A stretch of DNA of 55,097 bases from an uncultured Phycisphaerae bacterium (GTDB lineage: Bacteria > Planctomycetota > Phycisphaerae > Sedimentisphaerales > Anaerohalosphaeraceae): contig CALEDR010000023.1 of NCBI GenBank assembly GCA_937949545.1, positions 1-55,097 on the forward strand, given 5' to 3'. The position numbers and the translations under genes were made by a program. Position 1 is the stretch's first letter. Each line of letters opens with the position of its first letter. The notes under the pieces were generated by a model that did no database searches, was not told the DNA's origin, and saw nothing but the letters and a program-made list of their open reading frames with translations. Shown here in pieces: positions 1-55,097 of this stretch.

Positions 1-366
1 ATCCCAGAGCTGAACAATTGTCGGAATCATTGGATCCGAAATCGTAACCGTCAACTGTACCCCGGCCTGAAGAGGTTTAGAGGGGTCCAGACTGGCTACT
101 GTCAAGAAACGCCAATCAAAACCATCACCATACTCCTCATGAGTAATCGTAGATGTTCCCGCAGGATCCCCTGCTGGTGTGAACTGAATCGTGTAAGGAT
201 TTCCGGTTTGCTGAACAGAAATGTAAGCATTATAAGCCATCCAACTGTCTTCACCAGGTTCCCGAATTAAAGAGGCCTCGGTGACACCGGTCTTTACAAA
301 GACTATTCCCGCACTCGCCAACGAAACCATTCCAAGAACCAAAACCAAAGCCAACAACTTCTTCAT
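1..366 (-). CDS. Secreted protein, N-terminal part (runs off the left edge)
   Basis: Reading leftwards from an ATG at 364-366 the frame stays open for 122 codons to the window edge, so the C-terminus is missing. The first 19 or so residues form a clear signal peptide (MKKLLALVLVLGMVSLASA), followed by a polar, beta-rich sequence with no catalytic motif I recognise. A good ribosome binding site (GGAG, 7 bases before the ATG) supports the start. In Phycisphaerae such short exported proteins often end in a dockerin-like or PEP-CTERM tail, but the tail lies outside the window, so this cannot be tested. Function unknown. Confidence 0.8.
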   Translation of the reverse strand, partial: MKKLLALVLVLGMVSLASAGIVFVKTGVTEASLIREPGEDSWMAYNAYISVQQTGNPYTIQFTPAGDPAGTSTITHEEYGDGFDWRFLTVASLDPSKPLQAGVQLTVTISDPMIPTIVQLWD

Positions 367-460
367 AGCTGTTCTCCTTTCCGGCCGACTGTCGGCCGAA
401 ACAAAACGTTACACTTCTTCACGCGTGTGTGTGGTCGATATTAATAACCGCAGATTTCAA

Positions 461-700
461 ACCACGGATTTACACGGATTTTCTCGGATTCGAACCACAA
501 ATTATTCACCACGGATTTACACGGATTTCTATAAAGACGAAATCGTAAGCCGCCACAGGAATTTTATCGGCGAAAAAAACAGGAGACTTAACCACCGATT
601 CAAACCACGGATTTACACGGATTAACACGGAATCGAACCACGGATTAACACGGATTTACACGGAATCGAACCACGGATTAACACGGATTTACACGGATTA
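461..700. repeat. Cluster of short direct repeats (CCACGGATTTACACGGATT type)
   Basis: The 397-base gap between the first two genes (367-763) holds no convincing gene. It holds repeated variants of ACCACGGATTTACACGGATT: one copy at 461-480, one at 508-527, and a run from about 604. Within the run there is a perfect 33-base tandem duplication (628-660 and 661-693) that begins CGGAATCGAACC. The repeated core is CACGGATTNACACGGA. Similar ACGGAT-rich intergenic repeats are scattered through many environmental bacterial genomes; their role is unknown to me. An ORF on the plus strand runs through part of the block but has no ribosome binding site and repeat-derived content, so it is not called. Confidence 0.85.
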
Positions 701-763
701 AAAAACACAGATTAGACAGATAAAAACCAAGGTTTAGAGGTTTTAGGATGGGATATAATGGGA

Positions 764-1756
764 TTATGGGAAGTGGAGTTCGATGATTTCTTTGTCGGAA
801 AGGATGTGCTCTCGCGGGACATTCTGGCCGTCGTGGATGCCGGGAGCCGACCAGGCACGGGCCGATTTGAGCTGTTCCGCTAAATCCCGGTGGATTTTAT
901 AGGCCAGATCCATAACCGTAGAACCTCTCGGAAGAGTAAAAGGGTCTTTGAAGTCTGGTTCTCGTCCCGGCTTTTTCGCATAAATCCTTACGACATCAAG
1001 CATTTCAAAGATTCGCCGCCGCAGCAGGTCCAGATTCTTTCCTGTTTTTGTTGAGATTTCGATAAACTCCAACGGCCGGTCCGTCAATTCTTTCAGGGTC
1101 TGCAAGGTGCCGGCGGGCGCGATGTCGGCTTTGGTTGCGATAACAAAGGTTTTTCGGCCGAGCGGACTTCCGGATTCGGTAAAAGCGGGAGTCTTTTCAT
1201 CCAGAATCAGCCGGTGCGAGTCGAGATAACGAGTGCAGATGTCCATTTGTTCGAGAACATCGCCTGACAGGTCGATGACGACGGCAATCAGATCGGCTCC
1301 GCGGTAAACATTGACCTGCCCCGGTGCGGCGTAGTCGGCGGTGATTGGGGGGGTATCGACCAGCTGGATTTGGATGTCCTCAAACAGGGCCATCCCGGGA
1401 ACGGGCTTGTCGGTGGAGAAGGGGTAATCGGCGACGTGGACCGGAGCGTTGGTCAGGGCGGCCAAAATGGAGCTTTTTCCGCTGTTGGGGGTTCCGATGA
1501 GGGCGACCTGGCCGGCTCCGGTTTTGGGAATGTGGAATAGGTCTGTTCTGCTGCCGGATTTTTTGGCACGGCCTTCGAGTGTTTCACGCAGTTTGCTGAT
1601 GCGGCGTTTGAGGTCGGCCTGCATGTGCTCGGTGCCCTTGTGCTTGGGGATGGTCCGGAGCATCTCCTCGAGGGCCAGCAGGCGTTCTTCGTCGGTGGTT
1701 GCCGCCCGGTATTGTTCGTCGGCTTTTTTGTATTCGGGTGTCAGGTTGGCCGGCAT
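764..1756 (-). CDS. Obg/DRG-like GTPase with C-terminal TGS domain
   Basis: A 330-residue predicted cytoplasmic GTPase. The N-terminal 80 residues are helical and charged. The G domain shows a P-loop GTPNSGKS at about 88-95, a G3 motif DTPP at 134-137 and a G4 motif TKAD at 208-211. A C-terminal TGS domain follows (about 265-330, beginning DPFTLPRGSTVMDLAYKIH). This order resembles the DRG branch of the Obg superfamily, which is linked to ribosome function; the precise role is not known. The frame is open 87 bases further upstream, but the extension runs through the terminator of the preceding gene and encodes an implausible N-terminus. The ATG at 1756 has a GAGGGA ribosome binding site, so I use it. 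Confidence 0.85.
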   Translation of the reverse strand: MPANLTPEYKKADEQYRAATTDEERLLALEEMLRTIPKHKGTEHMQADLKRRISKLRETLEGRAKKSGSRTDLFHIPKTGAGQVALIGTPNSGKSSILAALTNAPVHVADYPFSTDKPVPGMALFEDIQIQLVDTPPITADYAAPGQVNVYRGADLIAVVIDLSGDVLEQMDICTRYLDSHRLILDEKTPAFTESGSPLGRKTFVIATKADIAPAGTLQTLKELTDRPLEFIEISTKTGKNLDLLRRRIFEMLDVVRIYAKKPGREPDFKDPFTLPRGSTVMDLAYKIHRDLAEQLKSARAWSAPGIHDGQNVPREHILSDKEIIELHFP

Positions 1757-1789
1757 TGTGCTTCCCTCATCATACGAATTCGGCACGGA

Positions 1790-1834
1790 CAGGATAAAGA
1801 AAAACGCCGGGGTTGTAAAGACGCCCCGGCGTTT
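1790..1834 (-). terminator. Intrinsic terminator of the arabinofuranosidase gene
   Basis: Perfect 11-base inverted repeat (AAACGCCGGGG at 1802-1812 and CCCCGGCGTTT at 1824-1834) with an 11-base loop. On the minus strand it is followed by TTTTTCTTT. It lies 24 bases past the stop codon of the GH51 gene, so it should end that transcript before the GTPase gene. Confidence 0.85.
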
Positions 1835-1857
1835 CGCATTCATTTGCGGCTGAATGT

Positions 1858-4278
1858 TTACCGAATCGGCACTTTGTAAAGCGTGATGCTGATGGGCTTT
1901 ATGCTGACCGTCTTTGTGAGATCCGTCGGGGAGAGCGTCTGGATTTCGAGGGTCGGTTTTTTCTCCGACGGGTCATTGTGAGCCATCGGGTTTTCGTGAG
2001 AAATCAGCCATCCCTCAGCAGGCCCTGCCGGTGTAAGGGATTTGAGGTCAAACTGGACCTGGTATGTATCCCAACCTGCATTGACGATGCCGATAGTCAG
2101 GAATTTTTTGTCGGCCGTCAACGCAGCGGATACATCCAGTTTTTCATTCCAGCCGGATACCTCCAGCGGCAGGGTGCCGAACTCTCTGCGGTAAAGGACA
2201 AGAGGCAGGCCTGTCGCATCAAAAGCCGCCGCAGTTTTGGTGGTTTTGATGCAGCCGATGACATTGACGGTCTGGGCATAGAAGGCGCCCCAGAACATTT
2301 CCGAGTTGCGGAAATACTCGTGCAGGCCGGCGGCAATCCCGAGGGCATCTTTCATAAAGTACCGTGTGCCCAGTTCGCCGAAGACATGCGGGCCGTACCA
2401 GTAGTTCCATTCGGTCATGGCTATCCGGATGTCTTTGCCTTTGAGGCTGTCGAGGGACTGCCGCAGACGCCGATGCCCGTCGGCCTTGCTTTTGATGGCG
2501 TTGGGCACCTGGCGCACGTGGGCAGTCAAGTCCGGACGAGACTGGCAGTAGAAGTGTTCGGCGATGCTGTTCATGTGGTCGGCGCAGTTTTTCAGCATGC
2601 CTTCGGACCAGCCGCCGCCGAGGTCTCCGGAAGCAATTGTAAAGATGGTCGGGTCGACCTGGCGCATTTTTTCCTCGACCCAGTTATGCTTGAGCACGTA
2701 ATGATGCAGCTGCATGTACCCGAGCTGCCAGTTGCCCCACATTTCATTTCCAACGCACCAGTATTTGACGTTCAGAGGTTCTTTACTTCCGTTTCGGGCC
2801 CGCCATTGCCCCATCGGGGTTTTTCGAGAGCCGTTGGCGTATTCGACCTGAGCGGCCGCCGAGTAGGCGTCTCCAAACCCGGTATTGACGGTGATGAGCG
2901 GTTCGGCATTAAGCAGACGGCAGAGCTCGACGAATTCGTGCATGCCGACGTCGTTGGTTTCAATGCCGGTCCAGGCGGGGTTGGTTCGGGTGGGCCGGCG
3001 GTCCCGATCGCCCAGGCCGTCACGCCAGTCATAGCCGCTGACAAAGTTGCCGCCCGGCCAGCGGTACATCGGACTGTTGAGCTGTTTGAGCAGGTCGAGC
3101 GTGTCTTTGCGGAACCCGTTGACATTGTCCGCCGGCATTAACGACACGGCGCCGATTGTCCAGGAGCCCCTGCCGGTGCCTACAATTTCCAGTTTGGCAT
3201 TGTCGGCAGCGGTGCCGGCTTTGAACTTCAGCGGATATGTTTTGAATTTGCGGTCCAGACGCGAAATGGTAACAGTCTGCCGGTCAGACGGCCGGTCTCC
3301 CCAAACCAGACTGACCTGAATCGGTCCGGCTGTTTTGTCGCCACGCAGGACAATGCGTCCGACATAGTCTTTGCCCGCCAGTACGCCGAGCTCTTCCTGG
3401 TAAAGTCCGCCCGGCTGGCCGGTCAGGGTAATTTTCGGGGCGTGCTTGCCGGACAGCGGCTCTTCTGTGCTCATTTGCACATTTTCTTTTGGACCGATGA
3501 CCTTCCAGGGCGAAGCGGCCAGAACCCGGGCGCCGGCTCCGGTTGTTCTCCAAATGGGGCCTTCGGCAGGCACCGGATAGAAGAACTTTCGGTCTTCGAG
3601 CATTTCCGCCCAGATGCCGCCGTAGATGCAGCGGCCCATATGTTCAATGAATTGACTGTAAATCAGCTCTGAAATGGGTTCTTTTTTCACCGACGGGTCG
3701 ATGGAGATTTGGGCCGTGACGGTTTGGCTGACCGGCTTGATTTCTTCCAGAACCTCCAGCACGATGTCATCGAACCAGGCGGTTCCGACGGCTTGTCCCC
3801 ATCCGCCGAACAGGCACAGGACCTGAACGCTGCTTTGGCCCATGACCTGAAATTCGCATTCGAGTTTGGTCCAGTCACTGGAGGATTCCTTCAGAGCGGC
3901 CGTGCGGGCGTTTTCCATGTCGTGGATGCTCAGCTGAACTCCCCGACCGGTTGTAGCGCGGAAGTTTTCGGTTTTGACCCAGCCGGACAGCCGCAGCCGG
4001 GCGAAGGGGGGAACCTCGACGGTCTGAGACCAGGCGGCGTCTGCTCCGTCGGCGGAAGTGATGCGGGCGGCCTTGCTGGTGCGGCCTCCGTCTACGACGG
4101 CAAAGTCCGCCTGGCCGCTCCAGGTTTGTGTGGTCCACCCGCGGGGGCGGTTGTCCTGAAGCCGTTCAAAGCCGCCGTTTCGCAGGAGATTTTGGGAGGG
4201 AGCTCCTGCCCAGGCCGCTGCGGCGAGCAGGCTCATCAAAGAGGCGACGAGTGGAGAGGGTGTGAGACGTTTGCCCAT
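1858..4278 (-). CDS. Exported alpha-L-arabinofuranosidase, GH51, with N-terminal carbohydrate-binding domain
   Basis: An 806-residue enzyme predicted to release terminal alpha-L-arabinofuranosyl residues from arabinan or arabinoxylan outside the cytoplasm. It opens with a signal peptide of about 24 residues ending AAAAWA, then a CBM4/9-like jelly-roll (about 28-180, starting NLLRNGGFE and ending WFDDIVLE). The GH51 module begins near 195 with ISELIYSQFIEHMGRCIYGG. The sequence RWPGGNFVSGYDW is typical of the family. The likely acid/base is E512 in VGNEMWG and the nucleophile is E623 in MTEWNYW, both present. The ATG has an AGGAG site 6 bases upstream. It follows leuB by 68 bases, but an inverted repeat lies between, so co-transcription is uncertain. 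It has its own terminator downstream. Confidence 0.93.
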   Translation of the reverse strand: MGKRLTPSPLVASLMSLLAAAAWAGAPSQNLLRNGGFERLQDNRPRGWTTQTWSGQADFAVVDGGRTSKAARITSADGADAAWSQTVEVPPFARLRLSGWVKTENFRATTGRGVQLSIHDMENARTAALKESSSDWTKLECEFQVMGQSSVQVLCLFGGWGQAVGTAWFDDIVLEVLEEIKPVSQTVTAQISIDPSVKKEPISELIYSQFIEHMGRCIYGGIWAEMLEDRKFFYPVPAEGPIWRTTGAGARVLAASPWKVIGPKENVQMSTEEPLSGKHAPKITLTGQPGGLYQEELGVLAGKDYVGRIVLRGDKTAGPIQVSLVWGDRPSDRQTVTISRLDRKFKTYPLKFKAGTAADNAKLEIVGTGRGSWTIGAVSLMPADNVNGFRKDTLDLLKQLNSPMYRWPGGNFVSGYDWRDGLGDRDRRPTRTNPAWTGIETNDVGMHEFVELCRLLNAEPLITVNTGFGDAYSAAAQVEYANGSRKTPMGQWRARNGSKEPLNVKYWCVGNEMWGNWQLGYMQLHHYVLKHNWVEEKMRQVDPTIFTIASGDLGGGWSEGMLKNCADHMNSIAEHFYCQSRPDLTAHVRQVPNAIKSKADGHRRLRQSLDSLKGKDIRIAMTEWNYWYGPHVFGELGTRYFMKDALGIAAGLHEYFRNSEMFWGAFYAQTVNVIGCIKTTKTAAAFDATGLPLVLYRREFGTLPLEVSGWNEKLDVSAALTADKKFLTIGIVNAGWDTYQVQFDLKSLTPAGPAEGWLISHENPMAHNDPSEKKPTLEIQTLSPTDLTKTVSIKPISITLYKVPIR

Positions 4279-4306
4279 ATTAAACTCCTTTCTTAAATGG
4301 GTTGTG

Positions 4307-4340
4307 AGCAGAGGACATCCCCCGCGGTCTATCCTCTGCT
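4307..4340. repeat. Inverted repeat between leuB and the GH51 gene
   Basis: Perfect 9-base arms AGCAGAGGA (4307-4315) and TCCTCTGCT (4332-4340) with a 16-base loop. On the plus strand it is followed by TTTTT, so it would be an intrinsic terminator for rightward transcription. On the minus strand, the direction of both flanking genes, there is no T-run, so it may be a 3' stem for the leu transcript or an antisense terminator. Confidence 0.6.
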
Positions 4341-4346
4341 TTTTGG

Positions 4347-5432
4347 TTATTCTGCCACTTTTCCGGCCACGAGGTCTCCGACCTGAGATGTCGAATAGCC
4401 CATTTTGCCGGCCGCCAGGGATTTGAGTTTGTTGGCGGTGACGTATTTGACCGCCTCCTCGACTTTCTGGGCGGCTTTTTCTTCGCCGAGCGTCTGGAGC
4501 ATCATCTGCATGGCACAGATGGCGGCCAGCGGGTTGATGACGCCCTGTCCGGTGTATTTCGGAGCCGAGCCGCCGATGGGTTCGAACATGGAAACGCCTT
4601 CCGGATTGATATTGCCGCCGGCGGCGATGCCCATTCCGCCCTGCGTGATGGCGCCTAGATCCGTGATGATGTCGCCGAACATATTGCCGGTTACCAGCAC
4701 GTCAAACCATTCCGGATTTTTAACCATCCACATGCAGCAGGCATCCACGTGATAATAGTCCCGGCGGATATCGGGATAATCCTTTTTGCCGATTTCGTGG
4801 AAAGCGCGTTCCCAGAGGTCGTAAATATAGGTGAGCACGTTGGTTTTTCCGACCAGACCGACGGTGTTTTCCGGTCCGACGCCGCGGGCCTTTTTGCCGT
4901 ATTTGCGGGCGTATTCAAACGCATAGCGCAGGCAGCGTTCCACCTGAAAGCGTGTGTACACGGCGGTTTGAACGGCGACCTCGTGAGGAGTTCCCTTCAT
5001 CGTGATGCCGCCGGTGCCGGTGTAGGCATCACCGGTATTTTCCCGAACCACTACGTAGTCGATTTCCTTCGGGCCTTTGCCCTTGATGGGGGTTTCGACG
5101 CCCGGGAAGAGCCGGACGGGCCGCAGGTTGATGTACTGGTCGAGGGCGAAGCGGAGCTTGAGCAGAATGCCCTTTTCGAGAATGCCTGGAGCAACATCCG
5201 GATGCCCGATGGCCCCCAGCAGAATGGCGTCAAACTTTTTCAATTCTTCAATGGCGCTGTCCGGCAGGGTTTCGCCGGTGCGTTTGTACCGCTCGCCGCC
5301 GAAATCAAAGTAGGTTTTCTCCGTTTTGAAGCCGAACTTGGCGGCGGCCGCATCCATCACCTTGACCGCTTCGGCGATGACTTCCGGACCGGTGCCGTCT
5401 CCGCCGATTACGGCAATCTTGTAAGTTTTCAT
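4347..5432 (-). CDS. leuB: 3-isopropylmalate dehydrogenase
   Basis: Catalyses NAD-dependent oxidation and decarboxylation of 3-isopropylmalate to 2-oxoisocaproate, the third step of leucine synthesis, in the cytoplasm. The 361 residues match the usual length. The N-terminus IAVIGGDGTGPEVI and the C-terminal GNMFGDIITDLGA and EPIGGSAPKYTGQG segments are characteristic of this beta-decarboxylating dehydrogenase family; RPVRLFPGV and VVVRENTGD hold substrate-binding arginines. Relatives such as tartrate or isocitrate dehydrogenases share these motifs, but the neighbours leuD, leuC and leuA settle the assignment. The ATG has an AAGGA site about 9 bases upstream. It is separated from leuD by a DNA methyltransferase gene. 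Confidence 0.95.
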   Translation of the reverse strand: MKTYKIAVIGGDGTGPEVIAEAVKVMDAAAAKFGFKTEKTYFDFGGERYKRTGETLPDSAIEELKKFDAILLGAIGHPDVAPGILEKGILLKLRFALDQYINLRPVRLFPGVETPIKGKGPKEIDYVVVRENTGDAYTGTGGITMKGTPHEVAVQTAVYTRFQVERCLRYAFEYARKYGKKARGVGPENTVGLVGKTNVLTYIYDLWERAFHEIGKKDYPDIRRDYYHVDACCMWMVKNPEWFDVLVTGNMFGDIITDLGAITQGGMGIAAGGNINPEGVSMFEPIGGSAPKYTGQGVINPLAAICAMQMMLQTLGEEKAAQKVEEAVKYVTANKLKSLAAGKMGYSTSQVGDLVAGKVAE

Positions 5433-5480
5433 TCAACCGTGTCCTTTCCAACTCTTCAGATTGTTTGTTGTTGTATAGTT

Positions 5481-6410
5481 TTACAAGGGTTTTGCATTTC
5501 GTTCCCAAAAGACGCCGTCTGTGTAGCCCTGTATGGTTTTGTCCGTATCCGCCAGCAGGAGACGTTTTTCCGCCAGACAGGCAAACAGGGGGTCAATTTC
5601 GATGCCAATATAGCGTCGGTTCAGCTTTTTTGCAACCACGGAAGTGGTTCCGGAGCCGAGAAAAGGGTCCAGGACAACATCGCCGGGATGGGTGGAGGCC
5701 AGGAGGATTTTGGCCAGCAGTTTCTCCGGTTTCTGTGTAGGATGGTCCGTGTTTTCCGGCATGGACCAAAACGGTACGGTCAGGTCGGTCCAGAGGTTGG
5801 AGGGGGCGGTCAGTCGAAAAGGGCCCTCGGCGGCGGGTATCCAGTCTTTTGGGGTTCCGTCCGGATGGGTATAGGGGGCCAGGACGCGCCGTTTGAGTTT
5901 GACGGCGTCCACGTTGAAGGTGTACCGGTCGGAAACAGTGCAGAACCAGATATCCTCCGAGCAGTTTTTCCAGTTGGTTTTGGCCCCGCGGCCTTTTTCC
6001 CGCTCCCAGGTGATGCGGTTGCGGATGATGAAATATTTCTCCGCGACGGTCTGGACGGCGGAAGAGCCGCGCCAGTCTGAACAGATATAAATCGAGGCGG
6101 TCGGCTTCAGAAGCCGCAGGAGCGGCGCCAGCCAGGCGTCCAGCCGGGCGGCATACTGCTCCGAAGAAGTTTTTTTGAAGATTCGTCCGTTGAAGGCCTT
6201 GTTCAGGTTGTACGGCGGGTCCAGAAAGAGCAGGTCTGCGATGCCGTCCGGCAGAAACCGGCAGGCCTTCTGCATATCCTGACAGATGGTGGTATCCAGA
6301 ATCTCCTTACCCCGGACCGGGCGATCGAGCCGGATAAGCCGTTTGGCATACGCCTGCCTTTCCGTTTCTGTCAGGCCGATCGTCCGATTTTGTTCAGCCC
6401 GCTGCTTCAT
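5481..6410 (-). CDS. Site-specific DNA methyltransferase (N4-cytosine or N6-adenine), orphan
   Basis: A 309-residue amino-methyltransferase that would transfer a methyl group from S-adenosylmethionine to an exocyclic base nitrogen in DNA. The catalytic motif IV DPPY is at about 64-67 (FLDPPYNLNK). The SAM-binding motif I (DPFLGSGTT) is near 248-256, so motif IV precedes motif I, the beta-class order. No restriction endonuclease gene is adjacent, which suggests an orphan enzyme. It lies between leuD and leuB on the same strand, 48 bases from leuB. The ATG at 6410 is used; a TTG three codons upstream is possible, and neither has a clear ribosome binding site. The recognition sequence cannot be read from the protein. 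Confidence 0.88.
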   Translation of the reverse strand: MKQRAEQNRTIGLTETERQAYAKRLIRLDRPVRGKEILDTTICQDMQKACRFLPDGIADLLFLDPPYNLNKAFNGRIFKKTSSEQYAARLDAWLAPLLRLLKPTASIYICSDWRGSSAVQTVAEKYFIIRNRITWEREKGRGAKTNWKNCSEDIWFCTVSDRYTFNVDAVKLKRRVLAPYTHPDGTPKDWIPAAEGPFRLTAPSNLWTDLTVPFWSMPENTDHPTQKPEKLLAKILLASTHPGDVVLDPFLGSGTTSVVAKKLNRRYIGIEIDPLFACLAEKRLLLADTDKTIQGYTDGVFWERNAKPL

Positions 6411-6560
6411 AAAGAACAATAAAATAAAAAGGCAAAAGAGAAAAGGAAAAAGTCCAAGGCAAAGGGAAAAACTATCGTTTCCCTTTACACGTTAATACAC
6501 CGGAGGCAAGAATTTTTGAAACATAATCGCTGCTTGAGTTTCTTGACAGATTTTTCCTTT

Positions 6561-7067
6561 TTATCTGACATTTTCCCTTTTCTCCTTTTCCTTTTTCTTT
6601 ATGTGCTCTAAGAGACCGCCGTCGCGGAGAATGGCCAGGGCGAAGTCCGGCAGGGGAGTAAACCGGATGGTTGTGTTCTGCGTCTTGTTGCGGATGGTGC
6701 CGGCTTCGTAATCGATTTCCAGTTCATCGCCGTCGCGGATTTTTTCCAGGGCTCCGGGCAGTTCGATGGGGTAAAAGCCGCCGTTGATGCAGTTGCGGTA
6801 GAAAATGCGGGCGAAGGAATGGGCGATGACGGCGCCGACTTTGGCCCCCTGAATGGCCCAGACGGCGTGCTCCCGCGACGAACCGCAGCCGAAGTCATCA
6901 CCGGCGACAATCACATCGCCGGGGGCGCATTTCTTTACAAAGCCAGGGTCCAGGTCTTCCAGACAGTGTTTGGCCAGTTCAGCGACATTGTCGGTGTTCA
7001 GATAACGGGCCGGAATAATTTCGTCGGTATTAATATGGTTGCGTTTGTACACATGGGCTTTAGGCAT
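6561..7067 (-). CDS. leuD: 3-isopropylmalate dehydratase, small subunit
   Basis: Small (swivel-domain) subunit of isopropylmalate isomerase, which with LeuC interconverts 2- and 3-isopropylmalate. It is 168 residues, the short archaeal-type form rather than the roughly 200-residue enterobacterial form. NTDEIIPARYLNT near the start and DDFGCGSSREHAVWA (about 57-71) are the conserved substrate-site segments. The C-terminus ends in a lysine/glutamate-rich tail (KKKEKEKRENVR) that looks unstructured. It is 86 bases downstream of leuC on the same strand and is presumably co-transcribed. Confidence 0.95.
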   Translation of the reverse strand: MPKAHVYKRNHINTDEIIPARYLNTDNVAELAKHCLEDLDPGFVKKCAPGDVIVAGDDFGCGSSREHAVWAIQGAKVGAVIAHSFARIFYRNCINGGFYPIELPGALEKIRDGDELEIDYEAGTIRNKTQNTTIRFTPLPDFALAILRDGGLLEHIKKKEKEKRENVR

Positions 7068-7153
7068 ACAGGGCTCCCAATTCTACTTTTTCAATTTGAA
7101 GGTAGCGTTAAGGATTTTTTTGAATCATTGGATCTTGTTTTGGATAGGGGATT

Positions 7154-8416
7154 TCATAGATACTTTCTGGGATCGGCCAGTTTGCCTTCGACGGCGCTGG
7201 CGGCGGCGGCGGCGGGGCCGGCCAGATAGACTTCGCTCTTGGGATGTCCCATCCGCCCGACGAAGTTTCGGTTGGTGGTGCTGATGCACCGTTCGCCTTC
7301 GGCCAGAATGCCCATAAATCCGCCCAGGCACGCTCCGCAGGTCGGGGCGCTGATGACACAGCCGGCGTCGTAGAAAATCTGCGCCAGCCCTTCGTCGATC
7401 ATCTGCTTCCAGATGTGGGGCGTGGCGGGCACGACGACGGTGCGGATTCTGACCGTGCGGCCTTTCATCACAGCGGCGGCCTGCCGCATGTCTTCGATGC
7501 GTCCGTTCGTGCAGCTGCCGATATAGGCCTGGTCCATCGGCAGCCCGGCACATTCCGAAATGGGCCGGCCGTTGCTGGGCAGATGCGGAAAGGCGACCAT
7601 CGGCTCCAGTTTCGAGCAGTCGATTGTCTCCGTGGAGATGTACTCGGCGTCCGGGTCGGATTCAAAGACGGTGTAGTCGGTTTTGCCTTTCAGGCGGCCT
7701 TTGAGGTAGGCCCGCGTGGTTTCGTCAAAGCCGATGATGCCGCTTTTGCCGCCCGCTTCGATGGCCATATTCGTGATGGTCATTCGGGCTTCCATGCTCA
7801 TTTGTTGGAGGGCCGGGCCGACGAACTCCATCGCCCGATACAGGGCGCCGTCGGTGCCGATGCGGCGGATGACCTCTAAAATAAGGTCTTTGCTGCAGAC
7901 ACCGTGCCCGAGGGTCCCGGTGAGGACAAACTTCATCGAGGCGGGCACTTTGAACCAGAGCATTCCTGTCGCGATGGCGGCGGCCAGGTCCGTCGAGCCG
8001 ATGCCGGTGGAAAAGGCTGCAAAGGCGCCGTAGGTGCAGGTGTGCGAGTCGCCGCCGACAATCACCTCGCCCGGACGGATATGGCCCTGTTCCGGAAGGA
8101 GGGCATGGCAGACCCCGGCCCGCCCGAGCGGGTAGTAGTATCGGATGTTCTTTTCGCGGGCCCATCGGTCCAGCCGTTTGTGCAGTTCAGCGCTGGGGAT
8201 GTCTTTGGCGGGCTGGAAGTGGTCGGGTGTAACGACGATTTTGTCCGGGTCGAAGACGCGGTCGATGCCGTGCTTCTTGAGCATAGAAACCGCCGGCGGC
8301 GTTGTTACGTCGTGGCACATAATCAGATCGATTTTGGCATTAATCAAATCGCCGGCCTTGACCGACGGTTTGCCGGCGGCCCGGGCAAGAATCTTTTCCG
8401 TAATCGTCATTCCCAT
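7154..8416 (-). CDS. leuC: 3-isopropylmalate dehydratase, large subunit
   Basis: Large, [4Fe-4S]-carrying subunit of isopropylmalate isomerase, partner of the LeuD downstream. The 420-residue length fits the short LeuC type often paired with short LeuD. The three cluster cysteines are visible as C302 (YIGSCTNGR), C360 and C363 (CGACLGG), with the aconitase-superfamily spacing. Homoaconitase-type enzymes are close relatives, but placement among leuA, leuD and leuB supports the leucine role. The start [10 protein letters not shown] is chosen because GGAG stands about 7 bases before it. The 125-base gap to leuA (8417-8541) shows no gene. Confidence 0.95.
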
Positions 8417-8541
8417 GCTTTGCTCCGCAAAGAAATTCTAAGGTTTAAATTCTAGATTCCAAATCCTACAGTCGAAATTCGTAAGAGCCGCGAAAACATT
8501 TTCCAGGTCGTTTCATTTTTTGCTCGGTTGTCTTTTCAGTT

Positions 8542-10104
8542 TCACAGGACCGCTTTGGGCTGGTCTGCCGAACCGTTCTTTTCCGCGGCGACCATCCGGT
8601 TGATGGCGTCCACATAGGCCTTGGCACTGGCCTCAATGATGTCGGTAGACACGCCGCGTCCAATGAAGCGCCGTCCGTGTTCGTTCTGAATCCGCACGGT
8701 GGTTTCGCCGAGAGCGTCTTTGCCTTCCGTGACGGCGCGGATGGAGTAGGAATCCAGTTTGGGGGCCTTGCCGGTGGCCTGGCGGATGGCTTCATAAGCG
8801 GCATCCACCGGACCGTCACCGCAGGCCGCGGCCTGGAGGATTTCCTGACCGGCGCGGATGCGTACGCTGGCCGTTGGAATGGTTCCGGTTCCGCAGGCAA
8901 CCAGCAGGTACTCCAGCTGATAGGTCTGCTCGGTTGTGCGGACTTCATCGCTGATGATGGCGGCGATATCTTCGTCAAAGATTTCTTTTTTGCGGTCGGC
9001 CAGATCCAGAAATTTCTGATAGGCGACTTCAACCTCGTTGTCCGAAAGGTTGTAGCCCAGCTGCCGGCAGCGGTCCACAAAGGCGTGCCGTCCGGAATGG
9101 CGGCCGAGCACAACGCGCGAACCCTCCAGACCGATCATCTGCGGGGTCATAATTTCATAAGTTTCGCGTTTCTTGAGGATGCCGTCCACGTGGATGCCGG
9201 ATTCGTGGGCAAAGGCGTTTTTTCCGACGATGGCTTTGTTGGGCTGAATGACAAAGCCGGTCAGCTGGGAAACCAGCTGGCTGGTGCGGTAAATCTGCCG
9301 GGTATCGATGCCGGTGGTCAGATTGGCGAAGAAATCCTGACGCGTATGGATGGCCATTACGATTTCCTCCATGGCGGCATTGCCGGCCCGCTCGCCGATG
9401 CCGTTGATGGTGCACTCAACCTGCCGGGCCCCGTTGCGCACTCCCGCCAGCGAATTGGCCGTGGCCATTCCGAGGTCATTGTGGCAGTGCGTACTGAGAA
9501 CCGCCCGTTCAATGCCTTTGACGTTTTGTTTGAGTTTGGCGATGATTTGGCCGTATTCGTACGGAAGGACGTATCCGACCGTATCGGGAATATTCAGCGT
9601 TGTAGCTCCCGCTTCGATGACGGCGGCAAGGATTTCGTAGAGAAACGACAGTTCACTCCGGCAGGCATCCTCCGGAGAGAATTCAACATCGTCTGTGAAT
9701 TGACGGGCCATTTTCACCGCCTCGACGGCCATTTTGATCACCTGGTCGGGTTTTTTGCGGAGTTTGTACTCCATATGAATGGGGCTGGTGGCGATGAACG
9801 TATGGATTCGCCGTCTGGAGGCGGCCTGGAGGGCCTTGCCGGCGGCGGTAATATCTTTTTCATTCGCCCGAGCCAAGGCGCAGATGACGGGTCCCTGAAC
9901 TTGTTCGGCGCAAAGACGGGTGGACTCAAACTGCGCCGGGGAGGATATCGGAAAGCCCGCTTCAATGACATCCACACCCAGTTTGGCCAGCTGATGAGCA
10001 ATCTCCAATTTTTCACTGATGGAAAGAGCGGCGCCCGGGGATTGTTCCCCATCACGGAGCGTGGTATCAAAAATCAAGACTTTTTCTGTCGAATCTTTTG
10101 TCAT
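8542..10104 (-). CDS. leuA: 2-isopropylmalate synthase
   Basis: First committed enzyme of leucine synthesis, condensing acetyl-CoA with 2-oxoisovalerate. At 520 residues it has the usual two parts. The N-terminal TIM-barrel carries FDTTLRDGEQSPG near residue 11 and the metal site STHCHNDLG. The C-terminal regulatory domain (about 390-510) contains GDGPVDAAYEAI, where leucine binds for feedback inhibition in this family. The upstream region carries a possible leader peptide with clustered leucine codons (10224-10304) and a promoter-like sequence at 10143-10172, so expression may respond to leucine supply as well as the enzyme being feedback-inhibited. Confidence 0.96.
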   Translation of the reverse strand: MTKDSTEKVLIFDTTLRDGEQSPGAALSISEKLEIAHQLAKLGVDVIEAGFPISSPAQFESTRLCAEQVQGPVICALARANEKDITAAGKALQAASRRRIHTFIATSPIHMEYKLRKKPDQVIKMAVEAVKMARQFTDDVEFSPEDACRSELSFLYEILAAVIEAGATTLNIPDTVGYVLPYEYGQIIAKLKQNVKGIERAVLSTHCHNDLGMATANSLAGVRNGARQVECTINGIGERAGNAAMEEIVMAIHTRQDFFANLTTGIDTRQIYRTSQLVSQLTGFVIQPNKAIVGKNAFAHESGIHVDGILKKRETYEIMTPQMIGLEGSRVVLGRHSGRHAFVDRCRQLGYNLSDNEVEVAYQKFLDLADRKKEIFDEDIAAIISDEVRTTEQTYQLEYLLVACGTGTIPTASVRIRAGQEILQAAACGDGPVDAAYEAIRQATGKAPKLDSYSIRAVTEGKDALGETTVRIQNEHGRRFIGRGVSTDIIEASAKAYVDAINRMVAAEKNGSADQPKAVL

Positions 10105-10142
10105 CTTTGTATCTCCGGAAAAGGCAAATTTTAAGAGGATTT

Positions 10143-10172
10143 ATTATGCCAAAAAGGACACAAAAAATCCAA
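10143..10172 (-). promoter_or_regulatory. Possible proximal promoter for leuA
   Basis: On the minus strand a TTGGAT (-35, at 10167-10172) is followed after 18 bases by CATAAT (-10, at 10143-10148). It is 38 bases upstream of the leuA start. If used, it would bypass the leader peptide, so leader-dependent control would apply only to the distal promoter. Confidence 0.4.
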
Positions 10173-10216
10173 GGGGAAAAGAAAAGCGATAAGTCAAGAT
10201 ATGTGTATTGGAGTTT

Positions 10217-10257
10217 TGCGCCGCTACGGGCGCAGCAGAAGCAGGCCCAAAAGGGCC
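10217..10257 (-). promoter_or_regulatory. Two small hairpins overlapping the leucine codons and stop of the leader
   Basis: In the transcript, hairpin 1 is GGCCC-TTTT-GGGCC (10257-10244), lying on the first leucine codons. Hairpin 2 is TGCGCC-CGTAGC-GGCGCA (10234-10217), spanning the last leucine codon and the stop. A ribosome stalled on the leucine codons would melt both. No U-run follows hairpin 2, so a classical intrinsic terminator is not visible. Confidence 0.45.
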
Positions 10258-10304
10258 GGATGATTTTCCGACATGATTCGGTTTGTTCGCATAACCGTAC
10301 TCAT
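10224..10304 (-). CDS. Candidate leucine leader peptide (leuL-like)
   Basis: A 26-codon ORF reading towards leuA, ending ALLGLLLLRP and a TAG stop. Six of the last nine codons before the stop are leucine (CTT, TTG, CTG, CTT, CTG, CTG). It lies in the untranslated stretch between the upstream gene and leuA, 119 bases before the leuA start. Leucine-rich short peptides preceding leu operons act as leucine sensors in enterobacteria by ribosome stalling. Two small hairpins overlap the leucine codons and the stop. Against it, there is no clear ribosome binding site before any of the three in-frame ATGs, and no obvious U-tailed terminator follows. Too short for ordinary ORF calling. Confidence 0.55.
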   Translation of the reverse strand: MSTVMRTNRIMSENHPALLGLLLLRP

Positions 10305-10324
10305 TTGAACAATCTATCGTTCAA
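10305..10324. repeat. Inverted repeat immediately before the leader ORF
   Basis: TTGAAC (10305-10310) and GTTCAA (10319-10324) form perfect 6-base arms around an 8-base spacer, directly abutting the ATG of the leader ORF. It could be an operator for a dimeric regulator or a small 5' stem in the leader mRNA. Confidence 0.45.
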
Positions 10325-10337
10325 AACACAAGGAGGT

Positions 10338-10367
10338 TTTATAAAAAAATGAGGCGTTTCGGGAAAA
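10338..10367 (-). promoter_or_regulatory. Possible distal promoter for the leu leader
   Basis: On the minus strand TTTTCC (10362-10367) is followed after 18 bases by TATAAA (10338-10343). A start a few bases downstream would give a short 5' end of under 30 bases before the leader ATG at 10304. The -35 match is weak. Confidence 0.35.
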
Positions 10368-10368
10368 T

Positions 10369-11037
10369 CTATCGAATCGGCGTAAAAAAGAGCCGCAGCC
10401 TGCCGGATTCAATGGTAAGCTTGATAATTCGAGCGGATTTGTCGAAAATTCGCAAAATCGGGTCGAACGGCTGATTCGAAATTATTGCATAATTGACGGA
10501 TTCAATCGGGTCCTGCGGGTCAAAATGCTCGCGGACATATTTTTCGGCAATCTTCCGGGCCAGAGGGGTAATGGGGAGCAAGCCTAGATAGACGGATTGG
10601 ATATTCAGATTCATTTTTCCATCGGAATCAAGATAGGGTTTAGCGTATATAGACAAAATGGACGACAAACCTCTGTAGTCGACCTTTGCCATCAAAACCG
10701 TTGTTTCGGGGGAGAAGGTGAGCATGGGGGTGTAAATGGTAAACCCATCGAGCTGAATCGGCCAGGGATAACGAGAAAGTATGTCGTTAATCCCTTCTTG
10801 TTCAACCAGCAGTTCAAAAGGCTGGTCGAGTTGGACCTTGTCGTAAAAATCCGGACCGAGTTTGTGGGTTAAATAGGGGCTGACCTGGCGCGGGTTCTCA
10901 GGCTGTGTCGGCCGATAGGACTTGGGGCGGACTGCGAGCATCCAAAGAAGAATGGCAGCCGCTGCGCCCGAAGCCAGAGCGGCAAGGGTACTATGTCGTT
11001 TTAGCCGGCGTTTGAACGGCGAATGCGGGGTTGTCAT
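10369..11037 (-). CDS. Membrane-anchored protein of unknown function
   Basis: A 222-residue protein with a basic N-terminus (KRRLKRH) and a single hydrophobic segment at about 17-36, so it is probably anchored in the cytoplasmic membrane with the rest outside. The remaining 180 residues alternate beta strands and helices (for example DGFTIYTPMLTFSPETTVLMA) and vaguely resemble small anchored beta-rich proteins such as YpmS, but I cannot name a family. No catalytic motif is seen. It lies upstream of the leu leader on the same strand and divergent from pyrF; whether it belongs to the leu transcript is not evident. Confidence 0.7.
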   Translation of the reverse strand: MTTPHSPFKRRLKRHSTLAALASGAAAAILLWMLAVRPKSYRPTQPENPRQVSPYLTHKLGPDFYDKVQLDQPFELLVEQEGINDILSRYPWPIQLDGFTIYTPMLTFSPETTVLMAKVDYRGLSSILSIYAKPYLDSDGKMNLNIQSVYLGLLPITPLARKIAEKYVREHFDPQDPIESVNYAIISNQPFDPILRIFDKSARIIKLTIESGRLRLFFTPIR

Positions 11038-11058
11038 AGAGGTTTCTCAAAAACATTC

Positions 11059-11087
11059 TTGCGAATCGATTGAGGACGGATTATAGT
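11059..11087 (+). promoter_or_regulatory. Sigma70-type promoter for pyrF
   Basis: TTGCGA at 11059-11064 and TATAGT at 11082-11087 with a 17-base spacer, in the divergent gap between the minus-strand gene and pyrF. The start would fall about 55 bases before the pyrF GTG. Confidence 0.6.
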
Positions 11088-11150
11088 AAACCCTCTTTAT
11101 GGATGGAAGAAGTTTTTGACGAGAAATGAATCTTCAGTAAGGAGTTTTTT

Positions 11151-12092
11151 GTGGCCAGTCATTTTGGTGACCGTCTTTGTGAAGCTGTGCAAGAGAAAAG
11201 CACGCCCCTGATTGTGGGGCTGGACCCGGTGTACAGCCGGCTTCCGGAGACCATCCGGAAGCATAAGGATATGAATGATGCGCAGGATTTGGGGGCTTCG
11301 GTGGATGCGGTGTTTGAGTTCTGCAGCCGTCTGATGCGGATTGTCGCTCCGATTGTCCCGGCGGTAAAGATTAATTCGGCTTATTTCGAAAAGTATCTTT
11401 GGGAGGGGATGGAGACTTATTACGCGCTGGTCAGCGAGGCCGATGCACTGGGGCTGGAGGTGATTGGAGATGTCAAGCGGGGAGACATCGGGCATACCGC
11501 TCAAATGTATGCGGAAGGGCATCTGAAGAATCCGGATTTTGAAGGGATGGAGGATGTGATTGTGCCGGATGCCGTGACGATCAGCGGATTTGCCGGTGCG
11601 GAAGGGATTGTGCCGTTTGCGGACATGGCGGAGGAACAGGGCAAGGGTGTCTTTGTTTGGGTGCGTTCGAGCAATCCGACCGCCAGTCCGCTTCAGGATT
11701 TTGAAAATGCTGCCGGACAGAAGTGGTATGAGAAGATGGCGGAAATCGTCGGGGAGATTGCCAACCAGAACAGACGAATCGGTGCATCCGGCTACAGCAA
11801 TGTGGGAATGGTGATTGGTGGGACCAGCCCGCAGGCCGCCGCGGTTCTTCGCCAGCGGTATCCGAAGTGCTGGTTTTTGGTGCCCGGATACGGCTCGCAG
11901 GGGGCCGGTGCCGCCGAATGCATGCGGTTCTGCAATAAAGACCGGCTGGGGGTTCTGATTAATGCTTCTCGTTCCATCATCTATGCTTATGAGGCCCCCA
12001 AGTATAAATCGCAGTACGGCGACAACTGGGAAAAGTGCGTAGAACAGGCCGCTCTGGATGCCAAAATGGAGCTGGCCCGAGTTACGCTGTAG
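11151..12092 (+). CDS. pyrF: Orotidine 5'-phosphate decarboxylase, type 2
   Basis: Catalyses the last step of UMP synthesis, decarboxylating orotidine monophosphate. At 313 residues it belongs to the longer type 2 group (as in mycobacteria), not the roughly 240-residue enterobacterial group. Diagnostic parts are VGLDPVYSRLP near 22, VKINSAYFEKY at 72-82 and the catalytic D-x-K-R-x-D segment DVKRGDIGHTAQMYAEG (D107, K109, D112). The start is a GTG at 11151, preceded at 7 bases by AAGGAG. No other pyrimidine gene is next to it. Confidence 0.95.
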   Translation: MASHFGDRLCEAVQEKSTPLIVGLDPVYSRLPETIRKHKDMNDAQDLGASVDAVFEFCSRLMRIVAPIVPAVKINSAYFEKYLWEGMETYYALVSEADALGLEVIGDVKRGDIGHTAQMYAEGHLKNPDFEGMEDVIVPDAVTISGFAGAEGIVPFADMAEEQGKGVFVWVRSSNPTASPLQDFENAAGQKWYEKMAEIVGEIANQNRRIGASGYSNVGMVIGGTSPQAAAVLRQRYPKCWFLVPGYGSQGAGAAECMRFCNKDRLGVLINASRSIIYAYEAPKYKSQYGDNWEKCVEQAALDAKMELARVTL

Positions 12093-12172
12093 CCGTCCTC
12101 GTTTCCGTCGCCGTTTTCGGCAGTGCCGGATGTATGGAGGCGGTTGTGAAGGCAGACAAGGGCTTTTTTGCT

Positions 12173-12200
12173 TTGACAGAGTTCAGGCAGGCCTTATAAT
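12173..12200 (+). promoter_or_regulatory. Strong sigma70-type promoter
   Basis: TTGACA at 12173-12178 and TATAAT at 12195-12200, both perfect consensus, with a 16-base spacer. It stands 180 bases before the HEAT-repeat gene. The transcript would begin near 12207, leaving a 5' leader of about 170 bases with a stem-loop at 12253-12283. It probably drives the HEAT gene and possibly reads into the ATP synthase genes. Confidence 0.8.
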
Positions 12201-12252
12201 GGAGCCTCGAAGGGCAGACGACGGAAGAGTCGATTGTAAGTAGTTGTTTTTA

Positions 12253-12293
12253 AAGAGGTTAGTTTGTTAAAACGGGACCTCTTGCTCTTTTTA
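12253..12293 (+). terminator. Possible attenuator or terminator hairpin in the leader
   Basis: AAGAGGT (12253-12259) and ACCTCTT (12277-12283) pair perfectly around a 17-base loop, followed by GCTCTTTTTATA. The stem is short and the T-run starts 3 bases late. It could end a roughly 80-base RNA made from the promoter at 12173, or act as a leader structure of the HEAT gene. Confidence 0.4.
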
Positions 12294-12379
12294 TAGACGG
12301 ATGGTTTTTGAAAAGCAGAGCCCGGTTTTGATGGGGAGTTTCCGGCGCATCCGGGTTCGGTGTTGACAGGAGACAATCC

Positions 12380-14182
12380 ATGCGGATGAACAAGAGGATG
12401 ATGCGGGGGCTGATTTGGGGGATTCTGGCGGTTTGGGCGGGGGCCCAGACCACGGGGATGCCGCAGGAAGGGCCGTCCACCAAGGCTGTCGAAAGCGACT
12501 GGAATGATTTCCTTCATTATACCCTTATCGGACGGTTTGACTTGGCGCAGGGATACGGACAGCGGCTTTTGGAGGCCAAGCCGGACCCGCTGCTGCTTCT
12601 GGACCTCAGTGAGGAAAATCCCCGCGGATATGAACTGCTGCTGAAGATGCAGGCCGACAGCGACCTGCTGCGGGAGATCGCCTCCGGGGTTCTGAAGATT
12701 ATTGAGGAAGGCCGTTATCAGCGTCGGACGGACCCGAAGATTATTCTGGCGGAAATCGCCCGTCTGAATACGACGATTCGGGGCCGCATTGCCGCGCAGG
12801 AACGGCTGAAAAACGCCGGAGAATATGCCGTGCCGTTTCTGCTGAACGTGCTGGAAGACAGCAACCGGCGCGAAGAGTTTGCCAATGTGGTGCAGACGCT
12901 TCCGATGCTCGGTCGGGCGGCGGTTCGTCCGCTGACGGCGGCCCTGCAGATGCCGAATACGGCGGTGAAGGCCGAAATAATCGAAGCGCTGGCCCAAATC
13001 GGCTATTTTGAACCGCTGCCGTATCTGAAGTATCTTGCGGAAAAGGATGAATCTGCTCAGCTGAAACAGGCGGCGCTGGCGGCCATAGACCGGATTGACT
13101 CCTCAGCCCGGCAGATTCCGGCGGCGGAACTGTTCTTCCAGCTGGCGGAAAAATACTACAATCGGGATGACTCGGTGGCAGCTTCTTCGGAGTTTTCGTT
13201 TGCGAATCTGTGGTTTTGGGATGCCCAGGGACAGATGCTCCGCCGGCTGGAGGTTTCGCACGAGTATTTCAACGAGCTGATGGCGATGCGCTGCTGTGAG
13301 TGGGCCCTGAAGGCTGATGCCGGTCTGGGCAAGGCCATCGGGTTGTGGCTGGCGGCGTTTTTCCGGGCGGAGTCGCACGGGATTCCGATGCCGGCCTATT
13401 TCGGGGAAGGACATGCTCCGGCGATGACCTATGCGGTGACGGCCGGACCGGAATATCTGATGCAGGCGCTTTCGCGGGGCCTGAAGGACAAGGACAACTA
13501 TGTGGCGCTGCAGGTGGTCGAGGCGCTGGCGGTCAACGCCGGCTCCCAGGCCCTTTTAACGCGGGTGGGGCTGCAGATGCCGCTGGCGGACGCCCTGCAG
13601 GTTGAGAACCGCAAAGTTCGCTACAGTGCAGCGATTGCGTTAGGGCAGGCCGGTCCCGTGGCCGGTTTTGCGGGCAATGAACTGATTGTGCCGCTGCTGG
13701 CGGAAGCCCTGCTGAAGAAGGGGGCGGATGAGATGGATGCGCAGGCCGCCGAGGCCTATTCGGTTCGGGCCATGGAGACCCTCGAGCAGCTGGCGGTCAG
13801 CGGCAATGCCGCGGTGGATTTGTCGGCGGCGATGGAGGCGCTGATAGAAATGAACCGTTCGGGGACCGAGACAATGCGGGTATCGGCGGGACGGGTGTTG
13901 GTCTATCTGTCCAGTCCGGAAGCCCAGCGGGCCATTGTCCAAACGGCAATGGATGAAAACAGCCCGAAAGAGGTTCGGATTGCGGCGTTTGCCTCGCTGG
14001 CCCGCTCGGCTAAGCGGAACGGCAATCTGCTGCTGAGCGAGCAGATTGAGGCCTTGTATCAGCTCGTTCAGTCTCGGCAGGCGGAGCCGTCCCTGCGGGA
14101 GGCGGCCGCTGGTGCGTTCGGGGCGCTGAATCTGCCCAGTCAGCGGGTGAAGGATTTGATTTTGGAGCAGGCCCGCTCCTGA
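12380..14182 (+). CDS. Exported HEAT-repeat protein
   Basis: A 600-residue protein with an N-terminal signal sequence (basic start, hydrophobic GLIWGILAVWAGA, cleavage near residue 23-26). The rest is almost all alpha-helical and repetitive: units such as VVQTLPMLGRAAVRPLTAAL (about 173-192) and AEIIEALAQIGYFEPLPYL match HEAT/PBS-lyase repeats, and more are seen around 370-460 and 530-600. Such solenoids bind other proteins; no catalytic site is seen. The ATG has AGGAGA upstream. It lies 59 bases before the ATP synthase genes and may share their transcript, but nothing links it functionally to that complex. Confidence 0.85.
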   Translation: MRMNKRMMRGLIWGILAVWAGAQTTGMPQEGPSTKAVESDWNDFLHYTLIGRFDLAQGYGQRLLEAKPDPLLLLDLSEENPRGYELLLKMQADSDLLREIASGVLKIIEEGRYQRRTDPKIILAEIARLNTTIRGRIAAQERLKNAGEYAVPFLLNVLEDSNRREEFANVVQTLPMLGRAAVRPLTAALQMPNTAVKAEIIEALAQIGYFEPLPYLKYLAEKDESAQLKQAALAAIDRIDSSARQIPAAELFFQLAEKYYNRDDSVAASSEFSFANLWFWDAQGQMLRRLEVSHEYFNELMAMRCCEWALKADAGLGKAIGLWLAAFFRAESHGIPMPAYFGEGHAPAMTYAVTAGPEYLMQALSRGLKDKDNYVALQVVEALAVNAGSQALLTRVGLQMPLADALQVENRKVRYSAAIALGQAGPVAGFAGNELIVPLLAEALLKKGADEMDAQAAEAYSVRAMETLEQLAVSGNAAVDLSAAMEALIEMNRSGTETMRVSAGRVLVYLSSPEAQRAIVQTAMDENSPKEVRIAAFASLARSAKRNGNLLLSEQIEALYQLVQSRQAEPSLREAAAGAFGALNLPSQRVKDLILEQARS

Positions 14183-14241
14183 AAAAACGTTCTGTATTCT
14201 GCTCTATAGATTCGGCAAAACGGAACAAGACAGGAATTTTC

Positions 14242-14538
14242 ATGTCTGAAAAGAAAAAACGGTTTGCCGCCGACAGCCGGTTTTATCGCGGAGCGATGCG
14301 ATGGATGGGTGTCGGGTTCGAGTTTTTGATTGTTGTCGGTCTGTGTGTTTGGGGGGGCTGGTGGCTGGATGAGTGGGAGGGAACTCGGCCTGGGTGGATG
14401 ATTCTCGGGTTTTTTGTCGGGTTTGGAATTATGCTGTACATTATGATTCAGCGGGCCCGCAAAGAACAGGCGCAGGAGGATGCCGAGAAAAAATCCGAAT
14501 GGGAAGCGGAACTGAAAGACAAAGGACCGTCAGCGTGA
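14242..14538 (+). CDS. atpZ: AtpZ/AtpI-like small membrane protein
   Basis: A 98-residue protein with two membrane segments (about 25-45 and 51-70), separated by a short WLDEWEGTRPG loop, and a charged C-terminal tail. This fits the AtpZ/AtpI family found at the head of many F-type ATPase operons, where it is thought to help assembly or magnesium/calcium handling. Its stop overlaps the GTG start of the next gene by four bases, so translation is probably coupled. Confidence 0.8.
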   Translation: MSEKKKRFAADSRFYRGAMRWMGVGFEFLIVVGLCVWGGWWLDEWEGTRPGWMILGFFVGFGIMLYIMIQRARKEQAQEDAEKKSEWEAELKDKGPSA

Positions 14539-14972
14539 GCCGGAAAGGTCCTGCATCGGATTTTTTTTATCTTTGTCCCCCGTGGGGACTTCTGGCGGGG
14601 GTGGGGTTGTTTCTGTTGTTTGGGCTCAGCTTTCTGCAGCGGTGCAGTGAATTGGGCGGGCCGGAAGTGGTTCGGGCCTGTCAGGCGGGGTGCTGGACGG
14701 CTGCGGTTGCAGCCGCGGCGGGTTTGCTTCCGCTGCTGAAGGGCTGGGGCCGAGACGGCTTTCGGTTTTTGAGAGGGTTTTTTGTCGGAGCGGCAATCCG
14801 CCTGGTATCGGCCTTCGGCGGCATTTGCCTGCTGCTGTGGTGGACATCAATCCAGCCGTTATGGCTGGTTGTTTTTTTTGGGTTGTCGTATGGAATGTTT
14901 ATGACGGCGGAAATTGCCATTGTACTCTGGCTTTTGAAAGTCGTTGTCTGGAACGAAGAAAATGCCGGCTGA
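14535..14972 (+). CDS. ATP synthase I-type membrane protein (AtpI/AtpR-like)
   Basis: A 145-residue protein starting at a GTG that overlaps the previous stop codon (GTGA). It has four predicted membrane segments: near 18-36, 50-67, 84-105 and 110-135. Position between atpZ and atpB matches the second I-like gene (AtpI or AtpR) often present upstream of subunit a. Sequence conservation in this family is poor, so the name rests mainly on topology and position. The same frame is open further upstream, inside atpZ, but that extension is a shadow. The 3' end overlaps the atpB start by 11 bases. Confidence 0.7.
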   Translation: MSRKGPASDFFYLCPPWGLLAGVGLFLLFGLSFLQRCSELGGPEVVRACQAGCWTAAVAAAAGLLPLLKGWGRDGFRFLRGFFVGAAIRLVSAFGGICLLLWWTSIQPLWLVVFFGLSYGMFMTAEIAIVLWLLKVVVWNEENAG

Positions 14973-15771
14973 TTTGTTTTTGGGATTGGTCAGTGCCTCG
15001 AGCCAGGCGGTCGAAGAAGTGTCCAGCAAAACCCTGTTTGTTCTCAAGGCGGGACCTTATGAGATGCCGTTTACCAATCATATGTTCATGATTATGCTTT
15101 CGGCGCTGGTGCTGATGGTCCTGCTGCCGTTGGGGGCCAGACGTACGGGGCTGGTTCCGCATGGTTTTCAAAACATGATCGAGACCATCTGTGTCTTTCT
15201 TCGGGAGGATGTGGCTCGGCCGTTTTTGAAAGAACGAACGGATCGATATATTCCCTTTTTGTGGACGATTTTTTTCTTCATCCTGACGCTCAATCTTCTG
15301 GGGATTGTTCCGCTGGACCGAATTTTCTGGCTGATTACGGGCAGACCGAACTGGGGCGGGGCAGCAACGGCCAATCTGTATGTGACCGGTACTCTGGCGG
15401 TTTTCTCCTTTTTTTTGTTTCATATAGCCGGGATTCTGGAAAAGGGGCTCTGGAAATATCTGGCGACGCTGTCCCCGAAGGTCCCCTGGCCGATTCTGCC
15501 GTTTATGTTTGTGATGGAGCTGCTCAGTTCCTTTGTGCGGATGTTTTCGCTGGCGATTCGACTGTTTGCCAATATACTGGCGGGCCATATTTTGCTGGCG
15601 GTTTTGCTCGGATTTATTTTAATCTATAAAAACTTTGCGGTGGCGTCGGCTTCTATTGTGGTGACGACGCTGATGAGTCTGCTGGAATTGTTTGTTGCCT
15701 TTCTGCAGGCGTATATTTTTACCTTCTTGACGACGATATTTATCGGTTTTTCGATTAGCGATGAACACTGA
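14962..15771 (+). CDS. atpB: F-type ATP synthase subunit a
   Basis: Membrane stator subunit of Fo that provides the two ion half-channels beside the c-ring. The 269 residues contain five or six hydrophobic helices. The essential arginine is R200 in LAIRLFANILAGH. A preceding MELLSSFVRMFS segment and the C-terminal ELFVAFLQAYIFTFLTTIFI are also typical. The ATG at 14962 lies within the end of the previous gene; an in-frame TTG six codons upstream is possible but less likely. The operon context leaves little doubt. Confidence 0.96.
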   Translation: MPADLFLGLVSASSQAVEEVSSKTLFVLKAGPYEMPFTNHMFMIMLSALVLMVLLPLGARRTGLVPHGFQNMIETICVFLREDVARPFLKERTDRYIPFLWTIFFFILTLNLLGIVPLDRIFWLITGRPNWGGAATANLYVTGTLAVFSFFLFHIAGILEKGLWKYLATLSPKVPWPILPFMFVMELLSSFVRMFSLAIRLFANILAGHILLAVLLGFILIYKNFAVASASIVVTTLMSLLELFVAFLQAYIFTFLTTIFIGFSISDEH

Positions 15772-15843
15772 ACAGTCAGTCTGCTTGCTGCACAGGAAGC
15801 AAACAACCGGCACGAATAAAAATACGGAAATCCGGACGTATGA

Positions 15844-16134
<291 letters not shown>

Positions 16135-16161
16135 CCGTCCGTTTGCGACGTGAGGAAAACT

Positions 16162-16776
16162 ATGAAGATTCACCCGGCCAAGGTGATGGTGTGGCTGCTT
16201 CTGGTGTGGAGCGGCTGGGCGCCGGTATTGGCAAACACGGCCCACACCGGAACCAAAGAGGCGGAAAAAGAAGGGGTGTTCACAGGCTACTGGGGCGAGT
16301 CGTTCTGGACGCTCATCTGGTTTACGGTCCTGTTGATTGTGCTCTGGAAGTTTGCCTGGAAGCCGATTTTGGCGGGTCTGCGGAGCCGGGAAGAGCATAT
16401 TGAGCGTCAGATTGCCGAGGTGGAAAAGCACCGCCGGGAGGCCGAGCAGGTGCTTCAGGATTACCGGGCACAGCTGATGGATGCCGAGCGTCAGGGACAC
16501 GAAATCATTACCCGCCGGATCCGGGAAGCGGAGGAAAAGGCCCGCGAGATTCAGGCACAGACCCAGAAGGAGATGGAACGAATTCGTCTCCGGATGGAGG
16601 CGGACCTGGAGCGGGAACGGGCGGAAGCCGAACGGCAGCTGTGGGAGCAGGCGGCGGTGATTGTCAAGAAACTGGGCCGGGAGGTTTTTGGGAAAGTCCT
16701 CGATGAGGGCGACAATCAGAAACTGATTCAGGAAGCGATTGAACGGCTCCGGGAAGTGGAGCAGGGACAGTCGTAA
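16162..16776 (+). CDS. atpF: F-type ATP synthase subunit b
   Basis: Peripheral stalk subunit linking a to F1. Of the 204 residues, about 1-26 form an extra hydrophobic, signal-like segment (VMVWLLLVWSGWAPVLA). The usual membrane anchor follows at about 48-68 (SFWTLIWFTVLLIVLWKFAW), then a long charged coiled coil with many ERxxAE-type heptads. The extra N-terminal segment is known from some b subunits and may be cleaved. The ATG at 16162, with GAGGAAA upstream, is preferred over a GTG four codons earlier. Confidence 0.94.
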   Translation: MKIHPAKVMVWLLLVWSGWAPVLANTAHTGTKEAEKEGVFTGYWGESFWTLIWFTVLLIVLWKFAWKPILAGLRSREEHIERQIAEVEKHRREAEQVLQDYRAQLMDAERQGHEIITRRIREAEEKAREIQAQTQKEMERIRLRMEADLERERAEAERQLWEQAAVIVKKLGREVFGKVLDEGDNQKLIQEAIERLREVEQGQS

Positions 16777-16809
16777 GACCGTCGGCAGCGGCGGGCCGGA
16801 GAGCCCAAC

Positions 16810-17400
16810 ATGGCGGAAACAGCCCGACATATCGTCAATGAAATCTACAGCGATGTGATTTTTGAACTGGCCGAGGAAACCGGCCGGCTGGACGAGGTGC
16901 TCTCGGACCTGCAGGCGGTCGGGAAGGTTTTGCGGGCTGAACCGGAGTTTTTTTCGCTGCTGGTGTCAGCCAATCTGAGCGAGACCGAAAAGGTTGCGAT
17001 GATTCGCCGGGTTTTTGCCGGCCGGGTGTGCCCGCTGGTGCTGGATTTTCTGTGTGTGCTGGTGCGGCGAAACCGACTGACTTTTTTGAACGGCATTGCC
17101 GGACGGTACGAAGACCGCTATGACAGCGTGCGAAACCGAAAGCGTGTGGTGGTCACGCTGGCCAAAGAGCCCAGTGAGGCGGAAGTGGAGAAGCTGAAAG
17201 AGGAAATCCGCCGGGCCGTTCAGGCCGAGGTAAAACTGACGGTTAAAGTTGACCCGGAGATTCTCGGCGGGATTATCATTCAGAAAGGCGACCAGCGGAT
17301 CGATCATTCGGTCAGGAATATTCTGGACCGTACGGTGAATGCGATTCTGGAGTACGGAAAGAATCGGCCGAGACCGTCGGCTCCGGAATCGCCAAAATGA
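16810..17400 (+). CDS. atpH: F-type ATP synthase subunit delta
   Basis: The 196-residue OSCP/delta subunit that fastens F1 to the b stalk. The N-terminal helical bundle begins ARHIVNEIYSDVIFELAEE, and the C-terminal part contains the family signature IIIQKGDQRIDHSVRNIL (about 157-174). It lies between b and alpha, as is standard. The last 15 residues (RPRPSAPESPK end) are a proline-rich tail. Confidence 0.94.
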   Translation: MAETARHIVNEIYSDVIFELAEETGRLDEVLSDLQAVGKVLRAEPEFFSLLVSANLSETEKVAMIRRVFAGRVCPLVLDFLCVLVRRNRLTFLNGIAGRYEDRYDSVRNRKRVVVTLAKEPSEAEVEKLKEEIRRAVQAEVKLTVKVDPEILGGIIIQKGDQRIDHSVRNILDRTVNAILEYGKNRPRPSAPESPK

Positions 17401-17414
17401 GTTGGAGTTTGTGA

Positions 17415-18947
<1,533 letters not shown>

Positions 18948-18971
18948 AGAAGACGGAAACCCAATCGGTCT

Positions 18972-21303
<2,332 letters not shown>

Positions 21304-21318
21304 AACGAAGGCCGCAGT

Positions 21319-21771
21319 ATGGTGGAACTGACGCACGGATTGTTTCGGGTGATTCTGCTGACGCCCAAGGCCAAGCTGTTGGACTGCCGGGCCGGTTCGC
21401 TGGTTGTGCCGGCTTACGACGGACAGCGCGGGATTCTGCGCAATCACTGCCCGATGCTGGCCAAACTGACGCTGGGAATAATGGAGGTCCGCCAGATATT
21501 GGATAAACCCGATTCGTTTTATATCCTTGAAGGCGGGTTTGTCCGCGTGACGGAAAACCATGTGACGGTTCTGGCCTACGATGCAATGACCTTTGAAGGC
21601 ATGCCTGCCGAGCGGGTTCAGCAGATTATTTCCGAAGCACAGGCCGTATTGGTCGGCAAGGAATATATCCGAACCCAGCGGGGTCAGGTCGATGTCCGCC
21701 GGTCCCGGCTGATTGTGCGGATGGCTCAGCTGGCCGGCATCGAAACAACCCTGGCCGAATCTCCCTCGTAA
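21319..21771 (+). CDS. atpC: F-type ATP synthase subunit epsilon
   Basis: A 150-residue regulatory subunit of F1 with an N-terminal beta sandwich (FRVILLTPKAKLLDC, VVPAYDGQRGILRNHCPMLA) and a C-terminal helical pair. The motif GxRGILxxHxPxLA is the family mark. It closes the operon. A weak stem (CTCCC at 21761 with GGGGG at 21776) followed by TTTT overlaps the stop codon and may be the operon terminator, with low confidence. Confidence 0.92.
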   Translation: MVELTHGLFRVILLTPKAKLLDCRAGSLVVPAYDGQRGILRNHCPMLAKLTLGIMEVRQILDKPDSFYILEGGFVRVTENHVTVLAYDAMTFEGMPAERVQQIISEAQAVLVGKEYIRTQRGQVDVRRSRLIVRMAQLAGIETTLAESPS

Positions 21772-21843
21772 ACACGGGGGTTTTCGATTGCTTTTCGGGG
21801 GGGCAAACGGTACGATGTTTCTCTCGGAAAACCGGGAGTGCCT

Positions 21844-22146
21844 ATGTCGGGAAAGCAGCGGAAAAAACCGGACAAAGCGCCTTCTTTGTCGGTGGAAGAA
21901 TTCGTCCGGCATTTGAGCCAGGAGCACCGGCTTCTGGTTATCTTGAAGACCCAGCTGTATGGTGGCGACTGGGAGCCGATGCTGGAGGATTTGCAGAACC
22001 GGCTGGAGGGAAAACCCTATATTTTCAAGCTGGTCAACCGGATTCAGGATGACATTGAACGCATCCGGCAGCTGCGGCAGTTTGAACAGGAGCACGGCAT
22101 TGACCTGGCGGATTATGTTCAGTTGGATGAAACACATGAGGAGTGA
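21844..22146 (+). CDS. Small protein of unknown function
   Basis: A 100-residue hydrophilic, mostly alpha-helical protein (PSLSVEEFVRHLSQEHRLLV near the start, RIQDDIERIRQLRQFEQEHG near the end) with no signal peptide or membrane segment. No motif recognised. The ATG at 21844 has GGGAG 6 bases upstream; a GTG two codons earlier is also in frame. It follows the ATP synthase operon by 72 bases and precedes the beta-propeller gene by 3 bases, so it is probably co-transcribed with that gene. Confidence 0.65.
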   Translation: MSGKQRKKPDKAPSLSVEEFVRHLSQEHRLLVILKTQLYGGDWEPMLEDLQNRLEGKPYIFKLVNRIQDDIERIRQLRQFEQEHGIDLADYVQLDETHEE

Positions 22147-22149
22147 TCG

Positions 22150-23283
22150 ATGACGATTTTCGGAGAATGGAAACCCTGCTGTCTTTGGCCGGCGGGGATG
22201 CTTGTGTGGTTCTGGATGACAGCCGCGGGGAGCCGGGCGGCCTCCACGGAGCCGCTGATTTCGCCGCGGCTGCTCTCGGAGGCGGGGCTGAAATTGAACT
22301 GGCAGACTCAGCTGCCGGTCAAGACCGAGGTGTCCGAGAAGATCGAGCGTCTGTTTGTTTTTGATTCGCATTTGGTCGTTTTGACCAATCGGAATTATCT
22401 GTTCTGTCGAAACCGTCAGGACGGTGCGGAGCGGTTTCAGATGCAGGCGGCGGAGGAACGCCTGCCGATGGTTGAGCCGCTGTTTTTGGACAACCGGCTG
22501 TATTTTCTGACCGGCAGCCGGCTGGTTGTGCTGGACCCTGTCAGCGGAACGGTGATTCGAAGGCAGGACCTCGGTGAAGCCCCGGCGAGCCGGGGGGTCT
22601 GTCTGGCCAAAAACGACCGGTTTATGTATGTGGCCGGCGTGGACCGGCGGATTCATGCCTACCAGCGGCAGGAAGACGGCGATTATGTCAAGCTGTTCAG
22701 TGCCACGGCCGATGATGATTCTGCGATTACATCTGTTCTGGCGACGAATGACCAGGTGTTTTTGGCGGCGGCCGGCGGGGCGGTTACGGCAATGAAGACC
22801 GAGGAGCCGGTTAAGCTGTGGCAGTATAACTGTTCCGGAGCGATTACCGCCGCTCTTGTACTGGATGGAGGGGCGATTTATGTGGGCGGGGAGGATACCA
22901 AGCTGTATAAAATCAATGCGGCAACGGGCCGGCTGATGTGGTCGATGCCGTTTTTTGCAGGCGAAAAGATTCGGCGGCCCCCCGTCGTCGGACAGCGTCT
23001 GGTGTATCTGAATGCCGGGCGGAACGGACTGTACGGTGTGTCGAAGGACAGCGGGCAGGAAGTTTGGAATGTGCCGGACGGGCAGCTGCTGCTTTGCGAA
23101 TCGCAGGAGCGGGCATACGTCTTTGCTCAGCCGGGCCTGATAGTGGTGATGAACAATACAACAGGTCGGCCGCTGTATTCTCTCAATGCATCGTCGGTTC
23201 GGCTGGGGGCGGTCAACCTGAAAGACAACCAAATCTATCTGGCGGATGAGCAGGGACGCGTAGCCTGTTTGTCTGTGCCGTAA
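22150..23283 (+). CDS. Exported PQQ-type beta-propeller protein
   Basis: A 377-residue protein with an N-terminal hydrophobic stretch (about 10-31) that could be a signal peptide or anchor. It then has repeated beta-propeller blades of the pattern xxVYVGGxDxxLYxINAATGRLMWS (clear at about 245-268), plus LFVFDSHLVVLTNRNYLFC, LYFLTGSRLVVLDPVSGTV and IYLADEQGRVACLSVP. This is the BamB/PQQ-repeat fold. No cofactor residues mark it as a quinoprotein dehydrogenase, so a binding or scaffolding role is more likely. It lies 3 bases after the small unknown protein and 21 bases before purH. Confidence 0.8.
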   Translation: MTIFGEWKPCCLWPAGMLVWFWMTAAGSRAASTEPLISPRLLSEAGLKLNWQTQLPVKTEVSEKIERLFVFDSHLVVLTNRNYLFCRNRQDGAERFQMQAAEERLPMVEPLFLDNRLYFLTGSRLVVLDPVSGTVIRRQDLGEAPASRGVCLAKNDRFMYVAGVDRRIHAYQRQEDGDYVKLFSATADDDSAITSVLATNDQVFLAAAGGAVTAMKTEEPVKLWQYNCSGAITAALVLDGGAIYVGGEDTKLYKINAATGRLMWSMPFFAGEKIRRPPVVGQRLVYLNAGRNGLYGVSKDSGQEVWNVPDGQLLLCESQERAYVFAQPGLIVVMNNTTGRPLYSLNASSVRLGAVNLKDNQIYLADEQGRVACLSVP

Positions 23284-23304
23284 TTTCTTGAGGAAATGAT
23301 TTCG

Positions 23305-24915
23305 ATGGATGTACGGATTCGGCGTGCTCTGATCAGTGTTTCGGATAAAAGCGGCCTGACGGATTTTGCGCGGGCCCTGGCGGCAATGGGAGTTGAAATT
23401 ATCAGCACCGGCGGAACGGCCCGGACGCTTCAGGATGCGGGGATTCGGGTGATTCCGATTGATGCCGTCACGGGCTTTCCGGAGATGATGGACGGACGCG
23501 TCAAGACGCTGCATCCGAAGATTCACGGGGCGCTGCTGGGGCTTCGGGACAAGGCTGAGCATGCGGCGGCGATGAAGCAGCACAGCATTGAGCCGATTGA
23601 TTTGGTTTGCGTGAATCTGTATCCGTTTGAAAAGACAGCCGCCCGTCCGGACTGCACGCTCGAGGAGGCGATTGAGAATATTGACATCGGCGGGCCAAGC
23701 ATGGTCCGTTCCGCTGCCAAGAATTATCGGTTTGTGACGATTGTAACCTCTCCGTCTCAATACAGCCGCGTGCTGGAGGCCATGCGGGACAATCAGGGCG
23801 CAGTGCCGCTGACGCTTCGGGCGGAACTGGCGCGGGCAGCCTTTGCTCTGACGGCTTCCTATGATGCGGCAATTGCCCGATATCTGTCAGGGCGGGCGGA
23901 GGAGTTGTTCCCGGAGCGCATTTCGATTGCTGCGGTGCGGGCTCAGGAGCTGCGCTACGGCGAAAATCCGCATCAGCGCGGCGCGTTTTACCGCTTCCCG
24001 GACAGTCGGGAGGTGAGCGTCGGGTCCGCTCGGCTGATGGAGGGCGATACACCCATCAGCTTCAACAATCTGATGGATGCGAATGCGGCGTTTGAACTGG
24101 TTAAGGAGTTTGACGAGCCCGCCGCCGTGGTGGTCAAGCATATGAATCCCTGCGGCTGTGCGGTGGATGAGGATATCTGCCGGGCCTATGAAAAGGCCTA
24201 TCTGGGCGATGTGGTCAGTGCCTTCGGCGGGATTATCGCCCTGAACCGTCCAGTGGATAAGGAACTGGCGACGGTGATTATGGAATCGTATGACCGTTTC
24301 GGGAAGGCCCGCGGGGCCGCCGGATTCTTTGCCGAGGTGATCGCAGCGCCCGCTTATACCCCGGAGGCACTGGAGATCATTCGAGGCCGCAAAGCCTGGG
24401 GCCAGCGGGTGCGGCTCCTCGAGACCGGGCCGATTGACCGTTCGAAACGGGATGTGCGGGAATATGATATCCGCTGTGTGGTCGGGGGGCTTTTGCTTCA
24501 GGAGCGGGATTTGGCCGGATGGGAGCCGGACAGTCTGACTTTTCCGACCAAGGCCAAGCCGACCAAAGAGCAAATGGAGGACTTGCGGATTGCCTGGCTG
24601 TGCGCCAAACACGTCAAAAGCAATACGATTACGCTGGTTAAAGACCGACGGCTGGTAGGGGTCGGTGCCGGACAAATGAACCGAGTTGAATCCGGCTTTA
24701 TCGCCATCAAGCATGCCGGAGAGAATGCCCGCGGTGCGGCCATGGGTTCAGACGCCTTTTTCCCGTTTGCGGATAATGTGGAAAATGCCGCTGCAGCGGG
24801 AATCGCCTGCATTATTCAGCCCGGCGGCTCCAAGAAAGACGATGAAGTCATTGCGGCTGCCGACAAGGCGGGGATTGCGATGGTCTTTGCGGGGAAACGT
24901 CATTTCAAACATTAA
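23305..24915 (+). CDS. purH: Bifunctional AICAR transformylase / IMP cyclohydrolase
   Basis: Carries out the last two steps of IMP synthesis: formylation of AICAR by 10-formyl-tetrahydrofolate, then ring closure. The N-terminal cyclohydrolase domain (about 1-190) starts RRALISVSDKSGL and includes IISTGGTARTL, VKTLHPKIHG and NIDIGGPSM. The transformylase domain carries RYGENPHQ and the catalytic VVVKHMNPCG segment. The length (536) is normal. The ATG at 23305 is preferred over 23296 because GAGGA lies 9-10 bases before it but only 1-2 before the earlier ATG. Confidence 0.96.
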   Translation: MDVRIRRALISVSDKSGLTDFARALAAMGVEIISTGGTARTLQDAGIRVIPIDAVTGFPEMMDGRVKTLHPKIHGALLGLRDKAEHAAAMKQHSIEPIDLVCVNLYPFEKTAARPDCTLEEAIENIDIGGPSMVRSAAKNYRFVTIVTSPSQYSRVLEAMRDNQGAVPLTLRAELARAAFALTASYDAAIARYLSGRAEELFPERISIAAVRAQELRYGENPHQRGAFYRFPDSREVSVGSARLMEGDTPISFNNLMDANAAFELVKEFDEPAAVVVKHMNPCGCAVDEDICRAYEKAYLGDVVSAFGGIIALNRPVDKELATVIMESYDRFGKARGAAGFFAEVIAAPAYTPEALEIIRGRKAWGQRVRLLETGPIDRSKRDVREYDIRCVVGGLLLQERDLAGWEPDSLTFPTKAKPTKEQMEDLRIAWLCAKHVKSNTITLVKDRRLVGVGAGQMNRVESGFIAIKHAGENARGAAMGSDAFFPFADNVENAAAAGIACIIQPGGSKKDDEVIAAADKAGIAMVFAGKRHFKH

Positions 24916-25073
24916 AATTTTTTTCTCAAAAACGTTTCTCGTTGGATGAAAATCTTATCGAAAGAGTAATATTTTGGGGGAATATACGCCTTCTGAAAGG
25001 TAGGTCTTTTTGATTTATTTTCTTCTTCAACTCCTTTATAATGGTCTCTTCGTGGAAACGGAGAACCTGAATA

Positions 25074-25700
25074 TTGGAAAATGTGAATAAGAAAAATCCT
25101 GAACAAACGATTTCGGATGCGGAGCTTCTCCAGCGGTATCGGCAGGGAGATGAGAAGGCATTTGAAGAAATCGTAAATCGTTATAAAAACCCGCTTTACG
25201 CATTTCTTCGGCGTTTTGTCAACCGGCAGGATATTGTCGAGGACGTCTTTCAGGAGACCTTTCTGCAGCTGTATTCGAGCCGGGACAGTTTTGATGCGGA
25301 ACGTCCGTTGCGTCCGTGGCTGTTTACCATTGCGGCCAACAAGGCCAAGGATGCCCTGCGAAAAATCCAGCGGCAGTCCTCGATGAGTATGGGGACACTG
25401 GCGGATGCGGGCGAATTGTCGCTGGATGAGGTGGTCAATATCCTTACGTCTTATGAGACCACGCCGGAATCGGAGATTTCCAAAGAGGAAACGGCGCGTC
25501 GGGTTCGACAGATTATATCGGAAATGCCGGAAAATCTGAGGGGAATTCTTATTTTGGCCTATTTTGAACAATTTTCCTACAAACACATGGCCGAGATTTT
25601 AAGTATACCAATAGGGACGGTTAAAAGCCGGCTTCACACTGCGGTAGTCTATTTTATGAAAAAGTGGAAATCCGCCGAACGGAGCACGAAGCATTTATGA
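25074..25700 (+). CDS. ECF-type RNA polymerase sigma factor
   Basis: A 208-residue sigma70-family factor with region 2 at about 13-85 (ELLQRYRQGDEKAFEEIVNR, then DIVEDVFQETFLQLY and RPWLFTIAANKAKDALRK) and region 4 at about 140-195 (ENLRGILILAYFEQFSYKHM, then LSIPIGTVKSRLHTAV). It lacks regions 1 and 3, as ECF factors do. The start is taken as TTG 25074, with GGAG 10 bases upstream; a GTG three codons later is also possible. A TATAAT at 25037-25042 suggests a promoter, though the -35 is poor. The stop overlaps the next ATG (ATGA), coupling it to the membrane protein downstream. Confidence 0.92.
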   Translation: MENVNKKNPEQTISDAELLQRYRQGDEKAFEEIVNRYKNPLYAFLRRFVNRQDIVEDVFQETFLQLYSSRDSFDAERPLRPWLFTIAANKAKDALRKIQRQSSMSMGTLADAGELSLDEVVNILTSYETTPESEISKEETARRVRQIISEMPENLRGILILAYFEQFSYKHMAEILSIPIGTVKSRLHTAVVYFMKKWKSAERSTKHL

Positions 25701-26797
25701 GTCATCTAACTCCTCAGGAATTGCAGCAGGTAATGGATTTCTTTTTTCAATGCGGTGATGGAGAGGAACTGGCACGAGGCCGTATTTTGATCGAAACCAA
25801 TCCTGAGGCGGCTCGTGTATATGCATTTCTGGAGCAAACGCTGGGGGGGCTGGAAAGTCTTGAAGAGGAGGAATGTCCTGATGATTTGGCTGCGCTGACG
25901 ATTGCCCGTCTGAGATTGGCGGCCCGTTTGCAACAGAGTCGATCCGGCTCGCATTTGAATGAACTGCTTGAGAGCGAAGGCCGCAAAAGCGTTCTATTTG
26001 ATTCTTCTTCTTCTTCTTCTTCTTCCCATCGTTCTTCTGAATCCAAGCCGCATTTTGTAAAAATAGTTTTTGAAACAGCAGCGATTGCGGCAGCGATTGT
26101 GATGATTTCGGGTCTTTTGCTGCCGGCGGTTTCGGCGATGCGGGATCACAGCCGGCAAGTGGCCTGTTCGGTCAATTTGGGGCGGATAGGGCGAGCGTTG
26201 TCGGCCTATGCAGATGACAACGATGGACGATTCGCTTCGGCCCAGCTGCAGCCGGGGCAACCCTGGTGGATGGTAGGGGATCAAAGTGAGCAGCCGCGTT
26301 CGAGTACCCGATATGTCTGGCAACTGGTCCGGCTGGGCTATGTGGGCGGCGAGAATTTCATCTGCCCGGGACATCGGGAAGGATGTCCGGTCCAGTACAA
26401 TGCGGCAACGATGTCCACCCTGCGGGATTTTCCCTCGCCGCAGAATATCAGCTACAGCGTGATGCTCCGCTGCGGACAGAACAAAACAGCTCAGAGCGGA
26501 CAGCGGCGCATCATTCTGAGTGATATGAACCCGGTCTTTGTTTCGTTCCGCAGACGAACCAATTGTACGACACAGCGGGATGAGTATGAAAAAGTGCTGC
26601 TCAATGAAGACTTAAAGAAGCTGCTCAGCCCCAATCACAGTCAAAGAGGCCAGAATGTTCTTTTCTGCGACGGCAGTGTGGAATTTCTGGCCTCTCGGTT
26701 TTATCAGGAGGATGATATTTTTACCGTGCGGGGTGTGGAGGTTTATACGGGCCGCGAAGTACCCGCCGATGAGAAAGATATCTTTTTGGTTCCGTAG
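25697..26797 (+). CDS. Membrane protein with anti-sigma-like N-terminus and prepilin-like exported domain
   Basis: A 366-residue protein translationally coupled to the ECF sigma gene (ATGA overlap), the usual place for an anti-sigma factor. Residues 1-85 are acidic and helical (LTPQELQQVMDFFFQCGDGE and onward) and resemble anti-sigma domains without a zinc-binding H-C-C motif. Then come an eight-serine run at about 103-110, encoded by seven TCT and one TCC (26003-26026), and one membrane helix at about 124-143. The exported half shows CSVNLGRIGRALSAYADDN and NHSQRGQNVLFCDGSVEFL, matching the DUF1559/prepilin-type H-X9-DG proteins of planctomycetes, with ten rather than nine spacing residues. 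I infer a membrane sensor holding the sigma factor. Confidence 0.75.
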   Translation: MSHLTPQELQQVMDFFFQCGDGEELARGRILIETNPEAARVYAFLEQTLGGLESLEEEECPDDLAALTIARLRLAARLQQSRSGSHLNELLESEGRKSVLFDSSSSSSSSHRSSESKPHFVKIVFETAAIAAAIVMISGLLLPAVSAMRDHSRQVACSVNLGRIGRALSAYADDNDGRFASAQLQPGQPWWMVGDQSEQPRSSTRYVWQLVRLGYVGGENFICPGHREGCPVQYNAATMSTLRDFPSPQNISYSVMLRCGQNKTAQSGQRRIILSDMNPVFVSFRRRTNCTTQRDEYEKVLLNEDLKKLLSPNHSQRGQNVLFCDGSVEFLASRFYQEDDIFTVRGVEVYTGREVPADEKDIFLVP

Positions 26798-26808
26798 AAA
26801 AAAGGGCT

Positions 26809-27756
26809 TTATCGTGTGTTTCCGGTCGGCTTGTCTGAGAATTTCAGGCAGGCCGCTGCGTTTTGCTGAAGTTTTTTCAGACCGATTCGCTCCACGCAGG
26901 AATTCTTGAAGAACCGCTCAAAGTCGTTTGAATCCCATTGAAGGATATCCGCCGGCCGGAGGGCTGCACGTTCCGGTGTAAAACCCGGGGGAGAGGTTCG
27001 GCAGGGCGGCGATTTCTGTTCATACGGACAGGCCAGCAGGCATTCGTCGCAGCCGAACAGCCATCGGCCCGTCTGGAGCTGCGCCGCATCGTGAGCATAT
27101 TGAGTCAGAAAACTGATGCATCGGTTCGTTTGAAAAAGGCCGTCAGGACGAAGGGCCGCGGCGGGGCAGGCCTCGATGCATCGGGTACAGCTGCCGCAGC
27201 CGTCTGCCGCGGCGGGTCTGTCCGGCGGCAGCGGCAGCGTGGTGATTAATTCTCCCAGCAGGAGTTGACAGCCCAGAACCGGATGAATAAGCATATGGTT
27301 TTTCCCGATAAACCCCAGGCCGGCGCGGGCCGCCAGGGCACGTTCCGCCAGCGGAACGCTGTCCACGCAGATTTTGTACCTCCAGAAGGTGCCCTTCGGC
27401 AGACGGCTTTCAATAAAACAAGCCAGCTTTCGAAGTCGTTCTTTGAGAAACCGATGATAATCCTCGTAGAGGACAAAGCGGGCGATTTGTGCACAGCCCG
27501 GAGATATGGGGATTTCGGCGGGTTTGTAGTGAGCGGCGACACAAATGACGGACTGAGCCCCCTGAAGCAGTTGGGCCGGAGCAAAACGTTTTTCGGTGTG
27601 CTGTTTCATATATTCCAGACCATCCGCACCGCCTTCCTCCAGCCAGCGGAGAAAACGGTCTATATGCACCGATTCAAGCGGTTCGGCTGTCGTGATGCCG
27701 ACAGCAGCAAAGCCCAGCTGAAGGGCTTGTGTTTTCACAGCTTCCGCCAGTTCCAT
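26809..27756 (-). CDS. queG: Epoxyqueuosine reductase
   Basis: Cobalamin- and iron-sulfur-dependent enzyme for the last step of queuosine formation in tRNA. The 315 residues show the family start (ALQLGFAAVGIT), the proposed acid D132 in CVDSVPLAERALAARAGLGF, and two [4Fe-4S] motifs: C187/C190/C193 with C197 (CGSCTRCIEACP) and C236/C239/C243 (GCDECLLACP), with C213 between. The ATG at 27756 gives the usual N-terminus; an in-frame TTG 18 codons upstream gives an unlikely extension. It is convergent with the sigma/anti-sigma pair and divergent from prfB. No queA, tgt or queC lies in the window. Confidence 0.93.
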   Translation of the reverse strand: MELAEAVKTQALQLGFAAVGITTAEPLESVHIDRFLRWLEEGGADGLEYMKQHTEKRFAPAQLLQGAQSVICVAAHYKPAEIPISPGCAQIARFVLYEDYHRFLKERLRKLACFIESRLPKGTFWRYKICVDSVPLAERALAARAGLGFIGKNHMLIHPVLGCQLLLGELITTLPLPPDRPAAADGCGSCTRCIEACPAAALRPDGLFQTNRCISFLTQYAHDAAQLQTGRWLFGCDECLLACPYEQKSPPCRTSPPGFTPERAALRPADILQWDSNDFERFFKNSCVERIGLKKLQQNAAACLKFSDKPTGNTR

Positions 27757-27826
27757 ATTCGGAAAGTATAGCCGAACCGCAGAATCAGGACAATCAACAG
27801 CCTCAAACAAATCCGTGAAAGATGCC

Positions 27827-27855
27827 TTGCCAAAACCGGTCGAATCTGATATAAG
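27827..27855 (+). promoter_or_regulatory. Sigma70-type promoter for prfB
   Basis: TTGCCA (27827-27832) and TATAAG (27850-27855) with a 17-base spacer in the divergent queG-prfB gap, about 50 bases before the prfB ATG. Confidence 0.55.
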
Positions 27856-27910
27856 AAAGGCTTGATTTATCGGGATTTATCGCGATTCAGATTCCCCCCG
27901 AAAGGGTTTT

Positions 27911-29045
27911 ATGGAAAAAGCAGAAATCAAGTCGGCCCTGGAGGCTCTGGAGGCCCGAATTCAGCAGATTCGGGACTGTCTTTGACATTCCCAACAAAAT
28001 GACCCTTCGCAAAGAACTGGAAAGCCGGATGTCTCAGGTTGGGTTTTGGGACAATCCGGAAGCCGCTCGCCAGGTTGTTTCCGAATTAAGTGCGGTCAAA
28101 TCCGTCGTCGAACCCGTTCAGGAGGCCCAGCAGGCCTTAACCGACCTGCAGGAACTGTTTGAGCTGGCTTGTGCGGAAAACGATGCACAGACCCTGGCTT
28201 CTATTGAGCAGGACCTGGCTCGATTGTCCCGTCGGTGCGACAAAATCGAGATTGCCGGCATGCTGAACGGTCCGGATGATGCCAAAAACTGCTTTTTCAG
28301 CATTCACGCCGGAGCCGGCGGTACGGAAAGCTGCGACTGGGCCAGTATGCTGCTGCGGATGTACACGCGGTATTTTGAACGGGCCGGATACACCTATAAG
28401 GAGATGGACATCACACCGGGTGAAGAAGCGGGGATTCGTTCGATTACGCTGCTGGTCAGCGGACCGTTTGCCTTCGGGAAACTGTCCTGTGAAACGGGCG
28501 TTCACCGCCTTGTGCGCATCAGTCCGTTTGACGCCAACAGCCGCCGGCATACAAGTTTTGCCGCCGTGGATGTCATCCCGGAGCAGGATGAGGATTTTGA
28601 AATCGAAATTCGAGACGAGGACCTGCGGATTGATACCTATCGGGCGGGCGGAGCCGGCGGCCAGCACGTCAACAAGACCAGTTCCGCCGTGCGGATAACG
28701 CACCTGCCGACCGGCATCGTCGTGCAGTGCCAAAACGACCGTAGCCAGCACAAAAACCGTGCGGAAGCGATGCGGATGCTCAAAAGCCGGCTGTATATGC
28801 TCGAACAGCAGAAGCGCGATGCGGAGCTGGCCAAACTGTACAGCAATAAGGGTCAGATCGCCTGGGGCAATCAGATCCGCAGTTATGTTCTTCAGCCCTA
28901 TCAGCTGATCAAAGACCATCGGACGGATTACCAGACCGGCAATGTCCAGGCCGTTCTGGACGGAGAAATTGACGAGTTTATCGACAGCATGCTGCGGCAT
29001 CGGATGCAGAACAAGCAGCAGACGAGCAAGGCGGTCTCCCGATAA
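27911..29045 (+). CDS. prfB: Peptide chain release factor 2 with programmed +1 frameshift
   Basis: Terminates translation at UGA and UAA. A short first frame (ATG 27911, 24 codons) ends at CTT TGA (27980-27985). Skipping one base to read CTT GAC continues into the long frame to 29045, giving 377 residues. This is the conserved autoregulatory frameshift: when RF2 is scarce the ribosome pauses at the in-frame UGA and shifts. The anticodon-like SPF is at 204-206 and the hydrolytic GGQ at 249-251, almost exactly as in E. coli. The usual AGGGGG stimulator three bases before CTT is replaced by a weak CGGGA five bases away. Annotating only the long frame from 27999 loses the first 29 residues. Confidence 0.95.
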
Positions 29046-29077
29046 TCCGAAGAGTACTTCGGAGAAAGAGCAGAGCG

Positions 29078-30598
29078 ATGAAAAAATCTATCGAAACATC
29101 GGTGGTGTGTCGGAAAGCGGATGCTCTGGAGATTCGAGCGGATGTATTGTTTGTGGGGATTTTTGAAAAGGAGCCGCTGGACGGATTGGTCCAGCGAGTT
29201 GATCGGCGGCTCAAAGGACAAATCAGCCGGCTGCTGGAGCTGAAAGACTTCAAAGGCAAGCCGCAGACGACGGCCCTTTTATACAGCCGCGGGCAGCTCG
29301 GTGCTGAACGGGTACTTCTGGTTGGATTGGGAGAGAAGAAGAAAGCCGATCCGGATGTGCTTCGCAAAGCCGCGGCTCTGGCGGCTTCGACGGCAGTGGA
29401 TTTGAAGGTTTCTTCGCTGGCGGCGGCTGTGGACTGGAGCGATTGGGCCGACCATACGCCGCAGGAACTGGCCCAGGCGTTTGCCGAAGGGATTCATTTC
29501 GGGGCTTACCGCTATATCGAATACCGCAGTCCGGAGCCGTCGGAACCGCCGGTTTCTTCTCTGCAGGCGGTCCTGGCCGAACCGGATGAGCGGCGTCTTC
29601 GTCCGCTGCAGCAGGGCATGCGAATCGGCGACATACTCGGAAAGGCCCAGAACTATGCCCGAACTATTGCGAATCGTCCGGCCAATGTGATGACGCCGGC
29701 GGCTTTGGCGGCCGAGGCGCAAAAATTGGCCCGTCGAACTGCCGGGTTTCGCTGCACCGTGCTGGATGAAAAGAAGCTGGCCGCAGAAAAGATGGGCGGC
29801 ATTCTGGCCGTAGGAAAGGGCTCGGCCAATCCGCCGCGACTGATTGTCCTGCGGTACAGCCCGCCGGCGGCGTCTTCCAAAGCCGCACCGCTGGCTCTTA
29901 TCGGCAAAGCGATTACCTTTGACAGCGGCGGTGTCAGCTTAAAACCCAGCGAGGGGCTGCACGATATGAAGTTTGACAAGTCCGGCGGGGCGGCTGTGCT
30001 GGCGGTGATGGCCGCTCTGGCCGCCCTCAAACCGCGGCGCGTCGTTTACGGCATCATTCCGGCTGCCGAAAATCTGCCCAGCGGGACCAGCTATCGGCCC
30101 GGCGATATTGTCACCACCTACAGCGGCAGGACCGTCGAGATTCAGAATACCGATGCGGAAGGGCGGATGCTCTTGTGCGATGCCATTGCGTATGCGGAGA
30201 AGCTGGGCTGCAATCCGATTGTGGACACGGCGACGCTGACCGGCGCCTGCGTGGTGGCCCTCGGAACCAAACGCGCCGGCCTGATGGGCAATGACTCCGG
30301 CCTGCTGGAGGCGATTGAGAAGGCCTCCAAGAAGACCGGCGAGCGCGTCTGGCGGCTTCCGTGCGATGACGAGTACGTCGAAGCGATGAAAAGTCAGATT
30401 GCGGATTTGAAAAATGTCGGCGGCAAGTGGGCCGGCGCCTGCACGGCGGCAGCGTTTTTGAGTCAGTTTGTCGGCAAGGCCCGCTGGGCGCATCTGGATA
30501 TTGCCGGCGTGGGCGTCTGGGGGGCGGGTGAAAAAGATGCGCCCGGCTCTATCGGATTCGGTGTGCGGCTGCTGACGACGTTTGCCGTCTCTCTGTAA
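29078..30598 (+). CDS. pepA: Cytosolic leucyl aminopeptidase, M17 family
   Basis: A 506-residue dinuclear-metal aminopeptidase that removes N-terminal residues, especially leucine, in the cytoplasm. The C-terminal catalytic domain shows GKAITFDSGGVSLKPSEGLH, then MKFDKSGGAAVL, and the family signature NTDAEGRMLLCDAIAY, which supply the metal ligands and bicarbonate-binding arginine. The N-terminal macro-like domain (about 1-170) is more variable. In some bacteria PepA also binds DNA, but nothing here addresses that. It follows prfB by 32 bases and precedes the chloride transporter by 28 bases. Confidence 0.94.
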   Translation: MKKSIETSVVCRKADALEIRADVLFVGIFEKEPLDGLVQRVDRRLKGQISRLLELKDFKGKPQTTALLYSRGQLGAERVLLVGLGEKKKADPDVLRKAAALAASTAVDLKVSSLAAAVDWSDWADHTPQELAQAFAEGIHFGAYRYIEYRSPEPSEPPVSSLQAVLAEPDERRLRPLQQGMRIGDILGKAQNYARTIANRPANVMTPAALAAEAQKLARRTAGFRCTVLDEKKLAAEKMGGILAVGKGSANPPRLIVLRYSPPAASSKAAPLALIGKAITFDSGGVSLKPSEGLHDMKFDKSGGAAVLAVMAALAALKPRRVVYGIIPAAENLPSGTSYRPGDIVTTYSGRTVEIQNTDAEGRMLLCDAIAYAEKLGCNPIVDTATLTGACVVALGTKRAGLMGNDSGLLEAIEKASKKTGERVWRLPCDDEYVEAMKSQIADLKNVGGKWAGACTAAAFLSQFVGKARWAHLDIAGVGVWGAGEKDAPGSIGFGVRLLTTFAVSL

Positions 30599-30626
30599 TG
30601 ATAGAAAAAACACAGGGGAGGTCGGT

Positions 30627-32486
30627 ATGGCTGTACTGACGGGGCTGCGGCTCCGGAGGCAGAAGGCGACAAGTCTGTCCGTTCCCGCCGGGACAGCGGA
30701 AAACTCCCTCCGTTTTTCCGCCGGTTTTCGGGAGGAAATCCTTCTGTATATTCTGGCGGCCGCTGTCGGGTTGCTCACTGGGGCGGCGGCGGTGTTGTTT
30801 GACAAAATGGTGCTGGCGGTGGACGGTTTTTTCTACGGCACCGGCAGCTGGCAGGGATTGTATCGGGGTCGTCCGATTCTGTTGTTTCTGCTGCCGACGG
30901 CTGGGTTTTTTGTTGTCGGTCTGATTGCCCGTTTCTATTCACGGGAAGCGGTCGGTCATGGGGTTCCGGAAGTGATGGACGCCATTGTCCGGCGGGACTG
31001 CCGAATCAAGTTTCATGTGGCTTTGGCCCGGATGCTCACCTGTGCCCTGACGGTCGGCAGTGGCGGGGCGGTTGGAATGGAGGGACCGATTATTCAAATC
31101 GGAGCGGCTGTTGCCTCCTCAACCGGTACCCTGTTTCGGCTAATGCGGCATCATATGCCGGTCCTGCTCGGCTGCGGAGCGGCCGGTGGAATGGCCGCCA
31201 TCTTCAATGCCCCGATTGCCGGTGTTCTCTTTGCGATTGAGGTGCTTTTGAAAGACATCAATTACCGAACCCTCTCTCCAATCCTGATTGCTTCGGTGCT
31301 CAGCAGCATGACGGCTTCGATGCTGCTGGGCAAAAAGGAAACCATCTTTCCGCTCAGCGACCTGGCGGCGTACAGTTTTCACGGTGTTGAATTGGGCAAT
31401 TATATCCTGCTGGGGATGCTGTGTGCGGGCACAGCGATTGTATTTACCCACGCCTTGTACACTGTGGTGGGTTTCTTCGAGCGGCTTCGAGTCAGCGAAA
31501 TCGTCCGGCCGGTCATCGGGGCAGTCGGACTTGGGCTGGTGGGGCTGCTGACGATATGGCTGGTTCGGCCTTCGATGCGGGGCGAACCGATCGTCTTCGG
31601 AAACGGCTATTCGTTTATCGGTTTGTGTATCGGAACCCGCTCGGCGCAGGGGGTTTCCGGATTTGAGCTGAGCATCGGAATGCTGTTTGTTCTGATAGCG
31701 GCCAAGATTGTCGCCACGTCTCTGACGCTGGGTTCGGGAGGGTCTGGAGGAATATTTGCCCCTTCTCTTTTTGTGGGTGCGAGCCTCGGATACGGATTCG
31801 GTCTGTTTTTGCAGCGGACTGAACTGTTTGCGCAGATCAGTCCGGCGACTTACAGTCTGGTCGGCATGGCTTCGGTCGCGGCGGCTACCACCCATGCCCC
31901 GATGGCCAGCATTGTCATGCTGTTTGAGATGACTCACAATTACACGATTATTCTGCCGGTGATGTTTTCCTGCACTCTGTCGCTGCTGTTCAGCAAAATC
32001 GTCTGCCGGGAATCGTTTGCCGCCGCCCGGGTGCATCGAATGGGGATTCGATTCAGTGTATATGCCCGCACGGCTCTGCTGCGGCGATTTATAGTCCGGG
32101 ATATTATGAAACCCGGAGCGATTGTCGTGCACGGTTCGATGCCTCTGCAGGAAATCATTCAAAAAACGGCCGATGAGGAGGTTTCTGATTTTGTTGTTGT
32201 GGATAAACGGGGTCGATATAGAGGGCTTTTGTGTGAAAAAGATCTTCGCAATACGTTGATGCACCCGGAGGCGATTCCGCTGATGGTCGGGGATGAACTG
32301 GCCCGGCGGGAAGCGCCGGTGGTCTCGCCGGAGGATACGCTCGATAAGATTCTTGATCTGTTCTCGCATTTGGATGTGAACAGTTTGGCGGTAGCCGACG
32401 ATGAAAACAAGACCCATTTTGTCGGAATGGTGCTGCGTTCCGATGTCCTTCGCCGCTATATGGACCTTCTGCAGGAAATGGCCTAA
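30627..32486 (+). CDS. CLC-family chloride transporter with C-terminal CBS pair
   Basis: A 619-residue membrane protein. The CLC fold (about 35-460) has the gating glutamate E152 in GSGGAVGMEGP and the second selectivity motif GSGGSGGIFAPSLF. At the first selectivity position the usual GSGIP is GHGVPEV (110-116), so the pore serine is replaced, as in many bacterial CLC-CBS proteins; ion preference is therefore uncertain. With the gating glutamate present an exchanger is more likely than a channel (inference). Two CBS domains follow (about 490-615, starting RDIMKPGAIVVHG), which in relatives bind adenine nucleotides. The ATG at 30627 with GGGGAGG upstream is chosen over an earlier in-frame ATG that lies inside pepA. 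A terminator follows. Confidence 0.9.
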   Translation: MAVLTGLRLRRQKATSLSVPAGTAENSLRFSAGFREEILLYILAAAVGLLTGAAAVLFDKMVLAVDGFFYGTGSWQGLYRGRPILLFLLPTAGFFVVGLIARFYSREAVGHGVPEVMDAIVRRDCRIKFHVALARMLTCALTVGSGGAVGMEGPIIQIGAAVASSTGTLFRLMRHHMPVLLGCGAAGGMAAIFNAPIAGVLFAIEVLLKDINYRTLSPILIASVLSSMTASMLLGKKETIFPLSDLAAYSFHGVELGNYILLGMLCAGTAIVFTHALYTVVGFFERLRVSEIVRPVIGAVGLGLVGLLTIWLVRPSMRGEPIVFGNGYSFIGLCIGTRSAQGVSGFELSIGMLFVLIAAKIVATSLTLGSGGSGGIFAPSLFVGASLGYGFGLFLQRTELFAQISPATYSLVGMASVAAATTHAPMASIVMLFEMTHNYTIILPVMFSCTLSLLFSKIVCRESFAAARVHRMGIRFSVYARTALLRRFIVRDIMKPGAIVVHGSMPLQEIIQKTADEEVSDFVVVDKRGRYRGLLCEKDLRNTLMHPEAIPLMVGDELARREAPVVSPEDTLDKILDLFSHLDVNSLAVADDENKTHFVGMVLRSDVLRRYMDLLQEMA

Positions 32487-32495
32487 ACGGCGGCT

Positions 32496-32520
32496 GCCTC
32501 TTTCCAGAGGCGGGCTTTTT
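32496..32520 (+). terminator. Intrinsic terminator after the chloride transporter gene
   Basis: GCCTCT-TTCC-AGAGGC stem-loop (32496-32511) followed by GGGCTTTTT, ten bases past the stop codon. It separates the prfB-pepA-CLC block from folE. Confidence 0.75.
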
Positions 32521-32576
32521 CGGTACAATTGTGGGTTTCTATTTCAGAAATGGTTTTAAATGGATGAATCCGGTCA

Positions 32577-32771
32577 ATGAAGTTGGAACACAACGAAATA
32601 CTGCGAACAATCCGAACAGGACTGAGGAGCGGACTGCTGCTGATTCTGGGGTGGGCGGGCTGTCGGTGCGGCTGTGCTGCTCAACAGCAGACGACGTGGC
32701 CGCAGGCGGATGCTCCTGTTCAAACTCAGTTAACTCTGGAGGTGCAAAACACATATGGGCGAGGCTTCTAA
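32577..32771 (+). CDS. Possible small lipoprotein-like peptide upstream of folE
   Basis: A 64-residue ORF whose N-terminus is basic and then hydrophobic with cysteines ([17 protein letters not shown] at about 18-34), similar to a lipoprotein signal, followed by a polar tail. It overlaps the folE start by 17 bases in another frame. There is no clear ribosome binding site, and no family is recognised, so it may be spurious. The alternative is that 32521-32754 is the untranslated leader of folE. Confidence 0.3.
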
Positions 32772-33366
32772 GAGGATTCCGAACCAAAGCCCTGGGGGAT
32801 CCGTGGATACGGAACGGATTGAAAAGGCTGTGCGGGAGATTCTTCTGGCGGTGGGAGAGGACCCGGAGCGGGAGGGGCTGGAGGCCACGCCGCATCGGGT
32901 TGCCCGGATGTATGCGGAACTGCTGGCCGGAATGAAGCAGGAACCGGCGGAGCATCTCAAAAGCATCTTTCATGAAAAATACGATGAAATCGTGCTCCTG
33001 CGGGAGATTCCTTTTTACAGTATCTGCGAACATCATTTGATGCCGTTTATCGGCAAGGCCCATGTGGCGTATCTGCCGGCCGGCCGGGTGCTGGGAGTCA
33101 GCAAGCTGGCCCGAATCGTGGACACCTTCGCCCGTCGTCTTCAGGTGCAGGAGCGGCTGACGGACCAGATTGCAGATTTCCTGATGAAAAGTCTAGAGCC
33201 CATTGGTGTTGCCGTGGTTCTGGAGGCCAGCCACAGCTGCATGACCATCCGCGGCATCCAGAAGCCCGGTGCGGTCATGGTAACCAGCTCCCTTCGCGGC
33301 ATTTTCAAACGAGACCCGCGAAGCCGGGCGGAAGTGCTCACCTTGATGCATTCCAACCGAACCTGA
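32755..33366 (+). CDS. folE: GTP cyclohydrolase I
   Basis: Converts GTP to 7,8-dihydroneopterin triphosphate, the entry to folate, biopterin and queuosine. The 203 residues show [16 protein letters not shown] and the zinc ligands C91 and H94 (CEHHLMPF) and C162 (SHSCMTIRG), with [15 protein letters not shown] between. GGAGGT stands 11 bases before the ATG. The next gene, four bases downstream, is a 6-pyruvoyl-tetrahydropterin-synthase-like protein that would act on the FolE product. Confidence 0.95.
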
Positions 33367-33370
33367 CCCT

Positions 33371-34174
33371 ATGCATACACTCTGTCGGCAAGTGCGTTTT
33401 TCCGTCAATCCGTTTGGACCGACCTCCGAAGCGGGGTTTAACTCTTATGCGTCCAAACCCTGCGGGGACGGTCTGGCGGTTTATCTGGCGCTCACGGCGG
33501 CCCTGCGGGGGCCGGTCGAGAGCCGGACCGGTTTTGTTGTGAACGTCTCAGAAATCGATAAAGCCGTGCGGCAATATGCCGTTCCGCTGTTTGAACAGCG
33601 GATTTGCTGCAGCTTTCAGCAGGGCCGGGGGCTGACCCTCAGCGACTTATTCGACTGTCTTGGGGAAAGCATGCAGGCTTTGCAGTCTGTTTTTGGCGCG
33701 GTTCAGGTAAGCCGGCTGGATTTGGCCTTGAACCATTTCCGGATTCTTTCCCTCCGAATGGAGAAAAACCCTATGCGTTTTTACAGTGAACGGTTCGAGT
33801 TTGCGGCGATGCATCGGCTCTGGAATGATGCCTTCAGTCCGGCAGAAAATGCCCGTCGTTTCGGCAAATGTGCCAACCCTGCCGGCCACGGACATAACTA
33901 TATTATAGACGTTACGATAGAAATTCCCGATGAGCAGGAGCCGCACGGCTGGATTGCCGGTTTTCAGAAAGTCGTGGAAGAGCATTTTCTTTCGATTGTG
34001 GACCACAAAAATCTGAATGCGGATGTGCCTCATTTCTCCAATGTGAATCCAACGGTTGAAAATATTGCCTCGTATGCCTGGCAGTGTTTAAAAGGGAAAT
34101 TTGGGAAAAATAGATTGTTTCAGATTACGGTCTGGGAAAACGACAGGACCTCTTGTACGTTTCAGGAAGAGTAA
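33371..34174 (+). CDS. Two-domain 6-pyruvoyl-tetrahydropterin synthase / QueD-like protein
   Basis: A 267-residue protein made of two copies of the T-fold of this family. The C-terminal copy (about 135-267) has the zinc histidines H148, H173 and H175 and the catalytic cysteine C167 in FGKCANPAGHGHNY. C-x5-HGH is the spacing of eukaryotic PTPS, whereas QueD of E. coli has C-x3-HGH. The N-terminal copy (about 5-120) keeps the general pattern (FVVNVSEIDKAV) but lacks the zinc and cysteine residues, so it is probably structural. Four bases after folE, it presumably uses dihydroneopterin triphosphate, giving a tetrahydropterin for biopterin or queuosine; which one cannot be read from sequence. Confidence 0.85.
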   Translation: MHTLCRQVRFSVNPFGPTSEAGFNSYASKPCGDGLAVYLALTAALRGPVESRTGFVVNVSEIDKAVRQYAVPLFEQRICCSFQQGRGLTLSDLFDCLGESMQALQSVFGAVQVSRLDLALNHFRILSLRMEKNPMRFYSERFEFAAMHRLWNDAFSPAENARRFGKCANPAGHGHNYIIDVTIEIPDEQEPHGWIAGFQKVVEEHFLSIVDHKNLNADVPHFSNVNPTVENIASYAWQCLKGKFGKNRLFQITVWENDRTSCTFQEE

Positions 34175-34238
34175 AAGAAAAAAGCAGATTTTTAGGACGT
34201 TTTTAACTCGATGTTTCTGATAGACCGATATTTATATA

Positions 34239-34342
34239 TTCTTTCTATTGAAAGAAAAACCGGGTTTCCTGCAACAGCCTTGAGAGCGGCTGGACGGGTT
34301 TTGTAGAATCACAACTTGTTTTGCATAAAGGACTTATGTCCT
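34239..34342. repeat. Three stem-loops in the leader of the polysaccharide locus
   Basis: The 269-base gap 34175-34443 has no gene. It contains TTCTTTC-TATT-GAAAGAA (34239-34256), CAGCC-N8-GGCTG (34275-34292) and the palindrome AGGAC-TTAT-GTCCT (34329-34342), followed by a GC-rich stretch (34343-34375) and a lone TTGACA at 34395. The palindrome could be an operator, and the set could form a structured leader. It does not match a riboswitch consensus that I know. Confidence 0.45.
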
Positions 34343-34443
34343 AACGGCGGGCGGACTGCAGCCGACAGGGACGGAGTGTAAAGTTAAGACGTTTTTGACA
34401 GGCGAAAATGCTGTAATTCACGCTTTTACTGGGACTTAATGAT

Positions 34444-35754
34444 ATGAAGGTTTCCGTAGTCGGTGTAGGTTATGTAGGACTCGTAGCGGCGGCATGTCTG
34501 GCTGACGGTGGGAACCATGTGATTTGTGTAGATAAAGACAAGAAGAAGATAGACAATCTCAAAAAAGGGCTCATTCCGATTTATGAACCCGGTCTGGAAG
34601 AGATTGTTCGACGAAATGAAAAAAGCGGTCGATTGATTTTTACGACCGATTTGAAAGAAGCAGTTGAGCAGTCGCTGATTTTGATTCTGGGAGTCGGCAC
34701 CCCCAGTGCTCTGGACGGTTCGGCGGATATTTCCGCCGTGCTCTCGGCGGCCGAAGAAATTGCCTGCTGGATGAAAGAGTACCGGATTATCGTAGTCAAG
34801 AGCACCGTGCCGGTCGGCACCCATAAGATCGTCAGCGAGCTGATTGCCTCCAAAACGCAGGTGCCTTTTGATTATGTGAGCAACCCGGAATTTCTGAAGG
34901 AAGGTTCGGCAGTTGAGGATTTCCTCAAACCGGACCGCGTCATCATCGGCACGACCAATCCGGCTGTGATGGAATGGATGAAACATCTGTATGCCCCCTT
35001 TATGCGCAAGACCAGCCGGATTTATTTTATGGACCCGGCCAGTGCGGAGATGACCAAGTATGCCGCCAATGTGATGCTGGCTGCCCGGATTTCTTTTATG
35101 AATGAACTGAGCGCCTTGTGTGAAGAGTACGGAGCGGATATTGAGCAGGTTCGGGCGGGCGTCGGCAGCGACAGCCGAATCGGTCCGGCCTTTTTGTTTC
35201 CGGGGGTGGGCTTCGGCGGCAGCTGTTTTCCAAAGGATGTTCGGGCCTTGATTTGCATGGGCCGTCGGAAAAACGTGCCGATGGGGATTGCTGAGGCCGT
35301 TCAGCAGGCCAATCTCCGGCAACATCAGCGCTTTGCCGACAAGGTGCTTGGGTACTATCAGGAACGGCAGGGCGTTCGTCTGGGGGTCTGGGGGTTGTCT
35401 TACAAGGCCCGCACGGATGATACACGGGAATCGCCGGCGGTATTCTGCATTCAGCGGTTCCTGGAGGCGGGGATTCAGATTGCTGCATATGACCCGGCGG
35501 CCGTGTGTCCGGAACTTCAGGATCGGATTCAGCGGATGGAAAACGCCTATGATGTGCTGGACGGCGCAGATGGACTGGTGATTTTTACAGACTGGCAGGA
35601 GTTTCGAACCCCGGATTTTGACCAGATTGCCCGCCGGCTGAGAAAACCGGTGATTTTCGACGGACGCAATCTGTACAGTCCTTCGTTTGTGCAAAAACAG
35701 GGAATTGAATATTACAGCATCGGACGCCCGGCGATGCGGCGTGTGTCGGAGTGA
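34444..35754 (+). CDS. ugd: UDP-glucose 6-dehydrogenase
   Basis: Two-step NAD-dependent oxidation of UDP-glucose to UDP-glucuronate. The 436 residues begin with the Rossmann motif [18 protein letters not shown], contain the [13 protein letters not shown] segment typical of the glucose (not GlcNAc) enzymes, and have the catalytic cysteine C261 in FGGSCFPKD. It heads the polysaccharide locus after a 269-base untranslated gap, so the operon promoter is expected there. The next gene, a 4-epimerase, starts 2 bases downstream. Confidence 0.94.
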
Positions 35755-35756
35755 CG

Positions 35757-36697
35757 ATGAAAATCCTCGTAACCGGAGCGGCCGGCTTTATCGGCTCCCA
35801 TTTGTGCGAACGCCTGACGGCAGAGGGCCATTCCGTAGTCGGTGTGGACAATTTTGACCCGTTTTATGATCCGGCGGTCAAGCGGAGAAATCTGTCCGCA
35901 CTGCTTCCGTCCGGCCGTTTTGTGCTGAAAGAAGGCGACATTCGGGATGCGGCCTTTATGGAAACGGCGGCGGACGGCGCAGAGGCCGTGATTCATCTGG
36001 CGGCCAAAGCGGGTGTGCGGCCCTCCATCGAAGACCCCATCGGCTATGCCGATGTCAATGTTCGCGGCACGGCTGTCGTGCTTGAAGCGGCCCGAAAGAA
36101 CAAGATTCGCACGTTTCTGTTCGCCTCCAGTTCGAGCGTATACGGCAACAGCAGCCGGATTCCTTTTTCGGAGGATGACCCGGTTAATGAGCCGATTTCT
36201 CCTTATGCCGCCACCAAAAAGGCCGGGGAGATGCTGTGCCGGACCTATCATCATCTGTACGGAATGCATATTGTTTGTCTTCGGTTCTTTACGGTGTACG
36301 GTCCGCGGCAGCGTCCGGACCTGGCGATTCACAAGTTTGCCCGGCTGATAGAAGCCGGCAGTCCGATTCCGATTTACGGCGACGGATCCGCCGAGCGCGA
36401 TTTTACGTATATTGACGACATTATTGACGGGACGGTTTCGGCGCTGAAGGCCTGCCGGGGGTTTGCGGTTTACAATCTCGGTGAATCCTGCCCGATTCGG
36501 CTGGATAATCTGATTGCGGCGCTGGAGGAGGCGATGAACAAACGGGCTCAGCGGCGGTTTCTGCCCCCGCAGCCGGGCGATGTGATTCGCACATGTGCCG
36601 ATATCCGCAGGGCCGCCGAGGACCTGGGATATTGTCCCAAAATGTCCCTCAAAGAGGGATTAGCCCGTTTTGTTCACTGGATGCGCACGGAGGCCGT

Positions 36698-36701
<4 letters not shown>
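35757..36701 (+). CDS. UDP-glucuronate 4-epimerase-like sugar nucleotide epimerase
   Basis: A 314-residue short-chain dehydrogenase/reductase of the extended epimerase type. NAD site GAAGFIGSH at about 7-15, catalytic YAATK (Y of the YxxxK pair) near 149, and the segment [16 protein letters not shown], which is typical of UDP-glucuronate epimerases making UDP-galacturonate. Its position directly after ugd supports that substrate. Related enzymes act on UDP-glucose or dTDP sugars, so the specificity is inferred. The ATG at 35757 is preceded by GGAG; the stop overlaps gmd (ATGA). Confidence 0.87.
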
Positions 36702-38673
<1,972 letters not shown>

Positions 38674-38680
38674 CCAACCG

Positions 38681-39637
38681 ATGACAGCCAAATCTTTTGC
38701 TCTGATCGGTGCCTGCGGATATATCGCACCGCGGCATTTGCAGGCCATTCGGGATACCGGCAATGCCCTGGTGGCGGCTCTGGACCGCAGCGATTCAGCA
38801 GGGGTGCTCGACTCCTATTTTCCCGATGCCCGTTTCTTTACCGAGTTTGAACGATTTGACCGCCATCTGGAAAAACTGCGGCGCAAGGGTGAGGGTGTCC
38901 AGTATGTTTCCATCTGCTCGCCCAACTATCTGCACGATGCCCATGTACGGTTTGCCCTGCGGATAGGAGCGGATGCGATTTGTGAAAAGCCGCTGGTGAT
39001 TAATCCATGGAACGCCGTTGCGCTGGGGGAACTGGAAAAAGAATCGGGCCGCCGCATTCATACCATTATGCAGCTGCGGCTTCATCCGGCCATCCGCCGG
39101 CTCAAAGAACAGGTTGAGCAGGGTCCGCCCGACAAAGTCTATGATGTCGAGGTGACGTACATTACCGCCCGCGGGCAATGGTATTGGGTCTCCTGGAAAG
39201 GCGATGAAAGCAAGTCCGGCGGCATCGCCGCCAACATTGGCATTCATTTTTTTGATATGCTCGCCTGGATTTTCGGGACGGTCAAGACCAATACCGTGCA
39301 TTTGTATGAGCCGCAGCGGGCTGCCGGCTATCTGGAACTGGAGCGGGCCCGGGTGCGGTGGTTTTTGTCTGTCAATCGAAACGACCTGCCTTTTGAGTGG
39401 GTGCCGGGCAAAGCAGCCACGTTTCGGTCCATTCGTGTGGACGGCGGCGAGGTGGAGTTCTCCGGCGGCTTTACCGACCTTCACACGGAAAGCTACCGAA
39501 AAATCCTGGCCGGGGAAGGATTCGGCTGGCAGGAGGTGATGCCTTCTCTGGAGATGGTTTATACCATTCGTCACAGTCAGCCCACCGGCTGCAAAGGCGA
39601 TTATCACCCGATGCTGATACGGCTGAAAGCCGATTGA
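38681..39637 (+). CDS. wbpB: UDP-GlcNAc-uronate 3-dehydrogenase, WbpB/WlbA-like
   Basis: A Gfo/Idh/MocA-family NAD-dependent oxidoreductase of 318 residues, expected to oxidise C3 of UDP-N-acetylglucosaminuronate. The N-terminus FALIGACGYIAPRHLQAI and the DSYFPDARFFTEFERFDRH segment closely follow the WlbA/WbpB pattern, and EKPLVINPWN plus GGIAANIGIHFFDML are further family blocks. The ATG at 38681 (GAGGA 10 bases upstream) is chosen; the earlier in-frame start lies inside fcl. wbpD- and wbpE-like genes follow at once, which fixes the pathway. Confidence 0.92.
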   Translation: MTAKSFALIGACGYIAPRHLQAIRDTGNALVAALDRSDSAGVLDSYFPDARFFTEFERFDRHLEKLRRKGEGVQYVSICSPNYLHDAHVRFALRIGADAICEKPLVINPWNAVALGELEKESGRRIHTIMQLRLHPAIRRLKEQVEQGPPDKVYDVEVTYITARGQWYWVSWKGDESKSGGIAANIGIHFFDMLAWIFGTVKTNTVHLYEPQRAAGYLELERARVRWFLSVNRNDLPFEWVPGKAATFRSIRVDGGEVEFSGGFTDLHTESYRKILAGEGFGWQEVMPSLEMVYTIRHSQPTGCKGDYHPMLIRLKAD

Positions 39638-39645
39638 TTCAAGCT

Positions 39646-40308
39646 ATGAGCGAACCGACAAGACCTTATTTTGTACATCCAACGGCCGTGGTGGATGAAC
39701 CCTGCACCATCGGAACAGGTACGAAAATCTGGCATTTTTGCCATATCTGCCGAGGGGCTGTGATTGGGTCGGAATGCATCCTCGGCCAGAATGTCTTTGT
39801 GGCCTCCGGCGCCGTTATCGGCAATCGCGTCAAAATTCAGAACAATGTTTCCGTGTACGAAGGAGTGACGCTGGAGGACGAGGTCTTTTTGGGCCCCAGC
39901 TGTGTGCTGACCAATGTTTCCAATCCGCGCTCTCAGGTGCTTCGGCACGGACTGTATGAGAAGACGCTGATTCGCCGCGGTGCGACCGTCGGGGCCAATG
40001 CAACCATTGTCTGCGGCGTCACGCTCGGACGATACGCCTTTATTGCGGCCGGGGCAGTTGTCACGAAAGATGTGCCGGATTACGGCTTTGCGGCGGGGGT
40101 GCCCGCCCGCCTGAAAGGGTGGATGAGCCGTCACGGTCATCTCTTGCGAAACCCCGATGCGGAGGGTATCTTGCTCTGCCCGGAGAGCGGCTTTCGGTAT
40201 CGGGAAATAGAACCCGGCCGGCTGCGGTGTCTGGATTTGGACGAGGATTCGCCGCTGCCGCCGGAACTGTCCGTTGGGCGCAGGCCCTATCGGGATTTCA
40301 AACCGTAA
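39646..40308 (+). CDS. wbpD: UDP-3-amino-GlcNAc-uronate N-acetyltransferase, WbpD/WlbB-like
   Basis: A left-handed beta-helix acetyltransferase (hexapeptide repeats) of 220 residues that would acetylate the 3-amino group made by WbpE. The repeats run about 15-160: TGTKIWHFCHICRGAVIGSE, then GQNVFVASGAVIGNRVKIQN. The catalytic histidine region and VPARLKGWMSRHG are family-like. The last 50 residues are an extra tail with LLCPESGFRYRE. The start follows wbpB by 8 bases with a poor ribosome binding site, so coupling to wbpB translation is likely. Confidence 0.9.
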   Translation: MSEPTRPYFVHPTAVVDEPCTIGTGTKIWHFCHICRGAVIGSECILGQNVFVASGAVIGNRVKIQNNVSVYEGVTLEDEVFLGPSCVLTNVSNPRSQVLRHGLYEKTLIRRGATVGANATIVCGVTLGRYAFIAAGAVVTKDVPDYGFAAGVPARLKGWMSRHGHLLRNPDAEGILLCPESGFRYREIEPGRLRCLDLDEDSPLPPELSVGRRPYRDFKP

Positions 40309-40329
40309 AACGAAGAAATTGAGGTGAAC

Positions 40330-41430
40330 ATGCAGGTTCCTTTGCTGGATTTAAAAGCCCAGTACCGCACGATTCGCGAGCAGGTGCTGGCTCAGATTAA
40401 TGAAGTGCTCGATTCGCAGGTCTGTATCGGCGGCCCGAAGGTCGAGCAGCTCGAAAAAGAAATTGCTCAGCTGTGCGGCTGCCGATATGCCGTGGGGGTT
40501 TCCAGCGGCACGGATGCCATCTTAAACAGTCTGATGAGTCTGGGAATCGGCCCGGGCGATGAGGTGATTACAACACCGTTTACCTTTTTTGCAACCGCCG
40601 GCTGTATTGCCCGGGTTGGCGCCAAGCCCGTTTTTGTCGATATTGACCCGGATACCTTCAACATCAATCCGGCCCTGATTGAGCGGGCGATTACCTCACG
40701 GACCAAGGTCGTTATGCCGGTGCATCTTTTTGGACAGATGGCGGACATGGACCCGATTATGCAGATTGCCGGCCGGGCTTCGCTGGCGGTGATTGAAGAT
40801 GCGGCTCAGGCGATTTCCGCAACCTACAAAGGACGGCGGGCGGGCAGTATCGGCACCTGCGGCTGTTTTTCTTTCTTTCCCAGCAAGAATCTGGGCGGCA
40901 TCGGTGACGGCGGGATGGTGGTTACCAATGACGAAGCCCTTTACCGGCGTTTGATGATCCTGCGCAATCACGGCAGCCAGCCCAAATATTATCACAAATA
41001 TGTCGGCGGCAATTTTCGGCTGGACCCGATTCAGGCGGCGGCCCTGCTGGTCAAACTGCCCTATCTGGAAAAATGGTCGAAGGCTCGGCGGAAAAATGCG
41101 GCCTATTACACAAAACGCTTTGAAGGAACTCCCGTCCGCACACCGGTCATTTCGGAGGATTGTGTTTCCATCTTCAACCAATATGTCATCCGTGTGCCGA
41201 GGCGGGATGAACTGGTCGCCTATCTGAGGGAAAAGCAGATCGGCTGCGAGATTTATTATCCGGTTCCGCTGCACCTTCAAGAATGCTTTGCCTATTTGGG
41301 CGGCAAAGAAGGGGATTGCCCGGAGGCCGAAAAGGCTGCTAAGGAGGTGCTGGCCCTGCCGATTTATCCGGAACTGACGGAGGAAATGAAAGAGTATGTT
41401 GTCCAGACTATTCTTGCGTTTTACAGCTGA
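40330..41430 (+). CDS. wbpE: DegT/DnrJ-family aminotransferase, WbpE/WlbC-like
   Basis: A 366-residue PLP enzyme expected to transaminate UDP-3-keto-GlcNAc-uronate to the 3-amino sugar. The start VPLLDLKAQYRTI, the SSGTDAILNSLMSLGIGPGDEV block, EDAAQAISATYKGRRAG and the PLP lysine K186 in FFPSKNLGGIGDGG are all in place. The neighbouring wbpB and wbpD argue for this substrate rather than for other sugar aminotransferases. GAGGTG precedes the ATG at 40330; an in-frame GTG two codons earlier is possible. Downstream, a GGGCAT-GGA-ATGCCC stem at about 41440 lacks a T-run. Confidence 0.92.
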   Translation: MQVPLLDLKAQYRTIREQVLAQINEVLDSQVCIGGPKVEQLEKEIAQLCGCRYAVGVSSGTDAILNSLMSLGIGPGDEVITTPFTFFATAGCIARVGAKPVFVDIDPDTFNINPALIERAITSRTKVVMPVHLFGQMADMDPIMQIAGRASLAVIEDAAQAISATYKGRRAGSIGTCGCFSFFPSKNLGGIGDGGMVVTNDEALYRRLMILRNHGSQPKYYHKYVGGNFRLDPIQAAALLVKLPYLEKWSKARRKNAAYYTKRFEGTPVRTPVISEDCVSIFNQYVIRVPRRDELVAYLREKQIGCEIYYPVPLHLQECFAYLGGKEGDCPEAEKAAKEVLALPIYPELTEEMKEYVVQTILAFYS

Positions 41431-41531
41431 TGCTTTTACAGGGCATGGAATGCCCCGATGATTTGTTAAAAAAGTTTTTTAGCTGATCACGAAGGGCTTT
41501 TTGAAGGATTCAATAAAGAAAGGAGGTCGTG

Positions 41532-42911
41532 ATGAAGCGGTTTTGGATGGCGGTGGTAGGGGTAGGCATGTTGGAAATATCGGCAGCAGCGGATTTGACA
41601 AGAATTCCTTTGTGTACAGCCGGGGGGATTCAGGATTATCCGTCTTTTGACGGAACCGTAGCGGTCTGGCAGGATTTCAGAGACGGCAGCATGAATGCCA
41701 ATCTTTACGGTTTCAGTTTTTCTGAGCCCAATGAACTGGTAATTTGCACGGCCCCTCAGGAGCAGTCGGCCCCTTCTGTCAGCGGCCCTATTGTAGTCTG
41801 GCAGGATATGCGCAGCGGCAATTATGACATCTGGGGTTTTGATTTGCGAACCCGTCAGGAGTTTGTGATTTGTTCAAACAGTGCCGCTCAAATGAATCCC
41901 CGCATCAGCGGTTCGGTTGTGGTCTGGCAGGACTATCGAGCCGGGAACTGGGATGTGTACGGATACAATCTGGAAACCGGTGCGGAGTTTGTGATTTCCA
42001 ACGGTCCGGCCTTCGAAGGATATCCCGTGATTGACGGGGTGTGGGTGGCCTGGGTAGATTTGCGGAACGAAGGCAACTGGGACATTTACGCTGAAAATCT
42101 TCAGACCGGACAGGAAATGGCCGTCTGTACTCATGCTGCAGTGCAGTTTCGCCCATCTGTCAGCGGCGGGCTTGTTGTCTGGCAGGATGAGCGAAACAAA
42201 AATACAACCGGTGTGGATTTGTATGCCCGCCGGCTTCCGGATGGGACGGAATTTGCCGTTTGCCAGGCGGTCGGGGACCAAATCCTGCCGGTTATTCAGG
42301 GCTCTATGGTTGTCTGGGAGGATTATCGAAACGGCTCCTCCAACGCAGATATCTATGCCTGCAATCTGGCAACAGGGGTTTTTCTGGCGGTGGATACCCA
42401 GCCGGGCCATCAGCTACGTCCGACGGTCTGGGGCAGTCGGATAATCTGGCGAAGCGGGGATGACCTTTTTTATGCCGATGTGCCGGTGCCGACGGTTCTG
42501 ACGATTCTTTCTCCCAATGGCGGGGAGATGTTTTTGGCGGGTACAGAGGCCCCGATACGCTGGCAGACCGAAGGGCCTTCGCCGGACTACATCAAGATTG
42601 TCTATTCGACGGATAGCGGGAACACCTGGAATCTGATCACTCCCGGCGTTCCCAATACAGGTGAATTTCTTTGGAAGCCCTTGCCGGATGCGGATTCGAC
42701 AGAATGTTGGATTCGCATCAGTGATTCGGCTGACCCGTTGAAAACGGATGTAAGCGATGCGGCGTTTACCATTTTTCAGTGTGAAGGGGCTCTGACGGCG
42801 GATTTGGATGGAGACTGCTTTGTGGGGCTGTCCGATTTTTCTATGTTGGCAAGCCAATGGTTCCGCTGCGGCAATCCGTATGACCCGCAGTGGTGTTTGA
42901 ATCATTTTTAA
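41532..42911 (+). CDS. Exported TolB-like beta-propeller protein with C-terminal dockerin-like repeat
   Basis: A 459-residue secreted protein. A signal peptide (about 1-20, MLEISAAA end) is followed by about six propeller blades (about 25-310) built on the unit VVWQDxRSGNYDIWGFDLxTxxE (I see SGPIVVWQDMRSGNYDIW and SGSVVVWQDYRAGNWDVY). Then comes a beta-sandwich of the Ser-Thr-rich/Kre9 type (about 318-415, LSPNGGEMFLAGTEAPIRW), and a final dockerin-like motif (about 417-459, ADLDGDCFVGLSDFSMLASQ). GGAGGT precedes the ATG. It sits inside a sugar-nucleotide operon, so a cell-surface role is likely, but the partner is unknown. A stray copy of its 3' end lies at 43750. Confidence 0.85.
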   Translation: MKRFWMAVVGVGMLEISAAADLTRIPLCTAGGIQDYPSFDGTVAVWQDFRDGSMNANLYGFSFSEPNELVICTAPQEQSAPSVSGPIVVWQDMRSGNYDIWGFDLRTRQEFVICSNSAAQMNPRISGSVVVWQDYRAGNWDVYGYNLETGAEFVISNGPAFEGYPVIDGVWVAWVDLRNEGNWDIYAENLQTGQEMAVCTHAAVQFRPSVSGGLVVWQDERNKNTTGVDLYARRLPDGTEFAVCQAVGDQILPVIQGSMVVWEDYRNGSSNADIYACNLATGVFLAVDTQPGHQLRPTVWGSRIIWRSGDDLFYADVPVPTVLTILSPNGGEMFLAGTEAPIRWQTEGPSPDYIKIVYSTDSGNTWNLITPGVPNTGEFLWKPLPDADSTECWIRISDSADPLKTDVSDAAFTIFQCEGALTADLDGDCFVGLSDFSMLASQWFRCGNPYDPQWCLNHF

Positions 42912-43059
42912 GGCAGAGGAAACGAGAAAACCTTTTAGGACCGAAAGCGGTCAATCCGATGTGAAAAAACGATAGACCGTTGATTCCAGGGTTCTTCCTC
43001 AGGAAACGGTTCGGTCATTGAGGCCGATTGGAAAATGAGATAGAGAAAAACGGCGGAAG

Positions 43060-43440
43060 ATGGACAAAAAAGCCGCGGAATGGATGAAGCAGGCCGATTA
43101 TGATATGGAAACCGCAGAGTTTATGCACAGCGGCGGGAGATATTTTTATGCGGTTTTTATGTGCCATTTGTCCCTTGAAAAGGCGCTCAAAGGTCTTTAC
43201 CGGGCGAAGCTGCACGAGGTTCCGCCCAAAACTCATAATCTGATTTATTTGCTGGACAAGATGGGAATCAAACCTGAAGAGAAAACAGGGAAAATTATCG
43301 CTCGGCTCAATGAAGCCCATATTGCGACAAGGTACCCTGAAGATATTGAACAATTGCAAATCCATTATACAGAGGCGATCTCTAAGCAGTTGATTCTTCA
43401 GGCTAAGGAAATTCTCCAATGGATAAGAAAGCAGTTTTAG
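43060..43440 (+). CDS. HEPN-domain protein (HepT-like) of a HEPN/MNT pair
   Basis: A 126-residue all-helical HEPN protein. DKKAAEWMKQADYDMETAE, then CHLSLEKALKGLYR, KTHNLIYLLDKMG and ARLNEAHIATRYPED are characteristic of the PF05168 type. In HEPN/MNT toxin-antitoxin systems this half is a ribonuclease toxin kept inactive by nucleotidylation by its partner. The partner overlaps it by 22 bases. A strict R-x4-6-H catalytic motif is not evident, so activity is uncertain. Confidence 0.85.
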   Translation: MDKKAAEWMKQADYDMETAEFMHSGGRYFYAVFMCHLSLEKALKGLYRAKLHEVPPKTHNLIYLLDKMGIKPEEKTGKIIARLNEAHIATRYPEDIEQLQIHYTEAISKQLILQAKEILQWIRKQF

Positions 43441-43736
43441 CCGTCATTTCTGATTTTCAAAAAACCCTGCAGGAAGTGGGGATAAAACCCCAAAAAATTA
43501 TTTTGTTCGGATCCTATGCGTCCGGACGGCAGCGGGAAGACAGTGATATCGATTTGGTGGTTATTTCGGAGGATTTTGAGGGGAAGGGATACTGGGAGCG
43601 AATCGAATTATTGTCCGCAGCGATTTATAAGATATTCAAGCCGATTGAAGCGGTAGCCATGACTCCGCAGGAGTGGCAGTCTGGGAAATCACTGATTGCC
43701 GATTATGCTCGTGACGGAGAGGTGGTCTACGGCTGA
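43419..43736 (+). CDS. Minimal nucleotidyltransferase (MntA-like) of a HEPN/MNT pair
   Basis: A 105-residue nucleotidyltransferase of the pol-beta superfamily. The core motif is GSYASGRQREDSDIDLVV: G31-S32 and the metal-binding D43 and D45. In HEPN/MNT systems this enzyme adds AMP groups to the HEPN toxin and neutralises it. It overlaps the HEPN gene by 22 bases. The pair is wholly inserted between the dockerin-propeller gene and wbpA, and just after its stop lies a fragment of a dockerin-gene end. Confidence 0.86.
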   Translation: MDKKAVLAVISDFQKTLQEVGIKPQKIILFGSYASGRQREDSDIDLVVISEDFEGKGYWERIELLSAAIYKIFKPIEAVAMTPQEWQSGKSLIADYARDGEVVYG

Positions 43737-43749
43737 AAAAAACGCCCAT

Positions 43750-43785
43750 TGCGGCAACCCCTATGACCCGCAGTGGTGTTTGTAA
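43750..43785 (+). pseudogene. Remnant of a dockerin-protein 3' end
   Basis: A twelve-codon fragment reads CGNPYDPQWCL then TAA. It matches the last coding residues of the dockerin-propeller gene (42867-42899) with two differences in 33 bases. It has no start and no upstream coding sequence. I read it as a scar left by duplication or insertion of the HEPN/MNT module. Confidence 0.75.
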
Positions 43786-43810
43786 TAAGGTTCAATAAGG
43801 AAGGATGAAT

Positions 43811-45124
43811 ATGGACAATCTCGAGAAAAAAATTGCAAGTAAAAAAGTTGTGGTAGGTGTACTTGGCTTGGGCTATGTGGGGCTTCCCTTGGCCCGGGAA
43901 TTTGCTTTGGCGGGCGTGAGGGTGCTCGGATTTGATATTGATGACAAGAAGGTCAAGATTCTCAATTCCGGCCGAAGCATCATTAAAAATGTCCCGCACG
44001 AAGTCGTCCGCAAGATGGTCAAAAGCGGAAAATTCGCCGCTACGTCGGATATGTCCCAGATTCGCAAGGCCGATGCGGTTCTGATTTGTGTGCCGACGCC
44101 GCTGACGCCCAACCGCGAGCCGGATATGCAGTATGTCGAAGGCAGCTGCCGCACTATTGCGAACTATCTGCGAAAAGGACATCTGATTTCTCTGGAAAGC
44201 ACAACCTATCCGGGCACGACACGGGAACTGATGAAACCCATTCTGGAGGCAACGGGTCTGAAGGCCGGCAAGGATTTCTATCTGGCCTTTTCGCCCGAAC
44301 GCGAAGACCCGGGCAACAAACAGTACACCACCCGCACGATTCCCAAAGTGGTCGGCGGGCTGACCCCGAAGTGCCGGCAGCTGGCGCATCAATTGTATTC
44401 GTTGGCTATCCAGAAAATGGTGCCGGTTTCCTCAGTGGAGGCGGCTGAGGCGACCAAGATTCTCGAGAATGTCTATCGGTGCATCAATATCGCGATGGTC
44501 AACGAACTGAAGATGGTCTTTGACCGGATGGGCATCGATGTCTGGGAGGTTATTCGGGCGGCCAGCACCAAACCCTTCGGCTATCATCCGTTTTATCCCG
44601 GGCCTGGGCTGGGCGGCCACTGCATCCCGATCGATCCGTTCTACCTGACCTGGAAGGCTCGGCAATACGGAATGGCCACGCGGTTTATCGAGCTGGCCGG
44701 CGAGATTAATACGGGAATGCCGCATTATGTCGTTCATAAAGTGATGGAAGCCCTCAACGATCGGAAGAAGAGCTTGAAGGGCTCCAAAGTGCTTGTGCTC
44801 GGACTGGCGTATAAGCCGGATATTGATGATGTGCGGGAGTCGCCGTCGCTGGAACTGATCGAACTGCTGCAGGAGCGAGGGGCGAAAGTGGACTATAATG
44901 ACCCGTATGTGCCGAAAACACACAAGATGCGGGAATATGATTTGAAGATGACCAGCCGGCCGCTGTCGGCGGCGATGCTCCGCTCGTATGACTGTGTGCT
45001 GATTTCCACCAATCACAGCTGCTATGATTATGCCTGGATTGTCAAACATGCCAAGCTGGTAGTGGATACCCGCAACGCCACCGCCGCCGTCAAATCCAGC
45101 CGCAGCAAAATCGTCAAGGCCTGA
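43811..45124 (+). CDS. wbpA: UDP-N-acetylglucosamine 6-dehydrogenase, WbpA-like
   Basis: Oxidises UDP-GlcNAc to the uronate that WbpB uses, so it supplies the first step of the diacetamido-uronate pathway. The 437 residues show GVLGLGYVGLPLAREFALAG, then CVPTPLTPNREPDMQYV, STTYPGTTRE and SPEREDPGN, all of the GlcNAc group, and the catalytic cysteine C271 in GGHCIPIDPFYL. ATG 43811 is used because AAGGAAGG touches the ATG at 43805 but lies 6 bases from this one. It is separated from wbpBDE by the dockerin-propeller and HEPN/MNT genes. Confidence 0.93.
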   Translation: MDNLEKKIASKKVVVGVLGLGYVGLPLAREFALAGVRVLGFDIDDKKVKILNSGRSIIKNVPHEVVRKMVKSGKFAATSDMSQIRKADAVLICVPTPLTPNREPDMQYVEGSCRTIANYLRKGHLISLESTTYPGTTRELMKPILEATGLKAGKDFYLAFSPEREDPGNKQYTTRTIPKVVGGLTPKCRQLAHQLYSLAIQKMVPVSSVEAAEATKILENVYRCINIAMVNELKMVFDRMGIDVWEVIRAASTKPFGYHPFYPGPGLGGHCIPIDPFYLTWKARQYGMATRFIELAGEINTGMPHYVVHKVMEALNDRKKSLKGSKVLVLGLAYKPDIDDVRESPSLELIELLQERGAKVDYNDPYVPKTHKMREYDLKMTSRPLSAAMLRSYDCVLISTNHSCYDYAWIVKHAKLVVDTRNATAAVKSSRSKIVKA

Positions 45125-45197
45125 TTTTTTTTGCAGGCAACGATTGCCAAAACAAACTGCACATTTCAGGACAGTTCAGGGGTGAGACAGACCGGGC

Positions 45198-45601
45198 ATG
45201 ACGTTTGATGTGGACAAATGGGCCGAGGCGACTCAGGCGACTTGTCCGTCGGTGGTTTTTGCCCTGCTGCACGGCGCGGCGAAAGACGGCCGAATTCGTC
45301 CCGGCAGCGATTTGGATATAGCCGTTTTTGCGGACGGCAAGCCGGGTCTGGACTTGTATCATCAGGTTTTGAGGCGGTCGGTTCTGTGGTTCCGGGGGCA
45401 GAGCCGGATGTCGGGATTCTGAATAAAGCCGAGCCGTTTTATCGGCTTGAGGCTCTCAAGGGCCGGCTCCTGTTTTGCAGAGATGCGTCGCGTTATGAAT
45501 CGTTTTTCTCGCTCACCTGTCGGGAATATGAGAGCCAGATGGCCGACTACCGTCGACAGCATCGGTACCGCCTGGAGGCGAATAATCCATCAAATGGATA
45601 G
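45198..45601 (+). pseudogene. Frameshifted nucleotidyltransferase (MNT), second copy
   Basis: The first frame (ATG 45198, GGGGTGA upstream) encodes a nucleotidyltransferase start with HGAAKDGRIRPGSDLDIAVF and ends the match near 45370. The coherent continuation (EAVGSVVPGAEPDVGILNKA and onward) is in a different frame, reaching a stop at 45599. One missing base near 45371 would restore a single frame of about 135 residues. It may be a real pseudogene or a sequencing error. It is not a close copy of the MNT at 43419. Confidence 0.75.
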
Positions 45602-45695
45602 ACTTTCGCGGATGTCGAGTTTTCTTCCGGTCGAATTGTGCCGCGTAGAGGGAATATTACGTATCTTTGTAGAGGGAATATTACGTATCTTTTAA
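45594..45695 (+). pseudogene. Truncated small ORF in the HEPN position after the decayed nucleotidyltransferase
   Basis: ATG 45594 overlaps the nucleotidyltransferase stop, as a partner gene would. Only about 13 residues (MDRLSRMSSFLPV) precede the inverted-repeat element at 45634; after that the frame runs through the element and stops at 45695. HEPN partners of MNT proteins commonly begin with similar MD-basic-hydrophobic helices, so I infer a truncated HEPN gene. The evidence is thin because only the first residues survive. Confidence 0.4.
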
Positions 45696-45721
45696 AGTGT
45701 GGAAACATTTGCGGCACAATT
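45634..45721. repeat. 88-bp element with 11-bp inverted ends and an internal 24-bp tandem duplication
   Basis: Perfect inverted repeats AATTGTGCCGC (45634-45644) and GCGGCACAATT (45711-45721) enclose 66 bases. Inside are two identical 24-base units at 45645-45668 and 45669-45692, each beginning GTAGAGGGAATATTACG. The arrangement resembles a miniature inverted-repeat element. No target-site duplication is obvious to me. Confidence 0.65.
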
Positions 45722-45738
45722 TTTGAGATGAGGCCGAT

Positions 45739-47952
45739 ATGAAATTTTATAAAATTGTTGATATGGCGGCCATTTTGATGGTTGCTGCCTTTTTAGGTTC
45801 CGCGGGGCTTGTCTTTTTTTATCCGGAGGATGTTCATCTCGCCTCCGTGTCGGCTGTATCCCACCCTGTGAAGGCTGAGCCAAGTTCCTTTGGGAAGGCA
45901 GACACTGTTTTTTCGGAACCGTCGGTTGACTCTCACACAGCGGTTTTTGCAAGCCGTGCAGAAGGATACTTTTCATCGGAGTCCATCGGTCCGGAAGATG
46001 TTTCGATTGGTTCCTCCGGAGATGCCTTCAGAGCCGATGCGAAAAGTCAAACGGTTCTCATGCAGGAGCTTTCGGGTCAGAGCGGTTCCGATGAAGGCTC
46101 TGTTTTGATTTCAGCCCCGAATCCGTCAGGGAATACCGACACGAATACAGGTTCCTCATTGAACAACACGGGAAGTTCTCTAACCGCTGATCCAGAGAGC
46201 AATTTGCTGTCGTCCGGAACCGCAGATACGAATTCTTCCGGTTCTTCCGGAGCGGCCTTTCCGCAAATCGAGTCCGGCATTCTTCAAGATGAAGCGGCAG
46301 GAGGATTCATAGAAAGTCTTGATTGTAATTCGTTTGCGGTGGAACTGCCAGGCGGACAGATTAAAATCTACATCCGTCCGAGCGGAAGTTCACCCGATGA
46401 TTGGAAGATACAGGACTCCGTTCTGCAGGCGAGAGTACGACGAGATGGAGAAGTGACATGGCTTTTGGAAGTGAAAGCCGGGCGGGCCCTGTCCAAAGTA
46501 TGGTTTCCTTGGTGTGTAAATCCGCTCGTCGACTCTTACAAAGCAGGAACCTATTTTTTGTATTATCCGTATTTATTGGGAACCCTGTCCCGAAGCGACT
46601 TTCGAAAAGAATGGGAATGGTGGGGAGTCATTTACCCGGGAACAGCATTTGCTCCGTTGATGATACTTGGGAATGCGGAAGAAGGCCTTATGGCAGCCGC
46701 GGCAAACTGGCCGCCTAAAAAAACCAAGGTGAATTATTCCTATCTCCGGATGAGTTTTGTTTATGAAGAGATAATTGCCCCTTCAGAAACGGCGGTCTTT
46801 GGATTGCTGTATTGCCGTCTGAAAGGCGAACCGGCTCGAGGTGTCCAGGCTTGGCATTTGGGGGTCGATGTTTACAGGAATTGGCTGGACGAACAGATGA
46901 GAAGTGCCGGTTTGCTGCCGATTGATTATCCGGCCTGGATGAAACAAACGGAGGGCTTTATTAATGTTCAGCTTCAGAACAGTCTTACTTTTAATGTCGC
47001 GGAATTGTATGCTGTCTGGAATCGCTGGCAATTGACGTTTCCGTGGGTGCAGTTTTGGGGACAAATGAGTGATTATGGGGGGCAGAAAGGGGGAGGATGC
47101 TGTCTGGAAAAGATGGACGTACATTCCCGTTATCGCCCGGAACTTATTCGATTCGTACGAAACATTACCAGTATTCCCGGCCGAGATGTCCATGTGGGGT
47201 ATTATGCAAGACCGCTTGAGTCCGATACAGACTTGGCGGCAAACCTCTCGGAACGCACCCGGCTGCTGAATTGGCTTCGAAAAAATCAGACTGAATACTA
47301 TGCAAATGCTTTTTATGTTGATGTTCTGGGGGCCAGATATTTTGGTGATGCTTTGGGAATCGCGAATCTCCTGAAGACAGAACTTCCTCAGGACCTTTTT
47401 ATTGAATATGCCGTGGATGTTTACCCGGCTGCGTTTCTGGTAAGCGGTTCTCTGGCCGGGAATCAGGTAAAAGATTCGGATTGGGCGAAAACGCCGAAAC
47501 AGATTACCTATATGAAAAGAACAGCTCCCTTTCCGTCCTTAGGCCGCTATCTGCTCTCCGACCGCCTTTTGTTGATGGGAGAATCCAATGGAGACCATAT
47601 GTTCTGGGGCTCCAAAGCAGATTACTGGACAGAACGTCAGGCATTTCTGCTGGGGGCCAAGTTTGATGTAACCTCGTACACGCTGATGAATCCGGAGAAT
47701 ACATTGGCCTTGGAGCAGATTGTTGCGGAACGAAAGCGGCTTTCCTGGTGGCAAAGGGAACCAGTGTATTGGGACACAAAAGGATTGACCGACATTTCCG
47801 CCGGTATTGATGTAAGGCGGTATAAAGATAAGAACGGAAAGGACTTGTTCGTGATTGACAATTGGCCGGGAGGGGCCGGAAAACGGTTTTCCTGCGGCGG
47901 TAAAACCTTCAATGTCCCGCCCGGCAGGTTGGTGATTCTGGAAGGAGATTAA
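45739..47952 (+). CDS. Membrane-anchored DUF6259-like protein, glycosidase-related
   Basis: A 737-residue protein. An N-terminal anchor at about 10-29 is followed by a low-complexity, Ser/Gly/Asp-rich linker (about 40-190, with NTGSSLNNTGSSL), so the rest is held outside the membrane on a flexible arm. The folded part (about 195-737) has a beta-sandwich then a TIM-barrel-like region: RGVQAWHLGVDVYRNWL, then WVQFWGQMSDYGG, YYANAFYVDVLGARYFGD and LFIEYAVDVYPAAF. These look like DUF6259, a family related to glycoside hydrolases. I cannot assign catalytic residues or a substrate. Confidence 0.65.
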   Translation: MKFYKIVDMAAILMVAAFLGSAGLVFFYPEDVHLASVSAVSHPVKAEPSSFGKADTVFSEPSVDSHTAVFASRAEGYFSSESIGPEDVSIGSSGDAFRADAKSQTVLMQELSGQSGSDEGSVLISAPNPSGNTDTNTGSSLNNTGSSLTADPESNLLSSGTADTNSSGSSGAAFPQIESGILQDEAAGGFIESLDCNSFAVELPGGQIKIYIRPSGSSPDDWKIQDSVLQARVRRDGEVTWLLEVKAGRALSKVWFPWCVNPLVDSYKAGTYFLYYPYLLGTLSRSDFRKEWEWWGVIYPGTAFAPLMILGNAEEGLMAAAANWPPKKTKVNYSYLRMSFVYEEIIAPSETAVFGLLYCRLKGEPARGVQAWHLGVDVYRNWLDEQMRSAGLLPIDYPAWMKQTEGFINVQLQNSLTFNVAELYAVWNRWQLTFPWVQFWGQMSDYGGQKGGGCCLEKMDVHSRYRPELIRFVRNITSIPGRDVHVGYYARPLESDTDLAANLSERTRLLNWLRKNQTEYYANAFYVDVLGARYFGDALGIANLLKTELPQDLFIEYAVDVYPAAFLVSGSLAGNQVKDSDWAKTPKQITYMKRTAPFPSLGRYLLSDRLLLMGESNGDHMFWGSKADYWTERQAFLLGAKFDVTSYTLMNPENTLALEQIVAERKRLSWWQREPVYWDTKGLTDISAGIDVRRYKDKNGKDLFVIDNWPGGAGKRFSCGGKTFNVPPGRLVILEGD

Positions 47953-47994
47953 TTCTGTCGCTTTTTATGAATCGTCTGAGGAGAGGATAGACTC

Positions 47995-50900
47995 GTGAGA
48001 GGAGCGAACCGCTGCTGCATTCTTTTTTGCGCAATTGCCCTATTTTCGTTCATGGTTTCATCGCAAGCCGTTTGGACAGGAGACGGTACGGCGGACAATC
48101 CCTATCAGATTGACGATGCGGACGACCTTGATTATCTGCGGAAGAATCCATCGTATTGGAATCGTCATTTTAAATTGATGCAGGATATTGATTTGTCGGG
48201 AAGAGTTTTCGAGGAGGCATTTATCGCTCCTGACCTTGAGCCGCAAACGGCGGGCTTTCAGGGTACGGTTTTTACGGGCGTTTTTGACGGAAATGGGAAG
48301 ACGATCAGAAATTTCACCTTATTTGCCGGAAACGGCTGCGGCTATGCAGGGTTCTTCGGGCATACTCAGAATGCGGAAATGAAAAATTTGACGCTGGAAA
48401 ATCTTTCTGTTTATGCCTCGGGCCAGACGAGTTCTTTTGTCGGCGGACTTGTCGGATATCAGTCATCCGGTACGATCCAGTATTGCCGAGTGAGAGGCGC
48501 TGTCTCCGGGCGGTCGGATACAGGGTTGCTTTGCGGGTATTCTTCCGGAATCATTCGGAATTGTTCCGTTTCCGGTTGTGTGGACGGAGTGGAGTCGGTC
48601 GGCGGGATTGCAGGGAGGACAGAGGGGCTCGTTGAGAGAGGTGAGGCCTCTGTAGTTATTCGAAGTGCTGATAACGGCAGAAATCTGGGAGGATTGGTGG
48701 GCCGGCAGACGGCCGGGCAGATTGTTCAGTCATACAGCAATGCTGTTCTCTATGGAGGCCGGGCCTTAGACTATCTCGGAGGGCTGGTGGGGAAAGCCGA
48801 GTCTGACCTGCTCTGTTCGTTCAGTGTCGTCAGCATGTTGACAGGACCGCAAAGCCGCAATGTTGGAGGACTGGCCGGGTCGGTTCAAAATGCGGCAGTT
48901 TGCTTTAGTTTGGGTCGAATCGCGGCAGGCAGTCAGAGCGAATTGGTCGGCGGTCTGGCGGGTGTGTCTCTGGGAGATGTCCGCTTCTGCTACAGTGCTG
49001 TCGCTGTTTTTGTATCTGCCGGTACAGGGGGGACGGGCGGTCTTATCGGCAGGAATGAAGGGGCTGTCTGGATGTGTTATTGGGATACGGAGACCAGCGG
49101 TCTGGCTTTCAGCGACGGGGGCACGGGCTTGACATCTGCGCAAATGAAACAGAGGTCCTCTTTCGAGGGGTGGGATTTTGAGCCGGATGAGGAGGACGGA
49201 GATCCGGCGGACTGGGAACTCCGGGAAGGACGGATGTACCCGCAGCTTCCCTGGAGGGTTCTGGCGGGTGATATTGTTTGGCCGTATGGAGTTAGCTTTC
49301 TGGATTTGGATGTTTTTGTCCAGCATTGGCTGAGCGAAAGTATACCGTGGCTTCCCAGTTCTCCTTCGGGTCAGAACAGACCGGTTGATTTGGCCGTTTT
49401 TTCTCTCCTCTCTGCCCACTGGCTCGATGGAGATTTATCGACAAAGATTTCTTCGGCAGAGGAAGATTGTTTTTCGGAAGAGATGCTGTTTACCAGCGGG
49501 GCGGAATTGGTTCCGGATGCAGAGGCAAACGAGAAAAGACTGATCAATGCGGCTGAAACAACCCATTATTTGTGGGCCTATTCTTATTCAACCAAGAAGG
49601 TTTTTCGGAAATCAAAAACCTCTTCAGGAAACTGGACGGAGGTGCCTCAAGCCGGTCTCGTGAATGCCTTATGGTCCGATGGAAAGCAATGGCTTGTAGG
49701 ATTTGACGGGGTTTCTTTCGGCCGCTATTCTCTGGATGAAGGAGAAACCTGGCTGCCTGTCATCCAGATGCCGAGCATCACGCCGGGCGGGGGAATTTTT
49801 ATGACCAATCATTCGATGGCCTTTTCTCCGACAGCGGCGGTTCTTTGTGAATATGACAATTCTTTTGAGGGCACTCCGTCGGCAGCCTTAAACGGCCGAA
49901 AATTGTATCGCTCTGAGGATGGAGGTGCTACTTGGGCGATAGTAAAGGATGTGCAGGATGCCGAATTGGATGATCCGGCAACAACCGCACATTTTCATAC
50001 GGTCGGCTATCATGCGGCAACAGGCACTTTTTTGGTTTCTATGGGGGATATGGGAGTCAACAATCGAAGCAATCGCCGTTTTTATAAAAGCACCGATGAC
50101 GGGAGGACCTGGACCTGCTGGCTGCCGCAAGCCGGAATGCAGCCGATGCAGATTATGGATTACGGTCATCCTTCCCGCGTTTTGTGTGGTTCTGATATGT
50201 ACGGGGGGGGTTACTGGCTCGATTTGAATACGGAGTACGCGTTTCCGCTGCTCTATAACCGCCTCACGCAGACTCACAACGGCCAGGGATATGTCTGGGT
50301 TATCAAAAAATGTAATGATGTGATTTACGCTTTTCAATATGACAATTCCGCCTCTTCGCCTCGATGGCCGAAGGTCTGGGTCAGTCCGGACGGGCAGACG
50401 TGGGGGACCTATTATCAGTTTTCTCTCAGTACCCATCAGCGAGGGGTTCGCTATATCAGCGGCTCCGCCCAGGGGTATCTGCATATCACCATGGATGATT
50501 TACGAAACTTCAAACTCCGGGAAGCCGTGGTTGCCCGGCGTCCCTGTGCTTTGGTTCTGCCTCAATTCAAAAATCTTCTGGACACCGACACAAAATCGCA
50601 TTTTGTTCAGGATGAGTCCGCCTGGACATCCGGCGGACAAAATACGTCCATGACTCGGGCTCCAGGCGGGCTTTTTGGCGAATATGAATTAAGGATGAAG
50701 ACCGAGGATCGGAATCTGGCATCTTATGGATATCTGATGACGGCCCTGAAGCAGGCCTCCTTAAAACTAAACGGCCGAAATTATATCGGTCATATCTGGG
50801 TAAAAGGGATGCTTGGAGACAAAAGCGGATATGCGAGCATGATTGGTTCGTCCGGAGTCGGAACCCCTGCTTTCTTCTGGACCAGGAATCCCGACCAATG

Positions 50901-51804
50901 GATTGATGTTCTGACGATGCCGGATACGCTCTCCCCGCAGGGGCATGAAAACGAAGATGGACGCATTTCTATTTGGGTGGGTACGCCTGAGTTTCCGGCC
51001 AATCCTAACTTTCCGTTTGTGATCGCTCTCGGCGGGGCGACGATCGGAACCCATCCGACCCATTTTGTGCCGGGAGGGACGCCTCGTCCTCCTCGGCAGC
51101 GAATTTATCCCAAGTGGGTCGGACCGCAGTGGACGTCTTTTCTGGCCTTTTTCCCGGAAGCCGGCTACCTTCATTTAAAAGATTATTATGACCGCTGGAG
51201 TTCTTCGGTCATTTATGATGCCGGGGATATGGTCTGTCATTATGCGCAGGGACAGCCGCAGGGCAAGACGTTTCGGTCCTTAATGGACGACAATCGGTCT
51301 GAACCGCCCTTAAACTGGGAAGAGGTCAAGGAAATGGCCGTTTTGCCTCGCTACCATATTAAAACCTGGGATGGAGGAAGAGGCGATAAGCTGATTTTAT
51401 ATCTGGACTGCTGTCCCTATTATTCGTCCAAATGGACTGTCCGGGAGGGACGAAAGCTGAGACTGGATATCTTCATGGCAGGAAGTCTGGTGGAAACGCT
51501 TGAGCCAGCTGGTTTGGAAATTTGGGACCGACGTGCCCAATTCAGCGTTGTCGTGAGTGTTGGAGAACGAATTCGGATGTATATCCGACATCAGGATGGA
51601 CGGATAGAGGAAGTGATTCAAAGCCGTTCTGAAATTACAGAGGCCCTCGCAAAAGGGTTTCTAAAAAATCGGATTATTGCACATTGCTACGGTGATTCAA
51701 TCTATGAGTCCCTTTGTTTCCTGACACCGTATCCTCCGGATAAGGAATTTGAAACGGCTATGGACAATTCAACCGGCGACATCAGCCGGCTGATGGATCC
51801 CTGA
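47995..51804 (+). CDS. Large exported protein with GLUG repeats, internal dockerin-like pair and BNR-type repeats
   Basis: A 1269-residue secreted protein with a GTG start (GGAGAGGA upstream) and a signal peptide of about 24 residues. The N-terminal beta-helix (about 30-400) carries GLUG-type units such as SFVGGLVGYQSSGTIQYCRV and RNLGGLVGRQTAGQI. A pair of dockerin-like motifs follows near 430-482 (SFLDLDVFVQHWL and PVDLAVFSLLSAHWL), unusually in the middle of the chain. Then come BNR/Asp-box-like motifs (SLDEGETW, SEDGGATW, STDDGRTW at about 580-705) typical of sialidase-like propellers, and a C-terminal 500 residues I do not recognise. No sialidase catalytic set is seen. Confidence 0.72.
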   Translation: MRGANRCCILFCAIALFSFMVSSQAVWTGDGTADNPYQIDDADDLDYLRKNPSYWNRHFKLMQDIDLSGRVFEEAFIAPDLEPQTAGFQGTVFTGVFDGNGKTIRNFTLFAGNGCGYAGFFGHTQNAEMKNLTLENLSVYASGQTSSFVGGLVGYQSSGTIQYCRVRGAVSGRSDTGLLCGYSSGIIRNCSVSGCVDGVESVGGIAGRTEGLVERGEASVVIRSADNGRNLGGLVGRQTAGQIVQSYSNAVLYGGRALDYLGGLVGKAESDLLCSFSVVSMLTGPQSRNVGGLAGSVQNAAVCFSLGRIAAGSQSELVGGLAGVSLGDVRFCYSAVAVFVSAGTGGTGGLIGRNEGAVWMCYWDTETSGLAFSDGGTGLTSAQMKQRSSFEGWDFEPDEEDGDPADWELREGRMYPQLPWRVLAGDIVWPYGVSFLDLDVFVQHWLSESIPWLPSSPSGQNRPVDLAVFSLLSAHWLDGDLSTKISSAEEDCFSEEMLFTSGAELVPDAEANEKRLINAAETTHYLWAYSYSTKKVFRKSKTSSGNWTEVPQAGLVNALWSDGKQWLVGFDGVSFGRYSLDEGETWLPVIQMPSITPGGGIFMTNHSMAFSPTAAVLCEYDNSFEGTPSAALNGRKLYRSEDGGATWAIVKDVQDAELDDPATTAHFHTVGYHAATGTFLVSMGDMGVNNRSNRRFYKSTDDGRTWTCWLPQAGMQPMQIMDYGHPSRVLCGSDMYGGGYWLDLNTEYAFPLLYNRLTQTHNGQGYVWVIKKCNDVIYAFQYDNSASSPRWPKVWVSPDGQTWGTYYQFSLSTHQRGVRYISGSAQGYLHITMDDLRNFKLREAVVARRPCALVLPQFKNLLDTDTKSHFVQDESAWTSGGQNTSMTRAPGGLFGEYELRMKTEDRNLASYGYLMTALKQASLKLNGRNYIGHIWVKGMLGDKSGYASMIGSSGVGTPAFFWTRNPDQWIDVLTMPDTLSPQGHENEDGRISIWVGTPEFPANPNFPFVIALGGATIGTHPTHFVPGGTPRPPRQRIYPKWVGPQWTSFLAFFPEAGYLHLKDYYDRWSSSVIYDAGDMVCHYAQGQPQGKTFRSLMDDNRSEPPLNWEEVKEMAVLPRYHIKTWDGGRGDKLILYLDCCPYYSSKWTVREGRKLRLDIFMAGSLVETLEPAGLEIWDRRAQFSVVVSVGERIRMYIRHQDGRIEEVIQSRSEITEALAKGFLKNRIIAHCYGDSIYESLCFLTPYPPDKEFETAMDNSTGDISRLMDP

Positions 51805-51846
51805 TTCCCTGACGGTCTCGATTTGCAGAAAGCTGGTTCAGGCAGG

Positions 51847-53223
51847 ATGGAAGGCAAAAACAGCACAGCGACAGCGCCGGATTCAAAAGAAGCAGATTCA
51901 CGGGTTTCCGGGAAAAAACCCGTCGGCGTCCAAGCTTTTATCGGCACCTTTGGTGCCAATGTTCTGATTCAGGCCTGTACAATAGTCCAGGGGATTCTGG
52001 TTGCCAGAATGCTCGGGCCCCAAGGCCGCGGGGAATTGGCCGCTGTTACGCTTTGGCCCACGGTCTTTGGGTCTTTTGGTGTGGCGGGAATTTATATAGC
52101 ACTTGGAAGAATTGCTGCCCAGATTAATTGTTTTGCTCAGTTTGCTGCCTTGATACGCAGCGGAATCGTTTTTGCCTTGCTTACTTCGTCCATCAGTGCG
52201 GCGGTCTGTTATGTTGCTGTTCCTTGGCTTCTGCCTGCCTCCGAAGGAGAGTTGGTTTGGATGGCAAAGTTTTTTATCCTTGTAATTCCGTTTCAGAGAC
52301 TCGTGATGAATTTGAATTCGATTGACCAGGGCAGGGGAGATTTTCGTCAGTTTAATCGAATTCGCTCGATTATGAACCCGACGTATGTTCTCCTGCTGTT
52401 TCTGCTTTGGTTGGCCGGATTTCGTACCGTATTCGGCTGTGTGGCTGCGATGCTTGCCGCCAATGCGGCTCCTGTGATGGTCTGGTTTTTTACGGCGGCT
52501 TCGAAATATTCGTTCCGCGGTCCGCTCTATTCTCTCACGGACATTTTTAAGCAGAGCATTCCTTTTAGTCTGGCAGGAATTTTCTATGAAGTGTATCTGC
52601 ATATTGATAAGGCCCTGATGTTATGGTTTTTGGGCACACGGGATTTAGGAATCTATACAGTGGCACTGGCGGCCAGTTCGGTTGTTGGAAGCGTGACGCT
52701 CTCGGCGGGGATGGTTTCATTCACGCTCGGAGCTCAGGCGGATTATAAATGCGGATTTGAGGTGTTGGCCAAGACGTTCCGAATTTCACTGCTGCTCTGG
52801 GTGCTGCTGGGCGGGGGCCTGTCTCTGGTAATGCCGTGGGTGCTGCCTTTGGTTTATGGTTCGGATTTTACGGATGCGGTTCTTCCGGCCAGACTGCTGA
52901 TTGCTGCTTCAGCTTTCGCAGGGCTTGGGAATATGCTGGAACAGGCGATTCGAGGCCAGGGCAGGGCTTATATTGGAATCGAAGGGAGAACAGGGGGCCT
53001 GGCCGTACTTTTGATGTTCTCGTTTCTTCTTGTCAAAAAATTTCAGATCATCGGCTTTTGTCTGGCAAGCATCTTGGGGCAGTTAACCTATCTTCTTCTG
53101 ATTCTCTGGATGACAAATCAGCATTACGAGGTTCAGGGCATAGGTTCCTATATGCCTCGATGGGCCGATCTTCAAACAATTTTCTGCAAGCTTTTTAAAG
53201 AGAAACAGGCAGAGAGCAGATAA
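51847..53223 (+). CDS. Polysaccharide flippase, Wzx/MOP superfamily
   Basis: A 458-residue membrane protein with about 12-14 hydrophobic helices and a hydrophilic N-terminus of roughly 30 residues. The first helix region reads GANVLIQACTIVQGILVARM, followed by LGPQGRGELAAV, a pattern seen in lipid-linked oligosaccharide flippases of the MOP superfamily. It would turn undecaprenyl-linked repeat units to the outer face for polymerisation. The adjacent polymerase-like gene supports a Wzx/Wzy-dependent pathway. The ATG at 51847 has no good ribosome binding site; a TTG eight codons upstream is in frame. Confidence 0.85.
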   Translation: MEGKNSTATAPDSKEADSRVSGKKPVGVQAFIGTFGANVLIQACTIVQGILVARMLGPQGRGELAAVTLWPTVFGSFGVAGIYIALGRIAAQINCFAQFAALIRSGIVFALLTSSISAAVCYVAVPWLLPASEGELVWMAKFFILVIPFQRLVMNLNSIDQGRGDFRQFNRIRSIMNPTYVLLLFLLWLAGFRTVFGCVAAMLAANAAPVMVWFFTAASKYSFRGPLYSLTDIFKQSIPFSLAGIFYEVYLHIDKALMLWFLGTRDLGIYTVALAASSVVGSVTLSAGMVSFTLGAQADYKCGFEVLAKTFRISLLLWVLLGGGLSLVMPWVLPLVYGSDFTDAVLPARLLIAASAFAGLGNMLEQAIRGQGRAYIGIEGRTGGLAVLLMFSFLLVKKFQIIGFCLASILGQLTYLLLILWMTNQHYEVQGIGSYMPRWADLQTIFCKLFKEKQAESR

Positions 53224-53270
53224 GAGCAGTGTAGCTCTGTTTTGAATGGTTAAGAGGAACGGAAGAACGT

Positions 53271-54596
53271 ATGGATGGATTGCTTGTGTTTTTCGGGATT
53301 CTTTTTCTTCTTTACGGAATCATCATGCTGTGTGTTTATGTTTTTTCCGAAAAAGGAACGGTTCTTGACCCGATAGCAGTTTCCTGGTTTGGCTTTTTAC
53401 TGAATATTCCTCTGGCACTCTTGGCGGTCGGCCTGATCCCCTATGAACGTCCGGGTTATGCGGTTCGCGGCCCGGCGGTCATTATTCTTTTAACCGGCAC
53501 GCTTTTTTATACCTTAGGACTTTATGCCGGAAAAGGGACGCGCATGAAAAACTGGTTTCCCCGCCCGGCCCCCACCCTCTCTCCGGCACAGGTTCTTTTC
53601 GTCTTTTGCCTCTGTACGGCGGCGGTTGTGCTTTCTTTCTCCATCCGAGAGCGGTATCCGCCGGCTCTGATGAGTGTGGTGCTGGGGCTGACCAGCGGTT
53701 CTATCGGAGCCCTGAGCCTGATTTCTCTGCTGGTCGTTTTGACCTATCGGCAACGTCTGCTGTTCAAAGCATTTATGCTGGGGGTGCTCGGGATTATGTT
53801 TTTTCTGACGTATCGGGTTTACTTTTCGCGGCGCCCTCTCGTCAGCCTTTTTTTGGCCGGCGTCTGTTTTATTTACTATTTCAAACTGCTGGACAAAGGA
53901 AAGCTGGTCAAGTGCCTTTTCTGGGGCTTTACATTTTTCGTCGGATTCTTTCTGATTTTGCTTGCAGGGGCCACACGGGCCGAGCGTTTTTATGGTTATG
54001 CCGAGGGGGTTCAGAAGGTGTTTTCTTCGGAAAACATCGATGAATTTATCGGAGGACTTGCCATCAATTATCTGGTTTTTGAATATACGGTTCATGAAAT
54101 TCCGGTCAACGCCGGCTATTTATACGGCAAAGGATTGGTTCCGGGTTTTATTTTCTGGATCCCGAGGGCGATCTGGCCGTCCAAACCGATTTCTTCCGGC
54201 GCCGTGATTACTCGAATCTGGTATAATGATCCTGATCCTCCCAGCAATGTGGCCAATTTGCCTTTTGGAGAGCTGTATATGAACTTTGGCTGGCTCGGCG
54301 TAACCCTCGGGTTTTTCCTGGTCGGGAAATTTGTCCGCGGTCTGAACACGTATTGGATTGATAATACGGGAAATGTTGTATTGGCACTGGCCTGGTTTCT
54401 GGTCATACCGTCTTTTGCTGCCCAATGGCGCGGTGATTTTACCAGTATGTTTGTGCAGGGGCTGATGTCGATTATTGTCTTTTTAGGGATTGCCTGGTTC
54501 TCCGGAAAACTGTTTGTTCCCAAAAGTATGGAACCGGATCGATTGACAGAGATGGGCACAACAGAGACTCAAGAGATGGACAAACAGATTTTGTAG
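53271..54596 (+). CDS. Wzy-like oligosaccharide repeat-unit polymerase
   Basis: A 441-residue protein with at least ten hydrophobic helices and a large hydrophilic loop at about 240-345 (GATRAERFYGYAEGVQKVF to NLPFGELYMNFGWLG). Wzy polymerases are defined by this topology plus position rather than by conserved motifs. WPSKPISSGAV and FGELYMNFGWLGVTLGFFL resemble O-antigen polymerase families. It lies directly after the flippase. The function is therefore well supported by context but only moderately by sequence. Confidence 0.8.
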   Translation: MDGLLVFFGILFLLYGIIMLCVYVFSEKGTVLDPIAVSWFGFLLNIPLALLAVGLIPYERPGYAVRGPAVIILLTGTLFYTLGLYAGKGTRMKNWFPRPAPTLSPAQVLFVFCLCTAAVVLSFSIRERYPPALMSVVLGLTSGSIGALSLISLLVVLTYRQRLLFKAFMLGVLGIMFFLTYRVYFSRRPLVSLFLAGVCFIYYFKLLDKGKLVKCLFWGFTFFVGFFLILLAGATRAERFYGYAEGVQKVFSSENIDEFIGGLAINYLVFEYTVHEIPVNAGYLYGKGLVPGFIFWIPRAIWPSKPISSGAVITRIWYNDPDPPSNVANLPFGELYMNFGWLGVTLGFFLVGKFVRGLNTYWIDNTGNVVLALAWFLVIPSFAAQWRGDFTSMFVQGLMSIIVFLGIAWFSGKLFVPKSMEPDRLTEMGTTETQEMDKQIL

Positions 54597-54605
54597 TTTT
54601 TTCAA

Positions 54606-55097
54606 ATGTCTCCACTTGTCAAAATTGGGGTGTTGTGCAACAGTCCGTCTCGGCAGCTGGCCGGTCAATATGACTGTCTGGCGAAATTGAAGGACTATCG
54701 GTTTGTGATGCTGTACAGACGTCCCGAAGAGGGAAATCCGGCCTGGGAACCGGCGTATCCCGGCAGCTGTGAGAATGAGATTTGTCCTCAGCCGTCCAGG
54801 AGAATCCCGTTTCCGCTGCGTTGTTTTGCGGATGGGAATATTGTACCTGTTTTGGAAAAGCATCGATTTGATGCCATGATTATTCATGGAATTTATGATT
54901 CCTTCGCCAAATGGCAGGCCTACGCTTGGTGCCATAGAAACCGGATACCCTATTTTATTCGAACGGATGCGAACATTACAGCGGAAAACACACTGTTTCG
55001 CCGTATCACGCGAGGCTGGATTGTTTCATCGCGCATCCGTTATGCGGCTGGTTTGCTTTGCATTGGGACTCAAAATGAAAAATATTATTGTTTTTAC
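54606..55097 (+). CDS. Glycosyltransferase, N-terminal part (runs off the right edge)
   Basis: The frame from ATG 54606 is open for 164 codons to the window edge. The start VKIGVLCNSPSRQLAGQYDC and the segments FDAMIIHGIYDSFAKWQAYA and IPYFIRTDANI fit the N-terminal Rossmann half of GT-B glycosyltransferases (GT4-like); the nucleotide-sugar-binding half is missing. It follows the polymerase by 9 bases and would be expected to add one of the sugars made upstream. No ribosome binding site is evident. Confidence 0.65.
   Translation, partial: MSPLVKIGVLCNSPSRQLAGQYDCLAKLKDYRFVMLYRRPEEGNPAWEPAYPGSCENEICPQPSRRIPFPLRCFADGNIVPVLEKHRFDAMIIHGIYDSFAKWQAYAWCHRNRIPYFIRTDANITAENTLFRRITRGWIVSSRIRYAAGLLCIGTQNEKYYCFY

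Follow-up and report, generated by a model that had tools for sequence, protein, structure and literature searches.

A putative leucine-sensing leader peptide without an intrinsic terminator upstream of leuA in the planctomycete order Sedimentisphaerales

The leuA gene of an uncultured Phycisphaerae bacterium of the order Sedimentisphaerales is preceded by a short leucine-rich ORF which, judging from its sequence and from that of its relatives, very probably serves as a leucine sensor by means of stalled ribosomes. The complete reading that we tentatively favour, with a confidence just short of even, is that of a leucine leader-peptide attenuator of leuACD(B) in which the terminator would have been exchanged for Rho and a second promoter, P2. 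The sensor is ordinary; the unusual part is what replaces the terminator.

The window, that is, the whole stretch of 55,097 nt that was analyzed, is one contig of a 2.84-Mb assembly of 52 contigs. The gene order on its minus strand is leuA-leuC-leuD-(DNA methylase)-leuB, and the Pfam domains are consistent with leuA, leuC, leuD and leuB. The DNA methylase gene (N6_N4_Mtase; 5481..6419, minus strand) lies inside the leu cluster, between leuD and leuB. Between leuA and an ORF of 222 aa further upstream, which has no Pfam match, lies a gap of 264 nt that holds the leader ORF. When the window and ten loci of relatives were searched with Rfam (T-box, riboswitches, known leaders), no match at gathering score was obtained; three sub-threshold matches in the leader region (E 1.2 to 5.1) lay far under the gathering scores. 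The preliminary description of the region upstream of leuA had recognized the ORF and the hairpins, had probably placed the start codon too early and had missed the promoter P1, the C-rich tract and the CATAAT element (Table 1).

Table 1. Features of the leuA upstream region in the window, listed from the leader promoter to leuA.
Feature	Coordinates	Strand	Basis
P1, putative promoter of the leader: -35 TTGTGT (10331..10326), 17 nt, -10 TCAAAT (10308..10303)	10303..10331	-	
Leader ORF, re-read, 22 codons, MRTNRIMSENHPALLGLLLLRP-stop, probably leaderless	10224..10292	-	comparison with relatives
Hairpin H1, GGCCC-TTTT-GGGCC, around the first two Leu codons	10244..10257	-	fold prediction
Four Leu codons (CTG CTT CTG CTG), proposed sensing run	10233..10244	-	sequence, codon comparison
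Hairpin H2, TGCGCC-CGTAGC-GGCGCA, stop codon in loop	10217..10234	-	fold prediction, relatives
Stop codon TAG of the leader, in H2 loop	10226..10224	-	
Tract rich in C and poor in G that follows H2, candidate Rho utilisation site, approximate limits	10176..10216	-	
P2, promoter-like: TTGGAT (10172..10167), 18 nt, CATAAT (10148..10143)	10143..10172	-	
Shine-Dalgarno GGAG of leuA	10113..10116	-	sequence
leuA, 2-isopropylmalate synthase	8542..10104	-	ORF list, Pfam

The ORF first proposed, 10224..10304 on the minus strand, is present letter for letter (MSTVMRTNRIMSENHPALLGLLLLRP-stop) and bears, as had been claimed, six leucine codons among its last nine (LLGLLLLRP). Its length of 26 codons is probably too great. 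Its ATG (10304..10302) runs into the -10 box predicted at 10308..10303, so that translation more probably starts at 10292, where the following ATG in frame lies; this gives 22 codons, a length that falls inside the range of the leaders of relatives. The run of four leucine codons lies between hairpins H1 and H2 and shares one or two bases with each.

Searches for leuA covered 59 genomes, including that of the window, and 55 upstream regions were read. A short leucine-rich ORF is found in 46 of them, with its stop codon 101 to 288 nt before leuA and with endings such as GLLLLRP, ALLLLRR, LALLLRP and LLLLALRG. The nine regions left out correspond to a duplicate genome (L058), three contig ends (L021, L024, L056), a leuA gene without leader (L037, genome G032), a degenerate leader (L040), a leader of family f5 mis-picked by the script (L044) and two regions (L050 and L052) in which, by eye, neither leader nor CATAAT is present. 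These latter two (family f4, genus g30) carry, shortly upstream of leuA, a perfect inverted repeat of 8 bp, GCGTTTTT..AAAAACGC.

A covariance model built from 38 of the 46 leaders matches 112 of the 161 genomes of the order, at one site each except in three, and 56 of the 66 good genomes (at least 90% complete and at most 5% contaminated). Some of the 49 genomes without match represent cut contigs or the f5 variant. Among 392 genomes drawn across the phylum, the model matches nine genomes of the order and five more weakly (E 0.0016 to 0.0085), the latter being about chance level. When 40 further matches were fetched, leuA was located downstream in 38; the two others (L219 and L222) have no leuA in the fetched stretch. 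Extra, weaker matches away from the leuA leader occur in G049 (C9, C2 at 49081, C12), G112 (C91), G041 (C2) and G034 (C70, that is, L219), and could be further leaders or chance. In a contig scan dominated by distant phyla, one named record, Phycisphaerae bacterium CS2-K091 (L062), carries the leader by eye.

With a threshold of five leucines in eight residues, isoleucine counting as half, a leucine-rich ORF is found in 33 of the 54 regions scored upstream of leuA in the order, versus a mean of 0.9 and a maximum of 3 in 20 rounds of shuffling. The C-terminal leucine run and the arginine are conserved, the N-terminal half of the leader poorly so. Codons were counted in 73 leaders (seven of the 38 fetched matches with leuA downstream were dropped from the count by its regular expression). 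The codon right before the arginine encodes leucine in all 73, as CTG or TTG, which are the forms that pair in H2; the second codon before it encodes leucine in 57, isoleucine in 15 and threonine in one, and the third encodes leucine in 66. Five leucine codons, all except TTA, are used at these three positions. In the sequences compared, leucine is thus kept while its codons vary, the pattern of selection on the amino acid. Compared with the codon usage of 20 window ORFs, 42 leaders draw mostly on the common leucine codons. Genera g12 and g13 (L008, L009, L010, L030, L055) have isoleucine instead of leucine at the second and/or third position before the arginine, and their leaders may respond to a wider set of branched-chain amino acids. 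The preliminary description had pointed to a conserved ORF, hairpins and synonymous variation of leucine codons as what should be sought in relatives; all of them are found in the order. Its refuting condition, relatives devoid of a leucine-rich ORF at this place, thus does not hold.

The two hairpins said to overlap the leucine codons are both predicted. The leader region of the window folds moderately better than its shuffles (z -2.1; 5 of 200 as good). The sequence of H1 differs among species and its stem is kept: the summed fold energy over 42 leaders is -343, versus -265 (sd 14.4) for dinucleotide shuffles and -260 (sd 14.1) for codon shuffles, with 0 of 100 of either kind as low, and z is below -1 in 20 of the 42 single leaders. 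H2 has the form GCGCC..GGCGC in 42 of 46 leaders, and the remaining four, which belong to family f5, have AGCCC..GGGCT; the invariance of H2 in alignment A2, which comprises 38 of the 42 GCGCC-form leaders, is partly by choice. RNAalifold detects H2 and not H1 in the whole alignment, our guess being that this is because H1 shifts register between species. The stop codon of the leader lies inside H2 in 52 of 73 leaders, and at H2 or up to two codons past it in the other 21. Two leaders (L209 and L215) have a similar GC-rich hairpin of about 40 nt inserted in the H2 loop, the stem being kept and the leader ORF being longer. H1 and H2 share no bases, and no alternative pairing of the antiterminator type emerged in the leader. 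Pairing of the start region with the leucine run, which would form a third helix, gave a z of 3.3 over 77 leaders and of 2.5 within families (11 of 1000 permutations). This helix is weak, negative in family f2 and hardly present in the window species, and it was not used further.

Promoter P1 is weak in the window species (7 of 12 consensus matches), and a promoter scan of the window alone gave nothing at its threshold; in relatives it is stronger and resembles sigma-70 promoters. A -10 box with five or six of six matches precedes 38 of the 46 leaders, versus a mean of 4.5 and a maximum of 10 in shuffles, a result somewhat favoured by a choice of start codons that took the promoter into account. 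The distance from the end of the best box to the ATG is 6 to 10 nt in 44 of 46 leaders; the promoter pair picked by the script in L004 is implausible. A Shine-Dalgarno-like motif is found before the leader in 4 of 46 regions and near the leuA start in 43 of 46, the two search windows being slightly different. It had been stated that no ribosome binding site precedes the leader, and no Shine-Dalgarno-like site is indeed seen there in the window, probably because initiation is leaderless, the mRNA beginning at or near the AUG.

No U-tailed terminator had been seen after the ORF. None is present on the minus strand of the window, and this is a property of the order. A strong intrinsic terminator (dG at most -12 kcal/mol, within 300 nt of leuA) is found in 0 of 84 leuA upstream regions of the order, all of them leader-bearing (the 46 leaders plus 38 further model matches), versus 42 of 49 regions elsewhere in the class, taken with or without leader from 49 of the 62 genomes outside the order with a match (L226, a 50th region, was examined and stands outside the 49). 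At a dG of -8, the order shows 8 of 46 and 1 of 38, near the shuffled level (means 5 and 2.8), and terminators located between leader and leuA amount to 2 of 46 and 0 of 38. The scans of window and order also rule out an intrinsic terminator hidden further downstream.

Outside the order, the same gene is preceded at the same place by a leucine-rich short ORF, in some cases with a -10-like box just before the ATG (L233, L234, L235). A leucine-rich ORF followed by a terminator is found in 34 of the 49 class regions; under a stricter threshold, the ORF is found in 21 of 49, versus 0.25 in shuffles. Unlike the leaders of the order, those of the class have a strong terminator, lack CATAAT in 47 of 49 regions and are not depleted in G. 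The layout of leucine-rich ORF plus terminator also stands before leuA in L230 (genome G294), which belongs to another class. There, two tandem leucine-rich ORFs, each with a terminator-like hairpin, form what looks like a double attenuator. The stretch TGCGCC..GGCGC, found in 0 of 6 class-level regions checked, occurs once in L230, within the second of these ORFs. Judging from this distribution rather than from a tree, the ancestral state was probably a leucine attenuator of the terminator type, and the terminator was probably lost in the order.

In the order, P2 is made up of a T-tract, a motif resembling GTGGAA and the CATAAT box, and it typically lies 60 to 80 nt past H2. CATAAT is found between -130 and -18 of leuA in 59 of the 84 regions (3.7 expected) and, outside the order in the same class, in 2 of 49 (0.7 expected). 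NATAAT lies between leader and leuA in 42 of 46 regions (9.3 expected) and in 31 of 38 (9.0 expected). TATAAT occupies the place of CATAAT in 9 of 84 regions (5.5 expected), near chance, and therefore P2, if it acts as a promoter, would belong to a particular and perhaps weak type. Its -35 does not resemble TTGACA, and a C as first base, conserved in CATAAT, is uncommon among sigma-70 -10 boxes. Where leuA is distant (L010, L013, L019), the spacing between P2 and the leader is preserved; where it is the leader that is distant (L022, L025), P2 stays close to leuA; and a similar element, CACAAT, persists in L037, which lacks the leader. This is as expected of a promoter. These comparisons make it likely that P2 is a promoter. 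Assignment to a sigma-54 or ECF promoter was rejected on a misfit of spacing, assessed by eye against the consensus, and an RNA hairpin within P2, seen by eye in some species and absent in others, was dropped. A search for the P2-like pattern elsewhere in its own genome gave nothing, a result of little weight as the pattern missed the own copy too.

The tract that follows H2 contains 29% C and 6% G over about 35 nt in the 46 leaders, and is almost G-free 10 to 19 nt past H2; in the 38 further regions, 30 nt contain 28% C and 5% G. When order and class are compared, with sets anchored at H2 and at the stop codon, respectively, G is 5% in the order versus 23% in the class and C is 32% in both, so that what changes is a loss of G, C not being enriched. 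The tract ranks in the top 5% of the 32-nt windows of its own upstream region in 30 of 46 leaders and is unremarkable in five (rank worse than 0.16). Well-studied Rho sites are longer than the tract found here. A high C:G ratio is expected of a Rho site, according to PMC12121999, and the rho gene is present. Because no terminator is found, the tract has a high C:G ratio and rho is present, Rho would be the most economical read-out of the leucine leader, a possible assignment that we hold at less than even confidence. It is weakened by the shortness of the tract (about 35 nt), by a C content not above that of the class, and by the fact that no structure was found by which a stall would shield the transcript or the tract from Rho.

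According to the reading that we favour, mRNA from P1 would start at or a few bases from the AUG, and a ribosome would translate the 22-codon ORF without a Shine-Dalgarno sequence. When charged tRNA-Leu is scarce, the ribosome would stall in the leucine run and keep H1 and H2 open, and the stalled ribosome would let P1 transcripts continue into leuA. When leucine is ample, the ribosome would reach the stop codon in H2 and leave; H1 and H2 would then close before a naked C-rich tract, and Rho would load on the tract of the ribosome-free leader and end the P1 transcript. P2, placed between leader and leuA, would supply basal leuA mRNA. The ORF, its leucine run, H1, the nearly invariant H2, the promoter-like P1, the lack of a terminator, the depletion in G and the CATAAT element rest on comparison, and from them we infer leaderless initiation, stalling, the direction of the response, Rho and the promoter activity of P2. 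Leucine-sensing attenuation by ribosome stalling, as it had been first suggested, is supported by the conserved ORF, the leucine run, the hairpins and the layout found in the class. Among the points against the attenuator are the weakness of P1 in the window species and P2 itself, through which some of the transcription of leuA would escape the leader.

That CATAAT takes the place of the terminator (in the order, 59 of 84 regions have the former and 0 of 84 the latter; in the class, 2 of 49 and 42 of 49) would also fit an arrangement, unlikely in our view, in which the leader transcript is not the main source of leuA mRNA: transcription from P1, gated by leader translation, hinders or helps P2, and P2 makes the leuA mRNA. 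It would be equally unlikely that a terminator-less attenuator gates a promoter, the sensing unit (P1, leaderless ORF, both hairpins and G-poor tract) ending right before CATAAT and translation setting the P1 flow that reaches and alters P2, with no terminator being formed in the leuA mRNA. The place that CATAAT keeps near leader or leuA despite insertions and the CACAAT of the leaderless L037 are in line with such an arrangement, and a distant precedent is that of chlamydial YtgR, in which an alternative promoter is acted upon in trans (PMC7755916). On the other side, P2 is a putative promoter, P1 is weak in the window species and no cis-acting case was found in the literature searched.

It is quite unlikely that control is translational, the leader RNA masking the leuA Shine-Dalgarno sequence unless a ribosome stalls in the leucine run. 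In the actinobacterial LEU element, as outlined in PMC1262725, the leucine run has been proposed to pair with the leuA Shine-Dalgarno sequence, and a pseudoknot to form; as a leuA leader devoid of a clear terminator, that element comes closest to the leader of the order, which it also resembles in its leader peptide with a leucine run and its unsettled mechanism. Leader, leucine run and leuA Shine-Dalgarno sequence are all present in the order, and pairing with the latter is slightly better within species both for the leucine run (z 1.4, reached by 27 of 300 permutations) and for the C-rich tract (z 1.1, 38 of 300). Both values are within chance, unlike what would correspond to the LEU stem; in cross-species permutation tests, pairing of the leader with the leuA Shine-Dalgarno sequence, the C-rich tract or P2 was not significant, and the C-rich tract pairs less with P2 than when permuted (z -2.1). 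Moreover, the leader stop codon can be up to 288 nt from leuA, with insertions, and a P2 transcript would be devoid of the masking strand.

We regard as very unlikely an effect on mRNA stability, with stalled ribosomes or the two hairpins shielding the P1 transcript in its 5′ part and the tract serving as a nuclease site: closed hairpins do adjoin a tract of A, C and U, but the exchange of terminator for CATAAT would be left unexplained. Still less probable is that the short peptide itself acts, as a small hydrophobic protein, the RNA features being incidental; its conserved C-terminal leucine run and arginine would agree with this, and the poor conservation of its N-terminal half, the maintenance of H1 as a structure and the position before leuA argue against it. 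Short ORFs are common, but a chance ORF is refuted by the order-wide conservation, the shuffles and the codon pattern, and its probability is negligible.

Classical leucine leader-peptide attenuators include leuL of enterobacteria. The leader of the order resembles classical leucine attenuators in being a short ORF of some 20-28 codons, with a leucine run, upstream of leucine biosynthesis genes. It differs from them in what it lacks, namely a terminator of the intrinsic type (0 of 84 regions), a ribosome binding site and any mutually exclusive antiterminator that we could find, and in the promoter-like element that comes after it. The ilv-leu operon of Staphylococcus aureus, as described in PMC5794164, has a leucine-rich attenuator peptide of the terminator type. 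Leaderless cysteine-responsive short ORFs control the genes behind them in mycobacteria (Canestrari 2020, as summarized in PMC9031893); they share with the leader of the order a run of one amino acid and a leaderless start, which is probable here, and differ from it in the amino acid, leucine here, and in the phylum. The E. coli uORF toiL, as presented in PMC12121999, couples stalling at a leader to Rho-dependent termination; it senses antibiotics and acts via the topAI ribosome binding site, and what it would have in common with the leader of the order is stalling plus Rho. In chlamydial trpRBA, YtgR attenuation acts on an alternative promoter in trans, as outlined in PMC7755916. A codon run for the amino acid of the pathway is linked there, and would be linked in the order, to an alternative promoter before biosynthesis genes; the chlamydial case uses a repressor in trans, whereas the leader of the order lies in the same transcript. 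A survey of leader genes that included Planctomycetes mentions neither leucine nor leuA in its main text (PMC4833913), and our literature search, which was largely of papers available without subscription, found no report of leader-peptide regulation of leuA in planctomycetes.

The covariance model allows annotation of such leaders, and the leader ORFs of the order suggest leaderless leaders outside actinobacteria. Taken with their relatives, they form a natural series: sister groups have a textbook-like attenuator, and the order has a similar sensor, no terminator and a new element. This makes testable the question of how a stalled-ribosome sensor works on after loss of the terminator.
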